NCBI RefSeq assembly: GCF_029626105.1
Contig: NZ_JARUBH010000009.1
Coordinates: forward strand, 1,054,001 to 1,118,000
Origin: Solwaraspora sp. WMMD792
GTDB taxonomy: Bacteria > Actinomycetota > Actinomycetes > Mycobacteriales > Micromonosporaceae
Direction of reading: 5' to 3'
Length of the DNA stretch: 64,000 bases
In this document: piece after piece, positions 1-64,000 of the stretch
Position numbering within the stretch: the stretch's first letter is position 1
How the letters are laid out: each line of letters starts with the position of its first letter
Translations under genes and position numbers: made by a program
The notes under the pieces: generated by a model
Seen by the model: only the letters and a program-made list of their open reading frames with translations
Database searches by the model: none
Told to the model about the DNA's origin: nothing

Positions 1-1023
1 AGCAACGGCATGGTGCTGCGCTGCACCCCGAACCACCGGATCTGGACCACCAACCGGGGGTACGTCGAGGCCAAGGACCTCACCCCGGACGACCAGATCC
101 TGCCGCTCAACCAGCCCACCCCGGCGACCGCCGCGTCCTGGGAGTTCCGCATGCGCGCGGACGCCAGGGTGTCACCCGGCGACGTCGTGCCGACCAAGTG
201 GCAACGCGAGTCCCGACTGCCGGAGAAGTGGACCGAGGACTTCGCCCACCTGCTCGGCTGGCTGGTCGGCGACGGCTCAGTCCGGGAAGGCACCCCGGGC
301 GTACGCGGCAACGGACCCGGTGCCAGCTGGGTCTACAGCCAGTCCGACCCGGAGGCCATCGTCCAGCGGCACCAGACGGTGCTGGAAAGCATCGTCGGCC
401 TGCGATTCGATCCGGTGCAGATGCCCAATGGCACCCTGCAACTGCGCAGCAACCGTACTGCCGTCGTCGACTTCCTGACCGGACTCGGCGTGAGCACCGC
501 CCGCGCCGTGGACAAGCGGCTGCCGTCGTCGGTGCTGGAGGCGCCGCCCGAGATCCAGGCCGCCTTCCTACGCGGGCTGTTCGACGCGGACGGCTGCGCC
601 GCCGAAACCGCCAACGGCACCCGTTACGTCGGGCTCGGCGCGGTCTCGATCGAACTGCTCCGCGAGGCGCAGCGTCTGCTGAGCGGGTTCGGCATCGGCA
701 GCCGGATCTACGCCACCCGCAAGGCCGGTGACACCACCTTCCGGTACACCACGAACGGTGGCGACGAGCGCGAGTACCACGGCAAGCAGCTCTACGACCT
801 GCGGATCAGCGGGGAGAACATCGGCCTGTTCGCCAGCCGGATCGGGTTCGACCACCAGGCCAAGGCCCAGCGGGTGGCCGGTTGGCTCGAACAGCACCGG
901 TTCTACCGGACGGATCAGACGGCGAGGTTGGTCAGCCGCGAGTTCGACGGTTTCGAGACCACCTACAACCTGTCCGAGCCGCGCAACCACTCGTACATCG
1001 CCAACGGCGTGGTCGTCCGGAAC
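1..1023 (+). mobile_element. Intein with LAGLIDADG homing endonuclease (N-terminus outside window)
   Basis: A self-splicing protein element in frame inside nrdJ. Visible parts are the N-terminal block B (TPNHRIW, with the conserved T-x-x-H), two LAGLIDADG-type endonuclease motifs (LLGWLVGDGS near bases 250-280 and FLRGLFDADG near 568-600), and the C-terminal splice blocks ending NHSYIANGVVVRN. The last intein residue is Asn (1021-1023) and the +1 residue is Cys, as splicing requires. The usual penultimate His is Arg here, which some active inteins tolerate. Both endonuclease motifs keep their acidic residues, so the homing enzyme may still be active. Confidence 0.92.
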
Positions 1024-2838
1024 TGCTCGGAATACCTGCACCTTGACAATTCGTCGTGCAATCTGGCGTCGCTTAATCTGATGAAATTCCTGCGGGCCGA
1101 CGGCGGCTTCGAGGTGGAGAAGTTCGTCCGCTCCGTCGAGTTCGTCATCACCGCGATGGACATCTCCATCTGCTTCGCCGACTTCCCGACGCAGAAGATC
1201 GGCGAGACCACCCGGGCGTACCGGCAGCTCGGCATCGGCTACGCCAACCTCGGTGCGCTGCTGATGGCCTCCGGCCTGCCGTACGACTCGGAAGCCGGCC
1301 GGTCCTACGCCGCCGCCATCACCTCGGTGATGACCGGTACGGCGTACCGCCGCTCGGCTGAGCTGGCCGGTGTGGTCGGCGCCTACGACGGCTACGCCCG
1401 CAACGCCGAGGGCCACAAGCGGGTGATGCGCAAGCACGCCGCCGCCAGTGACGAGATCCGTCCGACCGGCCCGACCGCCACCGCCCTGGCCCGCGAAGCC
1501 GCCCGGCAATGGGAAATGGGCAACAAAATTGGCGAGAAAAACGGCTGGCGCAATTCTCAGGCAAGTGTATTGGCGCCCACTGGGACAATAGGCTTGATGA
1601 TGGATTGCGATACCACCGGCGTCGAGCCGGATTTGGCGCTGGTCAAATTCAAGAAACTGGTCGGCGGCGGCTCGATGCAGATCGTCAACCAGACGGTGCC
1701 GCGCGCGCTGCGCAGCCTCGGCTACCCGGAGGAGCAGGTCGAGGCAATCGTCGAGCACATCGCCGACCACGGTCACGTGGTCGACGCGCCGAGCCTGCGC
1801 ACCGAGCACTACCCGGTGTTCGACTGTGCGATGGGGGAGCGGTCGATCGCGCCGATGGGGCACGTGCGGATGATGGCGGCGGTGCAGCCGTTCATCTCCG
1901 GGGCGATCTCCAAGACGGTCAACATGCCGGAGGCGGCGACCGTCGCCGACGTCGAGCGGATCTACTTCGAGGGCTGGAAGCTGGGCCTCAAGGCGCTGGC
2001 GATCTACCGGGACAACTGCAAGGTGGGCCAGCCGCTGTCGGCGGCCAAGTCGGACAAGGCCAAGGAGACCGCCGCCGCCGAGCAGGCCAAGGTGATCGAG
2101 AAGGTCGTCGAAAAGGTCGTCGAGTACCGCCCGGTGCGCAAGCGGCTGCCGAAGAAGCGCCCGTCGGAGACGGTGTCGTTCTCAGTCGGCGGTGCCGAGG
2201 GCTACCTGACCGCCTCGTCGTACCCGGACGACGGCCTCGGCGAGGTCTTCCTCAAGATGTCGAAGCAGGGCTCGACGCTCGCCGGGGTGATGGACGCCTT
2301 CTCGGTGGCGATCTCGATCGGCCTGCAGTACGGCGTACCGCTGGAGACGTTCGTCGCGAAGTTCACCAACATGCGCTTCGAGCCGGCCGGCATGACCGAC
2401 GACCCGGACGTGCGGATGGCCGCGTCGGTGATGGACTACATCTTCCGTCGCCTGGCGTTGGACTTCCTGCCGTACGACCGGCGGGCCGAGCTGGGCATCT
2501 TCACCGCCGCCGAGCGGACCGCGCAGATGCGGGCCGAGGCGGAGGCGGAGAACGCGGCGTCGGAGCTGTCGGAGATGGCGGTGTCCGCGCCGGTCGAGCC
2601 GAAGCATCCGGAGGCGAAGGCACCGTCGTCGGCCGACTCCGGCAGCGGTACGGCGATCGAGCCGGCCGCCGCGAGTACGCCGGCTCCGGCGTCGGTGCAC
2701 TCGTCGACGGAGCTGCTGGAGGCGGTGATCGGCAAGGCGGCCGACGCGCCGCTCTGCTTCACCTGCGGCACGAAGATGCGCCCGGCCGGCAGCTGCTACG
2801 TCTGTGAGGGCTGCGGTTCCACCTCCGGCTGCAGCTGA
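1..2838 (+). CDS. nrdJ: Vitamin B12-dependent (class II) ribonucleotide reductase, 3' part, with intein
   Basis: Reduces ribonucleotides to deoxyribonucleotides with adenosylcobalamin as radical source. The frame is open at base 1, so the 5' end lies outside the window. Bases 1-1023 encode an intein; the C-extein (about 604 residues) starts at 1024 with CSEYLHLDNSS. In the RNR family this is the N-x-C-x-E motif, whose Cys carries the thiyl radical. Downstream are the phosphate-binding APTGTIG motif (near 1573-1593), a Lys/Glu-rich linker (about 2040-2160), a TSCPD-like region (about 2165-2390), an Ala/Pro-rich stretch and a cysteine-rich tail (CFTCG, CYVCEGCG) like the NrdJ C-terminal redox/zinc tail. 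Two stretches (1033-1092 and 1507-1660) use AT-ending codons unlike the rest. A strong terminator follows. Confidence 0.93.
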   Translation, partial: SNGMVLRCTPNHRIWTTNRGYVEAKDLTPDDQILPLNQPTPATAASWEFRMRADARVSPGDVVPTKWQRESRLPEKWTEDFAHLLGWLVGDGSVREGTPGVRGNGPGASWVYSQSDPEAIVQRHQTVLESIVGLRFDPVQMPNGTLQLRSNRTAVVDFLTGLGVSTARAVDKRLPSSVLEAPPEIQAAFLRGLFDADGCAAETANGTRYVGLGAVSIELLREAQRLLSGFGIGSRIYATRKAGDTTFRYTTNGGDEREYHGKQLYDLRISGENIGLFASRIGFDHQAKAQRVAGWLEQHRFYRTDQTARLVSREFDGFETTYNLSEPRNHSYIANGVVVRNCSEYLHLDNSSCNLASLNLMKFLRADGGFEVEKFVRSVEFVITAMDISICFADFPTQKIGETTRAYRQLGIGYANLGALLMASGLPYDSEAGRSYAAAITSVMTGTAYRRSAELAGVVGAYDGYARNAEGHKRVMRKHAAASDEIRPTGPTATALAREAARQWEMGNKIGEKNGWRNSQASVLAPTGTIGLMMDCDTTGVEPDLALVKFKKLVGGGSMQIVNQTVPRALRSLGYPEEQVEAIVEHIADHGHVVDAPSLRTEHYPVFDCAMGERSIAPMGHVRMMAAVQPFISGAISKTVNMPEAATVADVERIYFEGWKLGLKALAIYRDNCKVGQPLSAAKSDKAKETAAAEQAKVIEKVVEKVVEYRPVRKRLPKKRPSETVSFSVGGAEGYLTASSYPDDGLGEVFLKMSKQGSTLAGVMDAFSVAISIGLQYGVPLETFVAKFTNMRFEPAGMTDDPDVRMAASVMDYIFRRLALDFLPYDRRAELGIFTAAERTAQMRAEAEAENAASELSEMAVSAPVEPKHPEAKAPSSADSGSGTAIEPAAASTPAPASVHSSTELLEAVIGKAADAPLCFTCGTKMRPAGSCYVCEGCGSTSGCS

Positions 2839-2851
2839 TCGAACACGTGTC

Positions 2852-2882
2852 ACGGGGAGCCGGATGTGATCCGGCTCCCCGT
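2852..2882 (+). terminator. Terminator hairpin after nrdJ
   Basis: Perfect 13-bp inverted repeat (ACGGGGAGCCGGA at 2852-2864 and its complement at 2870-2882) with a 5-nt loop, 13 bases after the nrdJ stop. There is no long U-tract, as is usual in actinobacteria. Confidence 0.8.
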
Positions 2883-2896
2883 TCGCGGTCTGGCTG

Positions 2897-3871
2897 ATGA
2901 CGGCACCGCCCCGGCGGGGTGATCATCTGGCGGTGGGGACCGCTGACGTGTACGTCGACTTCGCCCGCCGGCAGGCACGCGGGGTGTCGCCCAGCTACGA
3001 GCGGCTGGCGTACGCGGTCGCCCGCGACGACGATCTCCTCGCTCTGCTGGACTCGTTGCCGCCACCGACCCGGCAGCCGAATCTGCTGTTCGGCGTGGTC
3101 CGGCTGCTCGGCGGGCCGGTCGACGACCCGGCCGCGTTCCACGACTTCACGGTGGCGCGCTGGCCGGCGGTCGAGGCGCAGATGCGTCGCCGGCTCACCC
3201 AGACCAACGAGGCCGGGCGGTGCGCCGTACTGCTGCCGGTGCTGGCGGCGTTGCCGCAGCCGCTGGCGCTTCTCGAAGTCGGCGCGTCGGCGGGCCTGTG
3301 TCTCTACCCGGACCGGTACGCCTACCGCTACGACGGCGGGCCGACCGTGGGGGACGGTGAGCCGCTGCTCGACTGCGCGACGGCCGGGCTGACGCCGCCG
3401 CGTACCCGGCCGGAGGTGGTGTGGCGGGCCGGGCTGGACCTGAGCCCGCTGGACGTCACCGACGCCGCCGATGTCGCCTGGCTGGACGCGTTGATCTGGC
3501 CGGAGCAGGAGCATCGGCGGGCCCGGCTGGCGGCCGCGGCGGCGGTGGCGGCGGCCGATCCGCCGCTGCTGGTCCGGGGCGACCTGGTCGACGACCTGCC
3601 GGCGCTGGCCGCGTCGGCACCGTCGGAGGCGACGCTGGTGGTGTTCCACACCGCCGTGCTCTACCACGTGCCGGCTCCGCGCCGGTCGGTCCTCGTCGAC
3701 CTGGTACGCGGCCTGCCCGGCCACTGGGTGGCGAACGAGGGGCCGGACATCCTGCGCCACGACGCGTTGCCGCCGCCACCGGACGACACGTTGCACAACG
3801 TGCTTGCCCTGGACGGCCGGCCACTGGCCTGGACCCGACCACACGGCCAGGGGATGACCTGGTTTGGCTGA
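2897..3871 (+). CDS. DUF2332 family protein
   Basis: A 324-residue cytoplasmic protein of the actinobacterial DUF2332 family, whose function is unknown. The N-terminus (YVDFARRQARGVSPSYERLA) and the core LALLEVGASAGLCL are typical of the family; the latter resembles the glycine-rich motif I of SAM-dependent methyltransferases, so methyl transfer is possible but unproven. A GTG at 2936 would give a protein starting nearer the conserved region. It lies between the nrdJ terminator and a convergent MFS gene, so it is probably monocistronic. Confidence 0.75.
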   Translation: MTAPPRRGDHLAVGTADVYVDFARRQARGVSPSYERLAYAVARDDDLLALLDSLPPPTRQPNLLFGVVRLLGGPVDDPAAFHDFTVARWPAVEAQMRRRLTQTNEAGRCAVLLPVLAALPQPLALLEVGASAGLCLYPDRYAYRYDGGPTVGDGEPLLDCATAGLTPPRTRPEVVWRAGLDLSPLDVTDAADVAWLDALIWPEQEHRRARLAAAAAVAAADPPLLVRGDLVDDLPALAASAPSEATLVVFHTAVLYHVPAPRRSVLVDLVRGLPGHWVANEGPDILRHDALPPPPDDTLHNVLALDGRPLAWTRPHGQGMTWFG

Positions 3872-3881
3872 CGGCCTGGCT

Positions 3882-5105
3882 TCAGGGCTGTTCGGTAAGC
3901 GTTTCCGGTCTCGGGGCCTGCCTGATCTGCCGGCTCGTCGTCGATGCCGTCGCGACGATGGCGAGCCACGTCGCCAGGGCGGCGAAGGTCGGCACCGCAC
4001 CCAATGCTTCCAGGCAGATGCCGCCGATGAGGGCGCCAACGGGGCGGGCGCCCCAGCCGATCATCCGGGAGGCGCCGTTGACCCGGCCCTGGAGGCGGTC
4101 GGGGGTCAGGGCGTAGCGGTAGGCGGCGTTGGTGGTGTTGAAGATCGGGCCCATCAGCGCGCCGACGGTGTATACCGCGCCCAGCGCGAACACGGTCGGG
4201 GCCAGGGCCAACGCCGCCATCTGCGCGACCCACCACCACAGCGCGCCGATCATGATCACGTTCGGGGCGACGAGGCGCTGCACCGGCGGGGCGACCAGGG
4301 CACCGGCGATCGCGCCCACGCCGAAGAGGCCGAGCAGCACACCGACGCCGGTCGGGGATGCGCCGAGGTCGGTGGCGCGCACGATGACGGCCAGGCTGAG
4401 GGCGCTGAAGGCCAGGTTGCCGGCCGACGCGATCGCCACGAGGGCGCGCAGGAGATGCTGACGCCACAGCCAGCGGACGCCTTCGGAGATCTCCGCCAGC
4501 AGGTGACGGCGCTGCGCTGCCCGCTTCTCCTCCAGGTTTCGCCGGATCGGGGCGACCAGGGCCAGGCCGATCAGGTACGACACGGCGTCGGCGGCGAACG
4601 GCACCGCGTGGCCCAGCCCGAACAGCAGCCCGCCCAACGGCTGGCCGGCCAGGTCGGCACCCTGGTCGCGGGCCTGGTTCTGGGCGATCGCCGTCGGCAG
4701 TTGGGGTTTCGGCACCACATGCGGCAGGGCGGCGGTCTCGGCGAGCAGGAAGAAGACGTACAGCGTCCCCTCGACGAAGGCCACGACGATGAGGTGACCG
4801 ATCGTGATCCGTCCGAGCGCGACGGCCACCGCGACCGACGCCAGGGCCACCGCCCGGCCGGCGTCGGCGGCGAGCATGATCCGCTTGCGGGGCCAGCGGT
4901 CGACCAGGGCACCCGCCGGCAGGAACCAGATCAGGAACGGGGTGGCCTGTGCGGCCGCCACCAGGCCGGCCTGCGCCGGTGAGCCGGTGACGGCCAGCAC
5001 GAGCAGCGGGTACGCGAGGCCGCTGATCCGGGTGCCGAGCGTCGATACGACCTGGCCGCTCCACAGTAGGAGGAAGTCACGGTTTCGCCAGAGCGGGACC
5101 GGCAC
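3882..5105 (-). CDS. MFS transporter (EntS-like exporter family)
   Basis: Integral membrane major-facilitator transporter of about 407 residues with around 12 predicted hydrophobic helices. It begins VPVPLWRNRDFLLLWSGQVV, the usual start of MFS_3/EntS-type exporters, and carries a loop motif with DRWPRKRIM between helices 2 and 3. I chose the GTG at 5105; a TTG at 5141 would add 12 residues with no family resemblance. The substrate is unknown; relatives export siderophores or drugs. It ends 10 bases from the convergent DUF2332 gene. Confidence 0.8.
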   Translation of the reverse strand: MPVPLWRNRDFLLLWSGQVVSTLGTRISGLAYPLLVLAVTGSPAQAGLVAAAQATPFLIWFLPAGALVDRWPRKRIMLAADAGRAVALASVAVAVALGRITIGHLIVVAFVEGTLYVFFLLAETAALPHVVPKPQLPTAIAQNQARDQGADLAGQPLGGLLFGLGHAVPFAADAVSYLIGLALVAPIRRNLEEKRAAQRRHLLAEISEGVRWLWRQHLLRALVAIASAGNLAFSALSLAVIVRATDLGASPTGVGVLLGLFGVGAIAGALVAPPVQRLVAPNVIMIGALWWWVAQMAALALAPTVFALGAVYTVGALMGPIFNTTNAAYRYALTPDRLQGRVNGASRMIGWGARPVGALIGGICLEALGAVPTFAALATWLAIVATASTTSRQIRQAPRPETLTEQP

Positions 5106-5141
5106 CGGACCAGTCTGGCAACCGGCCGAGGTTAGGCACAA

Positions 5142-5210
5142 CCATGATCACTTGATGCTCTGCTGGGATCGTGTCGGCGTGTCGGCCGGTTTTTCGTCAA
5201 GTGATCATGG
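5142..5210. repeat. Intergenic inverted repeat with TGATCA core
   Basis: Perfect 14-bp arms (CCATGATCACTTGA at 5142-5155, complement at 5197-5210) around a 41-nt spacer. The right arm contains the stop codon of the minus-strand gene ending at 5205. The arms resemble in style the larger inverted repeat at 12140-12206. It could act as a terminator or be a REP-like element. Confidence 0.7.
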
Positions 5211-5948
5211 CTGGCCGGGCTGGTGCAGCCAGATCCGCAGCGCGCCGATCGGGACGAAGCCGTGCGCGAGGGCGAGGGCGAGATCGTCGCCCTGCTCGTA
5301 GCCGACGAGGGGCAGCCCGGGGAAGTGGGCGGCTGCCTCGTTGATGGCGGCTGCCCAGAGGCCGGACTGGTGGTCGGTGTCAGTAGCGAACAGGTTGGAC
5401 AGACCGACGACGTCACCGGCGCAGGTCAGGACGAAGCCGCCAGCGAGCGCGCTGTCGCCGCTGGCGTGCAACGAGAAGATCTCGATGGCCGGCTCGCGCA
5501 GCAGCGCCGGTCGGAAGATGTCGACCGGTGTGTCCTCGCCGTGCCAGGCGGCCTGCCAGTCGTGCAGCTCGGCGGCGGTGGTGACCTGCCGGACCGTCAG
5601 GACCGTCAGAGCGGGCTCTGCCGGTGCGGGGAGTCCCGCCTGCCGGTGGATCCATTGGGCGGTGAACAGCTCGACGAAGCCGTACGGGCCGAGGTCGAGC
5701 GAGGCGAAGCTGTCCTTGACCGAGCAACCCGGTGGCGTCGTGTCGATCCGGGCGAGGATGTCTGCGGGCGTCGCATCGGGCCGCAGGGTGACCGCGTCGG
5801 GGTAGTACGGCGGTGTCCGGCGGGCGCTGCACCAGGCGGCGTCGTCGACGGTGTCGGGACAGCCGTGCGAGCGGGAGACCGCCGCGCACCAGGCGGCATT
5901 GTTGCGGGCCGCCGCGCTACGCATCCCGGACTGCTCGACTTCTGGCAT
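5205..5948 (-). CDS. GNAT-fold acetyltransferase-like protein
   Basis: A 247-residue protein starting MPEVEQSGMRSAAARNNAAW. The C-terminal half (from about residue 115) has the pattern of a GNAT domain: DIFRPALLREPAIEIFSL, then strands with GGFVLTCAGDVVGLSNLF, then a C-terminal segment LVGYEQGDDLALALAHGF like the helix-strand end of the fold. The classical acetyl-CoA loop Q/R-x-x-G-x-G/A is not obvious, so activity is uncertain. The ATG at 5948 lies 2 bases beyond the MazF-like stop, so it is probably cotranscribed with the toxin-antitoxin pair. Its stop lies inside the 5142-5210 inverted repeat. Confidence 0.55.
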   Translation of the reverse strand: MPEVEQSGMRSAAARNNAAWCAAVSRSHGCPDTVDDAAWCSARRTPPYYPDAVTLRPDATPADILARIDTTPPGCSVKDSFASLDLGPYGFVELFTAQWIHRQAGLPAPAEPALTVLTVRQVTTAAELHDWQAAWHGEDTPVDIFRPALLREPAIEIFSLHASGDSALAGGFVLTCAGDVVGLSNLFATDTDHQSGLWAAAINEAAAHFPGLPLVGYEQGDDLALALAHGFVPIGALRIWLHQPGQP

Positions 5949-5949
5949 G

Positions 5950-6267
5950 TCAGGGCAGCTCCAGGAACTCCCGCACCGCGTCCTCCACGGCGAGCATCGT
6001 GGCGGGCGAGACGAACCCGTGGTTGTCGCGCAACGCGCTGCGGTCGAGGATCTGTACGACACTGTGGATCCGGACGAACGCGCCGCTGAGCGGGTCGCCG
6101 TCGCCCAGGCGTACCGCCAGTTGGTTGGGGTGTGGCACGTCGCGCACGACGACGAGTGCCCAGACCGCCAGCTCCTCGACGGCGTTGTACTCGTCGTTGC
6201 TGATGACCAGTACGCGGTGCTGGCTGCCGCCGCGCAGAAGTGTCCAGATCTGTCCGCGTTTCACCAC
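5950..6267 (-). CDS. MazF/PemK-like toxin
   Basis: A 105-residue protein of the PemK/MazF endoribonuclease fold. It opens VKRGQIWTLL and continues HRVLVISNDEYN, matching the family's N-terminal R-G-x-I/V-W and V-x-V-S-N-D strands; RIHSVVQILDRSAL fits the conserved C-terminal segment. Members cleave mRNA when the antitoxin is lost. It overlaps the upstream antitoxin by 7 bases, the usual coupled arrangement. Length is normal for the family. Confidence 0.85.
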   Translation of the reverse strand: MVKRGQIWTLLRGGSQHRVLVISNDEYNAVEELAVWALVVVRDVPHPNQLAVRLGDGDPLSGAFVRIHSVVQILDRSALRDNHGFVSPATMLAVEDAVREFLELP

Positions 6268-6509
6268 TGCGAGTCGCGGAGTGCGACGTCGTTGCTGGCC
6301 TCGATCAGGTCCCGCTCGTCGGCGCTCTGTTCGGCGGTCCGTTGCCGTAGGTACTCGCCGTACGCCTGGGCGGCCGCGCGCTGACGGGCACGTCGGGCCT
6401 CGGGCAGCACCCGGCGGACGGCCTCGGTCACGGCGGCGGACACGTTGCCCTGCTGCTGAAGGTAGGCGGCCACCTCGTCTGGAACGCTGATACTCAGCTT
6501 GACGGTCAT
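6261..6509 (-). CDS. Ribbon-helix-helix antitoxin of MazEF-like pair
   Basis: An 82-residue protein opening MTVKLSISVPDEVAAYLQQQ, a ribbon-helix-helix DNA-binding signature, followed by a charged alpha-helical C-terminus (ARRARQRAAAQAYGEYLRQR) suited to wrap the toxin. An AGGA ribosome site precedes the ATG. It overlaps the toxin gene and probably represses the shared promoter. It reads away from the AraC gene at 6576, so the 66 bases between hold divergent promoters. Confidence 0.82.
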   Translation of the reverse strand: MTVKLSISVPDEVAAYLQQQGNVSAAVTEAVRRVLPEARRARQRAAAQAYGEYLRQRTAEQSADERDLIEASNDVALRDSQW

Positions 6510-6535
6510 ACTTTCATCCTACTCGTCCGGCGGCC

Positions 6536-6541
6536 TATATT
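6536..6541 (+). promoter_or_regulatory. Putative -10 box of the first AraC gene
   Basis: TATATT, matching TAnnnT, in an otherwise GC-rich sequence 34 bases before the start codon. At 17-bp spacing the -35 region would be TTCATC, a weak match. Confidence 0.4.
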
Positions 6542-6580
6542 CGGGGCAGGCGCGCACCGAGTAGAGCGGACTTCGATGCC
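6541..6580 (+). repeat. Leader sequence, copy 1 (second copy at 20010-20051)
   Basis: The 5' leader and first codons of the AraC gene contain TCGGGGCAGGCGCGC followed by GAGTAGAGCGGAC-TCGATGCC. The same string, with small differences, recurs at 20010-20051 before a 10-codon remnant. Confidence 0.75.
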
Positions 6581-7541
6581 GTACGTTCTCGACACCACGG
6601 ATGTTCCGCCCCCGGACCGCATCGAAGCCGTCTACCTGGCGATGATGTACGCCTCGGCACCGTGCCACGTCATCCACGAGGAACCCGATGGCGACATCCA
6701 CTGCCGGATGGAGCTGTGGGATCTTGGCGGCGCCAACATCTTCATCAGCCGATCCTCCGGGATCCGACTGCTTCGTACCGCCAAACAGGCCAAGCAGGAC
6801 GCGATGCCGGTAGTCGCGCTGTCCGTCCAGCGGCAGGCCCACGGCCACCTCGAACAGCACCGTCATCTGCAGGTCGTGCCGCCGGGCGAGCTGCTGGCCG
6901 TCGACCTGTCCGGCCCGTACGACTACTCGTGGTCCGGCGACGGCGCGGCCGGCTGCATCCAGATTCCCAGCGACCAGCTCGGCCTGCCGATCGACATCAT
7001 CCGGCAGGCCATCCACCGGCTGCGGGCCAGCCCGCTGTACGACATGGTCACCGATCACATCGCGAACCTCGTCCGGGATCCGGCTCGGATCACGACGGAC
7101 CCGGCGGCGGCGTCGGTCACCACGGCAAGCATCGAGCTGGCCCGGGCACTGCTGGCGTCGGCCGCCCACACCGATCGGCTGACCAGCCAGGTGCTCGCCG
7201 AAACGCTGCTCACCCGCGTCCGCACGTACGTCCGGCAGCACCTGGCCGACCCGGACCTCACGCCCAGCCGCATCGCCGCCGCGCACAACGTCTCGCTGCG
7301 ACACCTGTACAAGGTGTGCGCGCAGGCCGACATCAGCCTCGAACAGTGGATCATCAGCGAACGGCTGCAGAACGCGTGGCACGACCTGCGCCGGCCGGAG
7401 AACCGGCACCGACCGGTCGCGGTGATCGCCCACCGCTGGGGGTTCCGGGACCCGACCCACTTCACCCGCCGGTTCAAGGCACGCTACGGCATCTCGCCGG
7501 GGGAGTGGCGGCGCTCCGCCGAGGAGACGGCCCCGCCCTGA
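6576..7541 (+). CDS. AraC family transcriptional regulator (copy 1)
   Basis: A 321-residue regulator. The N-terminal 170 residues resemble the AraC-binding-like sensor of the actinobacterial 'helix-turn-helix, AraC-like ligand-binding' group (VPPGELLAVDLSGPYDYSW). The C-terminal 105 residues form the double HTH: LTPSRIAAAHNVSLRHLYKV and the second motif VAVIAHRWGFRDPTHFTRRF, ending YGISPGEWRR. It lies directly upstream of a paralogue (7639) with the same architecture and of an alpha/beta hydrolase gene set, which either or both may control. Its leader is duplicated at 20010. Confidence 0.88.
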   Translation: MPYVLDTTDVPPPDRIEAVYLAMMYASAPCHVIHEEPDGDIHCRMELWDLGGANIFISRSSGIRLLRTAKQAKQDAMPVVALSVQRQAHGHLEQHRHLQVVPPGELLAVDLSGPYDYSWSGDGAAGCIQIPSDQLGLPIDIIRQAIHRLRASPLYDMVTDHIANLVRDPARITTDPAAASVTTASIELARALLASAAHTDRLTSQVLAETLLTRVRTYVRQHLADPDLTPSRIAAAHNVSLRHLYKVCAQADISLEQWIISERLQNAWHDLRRPENRHRPVAVIAHRWGFRDPTHFTRRFKARYGISPGEWRRSAEETAPP

Positions 7542-7638
7542 TCGTGCACTGTGGGCAAAATCGGTGCACGCAGGGCCCCTCAGCGCAGCCGGGCTCCGAC
7601 GCTACGTTTCCGCTGTCGGAGCTCGGATGAGGAGTGCC

Positions 7639-8634
7639 ATGCTCGTTCTCGACACGCGGTCACTGCCGGCCGCCGAACGCGCCGAGGCGTTCCAGGCCAC
7701 GGTGAGCACGAACTGTTCCGCGAGCATGGCGACGTTCGAGGACTCGTCCGCGATCCACGCGAAGATGACGGTCTCCGACTTCGCCACCGCGAAGGTCTTC
7801 AACATCGACGCGTCGGGCACCACGCTGCGCCGCACCCCGGCGATATCCCGGTCCAGCACCGAGACGTCGATCGTGCTGGCCCTGCCGATGCGCTCCGACA
7901 ACCACCTGAGCTGGGCCCGCGAGGAACGGCTGTACGGCCCCCGTGACCTCATGCTGGTCGACCTGTCCCTGCCGTACGTCTACGGCTGGAAGGGCGGGGG
8001 TGCCTCGTACGCCCTGCACGTCGACGTCGACCAGCTCGGCCTGCCCCGCGACATGATCCACGCCGCCGCCCGTGAACCGCGCCGCAGCCCGCTCTACGAC
8101 CTGGTCCGCGACCACGTCGCCCGGGTGACCGCGCAGGCCGAGCAGCTGGCCGGCGGCCCCGGCGCGGCCGAGCTCGGGGCAGCGTCCGCCGAGCTGATGC
8201 GGGCACTGGTGGTCTCGGCGGCCGGCGACGGCCGGCAGCTCAGGGACACGATGCAGTCGTCGATGCAGGCCCGGGTCCAGGCGTTCGTCCGTAACAACCT
8301 GCGGGACCCCGACCTGACCCCGGCCCGGATCGCGGCGGCCAACGCCATCTCGCTGCGCGCCCTGTACAAGCTGTACGAAGCGATGGGGCAGAGCCTGGAA
8401 CGGTCGATCATCGAGCAGCGCCTGCAGGGTGCCCGGACCGATCTGACCGCGTCGCACCGCCGGTACACCTCGATCGCCGCCGTCGCCCGTGCCTGGGGTT
8501 TCGCCAACCCGAGCTTCTTCTCCACCAAGTTCCGCGAAACCTTCGGCGTGACACCCCGGCAGCTCGTGGCGGCGGCGTCCACAGCGGATCGGCGCGCCCC
8601 GGTGCCCGTGCGCGGCGACGACCGGCCCGGCTGA
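7639..8634 (+). CDS. AraC family transcriptional regulator (copy 2)
   Basis: A 331-residue paralogue of the preceding protein, with the same sensor (RDLMLVDLSLPYVYGWKGGG) and the same C-terminal DNA-binding domain (LTPARIAAANAISLRALYKL; IAAVARAWGFANPSFFSTKF; FGVTPRQL). The ATG at 7639 is chosen because GAGGAG (7629-7634) sits 4 bases upstream; an in-frame ATG at 7627 would begin before that site. Divergence from copy 1 suggests an old tandem duplication. It may regulate the hydrolase genes starting 119 bases downstream. Confidence 0.88.
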   Translation: MLVLDTRSLPAAERAEAFQATVSTNCSASMATFEDSSAIHAKMTVSDFATAKVFNIDASGTTLRRTPAISRSSTETSIVLALPMRSDNHLSWAREERLYGPRDLMLVDLSLPYVYGWKGGGASYALHVDVDQLGLPRDMIHAAAREPRRSPLYDLVRDHVARVTAQAEQLAGGPGAAELGAASAELMRALVVSAAGDGRQLRDTMQSSMQARVQAFVRNNLRDPDLTPARIAAANAISLRALYKLYEAMGQSLERSIIEQRLQGARTDLTASHRRYTSIAAVARAWGFANPSFFSTKFRETFGVTPRQLVAAASTADRRAPVPVRGDDRPG

Positions 8635-8753
8635 CACCGAAGTGTGCAACGTGGCGAAAGTGCTGTGCGTCGTCAGAAAACCCCGGCAGCAGCGACGGTG
8701 CGAGATTGCTCGCATCGCCGGCCCGAGGGTGGCCGGCGTCGTGAGGAGTTTCG

Positions 8754-9593
8754 ATGTTCAGATTCCTGCGGAGCTGGCGGTTGTCACGCCTGGCTCTGGC
8801 GGCAGTCGTACTGCTCGGAGTGAGCGGTGCGGCGGCGGGGAGCGCGCCCGCCGCCGTGAGCGGTGCGGCCGCGTTGGCCGGTGGCCCGCACGGCCCCAAG
8901 CCGACCGTCGTGCTCGTGCACGGCGCGTTCGCCGATGCGTCCGGCTGGACCGACGTCGCCCGCAACCTGCACCGCAAGGGCTACCCGGTGATCGCCCCGG
9001 CGAACCCGCTGCGCGGCGTCGACTCCGACGCGGCGTACCTGCGCAGTGTGCTGGACACCATCGACGGCCCGATCGTGCTGGTCGGCCACTCGTACGGCGG
9101 TTTCGTCATGACCACCGCCGCGACCGGCGACCCGGACGTGAAAGCGCTGGTCTACATCGCGGCGTTCGCCCCGGACGCCGGTGACACCGTCGGCGGCCTG
9201 TCCGGCCAGTTCCCCGGCAGCCGGCTCGACCCGACCGCCCTGGACATCCGCCCCTACCCGGGCGGCGCCGACGGCTACATCAAGCTGTCGGTGTTCCGCT
9301 CGGTGTTCGCCGCCGACGTACCGGCCGGCACCGCCGCGATCATGGCCGCCACCCAGCGCCCGGCGGAACTGGCCACCCTCGGCCAGCCCGCCGGCGCACC
9401 CGCCTGGGCGACGATTCCGTCGTGGACGCTGGTCGCCGCCGACGACCAGGTCATCCCGGCCGCCGCCCAGCGGTTCATGGCCCAGCGGGCCGGTGCCCGC
9501 GTCACCGAGGTCACGGCATCGCACGCCGTTCTGGTGTCCAGGCCCGGCCCGACCACCACCGTCATCCTCGCCGCGATCAAGGGAGTGTCCTGA
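8754..9593 (+). CDS. Secreted alpha/beta-fold hydrolase
   Basis: A 279-residue alpha/beta hydrolase with an N-terminal export signal ([18 protein letters not shown], then Ala-rich). The core has the oxyanion motif [13 protein letters not shown] and the nucleophile elbow GHSYGG; an Asp (ADDQVIP) and His (SHAVL) late in the sequence complete a plausible triad. It resembles the salicylate-esterase/EstC-like group annotated in many actinobacteria. Substrate unknown. Its TGA shares a base with the next gene's ATG (9591-9595), so the two are translationally coupled. Confidence 0.85.
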
Positions 9594-10429
9594 TGCCGTA
9601 CGTGACCACCGTCGACGGTGCCGAGATCTTCTACAAGGACTGGGGACCCGGCACGGGCCGCCCGGTGGTGCTCAGCCACGGCTGGCCGCTCAACTCCGAC
9701 AGCTGGCAGATCCAGGCGCTGTTCCTGGCGGAGAACGGGTTCCGGGTGATCGCCCACGACCGGCGCGGCCACGGCAGGTCGACCCAGACGTGGGACGGCA
9801 ACGAGATGGACACCTACGCCGACGACCTGGCCACTCTGATCGACACCCTGGACCTGCGGGACGTCACCCTGGTCGGCTTCTCCACCGGCGGCGGCGAGGT
9901 GGCCCGGTACGTGGGCCGGCACGGCACCGGCCGGGTCGCCCAGGTCGTCCTCGTCTCGGCGGTGCCGCCGATGATGCTGCGTACGCCGGACAACCCGGGC
10001 GGCGTACCGGTCGAGGTGTTCGACGGCATCCGGTCCGGGTCGCTGGCCGACCGCTCGCAGACCTACCGGGACCTGGCCGACGGGCCGTTCTTCGGCAACA
10101 ACCGGCCCGGCGCGGCCGTGTCGCAGGGCATCCGCGACGCGTTCTGGCTGCAGAGCATGGCCTCCGGGCACCGCAACGCGTACGAGTGCATCGCCGCGTT
10201 CTCGGCCACCGACTTCCGGCCCGACCTGGACGCGATCGACGTACCCACGTTGGTCATCCACGGCGACGACGACCAGGTGGTCCCGTTCGCGGTGGGTGGG
10301 CAGGCATCGGCGGCCAGGGTCAAAAACGCCCGGCTGCTCGTTTACCCCGGTGCGCCGCACGGCATCACCGACACCCATCCCGAGCAGCTCGGCCGGGACC
10401 TGCTCGACTTCCTGACCTCGATCTCCTGA
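9593..10429 (+). CDS. Alpha/beta hydrolase, non-haem chloroperoxidase-like
   Basis: A 278-residue hydrolase of the arylesterase/non-haem haloperoxidase group: [18 protein letters not shown], nucleophile [17 protein letters not shown], acid HGDDDQVVP and catalytic His in APHGITDTH. The family hydrolyses esters and can form peracids. There is no signal peptide, unlike the gene before it. The ATG overlaps the preceding stop; the frame extends further upstream, but that part is the antisense-free shadow of the previous gene. Confidence 0.87.
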
Positions 10430-10467
10430 CCTCGACCTGCTGACCATGACCGGAGAGGACGCCTGAC

Positions 10468-11262
10468 ATGGCACCCGACACCATCGTGCTGATCCACGGA
10501 TTCTGGGTCACCCCGCGCAGCTGGGAACACTGGATCAGCCACTACGAGGCCAAGGGCTTCCGGGTCCTGGCCCCCGCCTACCCCGGGTACGAGGTGGAGG
10601 TGGAGGCGCTCAACGCCGACCCGACCCCGATCCTGCAGTCCACCGTGCCGCAGATCATCGCCCACTACGAGGCGATCATCGGCGAGCTGGCGAAGCCGCC
10701 GATCATCATCGGCCACTCGGCCGGCGGCGCGTTCACCCAGATCCTGCTCGACCACGGCTTCGGCGCGGCGGGGGTGGCGATGAACTCGGCACCGACCGAA
10801 GGTGTCCGGGTGGTGCCGCTGTCGCAGGTGAAGTCGACGTTCCCGGTGCTGAAGAGCCCGGCGAACCGGCACAAGGCGGTGCCGTTGAGCTTCGAGCAGT
10901 GGCAGTACGCCTTCACCAACACGTTCACCGAGGAGGAGGGCCGGGCGCTGTGGCAGCGGTACGCCATCCCGGCCAGCGGCGGCATCCTCTGGGGCAGCGT
11001 GCTGGCGAACTTCCAGCCCGGTCACCAGGACACCTGGGTCGACTACCACAACGACAACCGGGCGCCGCTGCTGTTCGTCTCCGGCAGCGAGGACCACATC
11101 ATGCCGCCGGCGATCCAGGCGTCCAACGCCAAGCACTACAAGTCGAACACCATCACCGAGCGGATCGAGTACGAGGGCTACGCCCATCTGCTGCCGGCCC
11201 AGAAGGGCTGGGAGGCCATCGCCGACGAGGTCCTCGACTGGGCGCTGCGGCACGCCCGGTGA
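10468..11262 (+). CDS. Alpha/beta hydrolase
   Basis: A 264-residue cytoplasmic alpha/beta hydrolase: VLIHGFWVTPRSW at the oxyanion site, nucleophile elbow IIGHSAGGAFTQ, acid GSEDHIMP and a late His (GYAHLL). It is distinct from the two hydrolases before it. The gap is 38 bases with GGAGAGG before the ATG, so it is probably in the same operon. The downstream metallo-hydrolase starts on a GTG overlapping its stop. Confidence 0.87.
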   Translation: MAPDTIVLIHGFWVTPRSWEHWISHYEAKGFRVLAPAYPGYEVEVEALNADPTPILQSTVPQIIAHYEAIIGELAKPPIIIGHSAGGAFTQILLDHGFGAAGVAMNSAPTEGVRVVPLSQVKSTFPVLKSPANRHKAVPLSFEQWQYAFTNTFTEEEGRALWQRYAIPASGGILWGSVLANFQPGHQDTWVDYHNDNRAPLLFVSGSEDHIMPPAIQASNAKHYKSNTITERIEYEGYAHLLPAQKGWEAIADEVLDWALRHAR

Positions 11263-12104
11263 GCGATGTCCGGATTACCCACATCGGCGGTCCCACCACG
11301 CTGATCGAGGTGGCCGGTTGGCGGATCCTCACCGATCCGACGTTCGACGACCCCGGCCGGACCTACCGGTTCGGCTGGGGGACGGCGTCACGCAAACTGG
11401 CCGGCCCGGCGGTGCCGGCGCAGACGCTGGGCCACATCGACGTGGTCCTGTTGACCCACGACCACCACGCCGACAACCTCGACGACGCCGGCCGGGCGCT
11501 GCTGCCGTCGGCCGACCGGATCGTCACCACGACGGCCGGCAGCCGCCGCCTCGGCGCTGCCGCCCTCGGGCGCGCGGCGGTGGTCGGCTCCGCGTCGGTG
11601 GTCAGTACCGGCTCGGTTATCGGGCTGGCGCCGTGGGGTGGCACCGAGTTGACTGCGCCGGGCCGCCCGACGATCGAGGTGACCGCGACGCCGTGTCGGC
11701 ACGGGCCGCCGCTGAGCCGCCCGGTCGCGGGTGAGGTGACCGGGTTCGCGCTGCGCTGGCCTGGTCAGCGGTACGGCGTACTGTGGATCACCGGGGACAC
11801 GGTCCTCTACCCCGGGGTACGGCAGGTGGCCGACCGACTCTCCGTCGGCACGATGGTGCTGCATCTGGGGGCGGTGCGGTTCGGTCTGACCGGGCCGCTG
11901 CGGTACACGATGACCGCCGCCGACGGTGTCGAGCTGTGCACCCTGGTCCAGGCCAACACGGTGGTGCCGGTGCACTACGAAGGCTGGGGCCACTTCACCG
12001 AGGGCCGCGCGGCGGTCGAGGCCGCGTTCACCGCCGCCCCGGAGCCGGTACGGCGCAGCCTGCACTGGCTCACCCCCGGCGTGGCCACACCCCTGTCGGT
12101 CTGA
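11259..12104 (+). CDS. Metallo-beta-lactamase-fold hydrolase
   Basis: A 281-residue member of the MBL-fold group (UlaG/YtkL-like). The metal motif is THDHHADNLDD (HxHxxD form), with further ligands likely in PCRHGPP, TGDTVLYPG and VPVHYEGWGHF. The GTG start at 11259 overlaps the preceding TGA (GTGA), indicating translational coupling to the hydrolase. Members hydrolyse lactones, phosphodiesters or related bonds; this substrate is not predictable. It ends the AraC/hydrolase gene set. Confidence 0.83.
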   Translation: MSDVRITHIGGPTTLIEVAGWRILTDPTFDDPGRTYRFGWGTASRKLAGPAVPAQTLGHIDVVLLTHDHHADNLDDAGRALLPSADRIVTTTAGSRRLGAAALGRAAVVGSASVVSTGSVIGLAPWGGTELTAPGRPTIEVTATPCRHGPPLSRPVAGEVTGFALRWPGQRYGVLWITGDTVLYPGVRQVADRLSVGTMVLHLGAVRFGLTGPLRYTMTAADGVELCTLVQANTVVPVHYEGWGHFTEGRAAVEAAFTAAPEPVRRSLHWLTPGVATPLSV

Positions 12105-12139
12105 CCGGACACCGCCGGTGCCGGATGCCAGCCGATCGC

Positions 12140-12206
12140 CAAGATCAGATGACGAAAATTCGGGTGACACGCCGACGAACTCCCGCATTTTCGTTATCTG
12201 ATCTTG
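12140..12206. repeat. Intergenic inverted repeat with AAGATCAGAT arms
   Basis: Two 25-nt arms (12140-12164 and 12182-12206) match as an inverted repeat with 2 mismatches around a 17-nt spacer. Arm ends read CAAGATCAGAT and inner parts ACGAAAAT, unusually AT-rich for the region. It lies between the metallo-hydrolase stop and a decayed sigma factor gene. It is similar in style to 5142-5210 and probably a REP/MITE-like element or terminator. Confidence 0.75.
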
Positions 12207-12299
12207 CGGCTGCGGTCGGCTCCCTGGTGATGAGTTTCCGCTCCCGCACCCGTCACACCTACGACAGGACACGACGAGGCGTAAGGATGACGTGATGGG

Positions 12300-12972
12300 T
12301 AGGGAGATGTGGCTGCCGGATGCTCGGGTCGTTCGAGGACGCCGAGGACACGGTGCAGGAGACGTTCCTGCGGGCCTGGCGGCGACGGGAGACCTTTGAG
12401 GGGCGGTCGACGGTGCGGGCCTGGCTGTACCGGATCGCCACCAATGCCTGCCTGGATCTGCTGGCCAAGCGCCGTCCGGAGCCCGCCACCGGTGGTGAGG
12501 TGCCGTGGCTGCAGCCGTACCCGGACCGGCTGCTCGACGAACTGCCCGCAGATGACGCCGACGAGCCGGAGGCCGTCGCTGTCGCGCGGGAAACGATCGA
12601 GCTGGCGTACCTGATCGCGGTCCAGCACCTCGCGCCGCGTCCACGGGCCGTACTGATTCCGCGAGACGTGCTCGACTGGTCGGCGAAGGACGTCGCCGAG
12701 CTGCTCGGGGACTCGGTCAACTCCGTGAACAGCGCACTGCAGCGGGCCCGCGCCGGCATGCGAGGCCACCTGCCCGCCGACCGGCAGGACTGGACCGGCA
12801 GCCCGCCATCGGGTTCTACCTCTGGCGGGAAGGGGACGGGGCGTACCTGCCGCTGACGATCGACGTCCTGCGGGTCACCGGCGGAGCGATCACCGAGATC
12901 GTCACCTTCCGCGCCGACCAGTTCGCGCGGCTCGGGCTGCCGGAGCGCCTGCCGGCGGACGGAAAGCAGTAG
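12300..12972 (+). pseudogene. Decayed ECF sigma factor (SigG/SigJ type)
   Basis: From 12320 the frame encodes [20 protein letters not shown] (sigma-70 region 2) and RVLIPRDVL-like region 4 residues ([20 protein letters not shown]), but the N-terminal helices are missing: the codons before 12320 give a degenerate CGCR and then a stop. After HLPADRQDW the frame is lost. The matching C-terminal SnoaL-like end continues in another frame from about 12799 ([14 protein letters not shown] to ARLGLPERL), stopping at 12972. About 100 residues are missing between the two, so an internal deletion plus frameshift is likely. Probably non-functional. Confidence 0.75.
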
Positions 12973-12996
12973 CTCCGGAGTGGGCTGCCGGGACTA

Positions 12997-14079
12997 TCAG
13001 ACGCCCCAGTCTCGCCGGGGCACCGCCGCCTTGGCGATCGTGAAGTGTCCCGACCCGCTCGACGTCGCGTCGTCCCGGGTCTCGGTACGGTCCATCACCA
13101 CGTGCCGTCCGAAGTTCGGCACGAGTGGGCGGTTGGTCTCCCGCTTGAGCCACAGCCGGAGCAGGTGGCGTTGCCGCCCCGGCTCGGGGTGGTCGACGAA
13201 CTCCGTCCGCGAGTGCAGCGCGGCATAGTTCAGCAGCCACTGGATGTCACCGGGTTGGAAGTCCATGTCCAGGGCCACGCCGGGCTCCTGGCTGATGTCG
13301 TCGAGCAGGGTCAGCACCTCAAGCTGCTTCGGGGTCAACGGCGGCACATCCGGATAGTCCTGGGCAGCCTTGATCATGCCGCTGCCCGCGTACATGCTGA
13401 ACACGCCCTCGGTCCAGCTGACGATCGGCGAGGTGTACCAGTCGGCTGGCGCGTCCGGGTCCTGCCGACGCCAGTCGAAGTACCACGGCTCCAGCAGCAG
13501 TGGGGCCAGGTCGGGGCGCCGACGCAGCACCTCGTTGAACAGGGTGGCTCCGCTGACCAGGCTGCTCGCGCCGCCTTCCTTCGCGGGGCGCAGGCACATC
13601 AGGGCGACCACGTCGGAGCTGTCGGAGTGGAAGGGCAGCCGGTCCCGGACGCGCGACGGTAGGGCGCTGCGGTCCTGCAGGGTCTTGTCGGAGGTGGCGA
13701 GCACGTGATCGACGAGGTCGCCGAGTTCGTTCTGCCGCATCGGTACGCCGAGATGCAGACCCATCAGGTAGAAGATCGCTGCGGCGAGAGCGTCGTCGTA
13801 GCGGTCCATTCGTAGACCTCGTACCAGGACGAAGCCCCGGCCGGTGTCCATCGCCCGGCCGAACTCGGTGATCGCCCCGGCGGTGACCGGGAGCGGGTAT
13901 TCGGCGGCGGTGACGGTGCGCAGGTCCGGGTCGTCGGCCACGAATCGCCGACCAACCTGCTCAAGTTCGTCGATCTGTGCGTCGTTCAGGTGGTGGATCC
14001 ACTCTCGGGTGGCGGAGAGCTGGTCGCCCCGCCAGGCGCAGGGTGCGGTGACTGGGGTGAGTGCGGGCGCAGAGGCCAT
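12997..14079 (-). CDS. TauD/TfdA (clavaminate synthase-like) Fe(II)/2-oxoglutarate oxygenase
   Basis: A 360-residue oxygenase. Metal ligands are likely His and Asp in FHSDSSD, with the distal His in LLNYAALHSRTEF; the 2-oxoglutarate-binding Arg is in RQRHLLRLWLK. Such enzymes hydroxylate or desaturate amino acids, peptides or sulfonates using 2-oxoglutarate and O2. It is longer than classical taurine dioxygenase (about 280). The ATG at 14079 follows AAGGAAG at good spacing; the frame runs further upstream without family similarity. The gene reads away from an ABC importer and follows a 42-residue peptide gene on the same strand, 290 bases upstream. Hydroxylation of that peptide or of an imported small molecule are both possible. 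Confidence 0.85.
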   Translation of the reverse strand: MASAPALTPVTAPCAWRGDQLSATREWIHHLNDAQIDELEQVGRRFVADDPDLRTVTAAEYPLPVTAGAITEFGRAMDTGRGFVLVRGLRMDRYDDALAAAIFYLMGLHLGVPMRQNELGDLVDHVLATSDKTLQDRSALPSRVRDRLPFHSDSSDVVALMCLRPAKEGGASSLVSGATLFNEVLRRRPDLAPLLLEPWYFDWRRQDPDAPADWYTSPIVSWTEGVFSMYAGSGMIKAAQDYPDVPPLTPKQLEVLTLLDDISQEPGVALDMDFQPGDIQWLLNYAALHSRTEFVDHPEPGRQRHLLRLWLKRETNRPLVPNFGRHVVMDRTETRDDATSSGSGHFTIAKAAVPRRDWGV

Positions 14080-14369
14080 CGTCGGGTGCTTCCTTTCAGA
14101 TGCCCGGACAGGTGCTCCGCCGAGGCCGGTCGCCACGCGCTGGGGTACGAGCATCGCTTCAGCTGCCCGGCTGGGGTGCGGGAGTGAAGTCGAGCTCGTG
14201 CGTCGGGGCCGTCTCGAACTGGAGGAGACAGGAATGTGAGTCGCCGCGTCACGTGGGCCTTTGGCCGCCATCGATGAAGCGGATCGCGATCCGTGGATGG
14301 GCCGAAGGCGGTGGCGCCACCACCGCGCCCGATTTCGGGCAGAGTGGGGCCTGCGGCGGAGGGTGCGAC
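14080..14369 (-). other. Region between peptide gene and oxygenase, with three palindromes
   Basis: No convincing gene. It holds three palindromes: CGGATCGCGATCCG (14280-14293), GGTGGCGCCACC (14310-14321) and GCCCGATTTCGGGC (14327-14340). The last lies 30 bases after the peptide stop in the direction of transcription and could be a terminator or attenuator that limits readthrough into the oxygenase. The oxygenase ribosome site is at the other end. Confidence 0.45.
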
Positions 14370-14498
14370 CTAGAAGGGTACGAGGGCCTTGCCGGCACCG
14401 GTGCCGGGGCGGATCGCGGGGAACTCCGGGCCCTTCCAGTGACCGATCGGCGCACGGGTGATGGCTGGTACGGCCGCGACGGGCTTCTCCCAGCTCAT
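14370..14498 (-). CDS. Small peptide (42 residues), possible modified-peptide precursor
   Basis: Encodes MSWEKPVAAVPAITR, a middle APIGHWKG and an end RPGTGAGKALVPF: 42 residues rich in Pro, Ala and Gly, with two Trp and no Cys. GGGAG lies 6 bases before the ATG, and a near-consensus promoter (TTGACA, 17 bp, TAGCTT) sits 44 bases upstream, which supports a real gene. It is followed on the same strand by a 2-oxoglutarate oxygenase. Pro, Lys, Arg and His residues are all possible oxygenase targets. I do not recognise the family; a ribosomally made, modified peptide is inference. It might instead be a leader peptide controlling the oxygenase. Confidence 0.6.
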   Translation of the reverse strand: MSWEKPVAAVPAITRAPIGHWKGPEFPAIRPGTGAGKALVPF

Positions 14499-14541
14499 GT
14501 CCACTCCCGGGTCGACGGATTCACGGCGCAATCTGTTGGCG

Positions 14542-14570
14542 AAGCTAGCCGCCGGTACCCGTCTTGTCAA
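14542..14570 (-). promoter_or_regulatory. Consensus-like promoter for the small peptide gene
   Basis: On the minus strand, TTGACA (14565-14570), 17-bp spacer, TAGCTT (14542-14547). The -35 is perfect and the -10 fits TAnnnT. Transcription would start near 14535, giving a leader of about 37 nt with a ribosome site before the ATG at 14498. Confidence 0.72.
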
Positions 14571-14666
14571 CAGGGATGGCGTATCGCTGTGTGACACGCA
14601 TGTTAATCGACAACGGCGGTTCCCTCGACCCTGCGTACCCCACTAAGCGAGATCACATCCCGCATC

Positions 14667-14695
14667 TTGACATGGGTTTTGTTGGCCCGTACCTT
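14667..14695 (+). promoter_or_regulatory. Consensus-like promoter for the ABC importer operon
   Basis: TTGACA (14667-14672), 17-bp spacer, TACCTT (14690-14695). It faces away from the peptide promoter; the two -35 boxes are about 97 bases apart. The start would be near 14702, giving an untranslated leader of about 278 nt before the binding-protein gene. Confidence 0.7.
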
Positions 14696-14979
14696 CGCTG
14701 CAAGTCGGCGAGAGCGTCAGGCGCTGCTGGGGTGCAGCCGGACGCCGGGCCGGACCGAATGACGGCCACGCCAACTCGGCGATGCCATGAACCTGCGGGC
14801 CAGACCGACTGCGTCGGCGGGGCCGGCGTGACGATTTTTCCGGGCACCGGGCGGACAGGTCCGCCAGGGTGAACCCTCACAAACACCCCATAATCATCGA
14901 TTCCTTTCGTTGTACAGCCCTGTCACCGGCTCCGGTGCCAGGCGACCTCAGCTGCATACACAAGATCAGGAGTGGTGAC
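14696..14979 (+). other. Long leader of the ABC importer operon
   Basis: About 280 bases with no certain gene. It contains a 7-bp hairpin (14850-14865, GGCGGAC and GTCCGCC), a short open frame of 37 codons (14759-14872) without a clear ribosome site, and GGAG before the lipoprotein start. The length suggests post-transcriptional control, but I recognise no known riboswitch. Confidence 0.35.
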
Positions 14980-15945
14980 ATGAGCACACGACGTCTGGGC
15001 GCGGTGGCGGTCTCCGCCGCGCTGCTCCTCGTGAGCGCCTGCGGTGGAAGCGACGAGTCCGCCGACGCCGCCGGTGGCGACACCAAGGTTTCCGTCACCA
15101 GTTTCGGCTGCGAGATCTGGAACACCTGGGCGATCGACAAGGGCATCTACGCCGAGCACGGACTGGAAGTCGAACTGGTCCGGGCCGGCGGCGGGTCGGC
15201 GGCGGTGGCCGCCGTGCTCTCCGGAGCCGCCGATTTCGGTTACGTCAACGGCTACACGGCGATCAACGCCTACAACACCGGTTTCCCGATCCAGATGGTC
15301 TCCGGTGCGAACGTCAACGCACTGCCGCCGGCCGAGCCCGCGCAGGGCGTCTTCGTCGGCAACGACTCACCGATCGAGTCGCCGGCCGATCTTGTCGGCA
15401 AGAAGATCGCCGTCAACGAGATCAACGGCATCAACCAGATCGTGACCTCGAACTGGCTGAAGGCCAACGGGGTGGAGCCGGACAGCGTCAGCTTCGTGGC
15501 GCTGCCGTTCTCCGAGCAGATCCCGGCCGTGCTCAACGGCCGGGTGGACGCGGCGCAGCTGGGCTACTCGCTGCTGGGCGACAACAACGACACCGTACGG
15601 AGCCTCGCCGACCCGTTCGCCAGCATCGAGAAGACCTACATCGCCACGTACGTGTCCTCGAAGGACTTCGTGGCCAACAGCGACGCAGCCGAGCGCTTCC
15701 ACGAAGCCCTGACCGAGACCATGCAGCAGCTTGAGGACCCGGCGAACACCGACGAGTCGTTCCGGTTGCTGTCGGAGTGCCAGAAGGTGCCGGCGGAGAC
15801 CCTTGCCGCGCAACCACAGAACAAGCTGGAGCCGGCGGTCGACATGGCCGCGTTGGAGCAGATGGCCCAGCAGATGGTCGAACTCAAGCTGATGCCGGAG
15901 ACGCCCGACCTCGGGGCACTCGTCGCCGACTTCGCCAAGTCCTGA
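14980..15945 (+). CDS. ABC transporter substrate-binding lipoprotein (NMT1/SsuA-like)
   Basis: A 321-residue lipoprotein. The signal peptide ends in the lipobox VSAC, followed by a GGSDESADAAGG linker. The mature part has the NMT1/THI5/SsuA fold pattern: INKG-like WAIDKGIYAEHGLEVELVRA, GAADFGYVNGYTAI, DLVGKKIAVNEING and LNGRVDAAQLGY. Relatives bind sulfonates, nitrate, pyrimidine precursors or aromatic acids. Start chosen at the ATG with CAGGAG upstream and a proper signal sequence. It begins a four-gene importer operon. Confidence 0.9.
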   Translation: MSTRRLGAVAVSAALLLVSACGGSDESADAAGGDTKVSVTSFGCEIWNTWAIDKGIYAEHGLEVELVRAGGGSAAVAAVLSGAADFGYVNGYTAINAYNTGFPIQMVSGANVNALPPAEPAQGVFVGNDSPIESPADLVGKKIAVNEINGINQIVTSNWLKANGVEPDSVSFVALPFSEQIPAVLNGRVDAAQLGYSLLGDNNDTVRSLADPFASIEKTYIATYVSSKDFVANSDAAERFHEALTETMQQLEDPANTDESFRLLSECQKVPAETLAAQPQNKLEPAVDMAALEQMAQQMVELKLMPETPDLGALVADFAKS

Positions 15946-15990
15946 CCCGATTCCCGAGCAAGGACGCAGCGTGCGGAAGGAAGACCTGAA

Positions 15991-16851
15991 ATGGCGCCTG
16001 GCGTCGGTGTGACCCAGACAGTCGAGTCGACGGTCCGTCCCTCGCCACCCTCCGGCGGGCCGGCCCCGGCCCGCCGGAGGCGCCCCGTACCCGATTGGGT
16101 CATCGGGCTGGCGGGCGCGGCGACGATGCTCGTGCTGTGGGACCTGGTGGTCCGCAGCGGTGCGGTGTCCCCGGACTCCCTGCCGTACCCCGGCACCACG
16201 ATGCTGCGGGCCGGTGAGCTCCTCGTCGACCTCACCTTCCTGACGGAGGTGGCGCACACCCTGTGGGCCTGGCTGATCGCGATGGCCGCCGCCAGCGCCG
16301 TCGGGATCCCGTTGGGTCTGACACTCGGCTACTTCTCCGCGCTGAACCGGCCCGCGTCCTCGGTCGTCCACGCCGGCCGGTCGATCCCCTCCTCAGCGTT
16401 CCTCCCGATCGCCATCCTGCTGTTCGGGCTGGGCACGCAGATGAAGGTGTCGCTGGCGATCTACGCGATCTTCTGGCCGATCCTGCTGAACGCCATGTAC
16501 GGCGTCCGCGACACCGAACCCCTGATGCTGGCCACCGGGCGGAGCATGGGCTGGGGACGGCTGCGGCTGCTGCGCCGGGTGGTGCTGCCGTCGGCAGCCC
16601 CGTCCATCGCCACCGGCCTGCGGGTCGCCAGCTCGACGGCGCTGATCGTGGTGCTCTCGGCCGAGCTGCTCGGTGCCACCAGCGGCGTGGGAAACGTGAT
16701 CACCACGTACCAGCAGGCGCAACGCCCGGACTTCGTCTACGCGGGGATTCTCCTCGTGGGGGTGCTCGGAATGCTGCTCTATTACGGCTTCAACCTGGCC
16801 GAACGCCTCATCGTGCCGTGGGGCCAGGCGCAACGGGAGGGCGGAAAATGA
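15991..16851 (+). CDS. ABC transporter permease (SsuC/TauC-like), first
   Basis: A 286-residue inner membrane permease with about six helices and the EAA-type cytoplasmic loop (LATGRSMGWGRLRLLRRVVLPS region). A Pro/Arg-rich N-terminal tail precedes the first helix (VIGLAGAATMLVLWDLVV). The last codons overlap the next permease (ATGA at 16848-16851). Two different permeases rather than one suggest a heterodimeric channel. Confidence 0.88.
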   Translation: MAPGVGVTQTVESTVRPSPPSGGPAPARRRRPVPDWVIGLAGAATMLVLWDLVVRSGAVSPDSLPYPGTTMLRAGELLVDLTFLTEVAHTLWAWLIAMAAASAVGIPLGLTLGYFSALNRPASSVVHAGRSIPSSAFLPIAILLFGLGTQMKVSLAIYAIFWPILLNAMYGVRDTEPLMLATGRSMGWGRLRLLRRVVLPSAAPSIATGLRVASSTALIVVLSAELLGATSGVGNVITTYQQAQRPDFVYAGILLVGVLGMLLYYGFNLAERLIVPWGQAQREGGK

Positions 16852-17693
16852 GCACCAACGACGCGACGCGGTCGAGCCTGGTCGGCTCGGCGCTGGCGGT
16901 GGGGCGTGGCGTGCAGTCACTGTGGCTGCTCGCCCTGCTCCTGGTCGTCTGGGAGATCGCCGCCCGACTCGCCGGCTCCCTGTTCATCCCACCGGTGTCG
17001 CAGATCTTCGTCGCCTTCGTCGACACCTGGCTCTCCGCCTCGCCTACCTCACTTTTCCTCAGCGAACAGTTCCGGACCGACGTGCTGCCCAGCCTGGCGC
17101 GACTCGGCCTCGGCTACGGCACAGCCGCCGCGATCGGCATCTGCGCCGGCATCCTGATCGGCGTGTGGCGGCCCGCCGGCGCGTTCTTCAACCCGCTGAT
17201 CCGGTTGGGCATGTCGGTGCCGGTGACCGCGCTGCTGCCCATCGCGATCGTGGTCTTCGGCATCACCAGCGGGATGAACGTCTTCCTGATCGGGCTCGGC
17301 TGCCTGTGGCCGATCCTGATCAACACCTACGACGGGGTACGCGGACTGGACCGCACCGCGGTCACCGCCGCGAAGAGCCTGCGATTGACCCGGCGTCGCT
17401 ACTTCCTCCAGGTGCTGCTGCCCGGCGCCAGCCCGGCGATCTTCGCCGGTCTGCGGATCAGCATCGGCATCGCGCTGGTCCTCATGGTGGTCTCCGAACT
17501 CTACGCCGCGACCGCCGGGCTCGGCTTCTACATCGTCAACCAGCAGCGGCTGTTCCGGTTCCCGGAGCTGTGGTCGGCGATCGTGCTCCTGGCGTTGTTG
17601 GGAATCCTCTTCAACGCCGTCTTCGCCCTGGTCGAGCGCCTGCTGCTCGGCTGGCACCGCAACGTGCGCCCGGACGGCGCGGAACGCCACTGA
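16848..17693 (+). CDS. ABC transporter permease (SsuC/TauC-like), second
   Basis: A 281-residue permease paralogous to the previous gene, with about six helices and the loop TAAKSLRLTRRRYFLQVLLP carrying the ATPase-coupling helix. The ATG at 16848 overlaps the preceding stop, so start and coupling are clear. Its stop region is duplicated in tandem (17675-17712), leaving a second, unused copy of the last codons. Confidence 0.88.
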   Translation: MSTNDATRSSLVGSALAVGRGVQSLWLLALLLVVWEIAARLAGSLFIPPVSQIFVAFVDTWLSASPTSLFLSEQFRTDVLPSLARLGLGYGTAAAIGICAGILIGVWRPAGAFFNPLIRLGMSVPVTALLPIAIVVFGITSGMNVFLIGLGCLWPILINTYDGVRGLDRTAVTAAKSLRLTRRRYFLQVLLPGASPAIFAGLRISIGIALVLMVVSELYAATAGLGFYIVNQQRLFRFPELWSAIVLLALLGILFNAVFALVERLLLGWHRNVRPDGAERH

Positions 17694-17712
17694 CGGCGCG
17701 GAACAGCACTGA
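17675..17712 (+). repeat. 19-bp tandem duplication across a stop codon
   Basis: CGGCGCGGAACGCCACTGA (17675-17693) is repeated at 17694-17712 with 2 mismatches. The first copy ends with the permease stop. It looks like a recent slippage duplication. Confidence 0.85.
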
Positions 17713-17754
17713 CGGTCGGTCGACCACACCAGGCACAACGCAGAGGAGGACCGG

Positions 17755-18600
17755 ATGGAACCGGTGACGATCCCGCACCACCAGCAGGACCCGGGCAGCG
17801 CGACACCCGTGCTCGACGTCCGCGAGGTGGGCAAGTCCTACCCCTCGCGCAAGGGGGACGTGCTCGCCGTACGCAGCATCGAGTTCGCGGTACACGCCGG
17901 CCAGTTCGTCTCGGTCGTCGGCCCGTCCGGCTGCGGCAAGACGACACTCATGATGTGCATCGCCGGGCTCCTGCCCATCTCCACCGGGGAGGTCGTCTTC
18001 CGGGGCGAGACCATGTCGGGTCCCCAGGACGGCGTCGCGGTCGTCTTCCAGGACTACAGCCGGTCGCTGTTCCCCTGGTTGACGGTCGAGAAGAACGTCG
18101 CGCTTCCGCTGCGGGACCGGCGGCTGCCCCGTGCCGAGATCCGCGATCGGGTACGGCAGTCGCTGGAGATGGTGGGTCTGGCCCACGCCGCCGGCCTGTA
18201 TCCGTGGCAGCTCTCCGGCGGCATGCAACAGCGGGTCGCGATCGCGCGCGGACTCGCCGTACGCCCCGAGATGCTGATCATGGACGAGCCGTTCGCCTCG
18301 GTGGACGCCCAGACCCGGGCGAGCCTGGAGGATCTGCTGCTCAAGATCTGGGCGGAGACGGGGACGACGGTGCTGTTCGTGACCCACGACATCGACGAGG
18401 CCGTGTACCTGTCCGACCGGGTGATCGTCCTGTCGCAGGGGCCGTCCACCGTCGTCGCCGACCTGCCGGTCCCACTCGACCGGCCCCGCGACCAGATCGC
18501 CACCAAACAGACGGCGACCTTCGGCGAGCTTCGGGAAGAGGTCTACTCGCTCGTCATGTCCTCCCAGCGGCGCACCTCCCTGTCGGCCGAACCGACCTGA
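17755..18600 (+). CDS. ABC transporter ATP-binding protein (SsuB/TauB-like)
   Basis: A 281-residue ATPase with Walker A GPSGCGKTT, Q-loop VFQDYSRSLFPW, signature LSGGMQQRVAIARGLA, Walker B MLIMDEPFASVD and H-loop VTHDID. It energises import through the two preceding permeases. AGGAGGA lies just upstream of the ATG at 17755. The cargo is unknown; the divergent 2-oxoglutarate oxygenase could act on the imported compound, as TauD does with taurine, but the family match is not specific enough to say so. Confidence 0.92.
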   Translation: MEPVTIPHHQQDPGSATPVLDVREVGKSYPSRKGDVLAVRSIEFAVHAGQFVSVVGPSGCGKTTLMMCIAGLLPISTGEVVFRGETMSGPQDGVAVVFQDYSRSLFPWLTVEKNVALPLRDRRLPRAEIRDRVRQSLEMVGLAHAAGLYPWQLSGGMQQRVAIARGLAVRPEMLIMDEPFASVDAQTRASLEDLLLKIWAETGTTVLFVTHDIDEAVYLSDRVIVLSQGPSTVVADLPVPLDRPRDQIATKQTATFGELREEVYSLVMSSQRRTSLSAEPT

Positions 18601-18620
18601 CCGCCTGCGGCTGCGGTCGG

Positions 18621-18826
18621 TCAGGCCGGGTCGTCGGCCAAGTGCGGTGGCTTCCGCGTACGGACGCCGGCCGTTGCCGCCGCGCCCGTGAGCAGCAGGC
18701 AGGTGACGCCGATGCCGAGCAGCGGGAGCCACGGGATCGTGATCGGCGCGTCGATGCCGGCGGCCAGGCCGTGGTGGCGCGGCGTACCAGCCAGCCCAGT
18801 AGCGCCATGGTGGCACCGCCCAGCAC
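18621..18826 (-). pseudogene. 3' remnant of an FtsX-like ABC permease
   Basis: On the minus strand, short hydrophobic pieces in two frames (GGATMALLGWLVR; then APITIPWLPLLGIGVTCLLL and TAGVRTRK before a stop) match the last transmembrane part of a FtsX/MacB-like permease. The upstream part of the gene is absent, and the frame changes near 18780. It abuts the histidine kinase remnant, so a deletion has joined two broken genes. Confidence 0.55.
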
Positions 18827-18830
18827 CCGC

Positions 18831-19317
18831 CGGACTCGACCTGCCCGCCGGCCCCGGCCTCGACCTCGTCCGCGAGGCGCACCAGCAGGCCGAACAGGCC
18901 CTCGCCGACCTGCGCACCACGATCCGGGGCATCCATCCCCGGTACTGACCGACCACGGGCTCGCCGCGGCCGTGCACGAGATCGCCGGCCGGTCACCACT
19001 CCCGGTCCACCTCCAGCTCGCCCGTCAACGGCCGGCTCCCGCCGGTGGTCGAGGCCGCGGCCTACTTCTTCGTCAGCGAGAACCTGACCAACGTCGCCCG
19101 CCACGCCCGTGCCCGATCGGCACAGGTGCACGCGTGGATCGAAGACCACACGCTGATCGTCTCGGTCGTCCACGACGGCGTCGGCGGCGCCGACCCACGG
19201 GCCGGCACCGGTCTCGCCGGACTGCACGCTCGGCTCGAGGCCCTCGACGGCGAACTCGACATCAGCAGCCCCACCGGGGGCCCGACCCAGGTCAGGATGA
19301 CGTGCCCGATCCACTGA
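18831..19317 (+). pseudogene. Decayed sensor histidine kinase (NarL-type partner)
   Basis: Pieces of the C-terminal kinase region appear in three frames: EAHQQAEQALADLRTTIRGI then HPR, a frameshift, VLTDHGLAAAVHEIAG, a second frameshift near 19030, then PPVVEAAAYFFVSENLTNVA and the G-box DGVGGADPRAGTGLAGL. The sensor domain and the phospho-accepting His box are missing. The response regulator that follows overlaps the last codons and is intact, so the two were once a coupled pair. Confidence 0.75.
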
Positions 19318-19988
19318 CACCGCCACAGAACGCGCTGCGGATCGTGGTCGCCGAGGACGCGGCCCTGCTCCGGGAAGGGCTGGTGCGGAACCTCGAACGC
19401 GCCGGCCACGAAGTCGTAGCGGCCGTCGCCGACGCGCATGCTCTGCTTACGTACGCCGGAAACTGCCGCCCTGACCTTGTCGTCACCGACATCCGCATGC
19501 CACCCACCCACATCGACGAGGGACTGCGCGCGGCGGCGACGATCCGGGTCGCTCAACCCGACATCGCGATCATGTTGCTGTCGGCCTACGTCGCCGATGC
19601 CTACGTCGGTGAGCTGTTCGACCCAACCCCCGGCGGGGGGATCGGCTACCTGCTCAAGGACCGGGTCGGCCACGTACGCGACTTCCTGGACAGCATCGAC
19701 CGGGTCGCCGCAGGCGGCACGGTCGTCGACGCCGAGGTCGTCCGCCAACTCGTCAGACTGCGGCGGGCCGACGGCCCGCTCGCCAACCTCACCGAACGCA
19801 AACGCGAAGTGCTCGCGCTCATGGCCGAAGGCCACACCAACCGCGCGATCGCCGGCAAACTGTTCGTCAGCGAGACAGCGGTACGCAAGCACATCGGCAA
19901 CATCTTCGCAAAGCTCCCGCTCGACCCGCACTCGGACCGCCGGGTCTCCGCCGTCCTCACCTACCTGCGCGGCTCACCGAGCACGTGA
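19302..19988 (+). CDS. NarL/FixJ family response regulator
   Basis: A 228-residue response regulator. The receiver domain has acidic pocket residues (VVAEDAALL), the phospho-acceptor Asp in LVVTDIRMP, Thr/Ser near LLSAYV and Lys in GYLLKDRV; the C-terminal LuxR-type HTH has LTERKREVLALMAEGHTNRA. The GTG at 19302 overlaps the end of the kinase remnant. With its kinase broken it is probably an orphan, or is phosphorylated by another kinase. Confidence 0.88.
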   Translation: MPDPLTPPQNALRIVVAEDAALLREGLVRNLERAGHEVVAAVADAHALLTYAGNCRPDLVVTDIRMPPTHIDEGLRAAATIRVAQPDIAIMLLSAYVADAYVGELFDPTPGGGIGYLLKDRVGHVRDFLDSIDRVAAGGTVVDAEVVRQLVRLRRADGPLANLTERKREVLALMAEGHTNRAIAGKLFVSETAVRKHIGNIFAKLPLDPHSDRRVSAVLTYLRGSPST

Positions 19989-20009
19989 GACCCCTGACTA
20001 TCGGTACCC

Positions 20010-20079
20010 TCGGGGCAGGCGCGCGTACAGAGTAGAGCGGACATCGATGCCCGTGCGTACTACCGCGCGGCTCGACTGA
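20010..20079 (+). pseudogene. Orphan copy of the AraC-gene leader with a 10-codon remnant
   Basis: TCGGGGCAGGCGCGC plus AGAGTAGAGCGGAC-TCGATGCC repeat the leader at 6541-6580. The ATG at 20047 then reads MPVRTTARLD and stops, compared with MPYVLDTTDV in the intact gene. It overlaps the end of the minus-strand peptidase gene. It seems to be the scar of a lost AraC-type gene or a recombination breakpoint at the edge of the defence locus. Confidence 0.6.
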
Positions 20080-20629
20080 CGCGCGAGCGTTTGACTTGCA
20101 GGAGGACGCCGCTTGCATTCAGACGATATCTGGCCATAGGAACGCTTACGTCATGGTTTTTGGCGATGAGTTCAGGAGTGGAGTCGGCGTACGCCTCTCG
20201 GAGTAGTAGCGGCCTGGGTAGAAGGAGGCAGCCGGCGAGCCAGTTCGCCTCGTCTTCCTGTTCGGGGTTGCAGGTGAAGAAGGTGTGACCGGCGAGTTGT
20301 TGGATCTCCCGGATTTCATGATTGAGGAGCACATGTGCGATCTCGTGCGCGATGTCGCTGTTGGTCCGTCCGGTGTCGCTGAGTGGATTGCAGACGATGA
20401 CGGTCCGGCCGCCGGACAGGTGGAATGTCGCCGCCGAGAACGCGCCCGGCTGTAGCTCGTCGAGTTCTTCGAGGTCCGCCCGGTCGACGAGGTGGTCGGC
20501 GGGACAGACCTCGATGTCTAGATGTGCCGCGAGTTTTCGGATCGGCATGTGGGCGTGCGGCGAAAGCCCGAGCTCGCCCCGGGTGCGGTCAGCCAGTCGT
20601 TCGGCCTCGGTCTTGAAACCTCGTCGCAT
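20060..20629 (-). CDS. ImmA/IrrE-type zinc metallopeptidase (CapP-like)
   Basis: A 189-residue zinc peptidase with the motif HEIAHVLLNHE and a third ligand candidate Glu in EDEANWLAG. Family members cleave a partner HTH repressor. It starts 21 bases after the stop of the HTH gene on the same strand, the ImmR/ImmA arrangement. Divergent to a CBASS operon, this pair matches the published CapH/CapP module, in which the peptidase cuts the repressor after DNA damage. That role is inferred from order and families. Confidence 0.82.
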   Translation of the reverse strand: MRRGFKTEAERLADRTRGELGLSPHAHMPIRKLAAHLDIEVCPADHLVDRADLEELDELQPGAFSAATFHLSGGRTVIVCNPLSDTGRTNSDIAHEIAHVLLNHEIREIQQLAGHTFFTCNPEQEDEANWLAGCLLLPRPLLLREAYADSTPELIAKNHDVSVPMARYRLNASGVLLQVKRSRVSRAAR

Positions 20630-20650
20630 CGGAGTGTCCGCCTCGTCCGC

Positions 20651-21121
20651 CTAGTGTCCTGCCTGCGGCGTGGATTCCAGCTTCCGCTGCATCTGCTCAA
20701 GCAGGCTGGATAGCTTACGCGAGGCCTCTGGCTTGAACGTTGCCGAGGCTCGAAGGTGCACGCGTACCGGGTGCCCCGTGCCGGCGAGGCTGGTGTACAG
20801 CTCGCGGACAAGCCCAGCGATCTTCTCGGCGGCGGCATCGGTCAGGTTCGGGTCGCGGGCGAGGTGGTGTGCAATCAGCTCGGGGGTGTTCTCGGTCCTG
20901 ATCCGTGGTGGCTGGAAGAACCGCTCGGGCGGCAGGCCGAGCCAGTGCACGATGCGCCGGAAGTTCGCCAGGTCGGGAAGGTCGCCCTTCTCTACTCGCG
21001 CCAGCGTGTTGAACGGCACCTCGGCCTGCTCGGCTGCGACGCGGAGGCTCAGGCGTCCGCGTTTGAGGCGCTCGGCGCGCACGAGCCGGCCCAGTAGCTC
21101 GATGTCGATCGGTTCGCTCAC
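20651..21121 (-). CDS. XRE family HTH regulator (CapH-like)
   Basis: A 156-residue regulator. The N-terminal HTH (SLRVAAEQAEVPFNTLARVE) is followed by LGLPPERFF and a helical C-terminal half (DAAAEKIAGLVRELYTSLAG). I chose the GTG at 21121 because GGAGG lies 5 bases upstream; an ATG at 21133 would begin before that site. It reads divergently from the CBASS ATPase across a 249-base control region and is cotranscribed with the zinc peptidase, so it is the likely repressor of the defence operon. Confidence 0.82.
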   Translation of the reverse strand: MSEPIDIELLGRLVRAERLKRGRLSLRVAAEQAEVPFNTLARVEKGDLPDLANFRRIVHWLGLPPERFFQPPRIRTENTPELIAHHLARDPNLTDAAAEKIAGLVRELYTSLAGTGHPVRVHLRASATFKPEASRKLSSLLEQMQRKLESTPQAGH

Positions 21122-21155
21122 CTGCACCTCCATCGCCAGATCTGGACTGACCGTT

Positions 21156-21260
21156 GAGATCAAAATATCTCTTCTGCGAACTTGTGCGTACGCGAGGGCG
21201 GGGGCCTGTACGACCCCCCCGCCCGCCTCCGTTTGTACCTCGATCGGTACTTGCCGTACA
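21156..21260. promoter_or_regulatory. Divergent control region of the CBASS locus
   Basis: Contains GAGAT-6-ATCTC (21156-21171) overlapping an AT-rich TATTTT that could be the -10 of the regulator gene, then GTACC-6-GGTAC (21235-21250). The string GTAC occurs five times between 21187 and 21260. These are plausible operators for the HTH protein; no consensus -35/-10 pair is obvious for the plus strand. Confidence 0.45.
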
Positions 21261-21370
21261 GTCCTCGACGTCAAGCTTAGCTCGACGCGTCCGTGCGTTG
21301 GGCTGTGTCCATGCGCGAGTCGACGCGGGAGGGGCGTCAACCTGCGCCCAAGACAGTCTTTGGGGGAACT

Positions 21371-22285
21371 ATGAGGCAAGGTCTTCACGGGTCTGCGCTT
21401 CGGCGACTGCCAGATGGCTCGGCACCAGGGGTAGCCGACGCGCGACTGTTGCCGAACGACGACTTCGCTGCCGCGTGGTCGGCGATCGTGCTGCCGGATG
21501 GGATGAAGCAGCGGTTGCTGCGGACGGCGGTCGCCGAAGCACACCTGCGTGCGGCAGTACCGTTTGACGCGTTGCCGTTGCACGGGGTCATCCTGCTGAC
21601 CGGCAAACCGGGTGTCGGTAAGACCACCGTGGCGCGGGGACTGGCTGACCGAGTGGCCCGCACCGTCCCGAACGCGACCGAGTGGTTGTTCGTGGAGGTC
21701 GATCCGCATAGCCTGGCCAGTTCGTCGTTGGGGCGCAGCCAGCGCGCGGTGGAGCAGTTGTTCGGCACCCTGCTGGACGAGCACGCCGCCGCCGGCCCAA
21801 TGGTCGTGTTGCTCGACGAGGTCGAGACGCTGTTCACCGACCGGGCGGCGCTGTCGATGGATGCAAATCCTGTCGACGTGCACCGGGCGGTAGACGCCGC
21901 GCTTGTCGGGCTCGACCGGCTCGCACGTCGCCATCCCCAGATGCTGATCGTCGCAACGACTAACTTCAGCGACGCGCTCGATCCGGCGTTGGCCTCGCGC
22001 GCGGACTGGATCGTCGAAGTGCCGCCGCCGGATCCCGCCGCCCGTCGACTGATCCTCGAGCACACCATTGCGGCGGTCGCGGCAGCCTTCCCGGGGGCGG
22101 GATCGCTGCTGGAGCCGGCGTTGCTGGACGCGGCGGCCGAGGCGGCGGACGGGCTCGATGGCCGCCGGCTCCGCAAAGCCGTCGCTACCGCCTGCGCCTA
22201 CCGGCAGGAGGCGCAGGGCGATCCCGACCGGGTCACCGGCGGGGATCTGCTGGCGGTACTGCGCGAAAAGGGCGGTCAACGGTGA
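21371..22285 (+). CDS. TRIP13/Pch2-like AAA+ ATPase of type III CBASS (Cap6)
   Basis: A 304-residue AAA+ ATPase: Walker A TGKPGVGKTTVA, Walker B MVVLLDEVETLF, sensor 1 VATTNFSDALD and arginine-finger region SRADW. In type III CBASS the TRIP13-like remodeller disassembles the HORMA-CD-NTase complex and keeps the system off. The ATG at 21371 has GGGGGA just upstream; in-frame codons to 21293 have no such site. The downstream gene starts on a GTG overlapping its stop (22282-22285). Confidence 0.88.
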   Translation: MRQGLHGSALRRLPDGSAPGVADARLLPNDDFAAAWSAIVLPDGMKQRLLRTAVAEAHLRAAVPFDALPLHGVILLTGKPGVGKTTVARGLADRVARTVPNATEWLFVEVDPHSLASSSLGRSQRAVEQLFGTLLDEHAAAGPMVVLLDEVETLFTDRAALSMDANPVDVHRAVDAALVGLDRLARRHPQMLIVATTNFSDALDPALASRADWIVEVPPPDPAARRLILEHTIAAVAAAFPGAGSLLEPALLDAAAEAADGLDGRRLRKAVATACAYRQEAQGDPDRVTGGDLLAVLREKGGQR

Positions 22286-22752
22286 GCGTCGTAGCACGCC
22301 AGGTGCCGTCTGTGCCCGTACGCACGTCGGTTGCAACCTGGGATGTGATCATCAACCTGCTTACCCCGGCGGGTACCAGCGCTCGCGCTGAACTTGAGGC
22401 GGTCACGAGCACCGTCGCCATGCTGATCGCCGAGGAGTACACCAGCGAGGCACCGATCGTGGTGATGCCGGTTGCGGGAAGCCGTATACGGATATACACC
22501 CTCCACGGTGCCGCTGCGGTCGAAGGCGAGGACCCAGCGGCACTGGCGACCTGGCCGTTGGCCGAGGCTGGCTGGCGGATCTCTCTGCCGTGTAGCGCAG
22601 CCGACCTCGACGAGGTCCGTACTGCGTTGAAGCCTCACCCATACCTCCAGGTTCGCGATCTCACCGAGGGCATCGTCACAGCCAGCACGGAGCCACAGCA
22701 CGGTGCCAGCGGTCGCATCTTGATCGACTATTCCGAACTGGAGCGATCGTGA
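22282..22752 (+). CDS. Uncharacterised CBASS-operon protein (156 residues)
   Basis: A 156-residue soluble protein with no domain I can name. It starts on a GTG overlapping the ATPase stop and overlaps the HORMA gene by four bases, so it is translated as part of the operon. Visible segments are TWDVIINLLTPAGTSARAEL, SEAPIVVMPVAGSRIRIYTL, GWRISLPCSAADLDEVRTAL and HPYLQVRDLTEG, suggesting an alternating alpha/beta fold; no catalytic motif or membrane segment is seen. A second, divergent HORMA-like or adaptor protein is one possibility. Confidence 0.7.
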   Translation: MSVVARQVPSVPVRTSVATWDVIINLLTPAGTSARAELEAVTSTVAMLIAEEYTSEAPIVVMPVAGSRIRIYTLHGAAAVEGEDPAALATWPLAEAGWRISLPCSAADLDEVRTALKPHPYLQVRDLTEGIVTASTEPQHGASGRILIDYSELERS

Positions 22753-23267
22753 CCACCGCCGTCCGCGTCAATGCCCACACCCACGCGACCACTCACGTCG
22801 CGACGAACATGCTGCGCGGGATGAAGCAGATCATCCAGCAGAGCGGCCTCAGCATCAGCAAGATCCGAGATCAGTGGGAGGTACTAGAGGCCGGCATCGC
22901 CGCATGGCTCAACTCGGGACACCTCAAGGGCCTGGTACTGGAGGTGTACGACCCGGGCAAGCACACCGGTGGCGACCTGGTAGGCCGCTTCGACTTCACC
23001 ATCGACTACACCTACTACGGCGACGGTGACGGCGAGTTGTGGCTGGACCCGGACACCGTCTCCTACACGGTCCTTAAGAACGGCTCGTACCCGTCGCGCT
23101 GCACCTACCGACTGCTCGCCGACACCACCCCCGGCCACCCGCCTGTGAACGGCTGGTCCACAGCCACCCTCCGCTCGACCGCCGGGTTCACCCGGCACTC
23201 CGTCGGCACCGCCATTGGAGGTGGCAGCCTCGGCGCCGGCCTGCACTACTACACCAGGAGCAACTGA
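22749..23267 (+). CDS. Bacterial HORMA domain protein of type III CBASS (Cap7-like)
   Basis: A 172-residue HORMA-family protein: THATTHVATNMLRGMKQII, then SKIRDQWEVLEAGIAAWL, a beta-meander with LVGRFDFTIDYTYYG, and the C-terminal GWSTATLRSTAGFTRHSVGT that would form the seat-belt and end of the fold. In type III CBASS the HORMA protein binds a peptide signal and activates the CD-NTase. GTG start at 22749 overlaps the previous stop; its own stop shares a base with the CD-NTase ATG. Confidence 0.78.
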   Translation: MTTAVRVNAHTHATTHVATNMLRGMKQIIQQSGLSISKIRDQWEVLEAGIAAWLNSGHLKGLVLEVYDPGKHTGGDLVGRFDFTIDYTYYGDGDGELWLDPDTVSYTVLKNGSYPSRCTYRLLADTTPGHPPVNGWSTATLRSTAGFTRHSVGTAIGGGSLGAGLHYYTRSN

Positions 23268-24163
23268 TGATCAGCGTCAACGAGGCGTTCTACAAGTTCC
23301 GCAGCAAACTGGAGACCACCGACACCGAGGATGCATCCGCAAGCGCGCGGCAGAAACGGATCCGCGAGCAGCTCGACGCCGACGAGACCCTCGACATCAT
23401 CAGGGATTTCCTCACCGGGGCATACCGCCGGCACACGAAGACCAAACCGCTACGTGACGTTGACATCATGATCGTGCTGGGCAACACCGAATACCTCGAC
23501 CGACACCCCCACGACATCCTCGAAGTCGTACGGACCGCGCTGGTCCCCTACTACGGTGAGGCCCGCGTCTGCTGCGACCGGCGTGCGGTCCGGGTGGACT
23601 TTGGGGTCCGGATCGTTGACGACGTCAGCGACGCCGACGAGGTTGTGTCCTTTGACGTCGTACCTGCCTTCCTCAACGACGACCACTATCTGATTCCGGA
23701 CGACGTCACCGGAGAGTGGGTCCACACCAACCCCGAACTGCACTACGACGCGGCAAGGGACGCTAACCAGGGCTTCGCGGACCAGTGGAAACCACTCGTC
23801 AAGATGATCAAGAAGTGGAACGAGATCGCCGGCCACCCTGTCGAGCCGTCGTTCCTTATCGAGGTCATTGCCCTAAAGTTGATTAGCGGCCCGTGGACCG
23901 GCAGCCACCCCCGCGAGCTACGGCAGTTCTTCGCTAGCGCCGCCAGCCGCATTGATGAGGGCTGGCCGGACCCGGCCAACATCGGGCCCGACGTCTCCGA
24001 CGTCGTGGACAACGATCCAGTGCAGATGGACACCGCCCGCAAGGCGCTCCGAGCCGCCGAGGCTGCCTGCACCGCAGCGATCAATCTCGACCGAAGCGGG
24101 CGCACCGCCGAAGCCCTCAACGCCTGGCGTGCCTTGTTCGGCCCCCTGTTCCCGCTCTCATGA
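23267..24163 (+). CDS. CD-NTase (cGAS/DncV-like) nucleotidyltransferase of CBASS
   Basis: A 298-residue nucleotidyltransferase. The catalytic segment reads TGAYRRHTKTKPLRDVDIMI: the two metal-binding Asp (DVD) are present, but the usual Gly-Ser of the G-S motif is Gly-Ala. A third acidic residue follows in VSFDVVPAF. The C-terminal part has the OAS1-like helical region (VKMIKKWNEIAG, IEVIALKLI). It would make a cyclic oligonucleotide that opens the downstream effector. The start codon shares a base with the HORMA stop. Confidence 0.88.
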   Translation: MISVNEAFYKFRSKLETTDTEDASASARQKRIREQLDADETLDIIRDFLTGAYRRHTKTKPLRDVDIMIVLGNTEYLDRHPHDILEVVRTALVPYYGEARVCCDRRAVRVDFGVRIVDDVSDADEVVSFDVVPAFLNDDHYLIPDDVTGEWVHTNPELHYDAARDANQGFADQWKPLVKMIKKWNEIAGHPVEPSFLIEVIALKLISGPWTGSHPRELRQFFASAASRIDEGWPDPANIGPDVSDVVDNDPVQMDTARKALRAAEAACTAAINLDRSGRTAEALNAWRALFGPLFPLS

Positions 24164-25080
24164 TCAGCATCCCTGCAGGGCGGCCGGTGCCCGAAGGATC
24201 TTCCGCCCACATCTCCCAACGCCAGAACGAGCCCCAGCACCTCAAACGGCTGCACGCCTACAGCCGCGACTACCAGGTCGCTCTCCGGTGGCGGCGCGGC
24301 CGCGCCCTCGGCACGTTCGCGCTTGCCGCAGTCGGCCCGTTCATCTCGTTGTTCATCCCGGCCACCACTGACCTGATCGCCGCCATCAGCGCCGGATGGC
24401 TCGTGCTCGGCCGCACCCTGCTGACCGGAATGGAACAGCGAGCCACCCAGCACGCCGCACGAGTACAGGAGCTCTACGACACTAACCTCTTCCATCTACC
24501 GTGGAACGCCGCGCTCGCCGGCCGCAAACCCGCCCCCGAAGACGTAGCCGCCTCTGCCCACCACATCACCGACGACAGCAAATACCGCAACTGGTATAGC
24601 ATCGATCTCGGGACCACACCCTGGCCCGCCGACGTATTGCTCTGTCAACGCCAAAGCATGGTGTGGAGCCGCCAAGAACACCGCGCCTACAGCGCAACCG
24701 TCCTGACCACTGGCGTGATCTGGTTCATCATCGGACTCGTCATCGCGCTCGCACGCGACCTGAGCCTTGCCGACTATCTAATCAAAATTTTCCTACCAAG
24801 CGCTCCAGCGTTCCTCGACACCATCGAGCTTGCCCGGCAGCATTGGCAACACGCCAACCTCCGCCAGCAGGCCGAACACAAGATCGACGATCTCTGGCAT
24901 GCCTACATCACTCAGCCCGGAACGCTCGCCGTCAGTGACTGCCGGGAGGTCCAAGACGCCGCCTTCTTGCTTCGCCGCGACGGACCCCGCGTACCGAACC
25001 TGTTCTACAGACTCCGTAGAGCAAGGTCAGAAGCTAACACCAAAGCTGGAACCGCAGCCCTACTGAGCGGAGGTTCATAG
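24160..25080 (+). CDS. S-4TM family putative pore-forming effector
   Basis: A 306-residue membrane protein with two hydrophobic hairpins (residues about 45-90, FALAAVGPFISLFIPA; and about 180-220, TVLTTGVIWFIIGLVIALA) separated by a cytoplasmic segment with the family signature LYDTNLFHLPWN. S-4TM proteins are known effectors linked to CD-NTases and are thought to damage the membrane on binding the cyclic nucleotide. The ATG overlaps the CD-NTase stop. It is the last gene of the operon. Confidence 0.85.
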   Translation: MISIPAGRPVPEGSSAHISQRQNEPQHLKRLHAYSRDYQVALRWRRGRALGTFALAAVGPFISLFIPATTDLIAAISAGWLVLGRTLLTGMEQRATQHAARVQELYDTNLFHLPWNAALAGRKPAPEDVAASAHHITDDSKYRNWYSIDLGTTPWPADVLLCQRQSMVWSRQEHRAYSATVLTTGVIWFIIGLVIALARDLSLADYLIKIFLPSAPAFLDTIELARQHWQHANLRQQAEHKIDDLWHAYITQPGTLAVSDCREVQDAAFLLRRDGPRVPNLFYRLRRARSEANTKAGTAALLSGGS

Positions 25081-25134
25081 CCATCGTGTACATCCAAGTG
25101 ATGCTTTTCCCGCTCCGATGACCACGAGAGGTCT

Positions 25135-25671
25135 CTATCGAAGGGGGTGCCTAGTCGTACGAAGCGCTCTGGTGATGACGTCCCAGCGGAACTGCCCGCC
25201 CTCATGCTCAGGCTTGAGGGCCTCGGTCTCGGTGAACTGGACGCCGAGATCCGTCAGGGTCCGGACGGATGCTCGGTAGGCGGGATGCTGGGTGAGGGCC
25301 GGCTTGGCGTACGGCGAAACGATCATCGGCAGCCGGGCACCGAGAGTCTCGTTGAGTACGCCCAGCGCCAAGTTGTCGCTGATCCCGCTGGCCCACTTGT
25401 TGATCGTGTTGAACGACGCCGGGGCCACCACGACGGCGTCGGCGTGCGGCAACGTTCCCTGCTCGTCAGGGGCGCGAAGTCGTGACGCGACCGGAAAGCC
25501 TGTCTGGGATGCAAGCCTGTCCGTGTCGATCCAGGTCGCCGCAGTAGGTGTGACGATCAGGCATACCGACCATCCATCGGCCTGCAACAGGGCGACGCAC
25601 TCGTCGATGTTGCGAATCGGCGGAGCAGCGGAGGAGATCAGGTACAGCGTCGGTTTTCCGGTGCCAGCCAT
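25135..25671 (-). CDS. Flavoprotein (phosphopantothenoylcysteine decarboxylase-like)
   Basis: A 178-residue flavoprotein of the Dfp/EpiD fold. It opens with LYLISSAAPPIRNIDECVAL, with FMN-site segments LIVTPTAATWID, ADAVVVAPASFNTINKWASG and GISDNLALGVLNE, and PMIVSPYAKPAL. Stand-alone members decarboxylate cysteine derivatives or act as unknown FMN enzymes. It begins 2 bases after the stop of the upstream regulator gene, so the two are coupled; the pairing is frequent in Streptomyces and relatives, with unknown purpose. Confidence 0.8.
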   Translation of the reverse strand: MAGTGKPTLYLISSAAPPIRNIDECVALLQADGWSVCLIVTPTAATWIDTDRLASQTGFPVASRLRAPDEQGTLPHADAVVVAPASFNTINKWASGISDNLALGVLNETLGARLPMIVSPYAKPALTQHPAYRASVRTLTDLGVQFTETEALKPEHEGGQFRWDVITRALRTTRHPLR

Positions 25672-25673
25672 AA

Positions 25674-26948
25674 TCAGTTGGTATCGATCCTGGCGCGCAC
25701 TGCCAAGGCGCGCAGACCGGGTGTGGCGGCGCGACGTTCCCTGGCCAGCATCGTGGTGACAAGTGTGCGGGCCTGATCGTGCACCTGGAAGATCTGAGGT
25801 GCGGTGCGCTCGGCTGCCAGAAGGTGCAGCAGAGCTGACGGGTCGCCGCCCGGCTGCGCGGTGAACGCCGCAGCGAGGTCGAGGTGGACCTGAGCCCGCC
25901 GGCTCACCAGTGATGGCGGCAGGGTCGACGTGTCGATGCGTTCACCGAGCTCGACTGCAGTGTTGAACTGGCGAACGTTGACGGCGGTGGTCACCCGGTG
26001 GATCAGCACGTTCGTCGGACCGAATCCGGTCCAGAAGTAGTTCCGGTCCTTCCCCAACTGGTCGGCCAGAACCGCTGCGTCGTCCAGGTGACCGAGCGCA
26101 ATCTTCGTCTTGCCGCGCCGTGCGGCGACGAGCGCCAGTAGCAACGTCAATGATCCGCTCACCGACAAGGCTGCAGGGCTGGACCGGTCAGGTATCCGGG
26201 CGAGCCCCTCCGCCGCTGCGTCTGCTGCGTCCGCGACGTGCCCAGGGGAGGCCAGCAGAGCGCACGCCACCGAATAGACGGCGGCTGCTGCGAGGTTGTC
26301 GGCACCGGCCTGTTCCGCACTGCGTAGCGCTCGGTCAGCCGCCACCCAGGCGAGGCCGGGATCACCAAGTTTGAGGGCCAATTTCGACACCGCCAGATGA
26401 GCTGCCCCGAGGATGCCGAGTGCGCGGTGCTGCTCCACACCGCGCCGGGCGGCGCCGTCCGCTCGGTGCGCGAGGTCGGGCAGCAGTCTCACCAGGTCGG
26501 CATACTCCGCCCGTTGGTAGGCCAGGTGCGCCGCACCAACAGCGTTTCGCAACTGCACAAGATCCACTCCGCCGCTACCCGCCGCTTCGGCGGGGGTGAA
26601 CATCTGTCGCCGTCGCAGCTCAGCCGCCAGCTGGCTGGTGGGTGTGGAGAACGCTGCCGGGCCACGTGATCCCCCTGCCGATGTGCTGCCACTGTTCGGC
26701 AATCGGCGGTGCGGGCGAAAGCCCAGCTCCTCGTCACTGTTGACCCTGAGCACGCTCCGCAAAGCGCGCCTCAGCTCGTTGTCCGGGTAACGCACTCTGC
26801 CAGTCTCGATCTTTCCCACGTGGTTGGCGTTAAAAGCTGCCCGAGCGGCCCGCTCAGGATCGCCGTGCCGAACAACGTTGACGGCATCGGCAAGCTCCCG
26901 GCGTGACAGCCCTTGCCGTTCCCTCGCGGCGCGGAACAACTCGTTCAT
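25674..26948 (-). CDS. XRE family HTH regulator with TPR-like C-terminal domain
   Basis: A 424-residue regulator: N-terminal HTH (FRAARERQGLSRRELADAV, then NANHVGKIETGRVRYP), followed by about 300 residues of alpha-helical repeats (AEYADLVRLLPDLAHRADGA; LAWVAADRALRSAEQAGADN) like TPR sensors. The ATG at 26948 follows GGGGG at about 7 bases; longer frames lack similarity. It is paired with the flavoprotein downstream. Such regulators often control linked metabolic or secondary genes. Confidence 0.83.
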   Translation of the reverse strand: MNELFRAARERQGLSRRELADAVNVVRHGDPERAARAAFNANHVGKIETGRVRYPDNELRRALRSVLRVNSDEELGFRPHRRLPNSGSTSAGGSRGPAAFSTPTSQLAAELRRRQMFTPAEAAGSGGVDLVQLRNAVGAAHLAYQRAEYADLVRLLPDLAHRADGAARRGVEQHRALGILGAAHLAVSKLALKLGDPGLAWVAADRALRSAEQAGADNLAAAAVYSVACALLASPGHVADAADAAAEGLARIPDRSSPAALSVSGSLTLLLALVAARRGKTKIALGHLDDAAVLADQLGKDRNYFWTGFGPTNVLIHRVTTAVNVRQFNTAVELGERIDTSTLPPSLVSRRAQVHLDLAAAFTAQPGGDPSALLHLLAAERTAPQIFQVHDQARTLVTTMLARERRAATPGLRALAVRARIDTN

Positions 26949-27313
26949 CGGCGTGCCCCCATCCGGACGATCGGCCCACCGCCCAGCGTAGAGGCATTGA
27001 CCCGATCCGTCACGACCAGCCGAGTGCACTTTGACCTGACTGAGGCTCACGGCCCGAGTGGGAATCCCTCATCCGAATTCTCTTCCCGGGAACGCGTATC
27101 AGTTCCCCTCCCTTACCGCTTCTGCCAGGGCTACCGAGACGTCCACTGTATTCACGGTTCGATCGGCGTCCGCCCAGCGCCACGAACCGCTTGCCGCCGT
27201 CGGTGTCCCCCCGTCGCTGGCGGCGGCAAGCCCAAACCCGTACGGAGATTGGAGAACCTTCTTGTGCCTTCTCCTCACAACAGTGGTCGGCGTGCTGGCT
27301 GGGCTGGGTTGGC
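26949..27313. promoter_or_regulatory. Divergent intergenic region with a GGGAAC inverted repeat
   Basis: No gene recognised in 365 bases. It holds GGGAAC-8-GTTCCC (27088-27107), a plausible operator for the divergent XRE protein or its neighbours. The sequence around 27055-27120 is less GC-rich than the flanks. Confidence 0.4.
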
Positions 27314-27505
27314 GTGGTGGGTGGGTTCGTGTTGTGTCGGTGTCGGCACCGGTGGTGTCCGGTGTGTGGGCAGACGTTGACCTGCCGGGACTGCACCGCG
27401 CCGATCGAGCGGACCTGGGGCACCACGCCACCACCACCGGCTCCGCCGCAGTCGGGCCCACGCGGGCGGCGGTGGCGCAACCAGGCCGGGGTGCAGCACC
27501 GGTGA
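27314..27505 (+). CDS. Small protein with zinc-ribbon-like cysteines
   Basis: About 63 residues. A hydrophobic start (VVGGFVL) is followed by CRCRHRWCPVCGQTLTCRDC, four to six Cys that could bind zinc. The TGA at 27503-27505 overlaps the next gene's GTG (27502), which supports translation. The start is uncertain: GTG codons at 27314 and 27317 fit, and the frame is open back to 27191. A membrane-anchored zinc-ribbon peptide is possible. Confidence 0.5.
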   Translation: MVGGFVLCRCRHRWCPVCGQTLTCRDCTAPIERTWGTTPPPPAPPQSGPRGRRWRNQAGVQHR

Positions 27506-27750
27506 CCGGGCTGGACGACGTGCTGCATGTGCCCGTACGGCCGGTCTGGTCCTGTTCGGGGTGTGGGCCGCGGGTCGACTGGCCCTGCGGGTACGCGCGC
27601 GCCGAGCTGACCGCAAACCTGGACCCGATCTCCCGCAGCATGTACGCGGCCGAGCGGATGGTCGAGGCGATCGCCGACCTGCCGGCCGAGGCGACGCCGG
27701 GGGAGCTGTTCACCCGGTTCCTGGCCTGGACGAGGCGGGCCGGCCGGTGA
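27502..27750 (+). CDS. Conserved actinobacterial hypothetical protein with Cys pair
   Basis: An 82-residue protein: DVLHVPVRPVWSCSGCGP, then WPCGYARAELTANL and a helical end PGELFTRFLAWTRRAGR. The pattern W-x-C-x-x-C followed by W-P-C and a helix is shared by small actinobacterial proteins of unknown function. It overlaps both neighbours by four bases (GTGA), so the three genes are coupled. Confidence 0.65.
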   Translation: MTGLDDVLHVPVRPVWSCSGCGPRVDWPCGYARAELTANLDPISRSMYAAERMVEAIADLPAEATPGELFTRFLAWTRRAGR

Positions 27751-28511
27751 CCGTCTACCGCACCTGCACCCGCGACTGGTCCACCACGTCACCCGCAGCG
27801 GCACCGGCACCGCTGGCGGAGCAGGCCGTACCGTTGCCGCCGTCCGGTTGGCTCGCCGACGAGCTGTTCCTGATCGCCCACGACGACGTGACCGGCGGGC
27901 TGCGGGTGCCGGCCGGGGCCATTCGGCGTGGGTTGGCCGCCGCGATGCTCGCCGACCTGGCCTTCGTCGGCGCGGTCACGGTGGCCGCGTCCGGCATGGT
28001 GGTCACCGGTACGGCCGCGCCGGGTGCCGTCGACCCGTGGGGGCGGACGGTGCTGCGCTGGATCGAGACTGACACACCGCACCCGCCGGCCGCCTGGCTC
28101 GACCGGCTCGCCGGGCACGCGTACCGCAGTGTCGCCGACCGGCTGACGGTCGCCGGGGTGGTCCGGCCGCGTACGGTCCGCCGCTGGTGGTGGCGTCGGG
28201 ACACCGCATACCCGGCGGTGGACACGAACGTCGCCGCCTGGCCGTGGGCGCGGCTGACGATGCGGGTACGCCGCCACACCCGCCTCACCGTGCACGACAG
28301 CACGCTGGCCCGACTCTGTGTGGCGACCGGACTCGGCGGCCACGTCCTCGGCGCGGACACCCTCCCCGCCCGACGACAACTCCGGCAACTGCTCACCCCC
28401 GTACCGCCGGGGATCGACCAGCTGGTGCGGCACCTGGCCGCCGCCGACCGACGAAGCCGGCACAGCCAGCACGACCGACGGAGCCGGCACGGCCGACAGG
28501 GCCGGCGGTGA
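27747..28511 (+). CDS. GPP34 (GOLPH3/VPS74) family phosphoprotein
   Basis: A 254-residue protein of the GPP34 family: LADELFLIAHDDVTGGLRVP, a helix AIRRGLAAAMLADLAFVGAV and RTVRRWWWRRDTAYPAV. Eukaryotic relatives bind phosphoinositides; bacterial roles, especially in actinobacteria where the family is abundant, are unknown. The C-terminus is a basic Arg/Ser/His-rich tail made by imperfect repeats (GACGAAGCCGGCAC-like). GTG start overlaps the previous stop. Confidence 0.75.
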   Translation: MTVYRTCTRDWSTTSPAAAPAPLAEQAVPLPPSGWLADELFLIAHDDVTGGLRVPAGAIRRGLAAAMLADLAFVGAVTVAASGMVVTGTAAPGAVDPWGRTVLRWIETDTPHPPAAWLDRLAGHAYRSVADRLTVAGVVRPRTVRRWWWRRDTAYPAVDTNVAAWPWARLTMRVRRHTRLTVHDSTLARLCVATGLGGHVLGADTLPARRQLRQLLTPVPPGIDQLVRHLAAADRRSRHSQHDRRSRHGRQGRR

Positions 28512-28544
28512 CCGCGACCGCCGGCCCCACCGGCCCAGGCGCCT

Positions 28545-28582
28545 GCCTCGGGGCCAGACCCGTCAGTGCCTGACCCCGAGGC
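28545..28582. terminator. Bidirectional terminator between GPP34 and xylanase genes
   Basis: Perfect 9-bp arms (GCCTCGGGG at 28545-28553 and complement at 28574-28582) around a 20-nt loop, between two convergent genes. Confidence 0.6.
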
Positions 28583-28588
28583 GAGGGG

Positions 28589-30041
<1,453 letters not shown>

Positions 30042-31052
30042 TCAGTGCGGGTACGCGCGAGGGATGCGGGTGGCAACCTCGTCGCGGAACGCTTCGATGC
30101 GCGTGATCACCTGCCGTCTGCCGTAGGTGTTCTCGATCCGGTCGAGGTAGAGGCACCGGGCGGCGAGCGCGTCGAGGCCGACGGTGAAGTAGACCGCCAT
30201 CAGCGGGTTGACGAACAGCGCGCTGCCGCTGGTGCGCCTGGTGAAGTGCACGTCGCCGAACTCGCCGGCGGTGGCCGCCGCGATCTGCCCGTTGACGATG
30301 CTCGGCCGCTGCGGTGTCGCTGCCTGGGCGTCGGCGACCGCGTCCCGGTAGAGCGTGGCTTCCCTGCTGGTGCGGGGGATCGACAACGCCCCGAGGTACC
30401 CGCCGTCGCGGTCCAGCGCGGCGATGTTCTCCAGCACCTGCACGTGGTTGACGCCGTGGTAGGCGTCGATGCCGAAGCCGAGGCAGGTCACCAGCTTGAC
30501 GGGGAGGTCGATGCCGGCTACGGCGGCGACGCTGGTGAGGTCCTCGACGGGGGTGCCGAGTGCGCTTTCGTCGCCGCGCAGCAGGATGTCGGTGCCGCCG
30601 TCGACCAGGACCACCGCGTCGATGTCGTGCCGGTCGATCAGGAAACGGTACGCGTCGCGCAGCGGCTGTACGCCGAGCGGTGGCAAGGCGTACACGGTGG
30701 ACGGCAGGTCGTGGGCGGCCAGCCACCGGGCGAGGGTGCCTTCGGGGAAGTACCAGTCCGGGCTGGTCGTTTCCGGTGTGACGGCGACGACGTGTTCGGC
30801 CACCCACGCGTCACGGTTGACGAGTTCGAGTTCGGAGAACGACAGGTTGGCCAGGTGGACCCGCACGCCGCTGTGCCACAGCGCGAAGGCCAGCGGTAGT
30901 CCGGCGTACACGTCGAAGCCGCCGCCGGCACCGGCGATCAGGACGTTGCGGGCCGGGGCCAGCGCGGCGAACAGCGGCGGGGTGGTCAACGAGTACGGCG
31001 TCGGGCTCGCCGACGACGCGGCGGGGTTCGTCACCGCCTGATCATCGGTCAT
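30042..31052 (-). CDS. DUF1152 family protein
   Basis: A 336-residue cytoplasmic protein of family DUF1152, function unknown. Typical segments are NVLIAGAGGGFDVYAGLPLA, HDIDAVVLVDGGTDILLRGD, CLGFGIDAYHGVNH and the C-terminal IENTYGRRQVITRIEAFRD. The glycine-rich N-terminal loop could bind a nucleotide. Start chosen at the ATG at 31052; the longer frame has no similarity. It sits between two secreted glycoside hydrolases with no evident link to them. Confidence 0.8.
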   Translation of the reverse strand: MTDDQAVTNPAASSASPTPYSLTTPPLFAALAPARNVLIAGAGGGFDVYAGLPLAFALWHSGVRVHLANLSFSELELVNRDAWVAEHVVAVTPETTSPDWYFPEGTLARWLAAHDLPSTVYALPPLGVQPLRDAYRFLIDRHDIDAVVLVDGGTDILLRGDESALGTPVEDLTSVAAVAGIDLPVKLVTCLGFGIDAYHGVNHVQVLENIAALDRDGGYLGALSIPRTSREATLYRDAVADAQAATPQRPSIVNGQIAAATAGEFGDVHFTRRTSGSALFVNPLMAVYFTVGLDALAARCLYLDRIENTYGRRQVITRIEAFRDEVATRIPRAYPH

Positions 31053-31167
31053 CGTGGCAAATGTGATCGCTAACCACGGTACGGCTGCCGGGCCCGGGTG
31101 GCGCGTCGCGCGGGCCGGCGCACCGGGCAGAAACAGTTCGACGAAGGCGCGAATCGGTTCTAAACGA

Positions 31168-31223
31168 TGTCGGCAGCGACAACTCATTTACACCGACCGA
31201 TGTCAGCGTTAACATTGCTGACA
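31168..31223 (+). promoter_or_regulatory. LacI-type operator candidates upstream of alpha-galactosidase
   Basis: Within the 363-base divergent region 31053-31415. TGTCAGC-9-GCTGACA (31201-31223) is a perfect 7-bp inverted repeat around GTTAAC, the usual form of LacI/GalR-family operators. A shorter TGTCG-4-CGACA lies at 31168-31181. Sugar-dependent repression of the galactosidase gene is likely but no LacI gene lies in the window. Confidence 0.55.
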
Positions 31224-31415
31224 CCTTCGTGACGTCGCCCGGCATCCGTACCACGGGAGCCGACCGGACCCGCCCCGACGGGACGGCCTGCAGGTCACCG
31301 GCCGCACCACCGGCCGAACGCCGGAGACGGCCGTCCCGCCTCCGGTGCCGGCTGCCCGACCGCCGTGGCGATGTCCATCCGCCACCGGTCGATACCGGTA
31401 GACAAGGAGATGCAC

Positions 31416-33068
31416 GTGTGGAAACCCAAGAAGTGGCTGACTGCGGTCCTGGGCGTGCTCGCGATGACGCTCGCGACGACCGTGGCGAGTGAAGGCGTGG
31501 CCCCCACGCCGGCACAGGCGCTGGACAACGGGGTCGCCCGTACGCCGCCGATGGGGTGGAACACCTGGAACACCTTCGGCTGCAACATCAACGAGACGCT
31601 GATCCGCCAGATGGCCGACGCCATCGTCAACCACGGGCTGCGCGACCTCGGCTACAAGTACGTCGTCGTCGACGACTGCTGGTTCAACCCGAACCGGGAC
31701 GCGCAGGGCAACCTGCAGGCCCACCCGCAGCGGTTCCCCAGCGGCATGAAGGCTCTCGGTGACTACCTGCACTCCCGTGGCCTGCTGTTCGGCATCTACC
31801 AGGTGCCGTTGGACCGGACCTGCGCCCAGTACTTCGGCTCCTTCCCCGGCGCCACCGGCAGCCTCAACCACGAGTACCAGGACGCCCGGCAGTTCGCCGC
31901 CTGGGGCGTCGACTACCTGAAGTACGACTGGTGCTCGCCGACCGGCACCATCAACGACCAGGTGGCCCGGTTCAGCATCATGCGCGACGCGCTCGCGTCC
32001 ACCGGCCGGCCGATCGTCTACAGCATCAACTCGAACAGCATCCACGAGAAGACCGGACCGCAGCGCAACTGGAGCGACGTGGCCAACCTCTGGCGCACCA
32101 CCGAGGACATCACCAACACGTGGGACAGCGGCCAGACAAACGGCTACCCGATGGGCGTCAAGAACATCGTCGACGTCAACGTGCCACTGGCCGGCTACGC
32201 CGGACCCGGCGGGTTCAACGACCCGGACATGATGGAGATCGGCAACGGCGGCATGAACGACACCGAGATGCGCAGCCACTTCGCGCTCTGGGCGATCATG
32301 GCGGCCCCGCTGATGATGGGCAACGACCTGCGCTCAGCCAGCACGGCGACGCTGAACATCCTGCGTAACCAGAACCTGATCGCCATCAACCAGGACTCCC
32401 TCGGGCTGCAGGCGGTCCAGATCTCCCATGACGGCACCCGTCGGGTGCTGGCCAAGCGCCTGGCCAACGGCGACGTCGCGGTCGCCCTGTTCAACCAGGG
32501 CAACTCGACCACGACGGTCTCCACCACGGCGGCGGCGATCGGCAAGTCCGGCTCCTCGTTCACCCTGCTCGATGCCTGGACCAACGGCACCTCGACCACC
32601 TCCGGCAACATCTCGGCGAGTGTCCCTGCGCATGGCACGGTGGTCTACCGGGTCAGCGGCGGCGGCACCGTCGACCCGCCGACCCCGACCACCTTCCGGC
32701 TGCGCAGCGAGTCGTCAGGCCGCTGCCTCGACCTGGACAACTCCAACACCGCCAACGGCACCGGCACGCTGATCTGGGACTGTCACAGCAACCCCAACCA
32801 GCAGATCACCCAGAACGGCCAGACGCTGCGGGTCCTCGGCAAGTGCCTGGACATCCCGAGCAACGCGACCAACGGCTCCCGGGTCGTGGTCTGGGACTGC
32901 CACGGTGGTGCCAACCAGCAGTGGACGCTCAACGGCAACGGCACGGTGAGCAGCGTCCAGTTCCCGTCGCTGTGTCTGGACGTCAACGGCAATGCGACCG
33001 CCAACGGCACGGCGGTAATCGTCTGGTCCTGCCACGGCAACGCCAACCAGCGCTGGGCCCGCGCGTAG
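31416..33068 (+). CDS. Secreted GH27 alpha-galactosidase with ricin-type CBM13
   Basis: A 550-residue secreted enzyme. After a signal peptide (KKWLTAVLGVLAMTLATTVA to AQA) the GH27 barrel starts NGVARTPPMGWNTWNTFGCN. The nucleophile Asp is in YLKYDWCSP and the acid/base Asp in GFNDPDMMEIGN. A beta-sandwich and a CBM13 with QxW repeats (GRCLDLDNSN, GKCLDIPSNA, SLCLDVNGNA) follow. I chose the GTG at 31416, six bases after AAGGAG; the ATG at 31410 touches that site. It releases galactose from galactomannan side chains. Confidence 0.94.
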   Translation: MWKPKKWLTAVLGVLAMTLATTVASEGVAPTPAQALDNGVARTPPMGWNTWNTFGCNINETLIRQMADAIVNHGLRDLGYKYVVVDDCWFNPNRDAQGNLQAHPQRFPSGMKALGDYLHSRGLLFGIYQVPLDRTCAQYFGSFPGATGSLNHEYQDARQFAAWGVDYLKYDWCSPTGTINDQVARFSIMRDALASTGRPIVYSINSNSIHEKTGPQRNWSDVANLWRTTEDITNTWDSGQTNGYPMGVKNIVDVNVPLAGYAGPGGFNDPDMMEIGNGGMNDTEMRSHFALWAIMAAPLMMGNDLRSASTATLNILRNQNLIAINQDSLGLQAVQISHDGTRRVLAKRLANGDVAVALFNQGNSTTTVSTTAAAIGKSGSSFTLLDAWTNGTSTTSGNISASVPAHGTVVYRVSGGGTVDPPTPTTFRLRSESSGRCLDLDNSNTANGTGTLIWDCHSNPNQQITQNGQTLRVLGKCLDIPSNATNGSRVVVWDCHGGANQQWTLNGNGTVSSVQFPSLCLDVNGNATANGTAVIVWSCHGNANQRWARA

Positions 33069-33113
33069 CCGGACGCGTCCGTCTCCACTCACGGCGTCAC
33101 TGGGAGATTCCTG

Positions 33114-34466
33114 ATGCGTAGACCCAGATCCTTGTTCCGGCCGGTCGGCGTCGCGGCGGCGCTGGTCGCGGCGCTCACCGTCACCACCGTGGGCGCGGCG
33201 GCTGCCGCCCCCCGCACCTCCGCCGCCGACCCTGTCGGTATCACCGCCGCGTCCGACGACGCGGTCGGCATCACCGCCGGGACGGCCGGTTGCGGCCGCG
33301 CGCCGGGGCTGGCCAGCGGCACCCGTACGGTCCAGAGCGGCGGCCGGACCCGCAGCTACATCCTGCGGCTGCCGGACAACTACCAGCAGAATCAGCCGTA
33401 CCGCCTGGTCCTCGGTTTCCACTGGTGGGGCGGTACGGCGGTCGACGTCGACACCGGACAGACCGTGCAGCGGGACGTCTGGTCCTACTACGGGCTGCGC
33501 CGGCTGGCCAACAACAGCACGATTTTCGTCGCCCCGCAGGGCATCGACAACGGCTGGGCCAACACCGGCGGCTCCGATGTCACGTTCGTCGACGATCTCC
33601 TGCGTCAGCTCGACGCCAACCTGTGCATCGAGACGACGCAGCGGTTCGCGCTCGGCTTCAGCTACGGCGCCGCGATGAGCTACGCCCTGGCCTGTGCCCG
33701 GGCCGACGTGTTCCGCGCGGTGGCCCTGTACGGTCCGCCCCGCGAACTCAGCGGATGCAGCGGCGGCACCCAGCCGATCGCGTACTTCGGGGCGCACGGC
33801 GTCAGCGACGTCATCGCCAGCGGCCGGGCGATGCGGGACCGGTTCGTCCGCAACAACGGCTGTACGCCGCAGAACCCGCCGGAGCCGGCGGTCGGCAGCC
33901 TGACCCACCGCACCACCACCTACTCGGGTTGCCGCGCCGGCTACCCGGTGGTGTGGGCGGCGTTCGACGGCGGCCACATCGCCGCACCGCAGGACGGTGC
34001 TCCCGGTGACAGCGGTACCCGGACCTGGCTGCCGGGGGAGACCTGGGACTTCTTCACCCAGTTCGGTGCCCCACCGGGTCCGGACCCGACGACCCCGCCG
34101 CCAGGGCCGACCACTCCGCCGCCCGGCCCGACGACCCCGCCACCGGGGCCGACCACCCCGCCGCCCGCGACCGGTGCGTGCACCGCGACGTACCAGACCA
34201 TCGGTTCGTGGCCGGGCGGGTTCCAGGGCGAGGTGACCGTCCGGGCCGGTAGCGCGGCGATCAATGGCTGGACCACCCGGTGGACCCTCGCCGGTGGTCA
34301 GGGCATCAGCCAGAGCTGGAACGGTGCGCTGAGTGTCAGCGGGTCGACCGTGACCGTCCGGAACGTCGATTACAACGGCTCACTGCCGGCCGGCGGTACG
34401 GCGACCTTCGGGTTCCTCGGCACCGGCTCCGCGTCGAGCCCGACGGTGACCTGCAGCAGCCCGTAA
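33114..34466 (+). CDS. Secreted CE1/PHB-depolymerase-like esterase with CBM2
   Basis: A 450-residue secreted esterase. The signal peptide is AALVAALTVTTVGAAAAA. The catalytic domain resembles feruloyl/acetyl-xylan esterases of the LpqC group: LVLGFHWWGG, nucleophile GFSYGAAMSYALAC and His in FDGGHIAAP. A Thr/Pro linker made of TTPPPGP repeats leads to a C-terminal cellulose-binding CBM2 (INGWTTRWTL, SQSWNGALS, NGSLPAGGTATFGFLG). Fits with the xylanase and galactosidase in hemicellulose breakdown. It starts 45 bases after the galactosidase, possibly in one operon. Confidence 0.88.
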   Translation: MRRPRSLFRPVGVAAALVAALTVTTVGAAAAAPRTSAADPVGITAASDDAVGITAGTAGCGRAPGLASGTRTVQSGGRTRSYILRLPDNYQQNQPYRLVLGFHWWGGTAVDVDTGQTVQRDVWSYYGLRRLANNSTIFVAPQGIDNGWANTGGSDVTFVDDLLRQLDANLCIETTQRFALGFSYGAAMSYALACARADVFRAVALYGPPRELSGCSGGTQPIAYFGAHGVSDVIASGRAMRDRFVRNNGCTPQNPPEPAVGSLTHRTTTYSGCRAGYPVVWAAFDGGHIAAPQDGAPGDSGTRTWLPGETWDFFTQFGAPPGPDPTTPPPGPTTPPPGPTTPPPGPTTPPPATGACTATYQTIGSWPGGFQGEVTVRAGSAAINGWTTRWTLAGGQGISQSWNGALSVSGSTVTVRNVDYNGSLPAGGTATFGFLGTGSASSPTVTCSSP

Positions 34467-34496
34467 CCGTCCAGGGGCTTCGCCCCGCTCCCCGTG

Positions 34497-34565
34497 ACTG
34501 GCGGCGGATCCCTCACCTGTCGACGCGTCCTGCGCGTCCGACAGGTGGGTGGGTCCGCCGCCAGT
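34497..34565. terminator. Large nested hairpin after the esterase gene
   Basis: A 12-bp outer stem (ACTGGCGGCGGA, 34497-34508, complement 34554-34565) encloses a second stem CACCTGTCG with CGACAGGTG. A smaller GGGGC-TTC-GCCCC hairpin lies just before it (34474-34486). Together they form a strong terminator insulating the next operon. Confidence 0.75.
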
Positions 34566-34590
34566 GGCATGTGTGGGCTGCTGGGCTGGC

Positions 34591-34638
34591 GAAATAAGAA
34601 AACTCAAGATCAACATCAAGAAAATCAAGATCAAGATG
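34591..34638 (+). promoter_or_regulatory. AT-rich direct repeats before the DUF2089 operon
   Basis: A 48-base stretch dominated by A and by repeats of ATCAAGA (CTCAAGATCAACATCAAG, then AATCAAGATCAAGATG). It is the most AT-rich stretch of the neighbourhood and lies 29 bases before the ATG at 34667. It is probably the operator or promoter of the operon, perhaps bound by the DUF2089 protein. Confidence 0.5.
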
Positions 34639-34666
34639 TGGTACGGACGAGAAAAGTGAGGTACAA

Positions 34667-35089
34667 ATGAGTGGCGAGCACATCGCCGAGAGCAGGGGGA
34701 GCCGAGCAGTGGACTGGCAGGAGTTGACCGACCTGACCCGCGGGCAGCCGTTCGTGGTCGAGCGGGTGCGGCTGGCCGACAGCGGCGTCGCCGTCGAGGG
34801 CCAGTTCGACCCGCCGCAGCTGGCCCAGCTCGGCGCCGACGACCAGGTTTTCGTCGCCGCGTTCGTCCGGTCGCACGGGTCGATCAAGGAGATGGAGCGG
34901 ATCTTCGGGGTGAGCTACCCGACGGTCAAGTCCCGGCTCAACCGGATCGCCGAGCAGCTCGATTTCGTCGAGCAGCTCGACATCGCCGACACCGGCCCGG
35001 CATCGGCCAGCGCCGAAGTCGTCGACCGGCTGCGCCGGGGCGAGATCACCGTCCGGCAGGCGCTGGCCGAGCTGGACGGTCCTCGATGA
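34667..35089 (+). CDS. DUF2089 family HTH protein
   Basis: A 140-residue protein of family DUF2089. The central segment DDQVFVAAFVRSHGSIKEME and FGVSYPTVKSRLNRIAEQLD is an HTH, and the end RRGEITVRQALAELDG is typical. In other bacteria these proteins sit with SHOCT-like or Psp-like membrane genes and are presumed transcriptional regulators. Its TGA overlaps the ATG of the next gene, which with the third gene forms a coupled operon. Confidence 0.82.
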   Translation: MSGEHIAESRGSRAVDWQELTDLTRGQPFVVERVRLADSGVAVEGQFDPPQLAQLGADDQVFVAAFVRSHGSIKEMERIFGVSYPTVKSRLNRIAEQLDFVEQLDIADTGPASASAEVVDRLRRGEITVRQALAELDGPR

Positions 35090-35346
35090 TCCCGCAACTG
35101 GTGACGGTGCGCTGGCGTCAGGGCGACGGTCGCCGGCGGCGGCTGTGGGTCCCGGTCCTGCCGGTGCTGCTGATGCTGTCGCCACTGCTGGCGATCGCCG
35201 TCCTGGGCGGACTGGTCGCCTGCCTGGTCTACCGGATCAGCCCGACCGGTGCGCTGCGCGCCGCCGGAGGTCTGCTGTGGGCGCTGCCCGGCGCCCGTGT
35301 CGAGTTCGTGCAGGGCCGCACGGCCCTGCTCGTGATTGTCAGATGA
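35086..35346 (+). CDS. Small membrane protein of the DUF2089 operon
   Basis: An 86-residue protein with a basic start (RQGDGRRRRLW) and one long hydrophobic span (VPVLPVLLMLSPLLAIAVLGGLVACLVY, about 28 residues) that could form one or two helices, then a soluble tail PTGALRAAGGLLWALPGARV. No recognised family. Overlaps both neighbours by four bases. Confidence 0.7.
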   Translation: MIPQLVTVRWRQGDGRRRRLWVPVLPVLLMLSPLLAIAVLGGLVACLVYRISPTGALRAAGGLLWALPGARVEFVQGRTALLVIVR

Positions 35347-35798
35347 CAGCAAAGGAGAAGCCCGAGATGGACGAACAACGCCGCCAGATCCTGGAGATGC
35401 TGGCCGAAGGCAAGATCACCGCCGCCGAGGCCGAGCAGCTGATGGACGCCCTCGACCGGGAGCAGCCCGAGCCGGCAGCCAGCGGCCTACCCCGCCCGAA
35501 GGCCCGACCGAAGTACCTGCGCGTCCTCGTGGACTCGGCCGAAGGCTCCGGCGGTGACGGACCGGCCCGGATCAACGTACGGGTCCCGTTGCAGCTGCTG
35601 CGCGCCGGTGTCCGGCTGACCAGCCTGATCCCGCCGCAGGCGCTCGCCCACGTCAACGCCGAGCTGGGCAAGTCGGGGGTGCCGATCGACCTCACCCAGC
35701 TCAAGCCGCAGCACATCGAGGATCTGGTCGAGCAGCTCGACGACCTCACCGTCGACGTCGACCAGCCCGACGCCAAGGTGAAGGTCTTCTGCGAATGA
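35343..35798 (+). CDS. SHOCT-like domain protein of the DUF2089 operon
   Basis: A 151-residue protein. The N-terminus RQILEMLAEGKITAAEAEQL is the short helical SHOCT/YvlB-N type motif. The rest (PKYLRVLVDSAEG, ARINVRVPLQLLRAGVRLTS, IDLTQLKPQHIEDLVEQLDD) matches the family in which this motif precedes a beta domain. The ATG at 35343 overlaps the preceding stop; an ATG at 35367 with AAAGGAG upstream is an alternative. Possible envelope-stress or regulatory role. Confidence 0.75.
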   Translation: MTAKEKPEMDEQRRQILEMLAEGKITAAEAEQLMDALDREQPEPAASGLPRPKARPKYLRVLVDSAEGSGGDGPARINVRVPLQLLRAGVRLTSLIPPQALAHVNAELGKSGVPIDLTQLKPQHIEDLVEQLDDLTVDVDQPDAKVKVFCE

Positions 35799-35816
35799 CG
35801 TCGCCGCGATCGCGTC

Positions 35817-35853
35817 GGCTGCCCGCCCGGACCACGGGGTCGGGCGGGCAGCC
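35817..35853. terminator. Terminator after the DUF2089 operon
   Basis: Perfect 13-bp stem (GGCTGCCCGCCCG, 35817-35829, complement 35841-35853) with an 11-nt loop, 18 bases after the stop. Confidence 0.8.
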
Positions 35854-35868
35854 GCAACCGGCGTGAAC

Positions 35869-35935
35869 CGCGTCGAGGTGAGGGCTACGCACGTCATCCC
35901 TGCGGTGTGAGGTGCGTGCGCCTCACCTCGACGCG
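35869..35935. repeat. 15-bp inverted repeat before alkD 3' end
   Basis: CGCGTCGAGGTGAGG (35869-35883) and its perfect complement (35921-35935), with a second nested stem ACGCAC/GTGCGT inside. It lies between convergent genes and may terminate alkD, or be a further intergenic palindrome. Confidence 0.7.
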
Positions 35936-35975
35936 ATCGGACGATTCGTCGCGGTACGGAAGCCGGACCGGGCGG

Positions 35976-36686
35976 TCAGGCCGTGCCGGCGAGGTACGCC
36001 GCGCGGCGCTGCGGCTCGAACTTCTCGATGGCGTAGCGCAGCATCACTCGCGGCATGTCGCGTTGGTGCCGGGTCAGGAACGCCTCGGCCACCGTACGAT
36101 CGCGGTTGCCGACCTCGCGCAGCATCCAGCCGACCGCCTTGTGGATCAGGTCGTGCGGGTCGTGCAGCAGCCGCTCGGCCAGCCGCAACGTCCAGTCGAA
36201 GTCCCCGACCCGGATGAAGGCGAACGTCGCGATGATCGCGATCCGCCGGTCCCAGACCAGCTCCGAGGCGGCCAGCCGGTCCAGCACCGTCCGATCCTTG
36301 TCGATCAACCAGGGCCCGACGATGTACGGGGCGCACGAGTCGACCAGGTCCCAGTTGTCGATCCGGTCGGTGTGGGCCAGCACGGTGTCGAAGATGGCGG
36401 CCCGCTGCCGCTGCCTGCCCTTGTCGAACATGCGCACCAGGATGAAGATCGCGGTCAGCCGCTCCTCGTGCACCTCGCTGGTCAGCAGCCGGATCGTCTC
36501 GGCCAGGGACAGGTCACGCCAGTACCGGCCGGCCACCCGGCGTTGGTCCGGCACGGGTACGCCGAGCGCCCGGTCACCCTCGCCGTACCCGCCGGGTTGC
36601 ATCTGCAGGGACCGGTGCGTCTGCTCGGCGCGACGCGGGTCGGCGAGGTCGGCGAGTGCCCGGCGGACATCGTCACAGGTGGCCAT
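35976..36686 (-). CDS. DNA alkylation repair protein (AlkD-like)
   Basis: A 236-residue HEAT-repeat glycosylase of the AlkD family, which removes alkylated bases. Diagnostic segments are VPVPDQRRVAGRYWRDL, the DNA-binding DNWDLVDSCAPYIVG with WLRE-like GWMLREVGNRD. The gene begins 12 bases after the helicase stop on the same strand, so helR and alkD form an operon that may respond to the same signal. Confidence 0.88.
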   Translation of the reverse strand: MATCDDVRRALADLADPRRAEQTHRSLQMQPGGYGEGDRALGVPVPDQRRVAGRYWRDLSLAETIRLLTSEVHEERLTAIFILVRMFDKGRQRQRAAIFDTVLAHTDRIDNWDLVDSCAPYIVGPWLIDKDRTVLDRLAASELVWDRRIAIIATFAFIRVGDFDWTLRLAERLLHDPHDLIHKAVGWMLREVGNRDRTVAEAFLTRHQRDMPRVMLRYAIEKFEPQRRAAYLAGTA

Positions 36687-36698
36687 CGACCGCCGAAT

Positions 36699-38891
36699 CT
36701 ACCGCTGCCCGTCGCCGGACAGCACGACGAGCTGACCGGTGGCGCGGGTCATCGCCACGTACCGGTCGACCGCGCCGGTGACGCCGTCGCCGAACGACGC
36801 CGGGTCGACCACCACCACCAGGTCGAACTCCAGCCCCTTGGTCAGCCCGGGGGTCAGCGACCGGACCCGGGGCGTCGCCGGCAGGGCGGCGACATCGACC
36901 GGCGGTACGCCGATCACGCAGACCGTGCCGTCGACGTGGTCGGCCAGCCAGCCGTCCAGGATCTGCCGCAGGTCGGCGACCGGCCGCTGCATGACCGGGA
37001 CGCCGCCGTGTCGGATCGAGGTCGGCACGTTGGCGTCCGGCAGCGCGGCGCGGATCACCGGTTCGGCGTACGCCATGATCTCGGCCGGCGTCCGGTAGTT
37101 GACCGTCAACGTGGCGACGTCGACCCGGTCCAGGCCGACCCGGGCGAGCCGGTCCGGCCACGACTGCGTGAAGCCGTGCCGGGCCTGGGCGCGGTCACCG
37201 ACGATGGTGAAGCTGCGCGACGGGCAGCGGCGCAGCAGCATCTGCCACTGCGCGTCGGTCAACTCCTGCGCCTCGTCGACCACGATGTGCGCGAACGGGC
37301 CGGCCAACGCGTCCGGGTCGGCGTCCGGCCCGCCCGTCTCGTCGATCAGCGTTTCCTGCAGATCCTGGTGGCGCAGCATCGCCAGGACGCCTTCGCCGTC
37401 GTCGTAGCTGTGCGCGTCGAGCAGGTCGTCGATCACCCGGGCCCGGTGGACCCGTTCGACGGCCACCGCCGCCCGGTGCCGCCGCTCGCGGTCGGACGCC
37501 TGTGCGTCGCCGAGGCGCAGCCGGGCCGCGTCCAGCAGCGGCAGATCGTCGACCGTCCAGGCCCGAGGGTCGGCGCGCTGCAGCGTACGGATATCGGCCG
37601 GGTCGAGCCACGGCGCGCACCGGCGCAGATAGGCCGGGACCGACCACAGGTCGGCGACGATGTCGGCCGGGTCGAGCAGCGGCCAGGCCCGGTTGACCGC
37701 CGTACGCAGCGCCTGGTTCTGTTCCAGTGCGGCGCGGACCTGGTCTTCCGGCTCGTCGCCGTCGTAGCGGCCGACCAGAATGGTCAGCAGTTCGTCCATG
37801 ATCTGGTCGCGGGCCTCGTTGTGCGGCACACCCGGCCCGGGTGCGGCGAACGCGTCGGCCCAGTCGCCGGGAGTGAGGGTCAGCTCGGTCCAACCGGTGG
37901 CCACCGTCGTCGCGGTCTGCGGCGGCTCCTCGTAGAACCGGACGGCCGCCTCGACCGCCGCCTCCCACCGCGCCGACGACTTCAGCCGGGCTACCTCAGG
38001 GTCGGGTTCGGCCGCTGCGCCTGCACCCTCGGCGACCAGGCCGGCCAGGGTGCAGGTCTGCACGTCGTCCTCGCCGAGGTTGGGCAGGACGTCGGCGACG
38101 TACGCCAGATAGGGCTGGTGCGGTCCGACGAACAGCACCCCGCCGCGACGCTGGCCGAGTCGGGGGTCGTGGTAGCGCAGGTACGCGGTGCGGTGCAGGG
38201 CGACGACGGTCTTGCCGGTGCCGGGTCCGCCGTCGACGACGAGCGCACCAGCCGAGCCGGCGCGGATGATGGCGTCCTGGTCGGCGGCGATGGTGGCCAG
38301 CACGTCGCGCATCCGGTCCGACCGGTGCCCGCCGAGGCTGGCGATGAAGGCCGACTGGTCGTCGAGGGCGGCGTGCCCGTCGAGCGCGTCGGCGCTGAAC
38401 ACCTCGTCCCAGTAGTCGCTGATCCGGCCCATCGTCCAGCGGTAGCGGCGGCGGCTGGCCAGGCCCATCGGGTTGCCGTGGGTGGCGCCGAAGAACGGCT
38501 CGGCGGCGGGGGAGCGCCAGTCGAGCAGCAGTTGACGGCCGGTGTCGTCGGTCAGACCCCGCCGTCCGACGTACACCGGGTCTGAACGGTCGTCGGGGAC
38601 CATCCGGCCAAGACACAGGTCGAGGCCGAACCGGCGCAGCGCCCGCAGCCGTACGGTGAGCCGGCGAACCTCCTGGTCGCGGTCCACCGCCCGCCGGCCC
38701 TTGCCGGCCGGTGCCTTCCGGGCCGCGTCGAGCCGCTGCGACAGGTCGGTGGAAAGCTGGTCGAGGCGGTACGCGATCGCCGCGAAATGCCGTTCGTCGT
38801 CGGCGATCAGTTTCGGGTCGGCCTTGGCGTGCAGCCGGTCGGGGAGATCGAAAGCGCTGGTGGTCAGCGGGCGCACCTCGATCAGCTCCAT
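36699..38891 (-). CDS. helR: HelD-like helicase (HelR), RNA polymerase recycling ATPase
   Basis: A 730-residue UvrD/HelD-type protein. Motifs: Walker A DGGPGTGKTVVALHRTAYLR, Walker B HIVVDEAQELTDAQW, GDRAQARHG, motif IV VNYRTPAEIM, and C-terminal GLEFDLVVVVD and VAMTRATGQLVVL. The N-terminus (DERHFAAIAYRLDQL) suits the coiled-coil arm that enters RNA polymerase. HelR proteins remove rifamycin-bound polymerase from DNA and raise rifamycin tolerance. A palindrome matching the rifamycin-associated element lies 88 bases upstream of the ATG. Confidence 0.85.
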   Translation of the reverse strand: MELIEVRPLTTSAFDLPDRLHAKADPKLIADDERHFAAIAYRLDQLSTDLSQRLDAARKAPAGKGRRAVDRDQEVRRLTVRLRALRRFGLDLCLGRMVPDDRSDPVYVGRRGLTDDTGRQLLLDWRSPAAEPFFGATHGNPMGLASRRRYRWTMGRISDYWDEVFSADALDGHAALDDQSAFIASLGGHRSDRMRDVLATIAADQDAIIRAGSAGALVVDGGPGTGKTVVALHRTAYLRYHDPRLGQRRGGVLFVGPHQPYLAYVADVLPNLGEDDVQTCTLAGLVAEGAGAAAEPDPEVARLKSSARWEAAVEAAVRFYEEPPQTATTVATGWTELTLTPGDWADAFAAPGPGVPHNEARDQIMDELLTILVGRYDGDEPEDQVRAALEQNQALRTAVNRAWPLLDPADIVADLWSVPAYLRRCAPWLDPADIRTLQRADPRAWTVDDLPLLDAARLRLGDAQASDRERRHRAAVAVERVHRARVIDDLLDAHSYDDGEGVLAMLRHQDLQETLIDETGGPDADPDALAGPFAHIVVDEAQELTDAQWQMLLRRCPSRSFTIVGDRAQARHGFTQSWPDRLARVGLDRVDVATLTVNYRTPAEIMAYAEPVIRAALPDANVPTSIRHGGVPVMQRPVADLRQILDGWLADHVDGTVCVIGVPPVDVAALPATPRVRSLTPGLTKGLEFDLVVVVDPASFGDGVTGAVDRYVAMTRATGQLVVLSGDGQR

Positions 38892-38978
38892 TCTCGGGTC
38901 GGCGAAAAAGCGCAGCGTCCAGCGGCCGGCGAAAATGCCGGAGAACTGGCGTAGGAATGCGATTGTGCGCGACGACCC

Positions 38979-38997
38979 GGGTCTTGCCGCAAGACCC
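38979..38997 (-). promoter_or_regulatory. Rifamycin-associated element-like palindrome before helR
   Basis: Minus strand GGGTCTTGCGGCAAGACCC, a 19-bp near-perfect inverted repeat (GGGTCTTG, CGG, CAAGACCC). This resembles the element described upstream of rifamycin-inducible genes in actinomycetes, including helR-type genes. Its position before helR supports the same role. Confidence 0.75.
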
Positions 38998-39099
38998 CCT
39001 ATGCGCTATATGTTGATAGTGGCGGCAGTAAGGGAGCTGACCCGTCGTCCGCTTCGATGGTGACGGCGCGAGGTTCCTACCGCTGGTAGCATTGGCCGT

Positions 39100-39504
39100 A
39101 TGGCTGTCGAACCGCTCCCGCCGGGCGCGGGTGACCCCGCGGATCGCCTGCGTCTGATGCTCCCGGAGATCCTGGAGGCGATTCGTGACCCTGGGGCAGC
39201 GTCGCCCGACCTGCTGGCTGAGTTGGAAGCAGCCGTCGTGGGCGAGGCGTCCGGCGCTGGCCGCAGGCTCCGGCTGGTCGGCCGCGCACGCAAGGTGAGT
39301 GTGTCGATGCCGGAAGACTTGACTATCGCCGTGCAGCAGCGGGTGGGCCGGGGGGAGTTCAGCCAGTACGTGACCGAAGCGGTCGCTCGACAGCTTGAGT
39401 TGGATCTCATCGGGGAGCTTTCGGATCTCCTCCGCTCGGAGCACGGACCTGTGCCACCTGACGCGTTGGACGAGGCGAGGGCGTCATGGCCAGACGGGCG
39501 GTAG
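39100..39504 (+). CDS. Antitoxin-like protein of a PIN-domain toxin pair
   Basis: A 134-residue protein. The C-terminal part carries a ribbon-helix-helix-like segment RKVSVSMPEDLTIAVQQRV then GEFSQYVTEAVARQLELDL, typical of VapB/other antitoxins; the N-terminal 60 residues are acidic and helical. It overlaps the PIN gene by 19 bases. It probably binds DNA and the toxin. Confidence 0.7.
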   Translation: MAVEPLPPGAGDPADRLRLMLPEILEAIRDPGAASPDLLAELEAAVVGEASGAGRRLRLVGRARKVSVSMPEDLTIAVQQRVGRGEFSQYVTEAVARQLELDLIGELSDLLRSEHGPVPPDALDEARASWPDGR

Positions 39505-39920
39505 GAACAGGTGGCACGCTGGTACTCGACAGCGAAGGCCTGGTAAAGCTCTCACAGGGCGACAACAAGTCGAGGGCCTTCCTGGAGGCGGCCCGGGAAC
39601 GCGGCGCCAGAGTCGTGGCGAGTGCTGTCACGCTGACGGAGGTCCTTCGAGGTGGGCCGCGTGATGCCCGCCTCCACAGGGTGCTGTCGAGGATCGTGGT
39701 GCAGCCGGTGAGCCCGCAGATCGGCAGGCGGGCAGGTGAACTTCTCGGAGCGACCGGGCTGTCGGGGCACCGTTGTGCCATCGACGCGGTGGTTGCCGTT
39801 ACCGCTCTGGAGATGCCGCGTCCCGTCGTGCTGCTGACCAGCGACCCGGACGACATGAACCGCCTCGTCGAGGAGCTGGACCGGCCGAAGGCGCAGCGGG
39901 TCGTGGTGATGCACGTCTGA
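39486..39920 (+). CDS. PIN-domain toxin (VapC-like)
   Basis: A 144-residue PIN-domain protein with a conserved Asp in TLVLDSEGLVKL, Glu in TLTEVLRGG, Asp in CAIDAVVAVTALE and Asp in LTSDPDDMNRL, the acidic quartet of RNA-cleaving PIN toxins. The ATG at 39486 lies within the antitoxin gene's end, the usual VapBC order. Slightly long for VapC (about 130). Confidence 0.8.
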   Translation: MARRAVGTGGTLVLDSEGLVKLSQGDNKSRAFLEAARERGARVVASAVTLTEVLRGGPRDARLHRVLSRIVVQPVSPQIGRRAGELLGATGLSGHRCAIDAVVAVTALEMPRPVVLLTSDPDDMNRLVEELDRPKAQRVVVMHV

Positions 39921-40023
39921 CGGCTCACGTCGCGCCGCGGATAGATCACCTGGGCTCCGCGCGCCGAGGCGTCACGCCGGTGGCGAAGTCAGTGGGCCAC
40001 GGTCAGGCCGGCGACGACCGCCG

Positions 40024-41436
40024 TCACGGTTGCGATGTCGTCCTGGTCAGGTTCGGGCCGGCGACCAGGCAGGCGATACCGCCCAGCACCGCCACCCCGG
40101 CCAGCAGCAGCATCGCCGCGCGGGCCGCCCCGACGGTGACGACCTCGCCGATCTGACTGTGCAGCAGGGTGCCGACGGCTGCGGCGCCCAGCATCGAACC
40201 GATCTGCAACGAGGTGATCAGCACCCCGGACGCGGCGCCGGCCTGCTGCTGTTCGACGTCGGACAACGCGACCACCGCCAGCGGGGTGAACAGGAACGCG
40301 TTGCCGACACCGATGACGCACATCGGGGCGACGAACGCCGTCCACGTCGCACCGTCGCGCATCTCGATCGCCGCCCACGCCATGCCGGCGACGGTGGCCG
40401 CCGCCCCGACCAGCAGCAGGTAGCGGCCCTGGACGCGGTCGGCGAGTCTGCCGGCCACCGGGTCGAGCAGGGTGGAGAACAGCGACGCCGGCACGATCAT
40501 CAGCCCGGCGGCCCACGCGTCGAGGCCGAGCACCTGCTGGAAGTACAGCGACAGCACCAGCACCAGGCCGATGACGGTGCCGGAGGTGGTCAGCGAGAAG
40601 CCGTTCATCAGCGGGAAGTTGCGCCGCCGGAACAGCGCGAACGGCACCAGCGGCTCCCGGTCCTGGCGGCGGCGCTGCTGCGTGAGGAAGGCCACCACGA
40701 ACAGCCCGGACACGCCGAGCGTCGCCCAGATGCCGGCGTTCCAGCCGTACCGTTCGCCCTGACTGATGCCGAACGCCAGGCAGAACAGCGCCGCCGAGGC
40801 CAGCACCACCCCGGGCACGTCGAGCCGGCGGCGGACGCGTTGCGCGACCTCGGGCAGCACGAGCCGGCCGACCACGAGCATCAGCAACCCGAGCGGCAGG
40901 TTCAGCCAGAAGATCCACCGCCAGTCGAGGGTGCTGACCAGCACCCCGCCGGCGGCCGGTCCGCTGATCGCGGCGATCCCGCCGACCGCGCCCCGGATGC
41001 CGAACGCCGTGCCCCGGCGGTCCGGCGGGAAGGCCTCCATCAGCAGGGCGAGGGTCTGCGGGGTGAGCAGCGCCGCGCCGAGACCCTGCACCGCGCGGGC
41101 GGCGATCAGCTGGCCGGGCCCTTGGGCCAGGCCGGCGGCGACACTGGCGGCGGTGAAGACGGCGACCCCGAGCAGGAAGATCCGCCGGCGGCCGTAGAGG
41201 TCACCGAGCCGGCCGGCGGTGATCAGGGCCATCGCCAGCAGGAAGATGTAGGCGCTCAGCGACCACACCACCTGGTCGGCCGACGCGTCGAGGTCGGCCA
41301 TGATGCTGGGTACCGCGACGGCGAGCACCGCCACGTCGAGCTGGGTGAGGAAGTACGCCAACGACAGGACGGCCAGCACCGCCCACGGGTTGCCGCGCAG
41401 TCTCGTCAGCAGCTTCGGCTCGCTCACGGTCGTCAT
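40024..41436 (-). CDS. MFS transporter, DHA2 family (14 helices)
   Basis: A 470-residue exporter of the drug:H+ antiporter-2 family: QLDVAVLAVAVPSIMADL at helix 1, loop motif GRLGDLYGRRRIFLLG, helix-5 motif GPAAGGVLVSTLDWRWIFW and late GAASGVLITSLQIGSMLGAA. It is the last gene of a six-gene minus-strand operon and overlaps the previous gene by four bases, so it likely exports the product or gives self-resistance. Confidence 0.88.
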   Translation of the reverse strand: MTTVSEPKLLTRLRGNPWAVLAVLSLAYFLTQLDVAVLAVAVPSIMADLDASADQVVWSLSAYIFLLAMALITAGRLGDLYGRRRIFLLGVAVFTAASVAAGLAQGPGQLIAARAVQGLGAALLTPQTLALLMEAFPPDRRGTAFGIRGAVGGIAAISGPAAGGVLVSTLDWRWIFWLNLPLGLLMLVVGRLVLPEVAQRVRRRLDVPGVVLASAALFCLAFGISQGERYGWNAGIWATLGVSGLFVVAFLTQQRRRQDREPLVPFALFRRRNFPLMNGFSLTTSGTVIGLVLVLSLYFQQVLGLDAWAAGLMIVPASLFSTLLDPVAGRLADRVQGRYLLLVGAAATVAGMAWAAIEMRDGATWTAFVAPMCVIGVGNAFLFTPLAVVALSDVEQQQAGAASGVLITSLQIGSMLGAAAVGTLLHSQIGEVVTVGAARAAMLLLAGVAVLGGIACLVAGPNLTRTTSQP

Positions 41437-42593
41437 CCGGTCGGCTCCAGCCAGATCATCGGGGGGATCTTGTTGGTGCGGTCCACCCGGCGCAGCCGCG
41501 GCACCTGTTCGACGGCGACCGCCGTCGGGTGGTGCTGGGCGACGACGCCCAGGTCGTAGAACTGGTGCAGCAGCCGGGTGCGTACCGCCGCCGGGTCGGC
41601 GTCCCCGGTGTAGTGCACGGTCACCGCGCTGACCGAGTGGCGCTCGCCGGCGGCCCGCCGCAGCAGCAGCTGTGCGTCGCGTACTCCTGGTGCGGCGCGG
41701 ACGATGTCCAGCACCGTACCGATGCCGACCAGCGCGCCGTGCAGCTTGATCGCGTCGTCGGCGCGGCCCAGCACCCGCAGCGCGTCCGGTCGGCCGCAGC
41801 CGCAGGCCGCCGCCGCGACCCGGTCGCCGAGCCGGTACCGCACGGTCGGCACGGTCCAGCCGTCACCCACTCTGGACAGCAGGGCGCCGGCGTCGTCGGG
41901 CTCGAGCACCTGGTCGGGCATCAGGTGCAGCACCGAGGTGTCGCACGCCGGGGTGTTCGTGGCGATGACGTACGTTTCGACCGAACCGTAGTTGCCCCAG
42001 AGCTGGACCTGCGGGAACGCCTTCCGCACGATGGTCGCCTTCTCCTCGGTCCACGGCTCGGCCATCCAGATGATCTTTTCGATCGGGGTGGCCGCGCCCG
42101 CGTCGAGTACGCCCCGGGCCAGGTCGGCCAGGGCCGTCGGGGTGCCGGCGACCGCGTTGACGCCGAGCCGACTCAGGGTCGGCAGCCAGCCGTCGACCTC
42201 CTCCGGGGTGATCGGACCGAACGGTGCCACGTCGGCACCGCAGCGTCCGGCCAGCTCCTGCATGTAGTAGTGCGACGCCCACAGCCGGCCGGGGGTGAAC
42301 AGGTTGAGCAGCAGGTCACCGCCGACCAGCGGTCGCCACTGCCGCAGCAGCCGGTCGATGGCCTGGTGGTACGCCACGTAGGTGAGCTTGGGCTGCCCGG
42401 TGGTGCCGCCGCTGGACAGCAGCAGCGCACCGGTCCGCCGGGTCACCGCGTGCGATACGGCGAAGATCTCGTCCGGTCCGGTGACCGGCAGGTCGGCGAG
42501 TCCGGTGGCGGTGTCCGGCACGGCCGGGGCACCGGCGGCGGCGTTGCGTCGGGCCTGGTCGCGCAGCGCGTCCCAGGGCACCGCGCCGATCAT
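41433..42593 (-). CDS. PaaK-like adenylate-forming enzyme
   Basis: A 386-residue member of the phenylacetate-CoA ligase/CoF synthetase group: P-loop LLLSSGGTTGQPKLTYVAY, NYGSVETYV, and the hinge YRLGDRVAAAACGCG with GRADDAIKLHGAL. The C-terminal part ends with DRTNKIPPMIW (Lys for adenylation). Activates a carboxylic acid with ATP; the acceptor may be CoA or an amine. It overlaps both neighbours in the operon by four bases. Confidence 0.78.
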   Translation of the reverse strand: MIGAVPWDALRDQARRNAAAGAPAVPDTATGLADLPVTGPDEIFAVSHAVTRRTGALLLSSGGTTGQPKLTYVAYHQAIDRLLRQWRPLVGGDLLLNLFTPGRLWASHYYMQELAGRCGADVAPFGPITPEEVDGWLPTLSRLGVNAVAGTPTALADLARGVLDAGAATPIEKIIWMAEPWTEEKATIVRKAFPQVQLWGNYGSVETYVIATNTPACDTSVLHLMPDQVLEPDDAGALLSRVGDGWTVPTVRYRLGDRVAAAACGCGRPDALRVLGRADDAIKLHGALVGIGTVLDIVRAAPGVRDAQLLLRRAAGERHSVSAVTVHYTGDADPAAVRTRLLHQFYDLGVVAQHHPTAVAVEQVPRLRRVDRTNKIPPMIWLEPTG

Positions 42594-43615
42594 CCCGGCC
42601 GCCGACGCGACTGGTCGTCACCGGCGGCGTGCCACCGGGCGAATCCGGCCAGGTACGCCTCGAACCGGGCCCGCACGATCGCCCGGGCGGCGGCGTCCTG
42701 CTCGGGAATGCCGTTGAACGCGACCGCGCCGTCGAGTTCGATCTCCGACACCCAGTGCCGCTCGCCGTCGAAGAGGAAGTCCAGAGTGAAGTACGGCGTG
42801 GGCAGCCGTTCGGCGACGTAGGCGACGGTGTCGGCGAGCTCCGGCGGCAGAGCGGAGTAGCCGCGTTCGTGCCGGCCGCCGCTGGCCTTGGTCACGGCCA
42901 GGCAGTAGCCGTCCTTGTAGCCGTACAGCACGGTGTGTGCCTGCCCGTCGACGACATACACCCGCTGTTCGCGTACCACCTTGAGGTAGGGCTGGGCGAC
43001 CAGCGCGGTGTCCGAGCCACCGGCGAGTCCGATGAGACCTTTCAGGTCGTTCATGTTGTGTACCACCGAGATGCCCAGGCCCATGCCCCAGTAGGCGGGT
43101 TTGACGATCAACGGGAACGGCAGCGCGGCGAGCGCGGCGTCGCTGTGACCGGCCATCGCCTCCCGGCCGCTGCCCACCCGGATCGTCGGCAGCAGCGGGA
43201 TCGGACTGCCAGCCAGGTGCACCACGCTGGCCAGCTTGTCCTCGCCGATGTAGGACAGTGCCGGTGGGATCGGCAGGTAGAAGCCGAGCCGTTCCAGGAT
43301 GGTGAACAGGAACACCTGGTTGCACACGTCCTGGGTCTGGTGCGGCAGGGAGTACAGCGAGGTGACGAAGATGGTGTCGGTCGGGGTGACCGGCTCACCG
43401 TTGAGCCAGACTTTGGGCTGGCCCGGGTCGGTCGCGTCGACCGCGACCTCCTCGGGCTTGTTCACCGTGAACTCCAGGCCCAGGTCGGCGGCGATCTCCT
43501 GGTACGGCCCCCAGACCGCCTCCTGCTCGGCCTGCCGTACCCAGGCGGTGCCCCGGTCGGGGTAGATCCAGCTGAGGCGCCGCGCCGTACTGGGCGCGGC
43601 CGTGCGATCGGTCAA
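42590..43615 (-). CDS. ATP-grasp family ligase
   Basis: A 341-residue ATP-grasp protein: ATP-binding Lys in PFPLIVKPAYWGMGLGIS, VREQRVYVVDGQAHTVLYGY, and the metal/phosphate end FTLDFLFDGERHWVSEIELD with AFNG. Such ligases join a carboxylate to an amine through an acyl-phosphate. The N-terminal third (NQVFLFTILERLGFYLPIPP) is not one I recognise, so the substrates are unknown. Starts 73 bases after the hydrolase stop in the same operon. Confidence 0.75.
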   Translation of the reverse strand: MTDRTAAPSTARRLSWIYPDRGTAWVRQAEQEAVWGPYQEIAADLGLEFTVNKPEEVAVDATDPGQPKVWLNGEPVTPTDTIFVTSLYSLPHQTQDVCNQVFLFTILERLGFYLPIPPALSYIGEDKLASVVHLAGSPIPLLPTIRVGSGREAMAGHSDAALAALPFPLIVKPAYWGMGLGISVVHNMNDLKGLIGLAGGSDTALVAQPYLKVVREQRVYVVDGQAHTVLYGYKDGYCLAVTKASGGRHERGYSALPPELADTVAYVAERLPTPYFTLDFLFDGERHWVSEIELDGAVAFNGIPEQDAAARAIVRARFEAYLAGFARWHAAGDDQSRRRPG

Positions 43616-43688
43616 TGCCCTCTCCCTTGCGGTGTGGTGCGGGTCCTCGGCCGGTGGGTCCGCGTCGGCGGGGTCCCGGGCGGGTGGC

Positions 43689-44513
43689 TCAGGTGGCCAC
43701 CGGGTGGTCGACGAAGGTCGACACGAGTTCCGCGAACCGGTCAGGTTCCTCGACGAACGGCAGATGGCCGCTGCCGGTGAACACCTCCAGCCGGGACGCC
43801 GGTATCGCCGAGCGCAGCCACCCGCCGACGTCGCCGGGGTAGACCTGGCTGTGCGCTCCGTGGACGAGCAGTGTCGGTACGCTGATCCGGCGCAGCCGGT
43901 CGCGCCAGTCCACGGTGAGCGCCTCGGCGAGCAGTGCCCGTACGGCGTCCGGATCGCACCGGCGGGTCTCGTCGATGAGGCCGGCCAGCGTCGTCGGGTC
44001 GGCGTCGGTGCCGGCGGCGAACGAGCCGCGGACCAGCCCGGCGGCGAAGGTGGGGTAGTCGTCGGTCACGCTGGCCAGGACGGCGTCGGCCCCGGCGGCG
44101 TCGAGGTTGCCGAAGGCCGCGTACGGCCAGTCGTCGTCGCGCAGCAGCCGTGGGGTCTGCTCGACCGACACCAGGGCCCGGGTCCGGGCAGCCCCGAACT
44201 GCTCCAGGTAGCCGTAGGCCACGGTCGCGCCGAGCGACCAGCCCAGCAGGGTGACGTCGGTCAGGTCGAGCTTCTCGATGGTGGTGTGCAGATCCTCGGC
44301 GGCGCGGGTGAGGCTGGCCGGACGGTCGGCGGTGGCGTTGTCGCCGTGTCCGGGCAGTTCGACGACGACCACCCGGTGCCGGTTGGCGAGCCGGGCCACC
44401 GCCTCGGAGAAGAACGCGGCGGTGGCGGCCAGCCCGGGCACCATGACCAGGGCCGGTCCGTGACCGCGCGTGGCCAGGGCCGGTCCGTGACCGTGGTCCG
44501 GGTGCCGGGTCAT
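43689..44513 (-). CDS. Alpha/beta hydrolase (possible thioesterase) in the small cluster
   Basis: A 274-residue hydrolase: MVPGLAATAAFF, ELPGHGDN, nucleophile elbow LLGWSLGATVAYGYLE, acid HGAHSQVYPGD-like region and catalytic His in GSGHLPFVEE. Resembles hydrolases that release or trim small metabolites. Its ATG overlaps the previous stop (ATGA). The N-terminus contains a 20-bp tandem duplication giving a repeated GHGPAL. Confidence 0.82.
   Translation of the reverse strand: MTRHPDHGHGPALATRGHGPALVMVPGLAATAAFFSEAVARLANRHRVVVVELPGHGDNATADRPASLTRAAEDLHTTIEKLDLTDVTLLGWSLGATVAYGYLEQFGAARTRALVSVEQTPRLLRDDDWPYAAFGNLDAAGADAVLASVTDDYPTFAAGLVRGSFAAGTDADPTTLAGLIDETRRCDPDAVRALLAEALTVDWRDRLRRISVPTLLVHGAHSQVYPGDVGGWLRSAIPASRLEVFTGSGHLPFVEEPDRFAELVSTFVDHPVAT
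44447..44493 (-). repeat. 20-bp tandem repeat in the hydrolase N-terminus
   Basis: CCAGGGCCGGTCCGTGACCG occurs at 44447-44466 and 44474-44493 (period 27), in frame, encoding the doubled GHGPAL. Confidence 0.85.
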
Positions 44514-45988
44514 TGGCTGCCCCCGGCCAGCCCGAGTCGCGTGCGCAGCAACGGTTTGTCGATCTTGCCGACCGGGGTACGGGGCATCGCGGCGACGAGG
44601 TGCACCGAACCGGTCAGCCCGTGCCGGGCGAGCAGTTCCTCGACGGCCTTGACGGCCTCGTCGTCGGAGTGCCCGTCTGCCGGGGCGACGGCCACGGCGA
44701 CCACGTCGCGGTAGTCGCCGGGGTGCACGGCCAGACTGACGGCCTGTACCACTGCCTCGGCCGCGCCGAGTTCGGTGTCGAGCACTGGCGCCGGCAGCGG
44801 CCCGGCGGGGGTGGCCAGCGTCTCGGACACCCGGCCCAGGATTCGGTAGCCGCCCTGTGCGTTGCGTTCGGCGACGTCCCCGGTCCAGAACTCGGGCCGG
44901 CGGAAGGTACGGGCGTTGGCTTGCGGCGCGTCGACGTACCCCTCGCTGGTGCAGTCCGAGTAGAGGACCAGCTCCCCGACGTCGGGGTGGCCGGGCACGA
45001 AGGGTTCCAGCCGGGTGCCGACCCCACGGACCGGGACCATGGCGGTGTCGGTCTGCGGTACGTCGTCCATGTTGCCCAGCGCCAGGCCGAACTCGGTCGA
45101 GCCGTAGATCTGCCGGATGTGTACGCCGAGCACGTCGGCGGCGTCCCGGACGATCGCCGGGCTGAGATAGGCGCCACCGCACAGGGGGCGGCGCAGCGCC
45201 GGCAGCGGGAACCGGCCCTGGCGCCGGGCGGCGGCGACCAGGTCGGCGTAGTGCTGCGGCAGGGCGCTGGTCACGGTCGCCTGGTGGGCGGCCAGTTGGG
45301 TCAGCAGTGTGCCGGCCGGCGCGTGCGGGTCGGCGAGCACCAGTTGCGCGCCGGACAGCAGCGCCGCGAACACGTGCAGGTCGGTGGCGTGCGCCACGTC
45401 GAGGGTGTGGCGGCAGAAGAAGATGTCGTCGGGGCGGATCCCGGTGTCGGCCAGCCAGCGGCGTCGTTCGGTGACGAAGCGGTCCTGCCGCCAGGCCATC
45501 ATCTTCGGGAAGCCGGTCGAGCCGGAGGTCCATAGTAGCCGGAATATGGCGGTGGCCGTCGAGGCGGTGGAGTCCGCGGTGGGCTCCGGCCGGGGCGTCG
45601 AGGCGGTCAGCTTGTCGAGGTCGACAGCGGCCGGGCCGTCGGCGGGGATCCGGCGGTGCCCGTCGGTGACCAGCAGGGCGGGGCGTGCCCGGTCGAGAGC
45701 GGTCCGCACCCCGGCGTCGTCGAAGTTCGCCATCAGCGGTACGTAGCGGGCACCGAGCCGGGCCACCGCCAGGATCAGGCAGACGTACCCGATGCTGTTG
45801 CGCAGCACCACGGCGACGGTGTCGCCAGCCGCGACGCCGTGCGCGGGGAGGCCGGCGGCGACCCGGTCGGTCGTCTCGACGAGTTCGCGGTACGTCACGG
45901 ACGCACCGTCGGTGGTGCGTACCGCCACGGCGTCGGGTCGACGGCCGGCCACCTCGCGGACGGCCTGGTAGAGCCCGGCAGCGGTCAC
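44510..45988 (-). CDS. AMP-binding adenylate-forming enzyme (ANL family)
   Basis: A 492-residue ANL enzyme: core TSGSTGFPKMMAW, QIYGSTEFGLAL, EFWTGDVAERNAQGGYRILG, and the C-terminal catalytic Lys in RTPVGKIDKPLLR. It activates a carboxylic or amino acid as AMP ester; the substrate is not predictable. The GTG start at 45988 overlaps the methyltransferase stop. With a second activating enzyme, an ATP-grasp ligase and no carrier protein, it could start an amide- or peptide-forming route. Confidence 0.85.
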   Translation of the reverse strand: MTAAGLYQAVREVAGRRPDAVAVRTTDGASVTYRELVETTDRVAAGLPAHGVAAGDTVAVVLRNSIGYVCLILAVARLGARYVPLMANFDDAGVRTALDRARPALLVTDGHRRIPADGPAAVDLDKLTASTPRPEPTADSTASTATAIFRLLWTSGSTGFPKMMAWRQDRFVTERRRWLADTGIRPDDIFFCRHTLDVAHATDLHVFAALLSGAQLVLADPHAPAGTLLTQLAAHQATVTSALPQHYADLVAAARRQGRFPLPALRRPLCGGAYLSPAIVRDAADVLGVHIRQIYGSTEFGLALGNMDDVPQTDTAMVPVRGVGTRLEPFVPGHPDVGELVLYSDCTSEGYVDAPQANARTFRRPEFWTGDVAERNAQGGYRILGRVSETLATPAGPLPAPVLDTELGAAEAVVQAVSLAVHPGDYRDVVAVAVAPADGHSDDEAVKAVEELLARHGLTGSVHLVAAMPRTPVGKIDKPLLRTRLGLAGGSQ

Positions 45989-46653
45989 GACGCCAGCCAC
46001 CCGGCGTAGGTGGCGAATCGCCAGTCCTTGGCCAGGCAGTCCACGGTGTCGAAGCCGGCGGCGCGGAGCCAGCCGAGTTGAGTTTCGACGTCGATGCAGA
46101 TGTCGTGCTTCATCCGTTCGCGGCCGGCCGCCCATTCGTCGGCAGGCGTTCCGGCGGCGTGTACGTGGCCTTCGTGCTGCCGGTCGTACATCTCCTCCAG
46201 TCGCGGTGTGGGCGCGAGGACCTGCTCGACGTTGACGAAGATCCCACCCGGCCGCAGAATGTCGGGTAGGCGACCAAACAGCGTTTGTTTCTCGTGATGC
46301 TCGAGGTGGTGGATAGCTAGGCCGGAAACAACTGCGTCGTACGGCCCCGCCGGCAATGGATCCATCAGTCCCTGAACAGCGAAACTGACCCGATGGACAC
46401 TGTCGAACCGTTGTTTGGCCTGTGCGAGCATCCGTTCGGAATGGTCGACGAGAGTGATCGTTGCTTCGGGGATGCGGGCGATCAGCGCTGCGCTGAGCAG
46501 CCCGGTCCCCGCGCCCAGATCCAGGATCCGTGCGTCGCCCGGCACCGACATCTGCACCGCGCTGGACGCGCTGCCGTACAACAGGTCGAACGACGGGATG
46601 AGTTGACGCCGCAGTGCATCGTAGGTAGTGGGATTCCACAGCTCGAAGGTCAC
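45985..46653 (-). CDS. SAM-dependent methyltransferase, first gene of the small cluster
   Basis: A 222-residue class I methyltransferase: motif I RILDLGAGTGLLSAALI, acidic VDHSERMLAQ, YDAVVSGLAIHHLEHHE and IFVNVEQVLAPTP. I chose the GTG at 46653 (VTFELWNPTTYDALRRQ) with GGGGGG upstream; the frame is open to 46785. Methyltransferases of this type act on small molecules or tRNA. It begins the six-gene operon, with a 267-base region upstream. Confidence 0.82.
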   Translation of the reverse strand: MTFELWNPTTYDALRRQLIPSFDLLYGSASSAVQMSVPGDARILDLGAGTGLLSAALIARIPEATITLVDHSERMLAQAKQRFDSVHRVSFAVQGLMDPLPAGPYDAVVSGLAIHHLEHHEKQTLFGRLPDILRPGGIFVNVEQVLAPTPRLEEMYDRQHEGHVHAAGTPADEWAAGRERMKHDICIDVETQLGWLRAAGFDTVDCLAKDWRFATYAGWLAS

Positions 46654-46862
46654 GATAATCCCCCCGTGGGTCACCGGTCGGCGCTTTTGTGGCACTGGCG
46701 TCGGATGCTGGACAAACTGCGGTTTGCTGAGCCGACGCATTGTCGGATGGTGATTCCTGTGGTGCGCGCATCTGCTTGCCGGCATGTGCTATTCAGAAAG
46801 TATCAAGGAGCGGCAGAGCAATGAAGAGAGCGGTCGATATCGAAGTGTGATGCTGGTCACAT

Positions 46863-46904
46863 TGTCGATCATGTTGTCCGTTTTCGACGAACTGTCGATC
46901 GTGT
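46863..46904. promoter_or_regulatory. Direct repeat TGTCGATC(A/G)TGT upstream of the cluster
   Basis: TGTCGATCATGT (46863-46874) and TGTCGATCGTGT (46893-46904), 30 bases apart, about three helical turns. They lie in the 267-base divergent-convergent space upstream of the operon start and could be operator sites. No consensus promoter was found. Confidence 0.4.
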
Positions 46905-46920
46905 CAGGAATTGGCGTTTG

Positions 46921-48048
46921 TCAGGCTCTTTGGGTCACGATCAGGTCCCGGACGATCGCCTGGTCGACCCGGTGGGCGAAGCCGCCGTACCCCGGACCGT
47001 CGGCCACTTCCAGGCCCGCCTTGACCAGCAGCGCGGCCAGATCGTCGCGGGCGGCGACCAGGGTGTTCCAGGAGATACCGAGCGCCCCGCCGGGGCGCAG
47101 CAGCGCCACCCACCCCGGCAACGCCTCAGCCAGCAGACCCAACGGATCGCGGGTCAACCGGTCCGCCTGACCGCGGGTGCCGTGCTGCACCCCGTACGGC
47201 GCGTCGGTGACGATCGCGTCGAAGCTGCCGGCCCGGAACACCTCCCGGCTGCGGCGGGTGTCGGCGTGCACCATCGTCAGGTCGACGGTCCGCCCGGCCC
47301 GGTGGTCGTCCTTGCTGGCCGCCAGGGTGACCGCCAGCCGTCGGCCCAGTACGGCCCGGTTGCGCCGCACCGGGGCGATCTCGGCCGAGTGCTTGAGCCG
47401 CTTGTGCTTCAACCAGGTACGGATGAAGTTGGCGTACACCTCGAAGTCCTTGCCGTCGATCTCCACCCCGGCGGCGTGCCAGCCGTACATCATCGCCTGG
47501 TTGAGCGTGGTGCCCCGGCCGCACATCGGGTCGAGGACCCGCAGCGGCGGCGAGTCCGGGCCGAACGGGCCGGCCGCCGCCCCGCCGGTAACGGCGGTCC
47601 CGCTGGTCCCGCCGGTAACGGCGGTCCCGCTGGTCCCGCCGGTCCCAGCGGCACCGGCCCGGTCGGTCGTGGCCAGCGCGGTCACGTTCAACAGCAGTTT
47701 GGTGAACTGCTCGTTGGTCTTGCCGGCGTACTTCGGGATGGTGATCAGGTCGCTGTCGAAGCGGTCCCGGCCGGTCACCTCCAGCGGCCGCAGCAGATCG
47801 CCGTCGCGGGCGAAGAACGCGTACCGGGCGGACAGGTTGGCCAGCACGGACAGGTCCCGGTCGGTCAGGTCGACGCCGGTGAAGGTGACGTACGGCAGCC
47901 CGCCGATCGTGGTGACCGCGACGTCGTCCACCCGGCCGCCGAGGGCCCGGTCGCCGAAGACGGTCAGCTCGGCGGTGGCCAGCCCGACCGCCGACTCGGC
48001 GTACACCCGGTTCGCCGACGGGTGGATCAGCAGGGCGTACGCGGTCAT
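46921..48048 (-). CDS. TRM11 family SAM-dependent methyltransferase
   Basis: A 375-residue methyltransferase, probably for tRNA guanosine N2 or a related RNA base: NEQFTKLLLNV, motif I RVLDPMCGRGTTLNQAM, GVEIDGKDFEVYANF and the catalytic DAPYGVQHG. A Gly/Thr-rich insert of about 20 residues (GTGGTSGTAVTGG) between the N-terminal part and motif I comes from a 27-bp tandem repeat and is probably a flexible loop. ATG at 48048. Confidence 0.88.
   Translation of the reverse strand: MTAYALLIHPSANRVYAESAVGLATAELTVFGDRALGGRVDDVAVTTIGGLPYVTFTGVDLTDRDLSVLANLSARYAFFARDGDLLRPLEVTGRDRFDSDLITIPKYAGKTNEQFTKLLLNVTALATTDRAGAAGTGGTSGTAVTGGTSGTAVTGGAAAGPFGPDSPPLRVLDPMCGRGTTLNQAMMYGWHAAGVEIDGKDFEVYANFIRTWLKHKRLKHSAEIAPVRRNRAVLGRRLAVTLAASKDDHRAGRTVDLTMVHADTRRSREVFRAGSFDAIVTDAPYGVQHGTRGQADRLTRDPLGLLAEALPGWVALLRPGGALGISWNTLVAARDDLAALLVKAGLEVADGPGYGGFAHRVDQAIVRDLIVTQRA
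47584..47637 (-). repeat. 27-bp tandem repeat in the TRM11-like gene
   Basis: Two exact copies of a 27-bp unit (GCCGGTAACGGCGGTCCCGC start) at 47584-47610 and 47611-47637, in frame, with a partial third. The repeat encodes the GTSGTAVTG insert. Confidence 0.88.
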
Positions 48049-48127
48049 CGGCGGTCCATTCGGTCAGGCGGGTGCGGGTGGGACCCACGAGTGTTACCAC
48101 ACCGGCGGCCTGCGTAAGGTCACCGGC

Positions 48128-48376
48128 ATGGCACGGCAGCGGGGGCGGCGTCTGCCGCTGGCGGCCCGCCCGCTCACCGAACCGCATCCGGCGCGACTGC
48201 CGGCCGACCACCCGCACCGGGCGGCGGTGCTGGCCGCGCACGCGGCGGCGCTCGACGCCGGCGAGGCCGGCTACCTGGACCCGGGCACCGGGCTGTTCGT
48301 GCTGACCGCGGCGTTCCTGGCCCGCCGGGGCACCTGCTGTGACCAGGGTTGCCGGCACTGCCCGTATCTGGGGTGA
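48128..48376 (+). CDS. DUF5522 family small protein
   Basis: An 82-residue protein of DUF5522: PLTEPHPARLPADHPHRAAV, EAGYLDPGTGLFVLTAAF and the cysteine-rich end RGTCCDQGCRHCPYL. The terminal Cys cluster suggests metal binding. Function unknown. Divergent from the TRM11-like gene, with 79 bases between. Confidence 0.8.
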   Translation: MARQRGRRLPLAARPLTEPHPARLPADHPHRAAVLAAHAAALDAGEAGYLDPGTGLFVLTAAFLARRGTCCDQGCRHCPYLG

Positions 48377-48500
48377 TTCCGGGGATTTCCTACGCGGCGC
48401 GGTCGGTGCGGGTGGCGGGCTTTCGCGGCGGCGGCGGAACCCGTACGGTGTGCGACGAACAATCCGCCTTTTTCGACCGGCCTGACCGTGGGAGGTCACT

Positions 48501-49112
48501 GTGGGCGTTCGGCTGCGTGTGTCCGGCGCCGGGCTGATCCTGCTGCTGTTCGCCGCCGGCTGCTCCGACCGGGCGGTGGCCACCGAGAACCCCGCCCCGG
48601 ACGACCCGGCCCAGGCCAGTCCGTCGCCGAGCCCGGTTGAGCCGTACCCGGAGGTGCCCCGTCCGCCGGCCGCCGAGTCCGGCGGGGCATGCCGGGTGTT
48701 CGACTTCGACGTGGTCGAGCAGACCGTCGGGTTCCGGTTCGAGGTGGCGGCGGCCAACAAGCACGACAAGACGCAGTCGTGTGTGCTGCGGCCGGCCGAG
48801 GAGCCACTGCCCGACCTGATGGTCTCCATCTCGGACACCAAGGCGAGCGCGTCGGTCTTCGCCGACGACGTCGCCCCGGTCGGTGCCAAGGAGATCAAGG
48901 ATCTCGGCAAGGCCGCCTACTGGATTCCGGTCAAGCCGGACCCGGACACTGGGTACGGGGCGGCGCTGGAGGTCAACTGGATCACCGGGGACCCGAAGCT
49001 GATCAGCCTGCGCTGGACGTTCGCCCCCGGTGACGACGAACTGTCCGCCGTGGAGCTGGCGCCCAAGATGGTCGAGCTGGCCCGGGTGGTGCACGACAAC
49101 CGCAAGAAGTGA
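48501..49112 (+). CDS. Lipoprotein of unknown function
   Basis: A 203-residue lipoprotein: GTG start with GGGAGG upstream, signal peptide LILLLFAAGC as lipobox, then a Pro/Ser-rich linker (AQASPSPSPVEPYPEVP) and a domain with two Cys (GGACRVF and TQSCVL). Resembles DUF3558-type actinobacterial lipoproteins in layout; no function can be given. Confidence 0.75.
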   Translation: MGVRLRVSGAGLILLLFAAGCSDRAVATENPAPDDPAQASPSPSPVEPYPEVPRPPAAESGGACRVFDFDVVEQTVGFRFEVAAANKHDKTQSCVLRPAEEPLPDLMVSISDTKASASVFADDVAPVGAKEIKDLGKAAYWIPVKPDPDTGYGAALEVNWITGDPKLISLRWTFAPGDDELSAVELAPKMVELARVVHDNRKK

Positions 49113-49144
49113 CCGGCCGGCTGTGCCGGGGCACCGCCGGCCGG
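49113..49144. terminator. Bidirectional terminator between lipoprotein and regulator genes
   Basis: 9-bp stem CCGGCCGGC (49113-49121) with complement (49136-49144) and an inner GTGCC/GGCAC, between convergent genes. Confidence 0.7.
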
Positions 49145-49188
49145 GTCGCGTCCAGGGCGGTCGCGCCGACCGGCGGAGCGCCGGTGAC

Positions 49189-49914
49189 TCAGGCGGCCGC
49201 GCCGGCCAGCGACCGTCCGTGGTCGGCGGCCGCGACGAACACCCGGGACGCGACCTCGCGCGGCAGGTGGATCTTGTCGCCGGACCGGTCGATGGTCACC
49301 CCGTCGCGTTCCTGCGCGACGGTGACCGTCGCCCCCGGGTCCACCCCGGCGGCGTGCAACTGGCGGAGCACGTCGGCGTTGGTCTGCACGCTCTCGCAGA
49401 TCCGACGGACCACGACCGTGCCGGTCAGGCCGGGGAACGCCAGGTTGCGCTCGGTGTCCGGGCTGATGTCCGGATTCGCCAGCTCCGCCGGTCCGTCACC
49501 CAGCGCGTCCAGGCCGGGAATCGGGTTGCCGTACGGCGACCGGGTCGGCCGGTTGAGCAGGTCGTAGACCTTCTTCTCGACCGCGTCGCTCATCACGTGC
49601 TCCCAACGGCAGGCCTCCTCGTGGGCCTCCTCGTAGGGCATGCCGATGACGTTGACCAGCAGCAGCTCGGCGAGCCGGTGCTTGCGCATCACCGAGACCG
49701 CTTGGGCCCGGCCCAGCTCGGTGAGTCGTAGGTTACGGTCGTCCTCGATGGTGAGCAGCCCGTCGCGCTCCATCCGGGCGACCGTCTGGCTGACGGTGGG
49801 GCCGCTCTGGTGCAGCCGCTCGGCGATCCTGGCACGCAGCGGCGGCACCGACTCTTCCTCGAGCTCAAGTATGGTGCGCAGATACATCTCTGTGGTATCG
49901 ACAAGATCATTCAC
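49189..49914 (-). CDS. ideR: DtxR/IdeR family metal-dependent regulator
   Basis: A 241-residue regulator. N-terminal winged HTH (DTTEMYLRTILELEEESVPP, SGPTVSQTVARMERDGLLTI), dimerisation/metal domain with C-R-W-E-H-V in EEACRWEHVMSDAVEKKVYD, and a C-terminal SH3-like domain. Metal ligands Cys, Glu, His are kept. In actinobacteria this protein represses iron uptake when iron is plentiful. I chose GTG at 49914; a longer start at 49938 is possible. Confidence 0.88.
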   Translation of the reverse strand: MNDLVDTTEMYLRTILELEEESVPPLRARIAERLHQSGPTVSQTVARMERDGLLTIEDDRNLRLTELGRAQAVSVMRKHRLAELLLVNVIGMPYEEAHEEACRWEHVMSDAVEKKVYDLLNRPTRSPYGNPIPGLDALGDGPAELANPDISPDTERNLAFPGLTGTVVVRRICESVQTNADVLRQLHAAGVDPGATVTVAQERDGVTIDRSGDKIHLPREVASRVFVAAADHGRSLAGAAA

Positions 49915-50003
49915 GGTCAGCTGCCCTCCAGTGTTCAATCCTACCTTGCAGCACCGATAACCAGCCGGAACGGACGATCGGCAAGGGACAGGCGTAGCCC
50001 CGC

Positions 50004-50876
50004 ATGGTGTTGACTGGGATGGTGTTCGATACCGCAGACCCTACCGTCGCCGTCCCCGGGCTCGCCGCCGCGCTGGCCGGTGGGCAACCGCCGACCCTGC
50101 TGGACGTACGCTGGCGGCTCGTCGGCCCGCCGGGCCGCGACGACTACGTCGCCGCCCACCTGCCCGGCGCGGTCTTCGTCGACCTGGACGCCGACCTGTG
50201 CGGCCCACCGGGCGCCGGTGGCCGGCACCCGCTGCCCGACCCGGCGCCGCTGCAGCGGACGCTGCGCCGGGCCGGGGTGCGCACCGGGTGGCCGGTCGTC
50301 GTCTACGACGGTGGCGACGGTCTCGCCGCCGCCCGCGCCTGGTGGACGCTGCGCTGGGCCGGGCACCGGCCGACCTGGGTGCTCGACGGCGGCTACCCCG
50401 CCTGGCTGGCGGCCGGCCGACCGGTCACCGCCGACGTGCCGGCACCGCCGCCCGGCGACGTGACCGTACGCCCGGGAGGTATGCCGGTGCTCGACGCCGC
50501 CGCCGCCGGCCGGCTACCCCGGCAGGGTGGGCTGCTGATCGACGTCCGTGCCGACGCCCGGTACCGGGGCGAGCATGAGCCGGTCGACCCGGTGGCCGGG
50601 CACATCCCCGGCGCGGTCAACCTGCCGACCACGCTGCACCTCGACGACGCCGGGCTGCTGCGTGACGCCGGGACGCTGCGGGACCGGTTCACCGGTGCCG
50701 GGCTGCGCCCGCAGGCCCCGGTGGCGGCGTACTGCGGGTCGGGGGTGACCGCCGCGCACACGGTGCTCGCCCTGCACCGCGCCGGCCGCACCGACGCGGC
50801 GCTGTATCCCGGATCGTGGAGCGAGTGGATCACCGACCCGGCCCGGCCGGTCGCCACCGGCGCGGACCCCGGCTGA
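50004..50876 (+). CDS. Rhodanese-type sulfurtransferase (thiosulfate/3-mercaptopyruvate)
   Basis: A 290-residue two-domain rhodanese: DVRWRLVGPPGRDDY and HLPGAVFVDLDADL in the N-terminal domain, DVRADARYRG and IPGAVNLP in the second, and active-site Cys in AYCGSGVTAAH. Transfers sulfur to cyanide or another thiophilic acceptor. Length is normal. Confidence 0.9.
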   Translation: MVLTGMVFDTADPTVAVPGLAAALAGGQPPTLLDVRWRLVGPPGRDDYVAAHLPGAVFVDLDADLCGPPGAGGRHPLPDPAPLQRTLRRAGVRTGWPVVVYDGGDGLAAARAWWTLRWAGHRPTWVLDGGYPAWLAAGRPVTADVPAPPPGDVTVRPGGMPVLDAAAAGRLPRQGGLLIDVRADARYRGEHEPVDPVAGHIPGAVNLPTTLHLDDAGLLRDAGTLRDRFTGAGLRPQAPVAAYCGSGVTAAHTVLALHRAGRTDAALYPGSWSEWITDPARPVATGADPG

Positions 50877-50937
50877 CCCGGGGCCCGTTGCCGGCCGGGC
50901 TGGCCCGGGGTCGGCAGGTGCGTGCGACGATGGCCAG

Positions 50938-52176
50938 ATGTCGGACGGGACGAGTCAGCTGCCGAACGGGACGAACCAGGCACGGGCGGCGGGCGGTACC
51001 GACGCGACGCTGGTGGTCTGGGACGAGCGCCTGCTGACGTACGACCTCGGTGACCATCCGCTGGACCCGGTACGGGTCGAGCTGACCATCGCGCTGGCCC
51101 GCGAGTACGGACTGCTGGACCGCCCCGGTGTGCGGCTGCTCGCCCCGGCGCCGGCCGACGACGCGGCGCTCACCCGGGTGCACCGGGCCGACTACCTCGA
51201 CGCCGTCCGGGTCGCGCACGACGACCCGTTCTTCTCCGGGTACGGCCTCGGCACCCCGGACAATCCGACCTTCGCCGGGATGCACGACGCCAGCGCGCTG
51301 GTCGCCGGTGCCACGATGGCCGCCGCCGAGGCGGTCTGGCGCGGCGACGTACGGCGGGCGGTCAACGTCTCCGGCGGGCTGCACCACGCGATGCCCGGCC
51401 GGGCCGCCGGGTTCTGCGTCTACAACGACCCGGCGGTGGCGATCGCCCGGCTGCTCGACCTCGGCGCCGAACGCATCGCGTACGTGGATATCGACGTGCA
51501 TCACGGCGACGGGGTGCAGGAGATCTTCTACGACGACCCGCGGGTGCTCACCGTCAGCCTGCACGAAACGCCGCTGGCGCTGTTCCCCGGCACCGGATTC
51601 CCCGACGAGGTGGGCGGCCCCGGCGCGCAGGGCAGCGCGGTGAACGTCGCGTTGCCGTCCGGCACCGCCGACCAGGGCTGGCTGCGTGCGTTCCACGCCG
51701 TGGTGCCGTCGCTGCTGCGCGCCTTCCGGCCGCAGCTGCTCGTCACCCAGTGCGGGGCGGACGCGCACCGGCTCGACCCGCTGGCCGACCTGGGGCTCAG
51801 CGTCGACGGCCAGCGGGCCGCGTACCTGACGCTGCGGGCCCTCGCCGACGAGCACTGCGGCGGCCGCTGGGTCGCCACCGGTGGCGGCGGGTACGCCCTG
51901 GTCGAGGTGGTGCCCCGGGCCTGGACCCATCTGCTGGCGATCGCCACCGGCGCGCCGATCGACCCGGCCACGCTGACCCCGCCCCGGTGGCGGGAGCTGG
52001 CCGCCGCCCGCTGCCCCGGCCGACAGGTCCCGCTGCGGATGACCGACGAGGCCGACCTGGACTTCCAACCGTGGCAGCCGGCCGGTGACCCGGACCCGAT
52101 CGACCGGGCGATCATGGCGACCCGCCGGGCGGTCTTCCCCCTGCACGGACTCGATCCGCACGACCCCCGGGACTGA
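50938..52176 (+). CDS. acuC: AcuC-type deacetylase (histone deacetylase fold)
   Basis: A 412-residue zinc deacetylase: GGLHHAMPGRAAGFCVYND (active-site His pair), AYVDIDVHHGDGVQEIF, and HRLDPLADLGLS with zinc-binding Asp. AcuC removes acetyl groups from acetyl-CoA synthetase and other lysines. It is followed after 2 bases by a GNAT/acyl-CoA-synthetase fusion, the matching acetylating enzyme. Short Gln/Asn-rich N-terminal tail before the domain. Confidence 0.9.
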   Translation: MSDGTSQLPNGTNQARAAGGTDATLVVWDERLLTYDLGDHPLDPVRVELTIALAREYGLLDRPGVRLLAPAPADDAALTRVHRADYLDAVRVAHDDPFFSGYGLGTPDNPTFAGMHDASALVAGATMAAAEAVWRGDVRRAVNVSGGLHHAMPGRAAGFCVYNDPAVAIARLLDLGAERIAYVDIDVHHGDGVQEIFYDDPRVLTVSLHETPLALFPGTGFPDEVGGPGAQGSAVNVALPSGTADQGWLRAFHAVVPSLLRAFRPQLLVTQCGADAHRLDPLADLGLSVDGQRAAYLTLRALADEHCGGRWVATGGGGYALVEVVPRAWTHLLAIATGAPIDPATLTPPRWRELAAARCPGRQVPLRMTDEADLDFQPWQPAGDPDPIDRAIMATRRAVFPLHGLDPHDPRD

Positions 52177-52178
52177 CC

Positions 52179-54737
52179 ATGGACCGATCGGCTGACGTGC
52201 TGCTGCGCGACGGCACCACTGTCCACCTGCGGCAGATCCGCCCGGACGACGCCGACGCGATCGTCGCGATGCACGCCCGGTTCTCCGACCGCACCCGCTA
52301 CCTGCGGTACTTCTCCCCGTACCCGCGGATCCCCGACCGCGACCTGGCGCGCTTCGTCAACGTCGACCACCACGACCGGGAGGCGTTCGTGGTGGTCTCC
52401 GGTGACCGGATCTTCGCGGTCGGCCGCTACGACCGGATGGGTCCGGGCTCGCCCGAAGCCGAGGTCGCCTTCGTCGTCGAGGACGCCCACCAGGGCCGGG
52501 GCGTCGGTTCGGTGCTGTTGGAGCATCTCGCCGCCGCCGCCCGGTCCGAAGGCGTCACCTCGTTCGTCGCCGAGGTGCTGCCGGTCAACGCGCCGATGCT
52601 GCGGGTCTTCGCCGACGCCGGCTTCCAGGTCCGCCGCCGGTACGCCGACGGCGTGGTCCACCTGAGCTTTCCGATCGCCCCGACGGAGGCGTCCCTGCAG
52701 GTGCAGTGGAGCCGGGAACACAGCGCCGAGGCCCGGTCGATCGCCCGGCTGCTGACCCCGCGGGGAGTCGCCGTCTACGGTGCCAGCGCCACCGGCCAGG
52801 GGGTCGGCGCGGCCGTCCTCGGTCACCTGCGCGACGGCGGGTTCACCGGGGACGTGGTCCCGGTACATCCGGCGGTGGACCGCATCGGCGGGCTGCCCGC
52901 GTACCGTCGGGCGGCCGACGCCGGCCACCCGGTCGACCTGGCGGTCGTCGCGGTGGCGCCGGACGCGGTGCCGGCCGTGGTCGCCGACGCCGCCGCGGCC
53001 GGCGCCCACGGCGTCGTGGTCATCTCGGCCGGGTTCGCCGAGTCCGGCCCGGCCGGCGCCGCCGCCCAGCGGGAACTGATCCGTACCGCGCACGTGGCCG
53101 GGCTGCGGGTGGTCGGACCGAACTGTCTCGGCGTGGCCAACACCGACCCTCGGATCCGGCTCAACGCGACGCTGGCGCCGCAGCTTCCGCCGGCTGGCCG
53201 GGTCGGCTTCTTCAGCCAGTCCGGTGCGCTCGGCGTGGCGTTACTCGCCGAGGCGGACCGGCGTGGGCTCGGGTTGTCGACGTTCGTGTCGGCCGGCAAC
53301 CGGGCCGACGTCTCCGGCAACGACCTGCTGCAGTACTGGCAGGACGACCCCGGCACCGACGTGATCCTGCTGTACCTGGAGACGTTCGGCAATCCCCGCA
53401 AGTTCGCCCGGCTGACCCGCCGGATCGGGCGCACCAAGCCGGTGGTGGCGTTGGCCTCCGGCGCCGGCCCGGCCGCACCCGTCGAGCAGGGCCCGGACGC
53501 CGCCGCGGTGACCCGGCTGTTCGCCCGGTCCGGGGTGATCCGGGTCGACACGGTCGCGGAGATGTTCGACGTCGGTACCCTGCTGGCCAACCAGCCGCTG
53601 CCGGTCGGCCGGCGGGTGGCCGTGGTCGGCAACTCGTCGGCGTTGACCATGCTGGCTGCGGCGGCCTGCCGGGCACAGCGGCTCGCCGTGGCGGCCGACT
53701 ACCCGCGTACCGTCGCGCCCGAAGCCGGCGCGCACGAGTTCGCCGACGCGCTCGCCGACGCGCTCGCCGACGCCGCCGTCGATGCCGCCGTGGACGCCCT
53801 GGTGGTGGTGTTCGCGCCGCCGCTGCCCAACCAGTTGGCGGACGAGGACGCCGACTTCACCTCGGCGTTGGCCAGCGTCGCACTCGCCGGTGACAAGCCG
53901 ACGGTCGCGACGCTGCTGGTCGGCCGGCCGCCGGCCGGGGTGCCGACCTACCCGTCGGTGGAGGAGTCGGTCCGGGCGCTGGCCCGGGTCGCTGACTACG
54001 CCGACTGGCTGCGCGAGCCGCCCGGTACGGTGCCGGACCTGGCCGGGATCGACCCGGCTGCGGCCGGTGCCGCGCTGACCGTCGACCCGGTCGACCCGGT
54101 CGGGCTGCTCGCCGGGTACGGCATCGAGGTGGTCGACTCGATCCCGGCCGCCTCGGCCGACCAGGCGGTGGCCGCCGCGCGGCGGCTCGGCCTGCCGGTC
54201 GTGCTCAAGGCCGCCGCGGACGGACTGCGACACCGGTTGGACCTCGGCGCGGTACGGCTCGATCTGGCCACCGTGGACGCGGTGGAACGGGCGTACCGTG
54301 ACGTCGCGGCCCAGTTCGGCGCGCAGGTGCTGATCCAACGGATGGTGCCACCCGGCGTCGCCTGCGTGGTCGAGTCGACCACCGACCCCACCTTCGGCCC
54401 GGTGGTCGGTTTCGGGCTGGGCGGCGTAGCGACCGATCTGCTGGGTGACCGGGCCTGGCAGGCCGCGCCGCTGACCGACCGGGACGCGGCCGGGCTGGTC
54501 GACGAACCCCGGGCGGCACCGCTGCTGTCCGGCTACCGGGGAGCCGGCCCGGTGGACCGGGCCGCTCTGGTCGATCTGCTGCTGCGGGTGGGGCGGCTCG
54601 CCGACGAGCAGCCGCAGGTCCACCGGTTACGGCTCAACCCGGTGCTGGCCCGGCCGGACGGGCTGGCGGTGCTGCACGCCAGCGTCGTGGTCGGTCCGCC
54701 GGATGCCCGCCCGGACACCGGCCCGCGCCGGCTGTGA
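52179..54737 (+). CDS. GNAT/ADP-forming acyl-CoA synthetase fusion (Pat-like protein acetyltransferase)
   Basis: An 852-residue protein. The N-terminal GNAT domain (residues about 5-165) has the acetyl-CoA loop EDAHQGRGVGSVLLEHLA. Then comes an ADP-forming acyl-CoA synthetase-like part: CoA-binding GVAVYGASATGQGVG (about 195), succinyl-CoA-synthetase-like FFSQSGALGVALL, and a C-terminal ATP-grasp with VVLKAAADGLRHRLDLGAV. Such fusions acetylate acetyl-CoA synthetase in actinobacteria. An Ala/Asp tandem (ADALADALADAAVDAA) lies in the linker. ATG at 52179, directly after AcuC. Confidence 0.85.
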   Translation: MDRSADVLLRDGTTVHLRQIRPDDADAIVAMHARFSDRTRYLRYFSPYPRIPDRDLARFVNVDHHDREAFVVVSGDRIFAVGRYDRMGPGSPEAEVAFVVEDAHQGRGVGSVLLEHLAAAARSEGVTSFVAEVLPVNAPMLRVFADAGFQVRRRYADGVVHLSFPIAPTEASLQVQWSREHSAEARSIARLLTPRGVAVYGASATGQGVGAAVLGHLRDGGFTGDVVPVHPAVDRIGGLPAYRRAADAGHPVDLAVVAVAPDAVPAVVADAAAAGAHGVVVISAGFAESGPAGAAAQRELIRTAHVAGLRVVGPNCLGVANTDPRIRLNATLAPQLPPAGRVGFFSQSGALGVALLAEADRRGLGLSTFVSAGNRADVSGNDLLQYWQDDPGTDVILLYLETFGNPRKFARLTRRIGRTKPVVALASGAGPAAPVEQGPDAAAVTRLFARSGVIRVDTVAEMFDVGTLLANQPLPVGRRVAVVGNSSALTMLAAAACRAQRLAVAADYPRTVAPEAGAHEFADALADALADAAVDAAVDALVVVFAPPLPNQLADEDADFTSALASVALAGDKPTVATLLVGRPPAGVPTYPSVEESVRALARVADYADWLREPPGTVPDLAGIDPAAAGAALTVDPVDPVGLLAGYGIEVVDSIPAASADQAVAAARRLGLPVVLKAAADGLRHRLDLGAVRLDLATVDAVERAYRDVAAQFGAQVLIQRMVPPGVACVVESTTDPTFGPVVGFGLGGVATDLLGDRAWQAAPLTDRDAAGLVDEPRAAPLLSGYRGAGPVDRAALVDLLLRVGRLADEQPQVHRLRLNPVLARPDGLAVLHASVVVGPPDARPDTGPRRL

Positions 54738-54826
54738 CCGTACCGAACGGCCGCGCCGGCGGTGACCGTACCGAACGGCTGCGCTGGCGGTGACCGCACC
54801 AGACTGGCCGCGCCGGCGGTGACCGT
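54734..54826 (+). repeat. Degenerate 28-bp tandem repeat after the Pat-like gene
   Basis: Units starting GTGACCG at 54734, 54762, 54790 and 54819, each with ...GAACGGC-CGC-CCGGCG-like sequence, beginning at the stop codon. Slippage-type, untranslated. Confidence 0.7.
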
Positions 54827-54837
54827 CTTGACGTCGC

Positions 54838-54871
54838 GCGGCCGGTCGGAGCCCCTGCTCCGACCGGCCGC
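54838..54871. terminator. Strong bidirectional terminator
   Basis: Perfect 15-bp stem (54838-54852, CGGCCGGTCGGAGC core; complement 54857-54871) with a 4-nt loop CCCT, between the convergent Pat-like and sigma factor genes. Confidence 0.88.
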
Positions 54872-54900
54872 CGCCCCCGATCCGCCGGCTGTCCCCCCGG

Positions 54901-55905
54901 TCAGCCGGCGTACGTCTCCAGCCGCTGCGCCCGCGACGGATGCCGCAACTTGAGCAGCGTGACCTTCTCGATCTGCCGGATCCGCTCCCGGGACAGGCCG
55001 AACTCCCGGCCCACCTCGTCGAGGGTGCGCTGCCGGCCGTCGTCCAGCCCGAACCGCAGCCGGATCACCGCCTGCTCCCGCTGGGACAGGGTGGACAGGA
55101 CGATCTCCACCTCGTTGCGCAGCTTGCCCTCGGACGCGGATTCCCCGCCCTGCTCGCGCGGGTCGACAGCGGCGACGAAGTCGCCGAGGGCGCTCTCGCC
55201 GTCCTCGCCGACGGTCTGGTCCAGGCTGACCGGCTCCCGGTCGTAGGAGATGAGCTCGATCACCTGGAACTCGGGCACCGACATGGCGGCGGCGATCTCG
55301 CCGATCGTCGGCTCCCGCCCCAGCGTCGCCGACAGGTCACGGCGGGCCCGTACCATCCGGTTGACCTGCTCGACCATGTGTACCGGGATCCGGATGGTGC
55401 GGGCCTGGTCGGCCATGGCACGGGTGATGGCCTGGCGGATCCACCAGGTGGCGTAGGTGGAGAACTTGTAGCCCTTGGCGTAGTCGAACTTCTCGACGGC
55501 GCGGATCAGGCCGAGGTTGCCCTCCTGGATCAGGTCGAGGAAGGCCATCCCCCGACCGGTGTACCGCTTCGCGATGCTGACCACCAGCCGCAGGTTCGCC
55601 TCCAGCAGGTGGTCCTTGGCGGCGCGGCCCTCGGCGGCGACGACGGCCAGGTCGGCGCTCAGCTGCGCGGACAGCCGGTCGGGCCCGGCGAGCTTCTCCT
55701 CGGCGAACAGCCCGGCCTCGATCCGCTTGGCCAGCAGCACCTCCTGGACGGCGGTGAGCAGCTTGGTGCGTCCGATCCCGTTCAGGTATGCGCGGACCAG
55801 ATCGGCCGAAGCGCCGCGGTCGTCGGTGGCGTCAAGGTCGTGCTGACCGTCGGTGGTGACCTGGACGGTGGTGTCGATGTCGTCTTCGATGGTACGCGTG
55901 ACCAC
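54901..55905 (-). CDS. sigB: RNA polymerase sigma factor, SigB/HrdB-like group 2
   Basis: A 334-residue sigma-70 factor: region 2 [19 protein letters not shown] and [20 protein letters not shown], 2.4 [17 protein letters not shown], region 3 [12 protein letters not shown] and region 4 [20 protein letters not shown]. Too short for the primary HrdB/SigA (no long N-terminal region 1.1), so it is the SigB-type general factor. GTG at 55905 with GGGAGG upstream; the longer frame to 56046 has no similarity. A -35-like TTGTCA lies about 40 bases upstream. Confidence 0.9.
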
Positions 55906-56073
55906 TCTCAGTCGCCTCCCCGCGTCGACAAGTGGTAAGCCAGCAGCGGAGTGCCGCTGGTGACAACCAGCTTGCCGGGTAGGGCGTGAAGTCACGGTTA
56001 GCCGGGGGCCAGGTGGCATGAATTTGGGACCTGACCGTTGCCGCACACCGCATGGCGGTTGCTGACAGTGACG

Positions 56074-56520
56074 TCACAGTTCCAGAAGGATGGTCTGCGG
56101 TCCGATGTTGACGCTCTCCACCTGCATGTGCGCCCGGAACCGTCCGGTGCGTACCGTCGCGCCGCGCGCGGCCAGTGCCTCGACCACCGCCGTCACCAGC
56201 GGCTCGGCCAGTTCCGCCGGGGCGGCGGCGGACCAGCTCGGCCGTCGTCCCCGGCGCGCGTCGCCGTACAAGGTGAACTGGCTGACCACCAGGACCGGCG
56301 CGGCCAGCTGCGCGGCGGAGCGCTCGGCGGAGCTTTCGCCGGCCGGATCCGGCGGGAATATCCGCAGCTCGTAGACCTTGCGGGCCAGCTCGGCGGCGGT
56401 CGTGACCGTGTCGGTGTGGGTCACCCCGAGCAGCACCAGCAGACCGGGGCCGATCGCCGAGACCACCTCGCCGTCGACCGTCACCGAGGCCCGACCGACC
56501 GTCTGCACCACCGCCCGCAT
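56074..56520 (-). CDS. dtd: D-aminoacyl-tRNA deacylase
   Basis: A 148-residue enzyme that clears D-amino acids from tRNA: MRAVVQTVGRASVTVDGEVV, active-site VSQFTLYGDARRGRRP and NIGPQTILLEL-type C-terminus with G-P cis-Pro motif. Full length. Confidence 0.93.
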   Translation of the reverse strand: MRAVVQTVGRASVTVDGEVVSAIGPGLLVLLGVTHTDTVTTAAELARKVYELRIFPPDPAGESSAERSAAQLAAPVLVVSQFTLYGDARRGRRPSWSAAAPAELAEPLVTAVVEALAARGATVRTGRFRAHMQVESVNIGPQTILLEL

Positions 56521-56542
56521 ACCGGCCAGCCTGCCACACCGG

Positions 56543-56604
56543 CCGGCCGGTCAGCCCGCCGTGTCAGCCGGCCGGTCAGCCCGCCGTGTCAGCCGGCCGG
56601 TCAG
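56543..56604. repeat. 25-bp tandem repeat upstream of dtd
   Basis: CCGGCCGGTCAGCCCGCCGT-type 25-bp unit at 56543-56567 and 56568-56592, plus a partial copy to 56604. Non-coding, between the methyltransferase 3' end and dtd. Confidence 0.85.
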
Positions 56605-56623
56605 CCGGTCACCCCTCCGCCGG

Positions 56624-58120
56624 TCACCCCGGCAGCAGGATGCCGCGTTCGACCAGCCGGGCCAGGACCGGCACGGCGGCCTCGGCGAGCTCCTGCTCGG
56701 GTACGTCGTGCGCGAGCGCCAGCAGCGACAGCTGCTCGCGCATCGGCAACCGGCCGGTGCACCCGCCGACCACCGCCAGCACCAGCGGATCGATCTCCTC
56801 GGTCCAGCGCAGCCCACCGGTCAACGTGACGGTCTGCCGGTCGACCGCCCAGCCGTCGTCCCCGATGCCGGCCTCCTGCTGCAGCCGCAGCCCGTCGGCG
56901 GCCCGGTAGCGGGCGTCGAGCAGACCGGCGGCGTCGCGGGCGCGCAGCCAGTCCTGCCGGGCGAACCACTCGTCGACCCGGTCGCCCAGCGGCGGGGTCA
57001 CCTGCTGGCGCAGCTCCTCGACCCGGACCACCGGGTCGGCGTGTCCGCTGCGGCGCAGGGTGACCAGGCCGAAGCCGACCGCCTCGACCTTCTGCGCGTC
57101 GAACCAGTCGAGCCAGGCGGCGGCCCGGTGCGCGTCCGGGCCCTCGCTGGCGTCGGCCAGCCAGAGATTGACGTAGGAGACCGGGTCGGCCACCTCCCGC
57201 TGGATCACCCACCCGTCCAGCCCGGTGCCGGCCAGCCAGCCCGCGACCCGTTCGGTCCAGTCCTCCCCGGCGACGTGCATCCAGTTCGCCAGGTAGTGCA
57301 TGGTGCCGCCGTCGGTGAGCAGATCCGGGGCGGCGGCCGCGAGCTCGGCGCAGATTCCGTCGCCGATCCGGCCCGAGTCGCGGTAGGTGTGGGTGGCGGT
57401 GCCCGGTCCGACCACGAACGGCGGGTTGCTGACCACGAGGTCGAACCGGCGACCGGCGACCGGCGCGGTCAGGTCACCGTGCAGCAGCTCCCACCGTTGG
57501 CCGTTGAGGGCGGCGGTGGTGGCCGCGAACCGCAGCGCCCGGGCCGACAGGTCGGTCGCGGTGACGCTGTCGGCGTGGCCGGCCAGGTGCAGCGCCTGTA
57601 CGCCGCAGCCGGTGCCGAGATCCAGCGCCGCGCCGACCGGCCGCCGGTGCACCGCACCGGCCAGGGTGGTCGACGAGCCCCCGATGCCGAGGACGTGATC
57701 GGCGGCGAGCGGCTGGCCTGCCCGCAGGTGCGACGGCACGTCTGAGATCACCCACCAGGCGTCGCCGTACGGCTCCAGGTCGACGCCCTGCCGCAGTCCG
57801 GGTCCGTCCGGTGACTGCTCCACCAGTCCGGCGGCGAGCGCGTCGGCCAGCGGCAGCGGCGCCAGTGCGGCGGCGACCGTGTCGGCCGGCTCGGTCTGGG
57901 CGCAGACGAACAGGCGAATCAGGGTGGCGAGCGGATCACCGTCGGCGGTGCGCCGCAGCGCTTCCCGATGATCGTTGCGGGCCACTGCGGAGGTGGCCTG
58001 CGGCCCCAACCGCTCGGCGATCCCGGTCGAGGTGAACCGGGCCGCGGTCAGCGCGGTCCGCAACTGGTCGATCCCGGCCGCGTCGAGCAGCGCGGGGTAA
58101 TCGGTCATGTCGTCGGTCAC
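56624..58120 (-). CDS. Class I SAM methyltransferase, HemK-like (N6-type NPPF)
   Basis: A 498-residue protein with an N-terminal domain (residues 1-about 150), motif I ALDLGTGCGVQALHLAG, and the NPPF motif in LVVSNPPFVVGPG, typical of N- or amide-methylating enzymes. The C-terminal 150 residues form an extra domain seen in actinobacterial relatives (DUF7059-type). Substrate unknown. GTG at 58120; ATG at 58108 is an alternative. Confidence 0.8.
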   Translation of the reverse strand: MTDDMTDYPALLDAAGIDQLRTALTAARFTSTGIAERLGPQATSAVARNDHREALRRTADGDPLATLIRLFVCAQTEPADTVAAALAPLPLADALAAGLVEQSPDGPGLRQGVDLEPYGDAWWVISDVPSHLRAGQPLAADHVLGIGGSSTTLAGAVHRRPVGAALDLGTGCGVQALHLAGHADSVTATDLSARALRFAATTAALNGQRWELLHGDLTAPVAGRRFDLVVSNPPFVVGPGTATHTYRDSGRIGDGICAELAAAAPDLLTDGGTMHYLANWMHVAGEDWTERVAGWLAGTGLDGWVIQREVADPVSYVNLWLADASEGPDAHRAAAWLDWFDAQKVEAVGFGLVTLRRSGHADPVVRVEELRQQVTPPLGDRVDEWFARQDWLRARDAAGLLDARYRAADGLRLQQEAGIGDDGWAVDRQTVTLTGGLRWTEEIDPLVLAVVGGCTGRLPMREQLSLLALAHDVPEQELAEAAVPVLARLVERGILLPG

Positions 58121-58219
58121 GTTGCCATCCTGCCCGGTCAGCTGACTAATCCTGGCCCATCCTGCCCGGCGGGGCGGGTCGTCGCCGGGCGATCTGCTCC
58201 GATCCGGCAGGATACGCGG

Positions 58220-58795
58220 ATGAGCCTTTCGCTGCCCATCGACGCGGACGCCAACGAGTTGCTGCGGCGCAGCCCACTGGCGCTGGTCGTCGCGATGGTC
58301 CTGGATCAGCAGGTGCCGCTGGAGCGCGCCTTCTCCGCGCCGTACGACCTGGGTCTGCGGCTGGGGCACCAGCCGGACGCCCGCGAACTCGCCGAGTACG
58401 ACCCCGACGAGCTGATCGCGGTCTTCGCCCAGCGGCCGGCGCTGCACCGGTTCCCGAAGGCGATGGCCACCCGGGTGCAGCAGGTCTGCCGGATCGTCGT
58501 CGACCGGTACGACAACGACCCGGCCCGGATCTGGACCGACGCCCCGGACGGGCCGACCGCGTTGGCCCGGATCAGCGAGCTGCCGGGCTTCGGCAAGCAG
58601 AAGGCGCAGATCTTCCTGGCGCTGCTCGGCAAGCGGTACGGCGTACAGCCGACGGGCTGGCGGGAAGCGGCCGGTGAGTTCGGCCGGGACGGGGTGCACG
58701 TCTCGGTGGCCGACATCGTCGACGAGGACTCCCTGGTCCGGGTACGCGAACACAAGCAGCAGATGAAGGCGGCGGCGAAGGCGGCCAAGGGCTGA
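58220..58795 (+). CDS. HhH-GPD-type base excision repair protein
   Basis: A 191-residue protein with the helix-hairpin-helix segment SELPGFGKQKAQIFLALLGK and the N-terminal LALVVAMVLDQQVPLERAF, matching the short actinobacterial HhH-GPD family. Probably a DNA glycosylase-like repair protein. Lys/Ala-rich C-terminus. Confidence 0.85.
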   Translation: MSLSLPIDADANELLRRSPLALVVAMVLDQQVPLERAFSAPYDLGLRLGHQPDARELAEYDPDELIAVFAQRPALHRFPKAMATRVQQVCRIVVDRYDNDPARIWTDAPDGPTALARISELPGFGKQKAQIFLALLGKRYGVQPTGWREAAGEFGRDGVHVSVADIVDEDSLVRVREHKQQMKAAAKAAKG

Positions 58796-58889
58796 GCAGC
58801 CGCGTCTCGCCGGTCACGTCTGCGGCTGGGCGTTCGGCGACGTGCGCCGGCAGGTGCGACGATGGCGGTACGCGACACGAGGAGGCACG

Positions 58890-59252
58890 GTGCGACGGAC
58901 CGCTGGGCAACCGACCGTGATCACCGACGCCGAACCGAGCCCGGGAGACCAACTGCGCGGCCGACAACGTCGGTACGTGCTGATGATGTCGATCCGGGGC
59001 ATCTGTCTGATCGTCGGCGCGGTCCTGGTGACCAGCGAGGCGCCGCTGCTCTGGCTGTGGCTGCCGATCTGCGCGGTCGGCATGATCCTGGTGCCGTGGC
59101 TGGCCGTGCTGCTCGCCAACGACCGGCCGCCGAAGGACCGGCACCGGATGCGCAACCAGCGGCGCCAACCCACTCCACGGGGCGGCCCGGCGCAGGTCGG
59201 CGCGGTGCCGACCACGCCGTCACCGGTCCGCGTCATCGACGTCGAGCCCTGA
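58890..59252 (+). CDS. DUF3099 membrane protein
   Basis: A 120-residue protein: VITDAEPSPGDQLRGRQRRY then two hydrophobic helices (MMSIRGICLIVGAVLVTSEA; LLWLWLPICAVGMILVPWLA) and a basic tail. Start chosen at the GTG with GGAGG four bases upstream. Its 3' end overlaps the end of the convergent kinase gene by 33 bases. Confidence 0.82.
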   Translation: MRRTAGQPTVITDAEPSPGDQLRGRQRRYVLMMSIRGICLIVGAVLVTSEAPLLWLWLPICAVGMILVPWLAVLLANDRPPKDRHRMRNQRRQPTPRGGPAQVGAVPTTPSPVRVIDVEP

Positions 59253-60185
59253 CCCGCCTCGGCGAATTGGCCGGGCACCGACCACCCCGACCGCCGTCGC
59301 GCCCGCCCGCCCGGCGGCGGCCAGTGCGGTCACCGGATCATCGCCGGCGAGCCAGGCGGCGAGTAGCCCTGCGGCGAAGGCGTCACCGGCACCGGTCGGG
59401 TCGACCACCGGCACGGTCGCAGCCGCCGCCGACACCACCGTCGCCGGCGACATCACCGTTGCCGGCTCGTGCCAGACGGCTCCGCCGGAGCCCCGCTTGA
59501 CCACCAGCCGCCGGACCGGTGCCGGGGTCGGCAGTCCGTCGGCCAGCCCCAGCGCCGTGGCCTCGTCGAGGTTGGCCAGCAGCAGGTCGGTCCCGCGTAC
59601 CCAGTCGAGGAACCTCGCCGGTCCGGCGGCCAGCAGCGGAGCCGCCGACGCCGCGTCGACGCTGGTCGACATGCCGTGCGACCGGGCGGCGACCAGCGCG
59701 TGCCGGCCGGCCTCCCGGCTGCCCGGGTGCAGCAGCGGGTAGCCGGACAGGTGCAGGTGTGTCGCGTCGGGGTACAGCGCCACGGCGTCGTCGACGTCAC
59801 CGGCCCGCAGCGACAGGTTGGCACCTCGGTCGGCGACCATCGACCGCTGCTCACCGTGGGCCAGCACGATCACCGTGCCGGTCGCCGTGCCCGGGCAGCG
59901 CCGTACCGCGAGGTCGACCCCGGCCTCGGCCAGCTCGGCCAGCCGGATGTCCCCGAGGTCGTCGTCGCCCGCCGCCGCCACCAACGTCACCGGTACGCCG
60001 TGCGCGGCCAGCCAGGCTGCGGTGTTGGCGGCCTGGCCGCCGCCGGTGAACCGGATCCCGCCCGCCGTGTCCGTGCCGGCCGCCAGTGGTGTGGTGAGCA
60101 CGGCCACCACGTCGGTGACCAGGTCGCCGACGACCAGGACCCGGCCGGGGCTCGGCCGACTGAGGGCCATCCCGTCGCCGGTCAC
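59220..60185 (-). CDS. PfkB family carbohydrate kinase
   Basis: A 321-residue sugar kinase: [31 protein letters not shown], and the anion-hole/catalytic [20 protein letters not shown]. It follows pseudouridine-5'-phosphate glycosidase with a GTGA overlap, so pseudouridine kinase (PsuK) activity is likely, although ribokinase-type alternatives exist. Confidence 0.85.
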
Positions 60186-61183
60186 CCCGCCGTGCCGGTG
60201 GACTCCGCGGCGCCGGCGAACTCCGCCGCGTGGGCGGCCTCCGCCTCCGCCGCCGCCACGGCGATCCGCCCGGCGAGCTCGGCGTTGCGCAGGATGATCC
60301 GGATGTTCACCGCCAGGCTGGCACCGGCGGTGGCCGAGTGGAAGTGCGCCAGCAGGAACGGGGTGACCTCCTTGCCGGTGACGCCCGCCTCGGCCATCCG
60401 GGCCAGCCCGGTGGCCAGCGTGGTGTCGTGCAGACCCGGATCCAGTTGCTCCTGCGGCGGCAGCGGATTCGCCACCACCAGCGCACCCCCGCCGAGGCCG
60501 TGCCGGCGCCGCGCCCGGATCACCTCGGCGACGCGCTCCGGCGAGTCCAGCGACCAGTGCAGGTCGTGGCCGCTGTCGGTGACGAAGAAGCCGGGGAACC
60601 GCCGGCTGCGGTAGCCGGCGACCGCCACGCCGAGGGTCTCCAGCCGCTCCAGGGTGGCCGCCACGTCCAGGATCGATTTCACCCCGGCGCAGACCACGGT
60701 GATCGGCGTACCGGCCAGGGTGACCAGGTCCGCCGACTCGTCGAAGGTCTGCGCCGCCTCCCGGTGCACCCCGCCGAGCCCGCCGGTGGCGAACACGCCG
60801 ATCCCGGCCGCCGCCGCGACCACGCTGGTGGCGGCGACCGTCGTCGCCCCGTCCACGCCGCTCGCCGCGGCCAGCGCCAGGTCCCGGGCGGAGAGCTTGG
60901 CGACGGTGTCGGAGCCGGCCAGCCGGGTGAGCTCGGCGTCGTCCAGGCCGACCACCAGCCGACCGCCGAGCATGCCGATGGTGGCCGGCACCGCGCCGGT
61001 GGCCCGTACCGCGGCCTCGATCTCGCGGGCGACCCGCAGATTGTCGGGTCGGGGCAGGCCGTGTGCGATGATGGTGCTTTCCAGGGCGACGATGGCCCGT
61101 CCGTCCCGGCGGGCGTCGGCCACCTCGGCGCCGTACTGGATGTCGTAGTGCAACGGCCCGGTGCGGCCTGCGGATTCTGCCAT
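60182..61183 (-). CDS. psuG: Pseudouridine-5'-phosphate glycosidase
   Basis: A 333-residue lyase that splits pseudouridine 5'-phosphate: [51 protein letters not shown] and [15 protein letters not shown] (catalytic Lys). Coupled to the kinase downstream by a 4-base overlap, giving a pseudouridine salvage pair. Confidence 0.92.
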
Positions 61184-61273
61184 GATCACCACGGTACGGG
61201 GCGGGGGTCGCGCCGGACGTTGGACCCGTACGCCACAAACTGCCAAACTCTCAGCCTGGAGGTGGGAGACGAC

Positions 61274-61498
61274 GTGACTACCGAGGTTCTTGAGCGTCCC
61301 GAGGTCAAGGATGCCGACGCCGACAACGGCCCGGAGATGTTCCACTACGTCCGCAAGGACAAGATCGCCGAGAGCGCCGTCATGGGCACCTTCGTGATCG
61401 CACTGTGCGGCGAACGCTTCCCGGTGACCCGTACGCCGAAACCCGGATCACCCGTCTGCCCCCGGTGCAAGGAGATCTACGAGTCGATGACCGGCTGA
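61274..61498 (+). CDS. DUF3039 family protein
   Basis: A 74-residue protein of DUF3039: [30 protein letters not shown] and the zinc-ribbon-like [17 protein letters not shown] precedes the GTG. Conserved in actinobacteria, function unknown. Confidence 0.85.
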
Positions 61499-61648
61499 GC
61501 CGGACTCCGATCGGCCTTCGCGTCCACCGGCCGCGAGGGCCTTTTCGTGGCCGTCGACCGCACTCCGGTCACGGCCGCCGGACGAGCGGGTAGACGGTTC
61601 CGTGATCGCCGGCTGGTCCGGGCCCGATCACGGGGGAAAGGGGTTGGC

Positions 61649-63373
61649 GTGCCGACCACCATGCCGACGGTCGACACGTTCCCGGCGCTGCGCGGTTGGC
61701 AGCGCCGGGCACTGGTGGAGTATCTGCGCCGGCGCAGCGAGGACTTCCTCGCCGTCGCCACGCCGGGTGCCGGTAAGACCACGTTCGCGCTGCGGATCGC
61801 GGCCGAGTTGCTGGCCGACGGCACCGTCGAGGCGGTCACCGTGGTCGCACCGACCGAGCACCTGAAGACCCAGTGGGCGGCGGCGGCCGGCCGGGTGGGC
61901 ATCCAGCTCGACGCCGCGTTCCGCAACGCCGACCTGCACTCGGCCGCCGACTTTCACGGCGCGGTGGTCACCTATGCCCAGGTCGGGATGGCCCCCCAGG
62001 TGCACCGGCGGCGCACGATGACCCGGCGGACGCTGGTCATCCTCGACGAGATCCACCACGCCGGTGACTCCCGGTCCTGGGGCGACGGGATCAAGGCCGC
62101 GTTCGAGCCGGCCGTCCGCCGGCTGATGCTCACCGGTACGCCGTTCCGCTCGGACGACAACCCGATCCCGTTCGTGCGTTACGAAGCGGGCGGCGACGGC
62201 CTGCCGAGGTCTCGGGCGGACAGCATCTACGGCTACTCCGACGCGCTGCGCGACGGAGTGGTCCGGCCGGTGCTGTTCCTGGCGTACTCGGGGGAGACCC
62301 GGTGGCGGACCAGCGCCGGGGACGAACTCGCCGCCCGGCTGGGCGAGCCGATGACCCAGGACCTCATCGCCCAGGCCTGGCGGACCGCGCTGGATCCGGC
62401 CGGGGACTGGATGCCGGCGGTGCTGCGCGCGGCCGACGCCCGGCTGACCTTCCTACGTGACGGCGGCATGTCCGACGCCGGTGGTCTGGTCATCGCCAGC
62501 GATCAGGCGGCGGCCCGCTCGTACGCCCGGCTGCTGGAGCGACTGACCGGGGAGAAGGCCGCAGTGGTGCTCTCCGACGACGCCGGCGCGTCGGCCCGGA
62601 TCGCCGCGTTCGCCCGGTCCGAGCAGCGCTGGATGGTGGCGGTCCGGATGGTCTCCGAAGGGGTGGACATCCCCCGGCTGGCTGTCGGCGTGTACGCGAC
62701 CAGCGCCTCGACGCCGCTGTACTTCGCCCAGGCGATCGGCCGGTTCGTCCGGGCCCGCCGGCCGGGGGAGTCGGCGACGGTGTTCCTGCCCAGTGTCCCG
62801 CACCTGCTCGGGCTGGCCAGTGAGATGGAGGCCGAGCGGGACCATGTGATCGGGGCGGCCAAGAAACGGGAGGGCTTCGACGACGATCTGCTGGAGCGTG
62901 CCCAGCGCAACGAGCAGGCCAGCGGGGAGCTGGAGAAGCGGTTCGAGGCGTTGTCGGCCACCGCCGAGCTGGACCAGGTGATCTTCGACGGCGCCTCGTT
63001 CGGTACCGGGGCCCAGGCCGGCACCCTCGAGGAGGAGGAGTACCTCGGCCTGCCCGGCCTGCTCACCCCCGATCAGGTCACGGTACTGCTGAACCGTAGG
63101 CAGGCCGAGCAGGTCGCGGCGCAGCGGCGGGCCCGGTCGGCGGATCAACCGGTACCCGCCGCCCGGCCGGCGGAACGGCCACCGACCGCCGGGGAGCGGC
63201 GGATCACCCTGCGCCGTCAGCTGAACGCCCTGGTCGCCGCGCACCACCACCGCACCGGGCTGCCGCACGGCAAGATCCACGCCGAGTTGCGGCGGCGGTG
63301 CGGCGGCCCACCGAGCGCGCAGGCCACCATCGAGCAGCTGGAGGAGCGGATCGCGATGGTGCAGACGCTGTGA
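61649..63373 (+). CDS. DEAD/DEAH-box superfamily 2 helicase
   Basis: A 574-residue helicase: Walker A AVATPGAGKTTFALRIA, VVTYAQVG, motif II LVILDEIHHAGDSRSW, motif III LTGTPFRSDD, motif VI QAIGRFVRARRPGES. GTG start at 61649 after GGGGGAAAGGGG. C-terminal part is helical (EKRFEALSATAELDQVI). Resembles RadD/DEAH-type helicases linked to repair; the exact role is unknown. Confidence 0.85.
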   Translation: MPTTMPTVDTFPALRGWQRRALVEYLRRRSEDFLAVATPGAGKTTFALRIAAELLADGTVEAVTVVAPTEHLKTQWAAAAGRVGIQLDAAFRNADLHSAADFHGAVVTYAQVGMAPQVHRRRTMTRRTLVILDEIHHAGDSRSWGDGIKAAFEPAVRRLMLTGTPFRSDDNPIPFVRYEAGGDGLPRSRADSIYGYSDALRDGVVRPVLFLAYSGETRWRTSAGDELAARLGEPMTQDLIAQAWRTALDPAGDWMPAVLRAADARLTFLRDGGMSDAGGLVIASDQAAARSYARLLERLTGEKAAVVLSDDAGASARIAAFARSEQRWMVAVRMVSEGVDIPRLAVGVYATSASTPLYFAQAIGRFVRARRPGESATVFLPSVPHLLGLASEMEAERDHVIGAAKKREGFDDDLLERAQRNEQASGELEKRFEALSATAELDQVIFDGASFGTGAQAGTLEEEEYLGLPGLLTPDQVTVLLNRRQAEQVAAQRRARSADQPVPAARPAERPPTAGERRITLRRQLNALVAAHHHRTGLPHGKIHAELRRRCGGPPSAQATIEQLEERIAMVQTL

Positions 63374-63389
63374 CCCGGGTAGGTGCCGG

Positions 63390-63893
63390 TCAGCCGGTCG
63401 CCAGCAGGTGGTCCAGCTTCTCGTACCCCTCGCGGACGCCGTGCTCCATCCCGCTGGCCAGCATCTGGTCGCGAGCGACCAGGTTCTCGACCAGCGACAG
63501 TACGGTGACCCGGGTACCGCCGTCCGGCAGGTCCTCGAAGGTGGCGGTGTCCAGGCTGACCCCGTCGGGCACCCCGTCGTAGGTGAAGGTCTGCACCAGC
63601 CGCTCGTCGGGGCGTACCTCGTGGAAGGAACCGTAGAATCCGGCGATCTGCTCGCCGTCGCGCCAGTTCGCGTAGCGGTAGCTGCCGCCGGTGCGGCCGT
63701 CCCAGTGTTCGATCCGCAGTTCCAGGTCCTTCGGGCCGAGCCACTGGCTGACCAGGTCGGGGTCGATCCAGGCGCGGAACACCCGGGTCCGGGGCGCGGC
63801 GAAGTCGCGGATGATCCGGATCCAGGGCAGGTCGGGGTGCGCCTCGATGCGGGTACGGGCGGTCGGGTCGTCGGTCGTGGTCGTGGCTTTCAC
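63390..63893 (-). CDS. SRPBCC (AHSA1-like) protein
   Basis: A 167-residue START/Bet v1-fold protein: IRIIRDFAAPRTRVFRAWID, LVSQWLGPKDLELRIEHWD, GGSYRYANWRDGEQIAGFYG and GMEHGVREGYEKLDHLLATG. Coupled (GTGA) to an ArsR-type regulator upstream, a common actinobacterial pair of unknown purpose. GTG start at 63893. Confidence 0.88.
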   Translation of the reverse strand: MKATTTTDDPTARTRIEAHPDLPWIRIIRDFAAPRTRVFRAWIDPDLVSQWLGPKDLELRIEHWDGRTGGSYRYANWRDGEQIAGFYGSFHEVRPDERLVQTFTYDGVPDGVSLDTATFEDLPDGGTRVTVLSLVENLVARDQMLASGMEHGVREGYEKLDHLLATG

Positions 63894-64000
63894 GCTGCTC
63901 CTTGCTGTTCGGGGTCGACTCCGTGGGTGCTGTGCCGGTCGGTGGTCGGCTGGTCGTCGTCCAGCGCGGCCAGTACGGCGTCCAGCCGGCTGAACCGCTC
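63890..64000 (-). CDS. C-terminal end of an ArsR-type regulator (partial)
   Basis: Only the last 36 codons are inside the window: ERFSRLDAVLAALDDDQP followed by an acidic tail and a stop that overlaps the GTG of the SRPBCC gene. The HTH lies beyond the right edge. The ArsR call rests mainly on the overlap with an SRPBCC gene, which is the usual pairing. Confidence 0.55.
   Translation of the reverse strand, partial: ERFSRLDAVLAALDDDQPTTDRHSTHGVDPEQQGAA

Follow-up and report, generated by a model that had tools for sequence, protein, structure and literature searches.

The locus analysed here raises the question of why a short open reading frame is found upstream of an oxygenase gene, and whether the encoded peptide is the substrate of the enzyme or serves it in another way. 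The first-pass annotation of the window, by which we mean the whole 64,000-nucleotide stretch of DNA, regarded the two as a precursor peptide and its modifying enzyme, which would be a new type of small RiPP system. The features on which this proposal was built are the following.

12997 to 14079, minus strand: TauD/TfdA-family Fe(II)/2-oxoglutarate oxygenase of 360 residues (PF02668, E 7.6e-27)
14370 to 14498, minus strand: open reading frame of the peptide, here called type A, of 42 residues, MSWEKPVAAVPAITRAPIGHWKGPEFPAIRPGTGAGKALVPF, followed by a TAG stop
14504 to 14508, minus strand: ribosome-binding site GGGAG of the peptide gene, seen in the sequence and kept in 8 of 8 type A loci
14542 to 14570, minus strand: promoter of the peptide gene, with -35 TTGACA (14570 to 14565), a 17-nt spacer and -10 TAGCTT (14547 to 14542)

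The peptide gene had been called real, and its conservation agrees with this. Type A is found in 8 of 354 Micromonosporaceae genomes at 88-100% amino acid identity, namely in three genomes of the genus of the window (100% identical) and, at 88-95%, in five of a second genus. Owing to the relatedness of the species, genome counts of this kind are not independent. A species-wide contig scan, from which records very near the genome of the window may be absent, found type A only in Micromonospora antibiotica, M. wenchangensis and M. haikouensis, and none was found on plasmids or phages. The peptide gene and the SsuA gene next to it have the same synonymous rate (mean pS 0.30 against 0.26), whereas amino acid changes are slower in the peptide (pN 0.049 against 0.078). 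Since there is no extra constraint at its synonymous sites, selection acts on the encoded peptide. Judged by these substitution rates, type A is under purifying selection at the amino acid level and the frame is not a chance one.

The signals described around the gene are all present, on the minus strand; the first-pass annotation gave no strand. The proposed ribosome site is indeed a proper one. The claim of a consensus promoter holds for the perfect -35 and the 17-nt spacing, but only three of six positions of the -10 agree with the E. coli consensus, and yet all three elements are kept in the alignment of all 8 relatives from the two genera. The weak -10 match is also the reason why a consensus promoter scan called no promoter at the peptide gene. 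A hairpin, GCCCGAAATCGGGC, is present about 30 nt past the stop codon as noted. Its reading as a terminator is rejected, because it lacks a U-tract, its stability within the window does not exceed that of shuffles (z -0.16) and the other genus does not keep it consistently. Elsewhere in the window, two adjoining short genes (5950-6509, minus strand) resemble by eye a MazF/PemK-type toxin and its antitoxin, and the protein at the left edge (10-2838, plus strand) has an intein/Hint-like sequence, TPNHRIWTTNRGYVEAKDLTPDDQIL, at its start, as though a larger gene were split by an intein. An intein-like insertion is also seen near the N-terminal region of the GyrA gene of genome G009 (L031 13151-16933, minus strand).

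Upstream of the peptide gene, a second transcription unit runs in the opposite direction. The features between and within the two units are given below.

14573 to 14587, minus strand: operator-like element GCGATACGCCATCCC, just upstream of the -35 of the peptide gene
14647 to 14661, plus strand: operator-like element GCGAGATCACATCCC, upstream of the importer promoter, conserved in the alignment and near-palindromic in the other genus
14667 to 14695, plus strand: divergent importer promoter (TTGACA, 17 nt, TACCTT), a block kept in all 8 loci
14696 to 14745, plus strand: conserved untranslated leader on the importer transcript, in which GCTGC-TGGGGT-GCAGC may form a hairpin; an Rfam scan of the whole window gave no match
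14980 to 15945, plus strand: SsuA/NMT1-type substrate-binding lipoprotein (PF09084, TIGR01728)
15991 to 16851, plus strand: first ABC permease (PF00528), order kept in 8 loci
16848 to 17693, plus strand: second ABC permease (PF00528), order kept in 8 loci
17755 to 18600, plus strand: NitT/TauT-type ABC ATPase (PF00005), below cutoff for the NCBIfam taurine/nitrate-type ATPases

The genes at 14980-18600 form an SsuA/SsuC/SsuC/SsuB-type operon with the same order in all 8 loci. This divergent NitT/TauT importer lies beside type A in every carrier genome, and the genomes with an SsuA ortholog are precisely the 8 of 354 that carry the peptide. The leader block of about 50 nt is strongly conserved across the two genera and lies far upstream of the ssuA start. 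On the other side of the peptide gene, a TauD adjoins type A in 3 of 8 loci, all of them in the genus of the window. The five genomes of the second genus have no neighbouring oxygenase and no conserved gene downstream of the peptide, but all 8 type A genomes carry a TauD at least 65% identical somewhere.

A second kind of peptide, type B, is found directly upstream of sister TauD-family oxygenases. It has a different sequence of 36-46 residues, for example MIRVPQGSGLLVRGYEEPLRVHPPREGMRPGTAAGDPQTPF, and its genes have good Shine-Dalgarno sites. Type B occurs in 18 of 354 Micromonosporaceae genomes, exactly the 18 that have a TauD at the 65% level or above, and on a Streptomyces plasmid it again lies just upstream of a TauD. 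The expectation that such a peptide would be conserved beside TauD-like genes in other genomes is therefore borne out. Common to types A and B is the motif RPGTxAGx4PF-stop, placed identically relative to the C-terminus, and a comparison of the peptides shows a conserved C-terminal core with a variable N-terminus. A degenerate DNA pattern for the motif matches the genome of the window twice, at the genes of peptide A and peptide B (reversed control 0), and has no match in eight genomes and one plasmid with peptide-less TauD relatives. A peptide search of genomes with peptide-less TauDs gave chance-level matches only, and the motif was not found in viral contigs. Besides the known peptides, the clusters hold no further small frames with a "-PF stop" ending, apart from one frame ending in GW which is antisense to a gene. 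In Pfam, NCBIfam, PHROGs and PDB neither peptide type has a family match (type A PDB matches are at chance level only); the first-pass annotation likewise knew of no named family.

The operator-like elements tie these genes together. The composite pattern GCGAKAYNNNRTCYC followed by 1-7 nt and TTGAC has exactly three matches in the 7.4-Mb genome (reversed control 0), which lie at the promoters of the peptide A gene, the divergent importer and the peptide B-TauD pair. The three therefore form one regulon. In a related genome, the element also precedes the ferredoxin/ferredoxin-reductase pair of a Rieske-oxygenase cluster encoding IclR regulators, and in the same genome peptide B-TauD has an IclR gene immediately upstream. 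In the genome of the window, a large catabolic island includes two IclR genes, some 20 kb away from peptide B-TauD. We infer that an IclR-family regulator binds the element, and the genes probably form a catabolic regulon for an imported compound under IclR-family control. The island, which the type B pair borders (G000 C9, about 4050-4090 kb), encodes a BMP-type ABC transporter, two divergent IclR regulators, a ferredoxin/reductase, an HpcH-like aldolase, a PfkB-like kinase, amidohydrolases, a P450-reductase fusion, an alcohol dehydrogenase (ADH), an aldehyde dehydrogenase (ALDH) and a PucR-type regulator.

Taken together, the peptides make up an undescribed small-protein family tied to a subfamily of 2-oxoglutarate oxygenases and to an importer; this status rests on three independent lines, namely position, co-occurrence and the common operator. 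It could be asked whether peptide and oxygenase have any functional link at all. The peptide might serve the importer or another member of the regulon only, with the TauD an ordinary catabolic enzyme that is nearby via co-regulation. Peptide A tracks the importer in 8/8 genomes and an adjacent TauD in 3/8, and peptide-less TauDs do occur with importers. We consider such a separation improbable, as it leaves unexplained why type B is found directly upstream of TauD in 18/18 genomes and on the Streptomyces plasmid.

The oxygenase was correctly recognised as an Fe(II)/2-oxoglutarate enzyme on the same strand as the peptide. In the alignment it retains the catalytic HxD...H iron site and the 2-oxoglutarate-binding Arg, and by these residues it is an intact TauD/TfdA enzyme. 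Its closest solved relatives are 7n7v, a "predicted hydroxylase" (E 2e-44), and FrbJ (5eqn, E 2e-31); a literature search for a matching RiPP family, the peptide motif or 7n7v found nothing relevant. The type B enzymes fall into a single clade of the oxygenase tree (100/100). The enzyme of the window clusters with members of another family that have no peptide, with support of 97/92 in the full tree and 95/98 once the distant rows are removed. A single clade of all peptide-linked TauDs is rejected (p-AU 0.003). As the TauDs of types A and B are not one clade, the tree suggests that peptide and oxygenase were probably paired on two or more occasions, or else that the pairing was repeatedly lost. 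Such repeated gain or loss argues for a functional link. Four residues are exclusive to the type A and B TauDs (M106, L134, R147, Q264), which is too few to interpret as a control pair also has four.

Oxygenases that are 60-73% identical are found in genomes without the peptide. One of them, 73% identical to a type B TauD, lies in a very similar catabolic cluster of a peptide-less genome. The neighbours of the TauD relatives include importers, IclR regulators, Rieske and P450-reductase oxygenases, ALDH, ADH and amidohydrolases. From these neighbours and the 73% identical enzyme, a role in small-molecule catabolism seems likelier for the oxygenase than dedicated peptide tailoring. Two further loci were observed among the relatives. 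In G260 (C1:3617000-3636900), a TauD 68% identical to that of the window shares an operon with a NitT/TauT importer of its own, and there is no peptide. The congener G006 (C1:5714000-5733900) has a decayed locus, where a truncated TauD adjoins the second permease, which is truncated as well, and where peptide, SsuA and first permease are missing.

These observations bear on the proposed precursor-plus-enzyme layout, which stands in so far as it recurs at the type B loci, but is weakened by the five type A genomes without a neighbouring oxygenase and by the peptide-less oxygenases. In such a RiPP-like pathway, the TauD-type enzyme would hydroxylate or oxidise the peptide, with its conserved Arg, Pro, Thr and C-terminal Pro-Phe, to a small product. 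This would be a conserved cofactor-, metallophore- or signal-like compound, destined for use or for re-import through the linked ABC transporter, and where an adjacent oxygenase is missing the type B enzyme would act in trans. The recurring gene order, the presence of a TauD of at least 65% identity in 8/8 peptide A genomes, and the disorder of a peptide whose C-terminal core is conserved while its N-terminus varies fit with this, as does the amino acid constraint, which is stronger on the peptide than on the enzyme (type B pN 0.009 against 0.043 for TauD). Close relatives of the enzyme, however, are found in very similar catabolic clusters without any peptide, the linked importer is an uptake system and the partners in the regulon are catabolic. 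Furthermore, no RRE, leader protease or exporter was noticed among the gene calls around the type A and B loci, a survey that included no dedicated RRE model and for which gene calls outside annotated records came from a simple codon-score script that may miss small genes. We therefore hold a RiPP-like role possible rather than probable. A narrower version, in which a two-gene system with a single TauD-type oxygenase, without recognition domain or protease, oxidises the RPGTxAGx4PF peptide to a housekeeping cofactor- or metallophore-like product for use or re-import by the NitT/TauT transporter, seems doubtful to us.

The AlphaFold prediction for the peptide shows no secondary structure (mean pLDDT 61, only four sequences), and type A is thus predicted to be probably unstructured. 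This is compatible with a substrate as well as with a linear docking motif.

The position of type B between promoter and TauD on one transcript, together with the conserved C-terminus and variable N-terminus, raises the question whether the frame might act in cis as a leader or arrest peptide. Its translation would sense a metabolite and control the downstream TauD, and type A of the other genus would be a relic. All type B copies and all type A copies of the second genus end in TGA, which would suit such a function, but the three copies from the genus of the window that precede a TauD end in TAG or TAA. The spacer to TauD is not conserved, synonymous sites show no extra constraint, and five type A loci have neither a TauD nor another conserved gene downstream. 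A cis-acting leader is thus quite unlikely in our view.

The reading we prefer, with a probability of roughly 0.4, is that the peptide is a trans-acting accessory or regulatory partner of the oxygenase in a catabolic regulon for an imported compound. A small peptide would be made together with the NitT/TauT-type importer and the TauD-type oxygenase, its C-terminal RPGTxAGx4PF tail might dock on the oxygenase or a common partner, and docking might tune the activity or stability of the enzyme; this would make it a partner and not a cleaved natural-product precursor. The matching distributions (8 = 8 of 354 genomes for peptide A and importer, 18 = 18 of 354 for peptide B and TauD of at least 65% identity) favour a partner. 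As type A persists in five genomes without a downstream TauD or conserved gene, it acts in trans. Against a partner role, we know of no comparable accessory peptides for TauD enzymes, the near-total residue conservation of type A would also be in keeping with a modified core peptide, and catalytic relatives without the peptide could equally mean that it has a separate purpose. If the peptide is a regulatory partner, this would be an unusual TauD-type oxygenase with a dedicated peptide regulator. If it is the substrate, the RiPP pathway would be a very small one and would lie outside antibiotic chemistry.

Several known systems resemble parts of this arrangement. TnaC and SpeFL are metabolite-sensing leader peptides, and type B is likewise a short frame between a promoter and a catabolic gene with conserved C-terminal residues, but type A is retained in loci that lack a downstream gene and the spacer has no conserved attenuator. 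Of the solved relatives, FrbJ, which belongs to FR-900098 biosynthesis, and 7n7v have no peptide partner that we know of. RiPPs tailored by 2-oxoglutarate oxygenases include cinnamycin and duramycin, with Asp hydroxylation, and the targets of lasso and thioamitide hydroxylases. They share with our locus a short ribosomal peptide gene beside such an oxygenase, whereas here we noticed no class-defining maturation enzyme, RRE, protease or exporter, and it is the N-terminus that varies and the C-terminus that is conserved. PqqA and MftA are conserved cofactor precursor peptides and similarly small, with a near-invariant C-terminal region and ties to catabolic oxidoreductases; our peptides differ in their unrelated sequence, in a much narrower distribution and in that no radical-SAM or chaperone partner is seen. 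TauABCD and SsuABCDE also link a NitT/TauT-type ABC importer (SsuA/NMT1-type binding protein, permeases and ATPase) with a TauD/TfdA-family oxygenase. Here, binding protein and oxygenase stay far below the taurine/sulfonate equivalog cutoffs (for taurine, TIGR01729, 32.7 against 304 bits; PRK11480, 20 against 490), and the system differs further by its extra conserved peptide gene and its clusters with Rieske and P450 oxygenases, ALDH, ADH and amidohydrolases.

Follow-up and report, generated by a model that had tools for sequence, protein, structure and literature searches.

A six-gene actinobacterial cassette with the predicted enzymes of a cystargolide-type beta-lactone dipeptide pathway

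Cystargolide and belactosin are small two-amino-acid compounds that carry a reactive beta-lactone ring and block the proteasome. The cystargolide pathway, CysGFECD, has been rebuilt in vitro and the order of its reactions established (Xu et al., 2024; PMC11427300). In this route, CysG methylates 3-isopropylmalate at C1, after which CysF carries out an ATP-driven beta-lactonization, CysE hydrolyzes the methyl ester, CysC couples L-valine, and CysD then adds a second L-valine (PMC11427300). The methyl ester is transient, being stripped off by the hydrolase, CysF closes the beta-lactone and makes no amide, and both CysC and CysD are permissive (PMC11427300). The lactone can be trapped by HEPES buffer (PMC11427300). 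The mechanism of CysG has been described, including its metal motif, gate and pocket residues, and a homologue of isopropylmalate synthase has been described in both the cys and the bel clusters (PMC11408123). This dedicated synthase supplies the precursor, and stands outside the five reconstituted assembly enzymes.

The stretch of DNA analyzed here (the window, 64 kb) corresponds to C9:1054001-1118000 of a 7.4-Mb, high-GC genome. At positions 40024-46653 it contains six minus-strand genes in the order G-F-E-D-C-exporter, running from 46653 to 40024. The initial annotation had described six genes on one strand, encoding a methyltransferase, an ANL enzyme, an alpha/beta hydrolase, an ATP-grasp ligase, a PaaK-like adenylating enzyme and a DHA2 exporter, mostly with 4-base overlaps. 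These families were confirmed by Pfam, by predicted fold for the two ligases and by TIGR00711 for the exporter, and we found such overlaps at four of the five junctions (GTGA at G/F; ATGA at F/E, D/C and C/exporter), the fifth, between the hydrolase and the ATP-grasp gene, being a 73-base gap. As the annotation had also stated, none of the six genes encodes a carrier protein, a condensation domain or a ketosynthase, and its proposal of a stepwise, carrier-free assembly of a small amide or peptide by stand-alone ATP-driven enzymes, followed by export, is supported by our analysis. Its remark that it recognized no described pathway of such a composition did not survive: the locus shows enzyme-for-enzyme homology to CysG-F-E-D-C (PMC11427300, PMC11408123), and cystargolide biosynthesis is thus the kind of characterized match that the annotation itself had set against its reading. 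We consider it very probable that the six genes together direct the biosynthesis of a beta-lactone dipeptide by a cystargolide-type route.

The assignment is firmest for the first two genes. G (45985..46653, minus strand; 222 aa, GTG start) is a class I SAM methyltransferase by Pfam, and its PDB matches point to a SAM-dependent carboxyl O-methyltransferase of the CysG/BelI type. In a phmmer search against all PDB chains, G matched CysG best (9fcd, E 4e-99, 72% identity) and BelI second (9fce, E 2.5e-89, 64% identity), with the next chain outside CysG/BelI at 4e-41. Alignment showed that the His122-His123-Asp191 metal motif of CysG is conserved in G, as are the equivalents of the Tyr18 gate, Arg22, His167 and Arg187, and that the residues of the apolar pocket (Ile26/Leu119/Phe220) are identical in the two proteins. 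Asp102 of CysG, which contacts the adenine, is replaced by Gly in the window G and in its three congeners. The predicted reaction of G is methylation of a 3-alkylmalate, for example 3-isopropylmalate, at C1.

F (44510..45988, minus strand; 492 aa, GTG start) has an AMP-binding domain (Pfam) and, as its best PDB match, CysF (8ra0, E 3e-177, 61% identity over about 480 aa); the next PDB structure after CysF came at only 4e-25. All 16 aligned F homologues, the window protein included, have His192, which has been proposed as the general base for closing the lactone. F is therefore a predicted adenylate-forming beta-lactone synthetase of the CysF/BelH type. The initial annotation had counted three ATP-driven acyl-activating enzymes in the locus; all three are present, but the CysF-type homologue among them would close a beta-lactone and not form an amide.

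The gene that follows F, at a fixed position in the conserved loci, is E (43689..44513, minus strand; 274 aa), an alpha/beta hydrolase (Abhydrolase_6/1) with the nucleophile elbow GWSLG and a terminal GHLPF His. Its closest NCBIfam model is the BioH methyl-ester esterase, with a score below the model cut-off, and it shares 47-49% identity with the hydrolases at cys-type loci. E thus appears to be a hydrolase of the CysE/BelR type, a predicted methyl-esterase that would free the beta-lactone acid. These three proteins bear directly on the possibility that a methylated amide or peptide is made by a novel pathway without carrier proteins, with amide formation by both adenylating enzymes. The parts for such a pathway are there, namely two AMP-binding enzymes together with an ATP-grasp enzyme and a methyltransferase. 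We nevertheless regard it as extremely improbable: orthology ties the first ANL enzyme to CysF, with the base conserved, and the methyltransferase to CysG, which in the known route makes a transient ester (PMC11427300), and the gene directly downstream encodes a hydrolase of the methyl-esterase type. The methylated product that had been suggested is likewise probably wrong, because the methyl is a transient protecting group that the hydrolase removes in the known route.

The cystargolide-type reading may extend to the two ligases, for which we found only weak sequence matches to solved structures. D (42590..43615, minus strand; 341 aa, TTG start) contains a D-Ala-D-Ala-ligase C-terminal domain (Dala_Dala_lig_C, 25.8 bits vs a Pfam cut-off of 24); its AlphaFold model (pLDDT 82) matches RimK/LysX at a Foldseek E of 2e-15, and the protein shares 53-54% identity with its counterparts in the cys-type loci L029 and L031. 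C (41433..42593, minus strand; 386 aa, AMP-binding) gave an AlphaFold model (pLDDT 81) that matches PaaK1 and PaaK-family AMP ligases at E 3e-18, is 57-58% identical to C of the cys-type loci, and has an orthologue in every cys- and bel-type locus. On these grounds, C may be a PaaK-like amide synthetase of the CysC type, which would attach the first amino acid to the beta-lactone acid, and D an ATP-grasp ligase of the CysD type, which would add the second. For C, D and E, the assignments are based on fold and synteny and on identity to L029 and L031, which serve as proxies for the cys cluster and have G and F proteins 77-84% identical to CysG and CysF. The sixth gene (40024..41436, minus strand; 470 aa) encodes a DHA2-family MFS exporter that matches TIGR00711 (efflux_EmrB) at 267 bits vs a cut-off of 230 and is co-conserved with the five enzymes; its predicted role is product efflux or self-protection. 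We also looked for a duplicated proteasome subunit that could confer self-resistance, but PF00227 (Pfam) matched at one place in the genome, at 2.14 Mb, and nowhere in the window.

With respect to precursor supply, a tblastn search with the two synthases of the same genome as queries found no isopropylmalate synthase in the 64-kb window at E 1e-3. The host does have LeuA (L009, C9:5.27 Mb) and a LeuC at 734 bits vs a cut-off of 560, and we therefore infer that 3-isopropylmalate should come from primary metabolism. Among the loci compared, an isopropylmalate synthase lies close by in L029, L043, L044 and L047, and L024, L030 and L031 have none within the flanks read. Because it has no linked synthase, we class the window locus, on the strength of its five assembly enzymes, as cystargolide-like and not as a complete cys cluster.

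The second synthase-like gene of the genome (C9:4.80 Mb, L075) was considered as the missing partner. This is unlikely, because the gene sits in another, unrelated gene cluster and is absent from eight relatives at E 1e-60, of which five carry the cassette. The region around it (C9:4792001-4812000) holds the 407-aa isopropylmalate-synthase-like gene and a LeuC-like match, together with ORFs that by eye resemble a luciferase, a CoA-transferase, an asparagine synthetase and a Lys/Orn N-monooxygenase, and probably represents a further biosynthetic cluster, one in which a precursor of the alkylmalate type is extended.

The six genes are conserved together, a point that the initial annotation had proposed as a check. 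The G-F-E-D-C-exporter order is found in three congeners (L021-L023), in another genus of the family (L024), in Streptomyces filipinensis (L029), S. apocyni (L030) and Streptomyces sp. NBRC 110611 (L031), in Terrilactibacillus sp. S3-3 (L032), and in further genomes (L043, L048, L072). To find all six with an unchanged order in so many genomes is far beyond chance. The spread is patchy, with an F homologue at E 1e-80 in 11 of 355 genomes of the family; six of these 11 F homologues are distant, and among them L072 forms a full cluster, unlike L073 and L074. A scan of genome contigs with the ANL enzyme alone returned no loci, and with an alignment that included CysF it returned six, four of them full clusters. 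No CysF match near 100% identity, such as the Kitasatospora cystarginea cluster itself would give, turned up in 395 genomes, and nothing relevant on a Micromonospora cystargolide cluster was found in the literature.

Phylogenetic trees placed the window together with L021-L023 in a separate clade, to which L024 also belongs in the trees of F, C and D. L029 and L031 cluster with CysG and CysF, and L044 and L047, with a G 92-94% identical to BelI, fall with BelI. In the bel-type loci L044 and L047 the gene order is rearranged, an isopropylmalate synthase lies adjacent, and the ATP-grasp enzyme is a different one that at E 1e-5 gave no match to D; in addition, L044 contains a gene for a Haem_oxygenas_2 protein and L047, by eye, a LeuC-like ORF. 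None of these features is present in the six genes of the window, which makes it very unlikely that the locus is belactosin-type, i.e., that it joins a 3-sec-butylmalate-derived lactone to an ornithine-type side-chain amine and then to alanine, even though BelI is 64% identical to the window G and the specificity-pocket residues of CysG and BelI are alike, so that sec-butylmalate is still allowed.

Some loci depart from the common layout. In L046 (G362) the cluster is split into two blocks, E-D-C-exporter and then G-F, with a different short synthase directly after F that is 44% identical to the second synthase of our genome; L046 is a possible variant with another warhead precursor. L073, L074 and L049 encode CysF-like enzymes, 44-46% identical to the window F, without G, E, C or D. 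The neighbors in L073 are an ArgJ-family protein, a DAP-epimerase-like protein and, by eye, an amidinotransferase-like ORF; those in L074 are a TauD-type dioxygenase and, by eye, an ArgH-like ORF. This looks like a different pathway employing a CysF-like enzyme.

Comparison of genomic sites speaks to the mobility of the cassette. In congener G002 (L069), the flanking UvrD-like helicase, PIN-domain gene pair and methyltransferase stand in the same order, and the distance from the PIN gene to this methyltransferase gene is about 46 bases, as compared with 7.0 kb and exactly six genes in the window. In congener G001 the cassette is missing from the equivalent site (L071), and the six genes are found elsewhere on the chromosome with different neighbors (L023). 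The empty G002 site and the other location in G001 thus indicate a discrete unit that is gained or lost as a whole. The two-gene unit with the PIN-domain protein (window 39100-39920; toxin-antitoxin-like) borders the cassette and is retained at the empty G002 site. At L023 the cassette adjoins very long ORFs, up to 1874 aa, which may belong to an NRPS-type gene cluster.

From homology, catalytic residues, gene order and presence or absence of genes we infer reactions in this organism, substrates, a product and a target. The CysGFECD reaction order is the best explanation here, given the orthology of G and F and, for E, D and C, their fold and synteny. LeuA and LeuCD of the host's leucine pathway would supply (2R,3S)-3-isopropylmalate or a near homologue, whose C1 carboxylate the CysG-type methyltransferase would mask as a methyl ester. 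The CysF-type ANL enzyme would then adenylate C4, attack by the C2 hydroxyl would close the beta-lactone, and the CysE-type hydrolase would take off the methyl. The CysC-type ligase would condense the lactone acid with one amino acid, the CysD-type ligase would add another, and the DHA2 pump would export the product, predicted by analogy with cystargolide and belactosin to inhibit covalently the catalytic threonine of the proteasome, or ClpP. The lack of a synthase in the window, the limited identity of D, and the Asp102 to Gly change count against this reading.

With only 53-54% identity between D and its cys-type counterparts, the amino acids installed may differ from those of cystargolide. 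Whether the product of this cystargolide-type pathway is unlike the known cystargolides, for instance through a change of one or both amino acids or of the 3-alkylmalate, is in our judgment evenly balanced, this estimate concerning the product and being compatible with the pathway type. The separate clade, the divergence of C as well as D, and the unlinked substrate-supplying synthase speak for a different product, while no sequence feature that we found positively indicates another substrate and CysC and CysD are themselves permissive (PMC11427300). We tentatively suggest, as a possibility that falls just short of an even chance, a third branch of the family, in which a beta-lactone dipeptide of new composition is made from a precursor of primary leucine biosynthesis by a self-contained six-gene cassette that spreads. 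The analysis ties an unannotated actinobacterial locus to the pharmacologically relevant beta-lactones that inhibit the proteasome and ClpP, and provides a divergent set of five assembly enzymes for the enzymatic cascade approach shown with CysGFECD, with ligases that may accept other amino acids. The absence of a synthase predicts that the five enzymes and 3-isopropylmalate from leucine metabolism would be enough.

In summary, the locus resembles the cys cluster of Kitasatospora cystarginea (CysG-F-E-C-D) in its G and F, 72 and 61% identical with catalytic residues kept, and in having a hydrolase, a PaaK-like ligase, an ATP-grasp ligase and an exporter and no NRPS or PKS. It differs from that cluster in having no linked isopropylmalate synthase and in its own phylogenetic clade, and from the cys-type proxy loci in its divergent D. 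With the bel cluster (BelI-H-R-V-U) it shares the warhead logic and the 64% identity of G to BelI, but it differs from the bel-type loci L044 and L047 in the absence of a synthase, in the family of its ATP-grasp enzyme (their ATP-grasp_4 enzyme is absent from the six genes) and in gene order, and from L044 in having no haem-oxygenase-like gene among the six. The same F and E activities would be expected as in the CysFE fusion clusters (BhCysFE), although in the window F and E are separate genes with a 4-base overlap. The type of pathway is thus a known one, and the novelty is modest, consisting of a third clade next to the cys and bel types, the lack of a dedicated synthase at this locus, and its organization as a discrete cassette.
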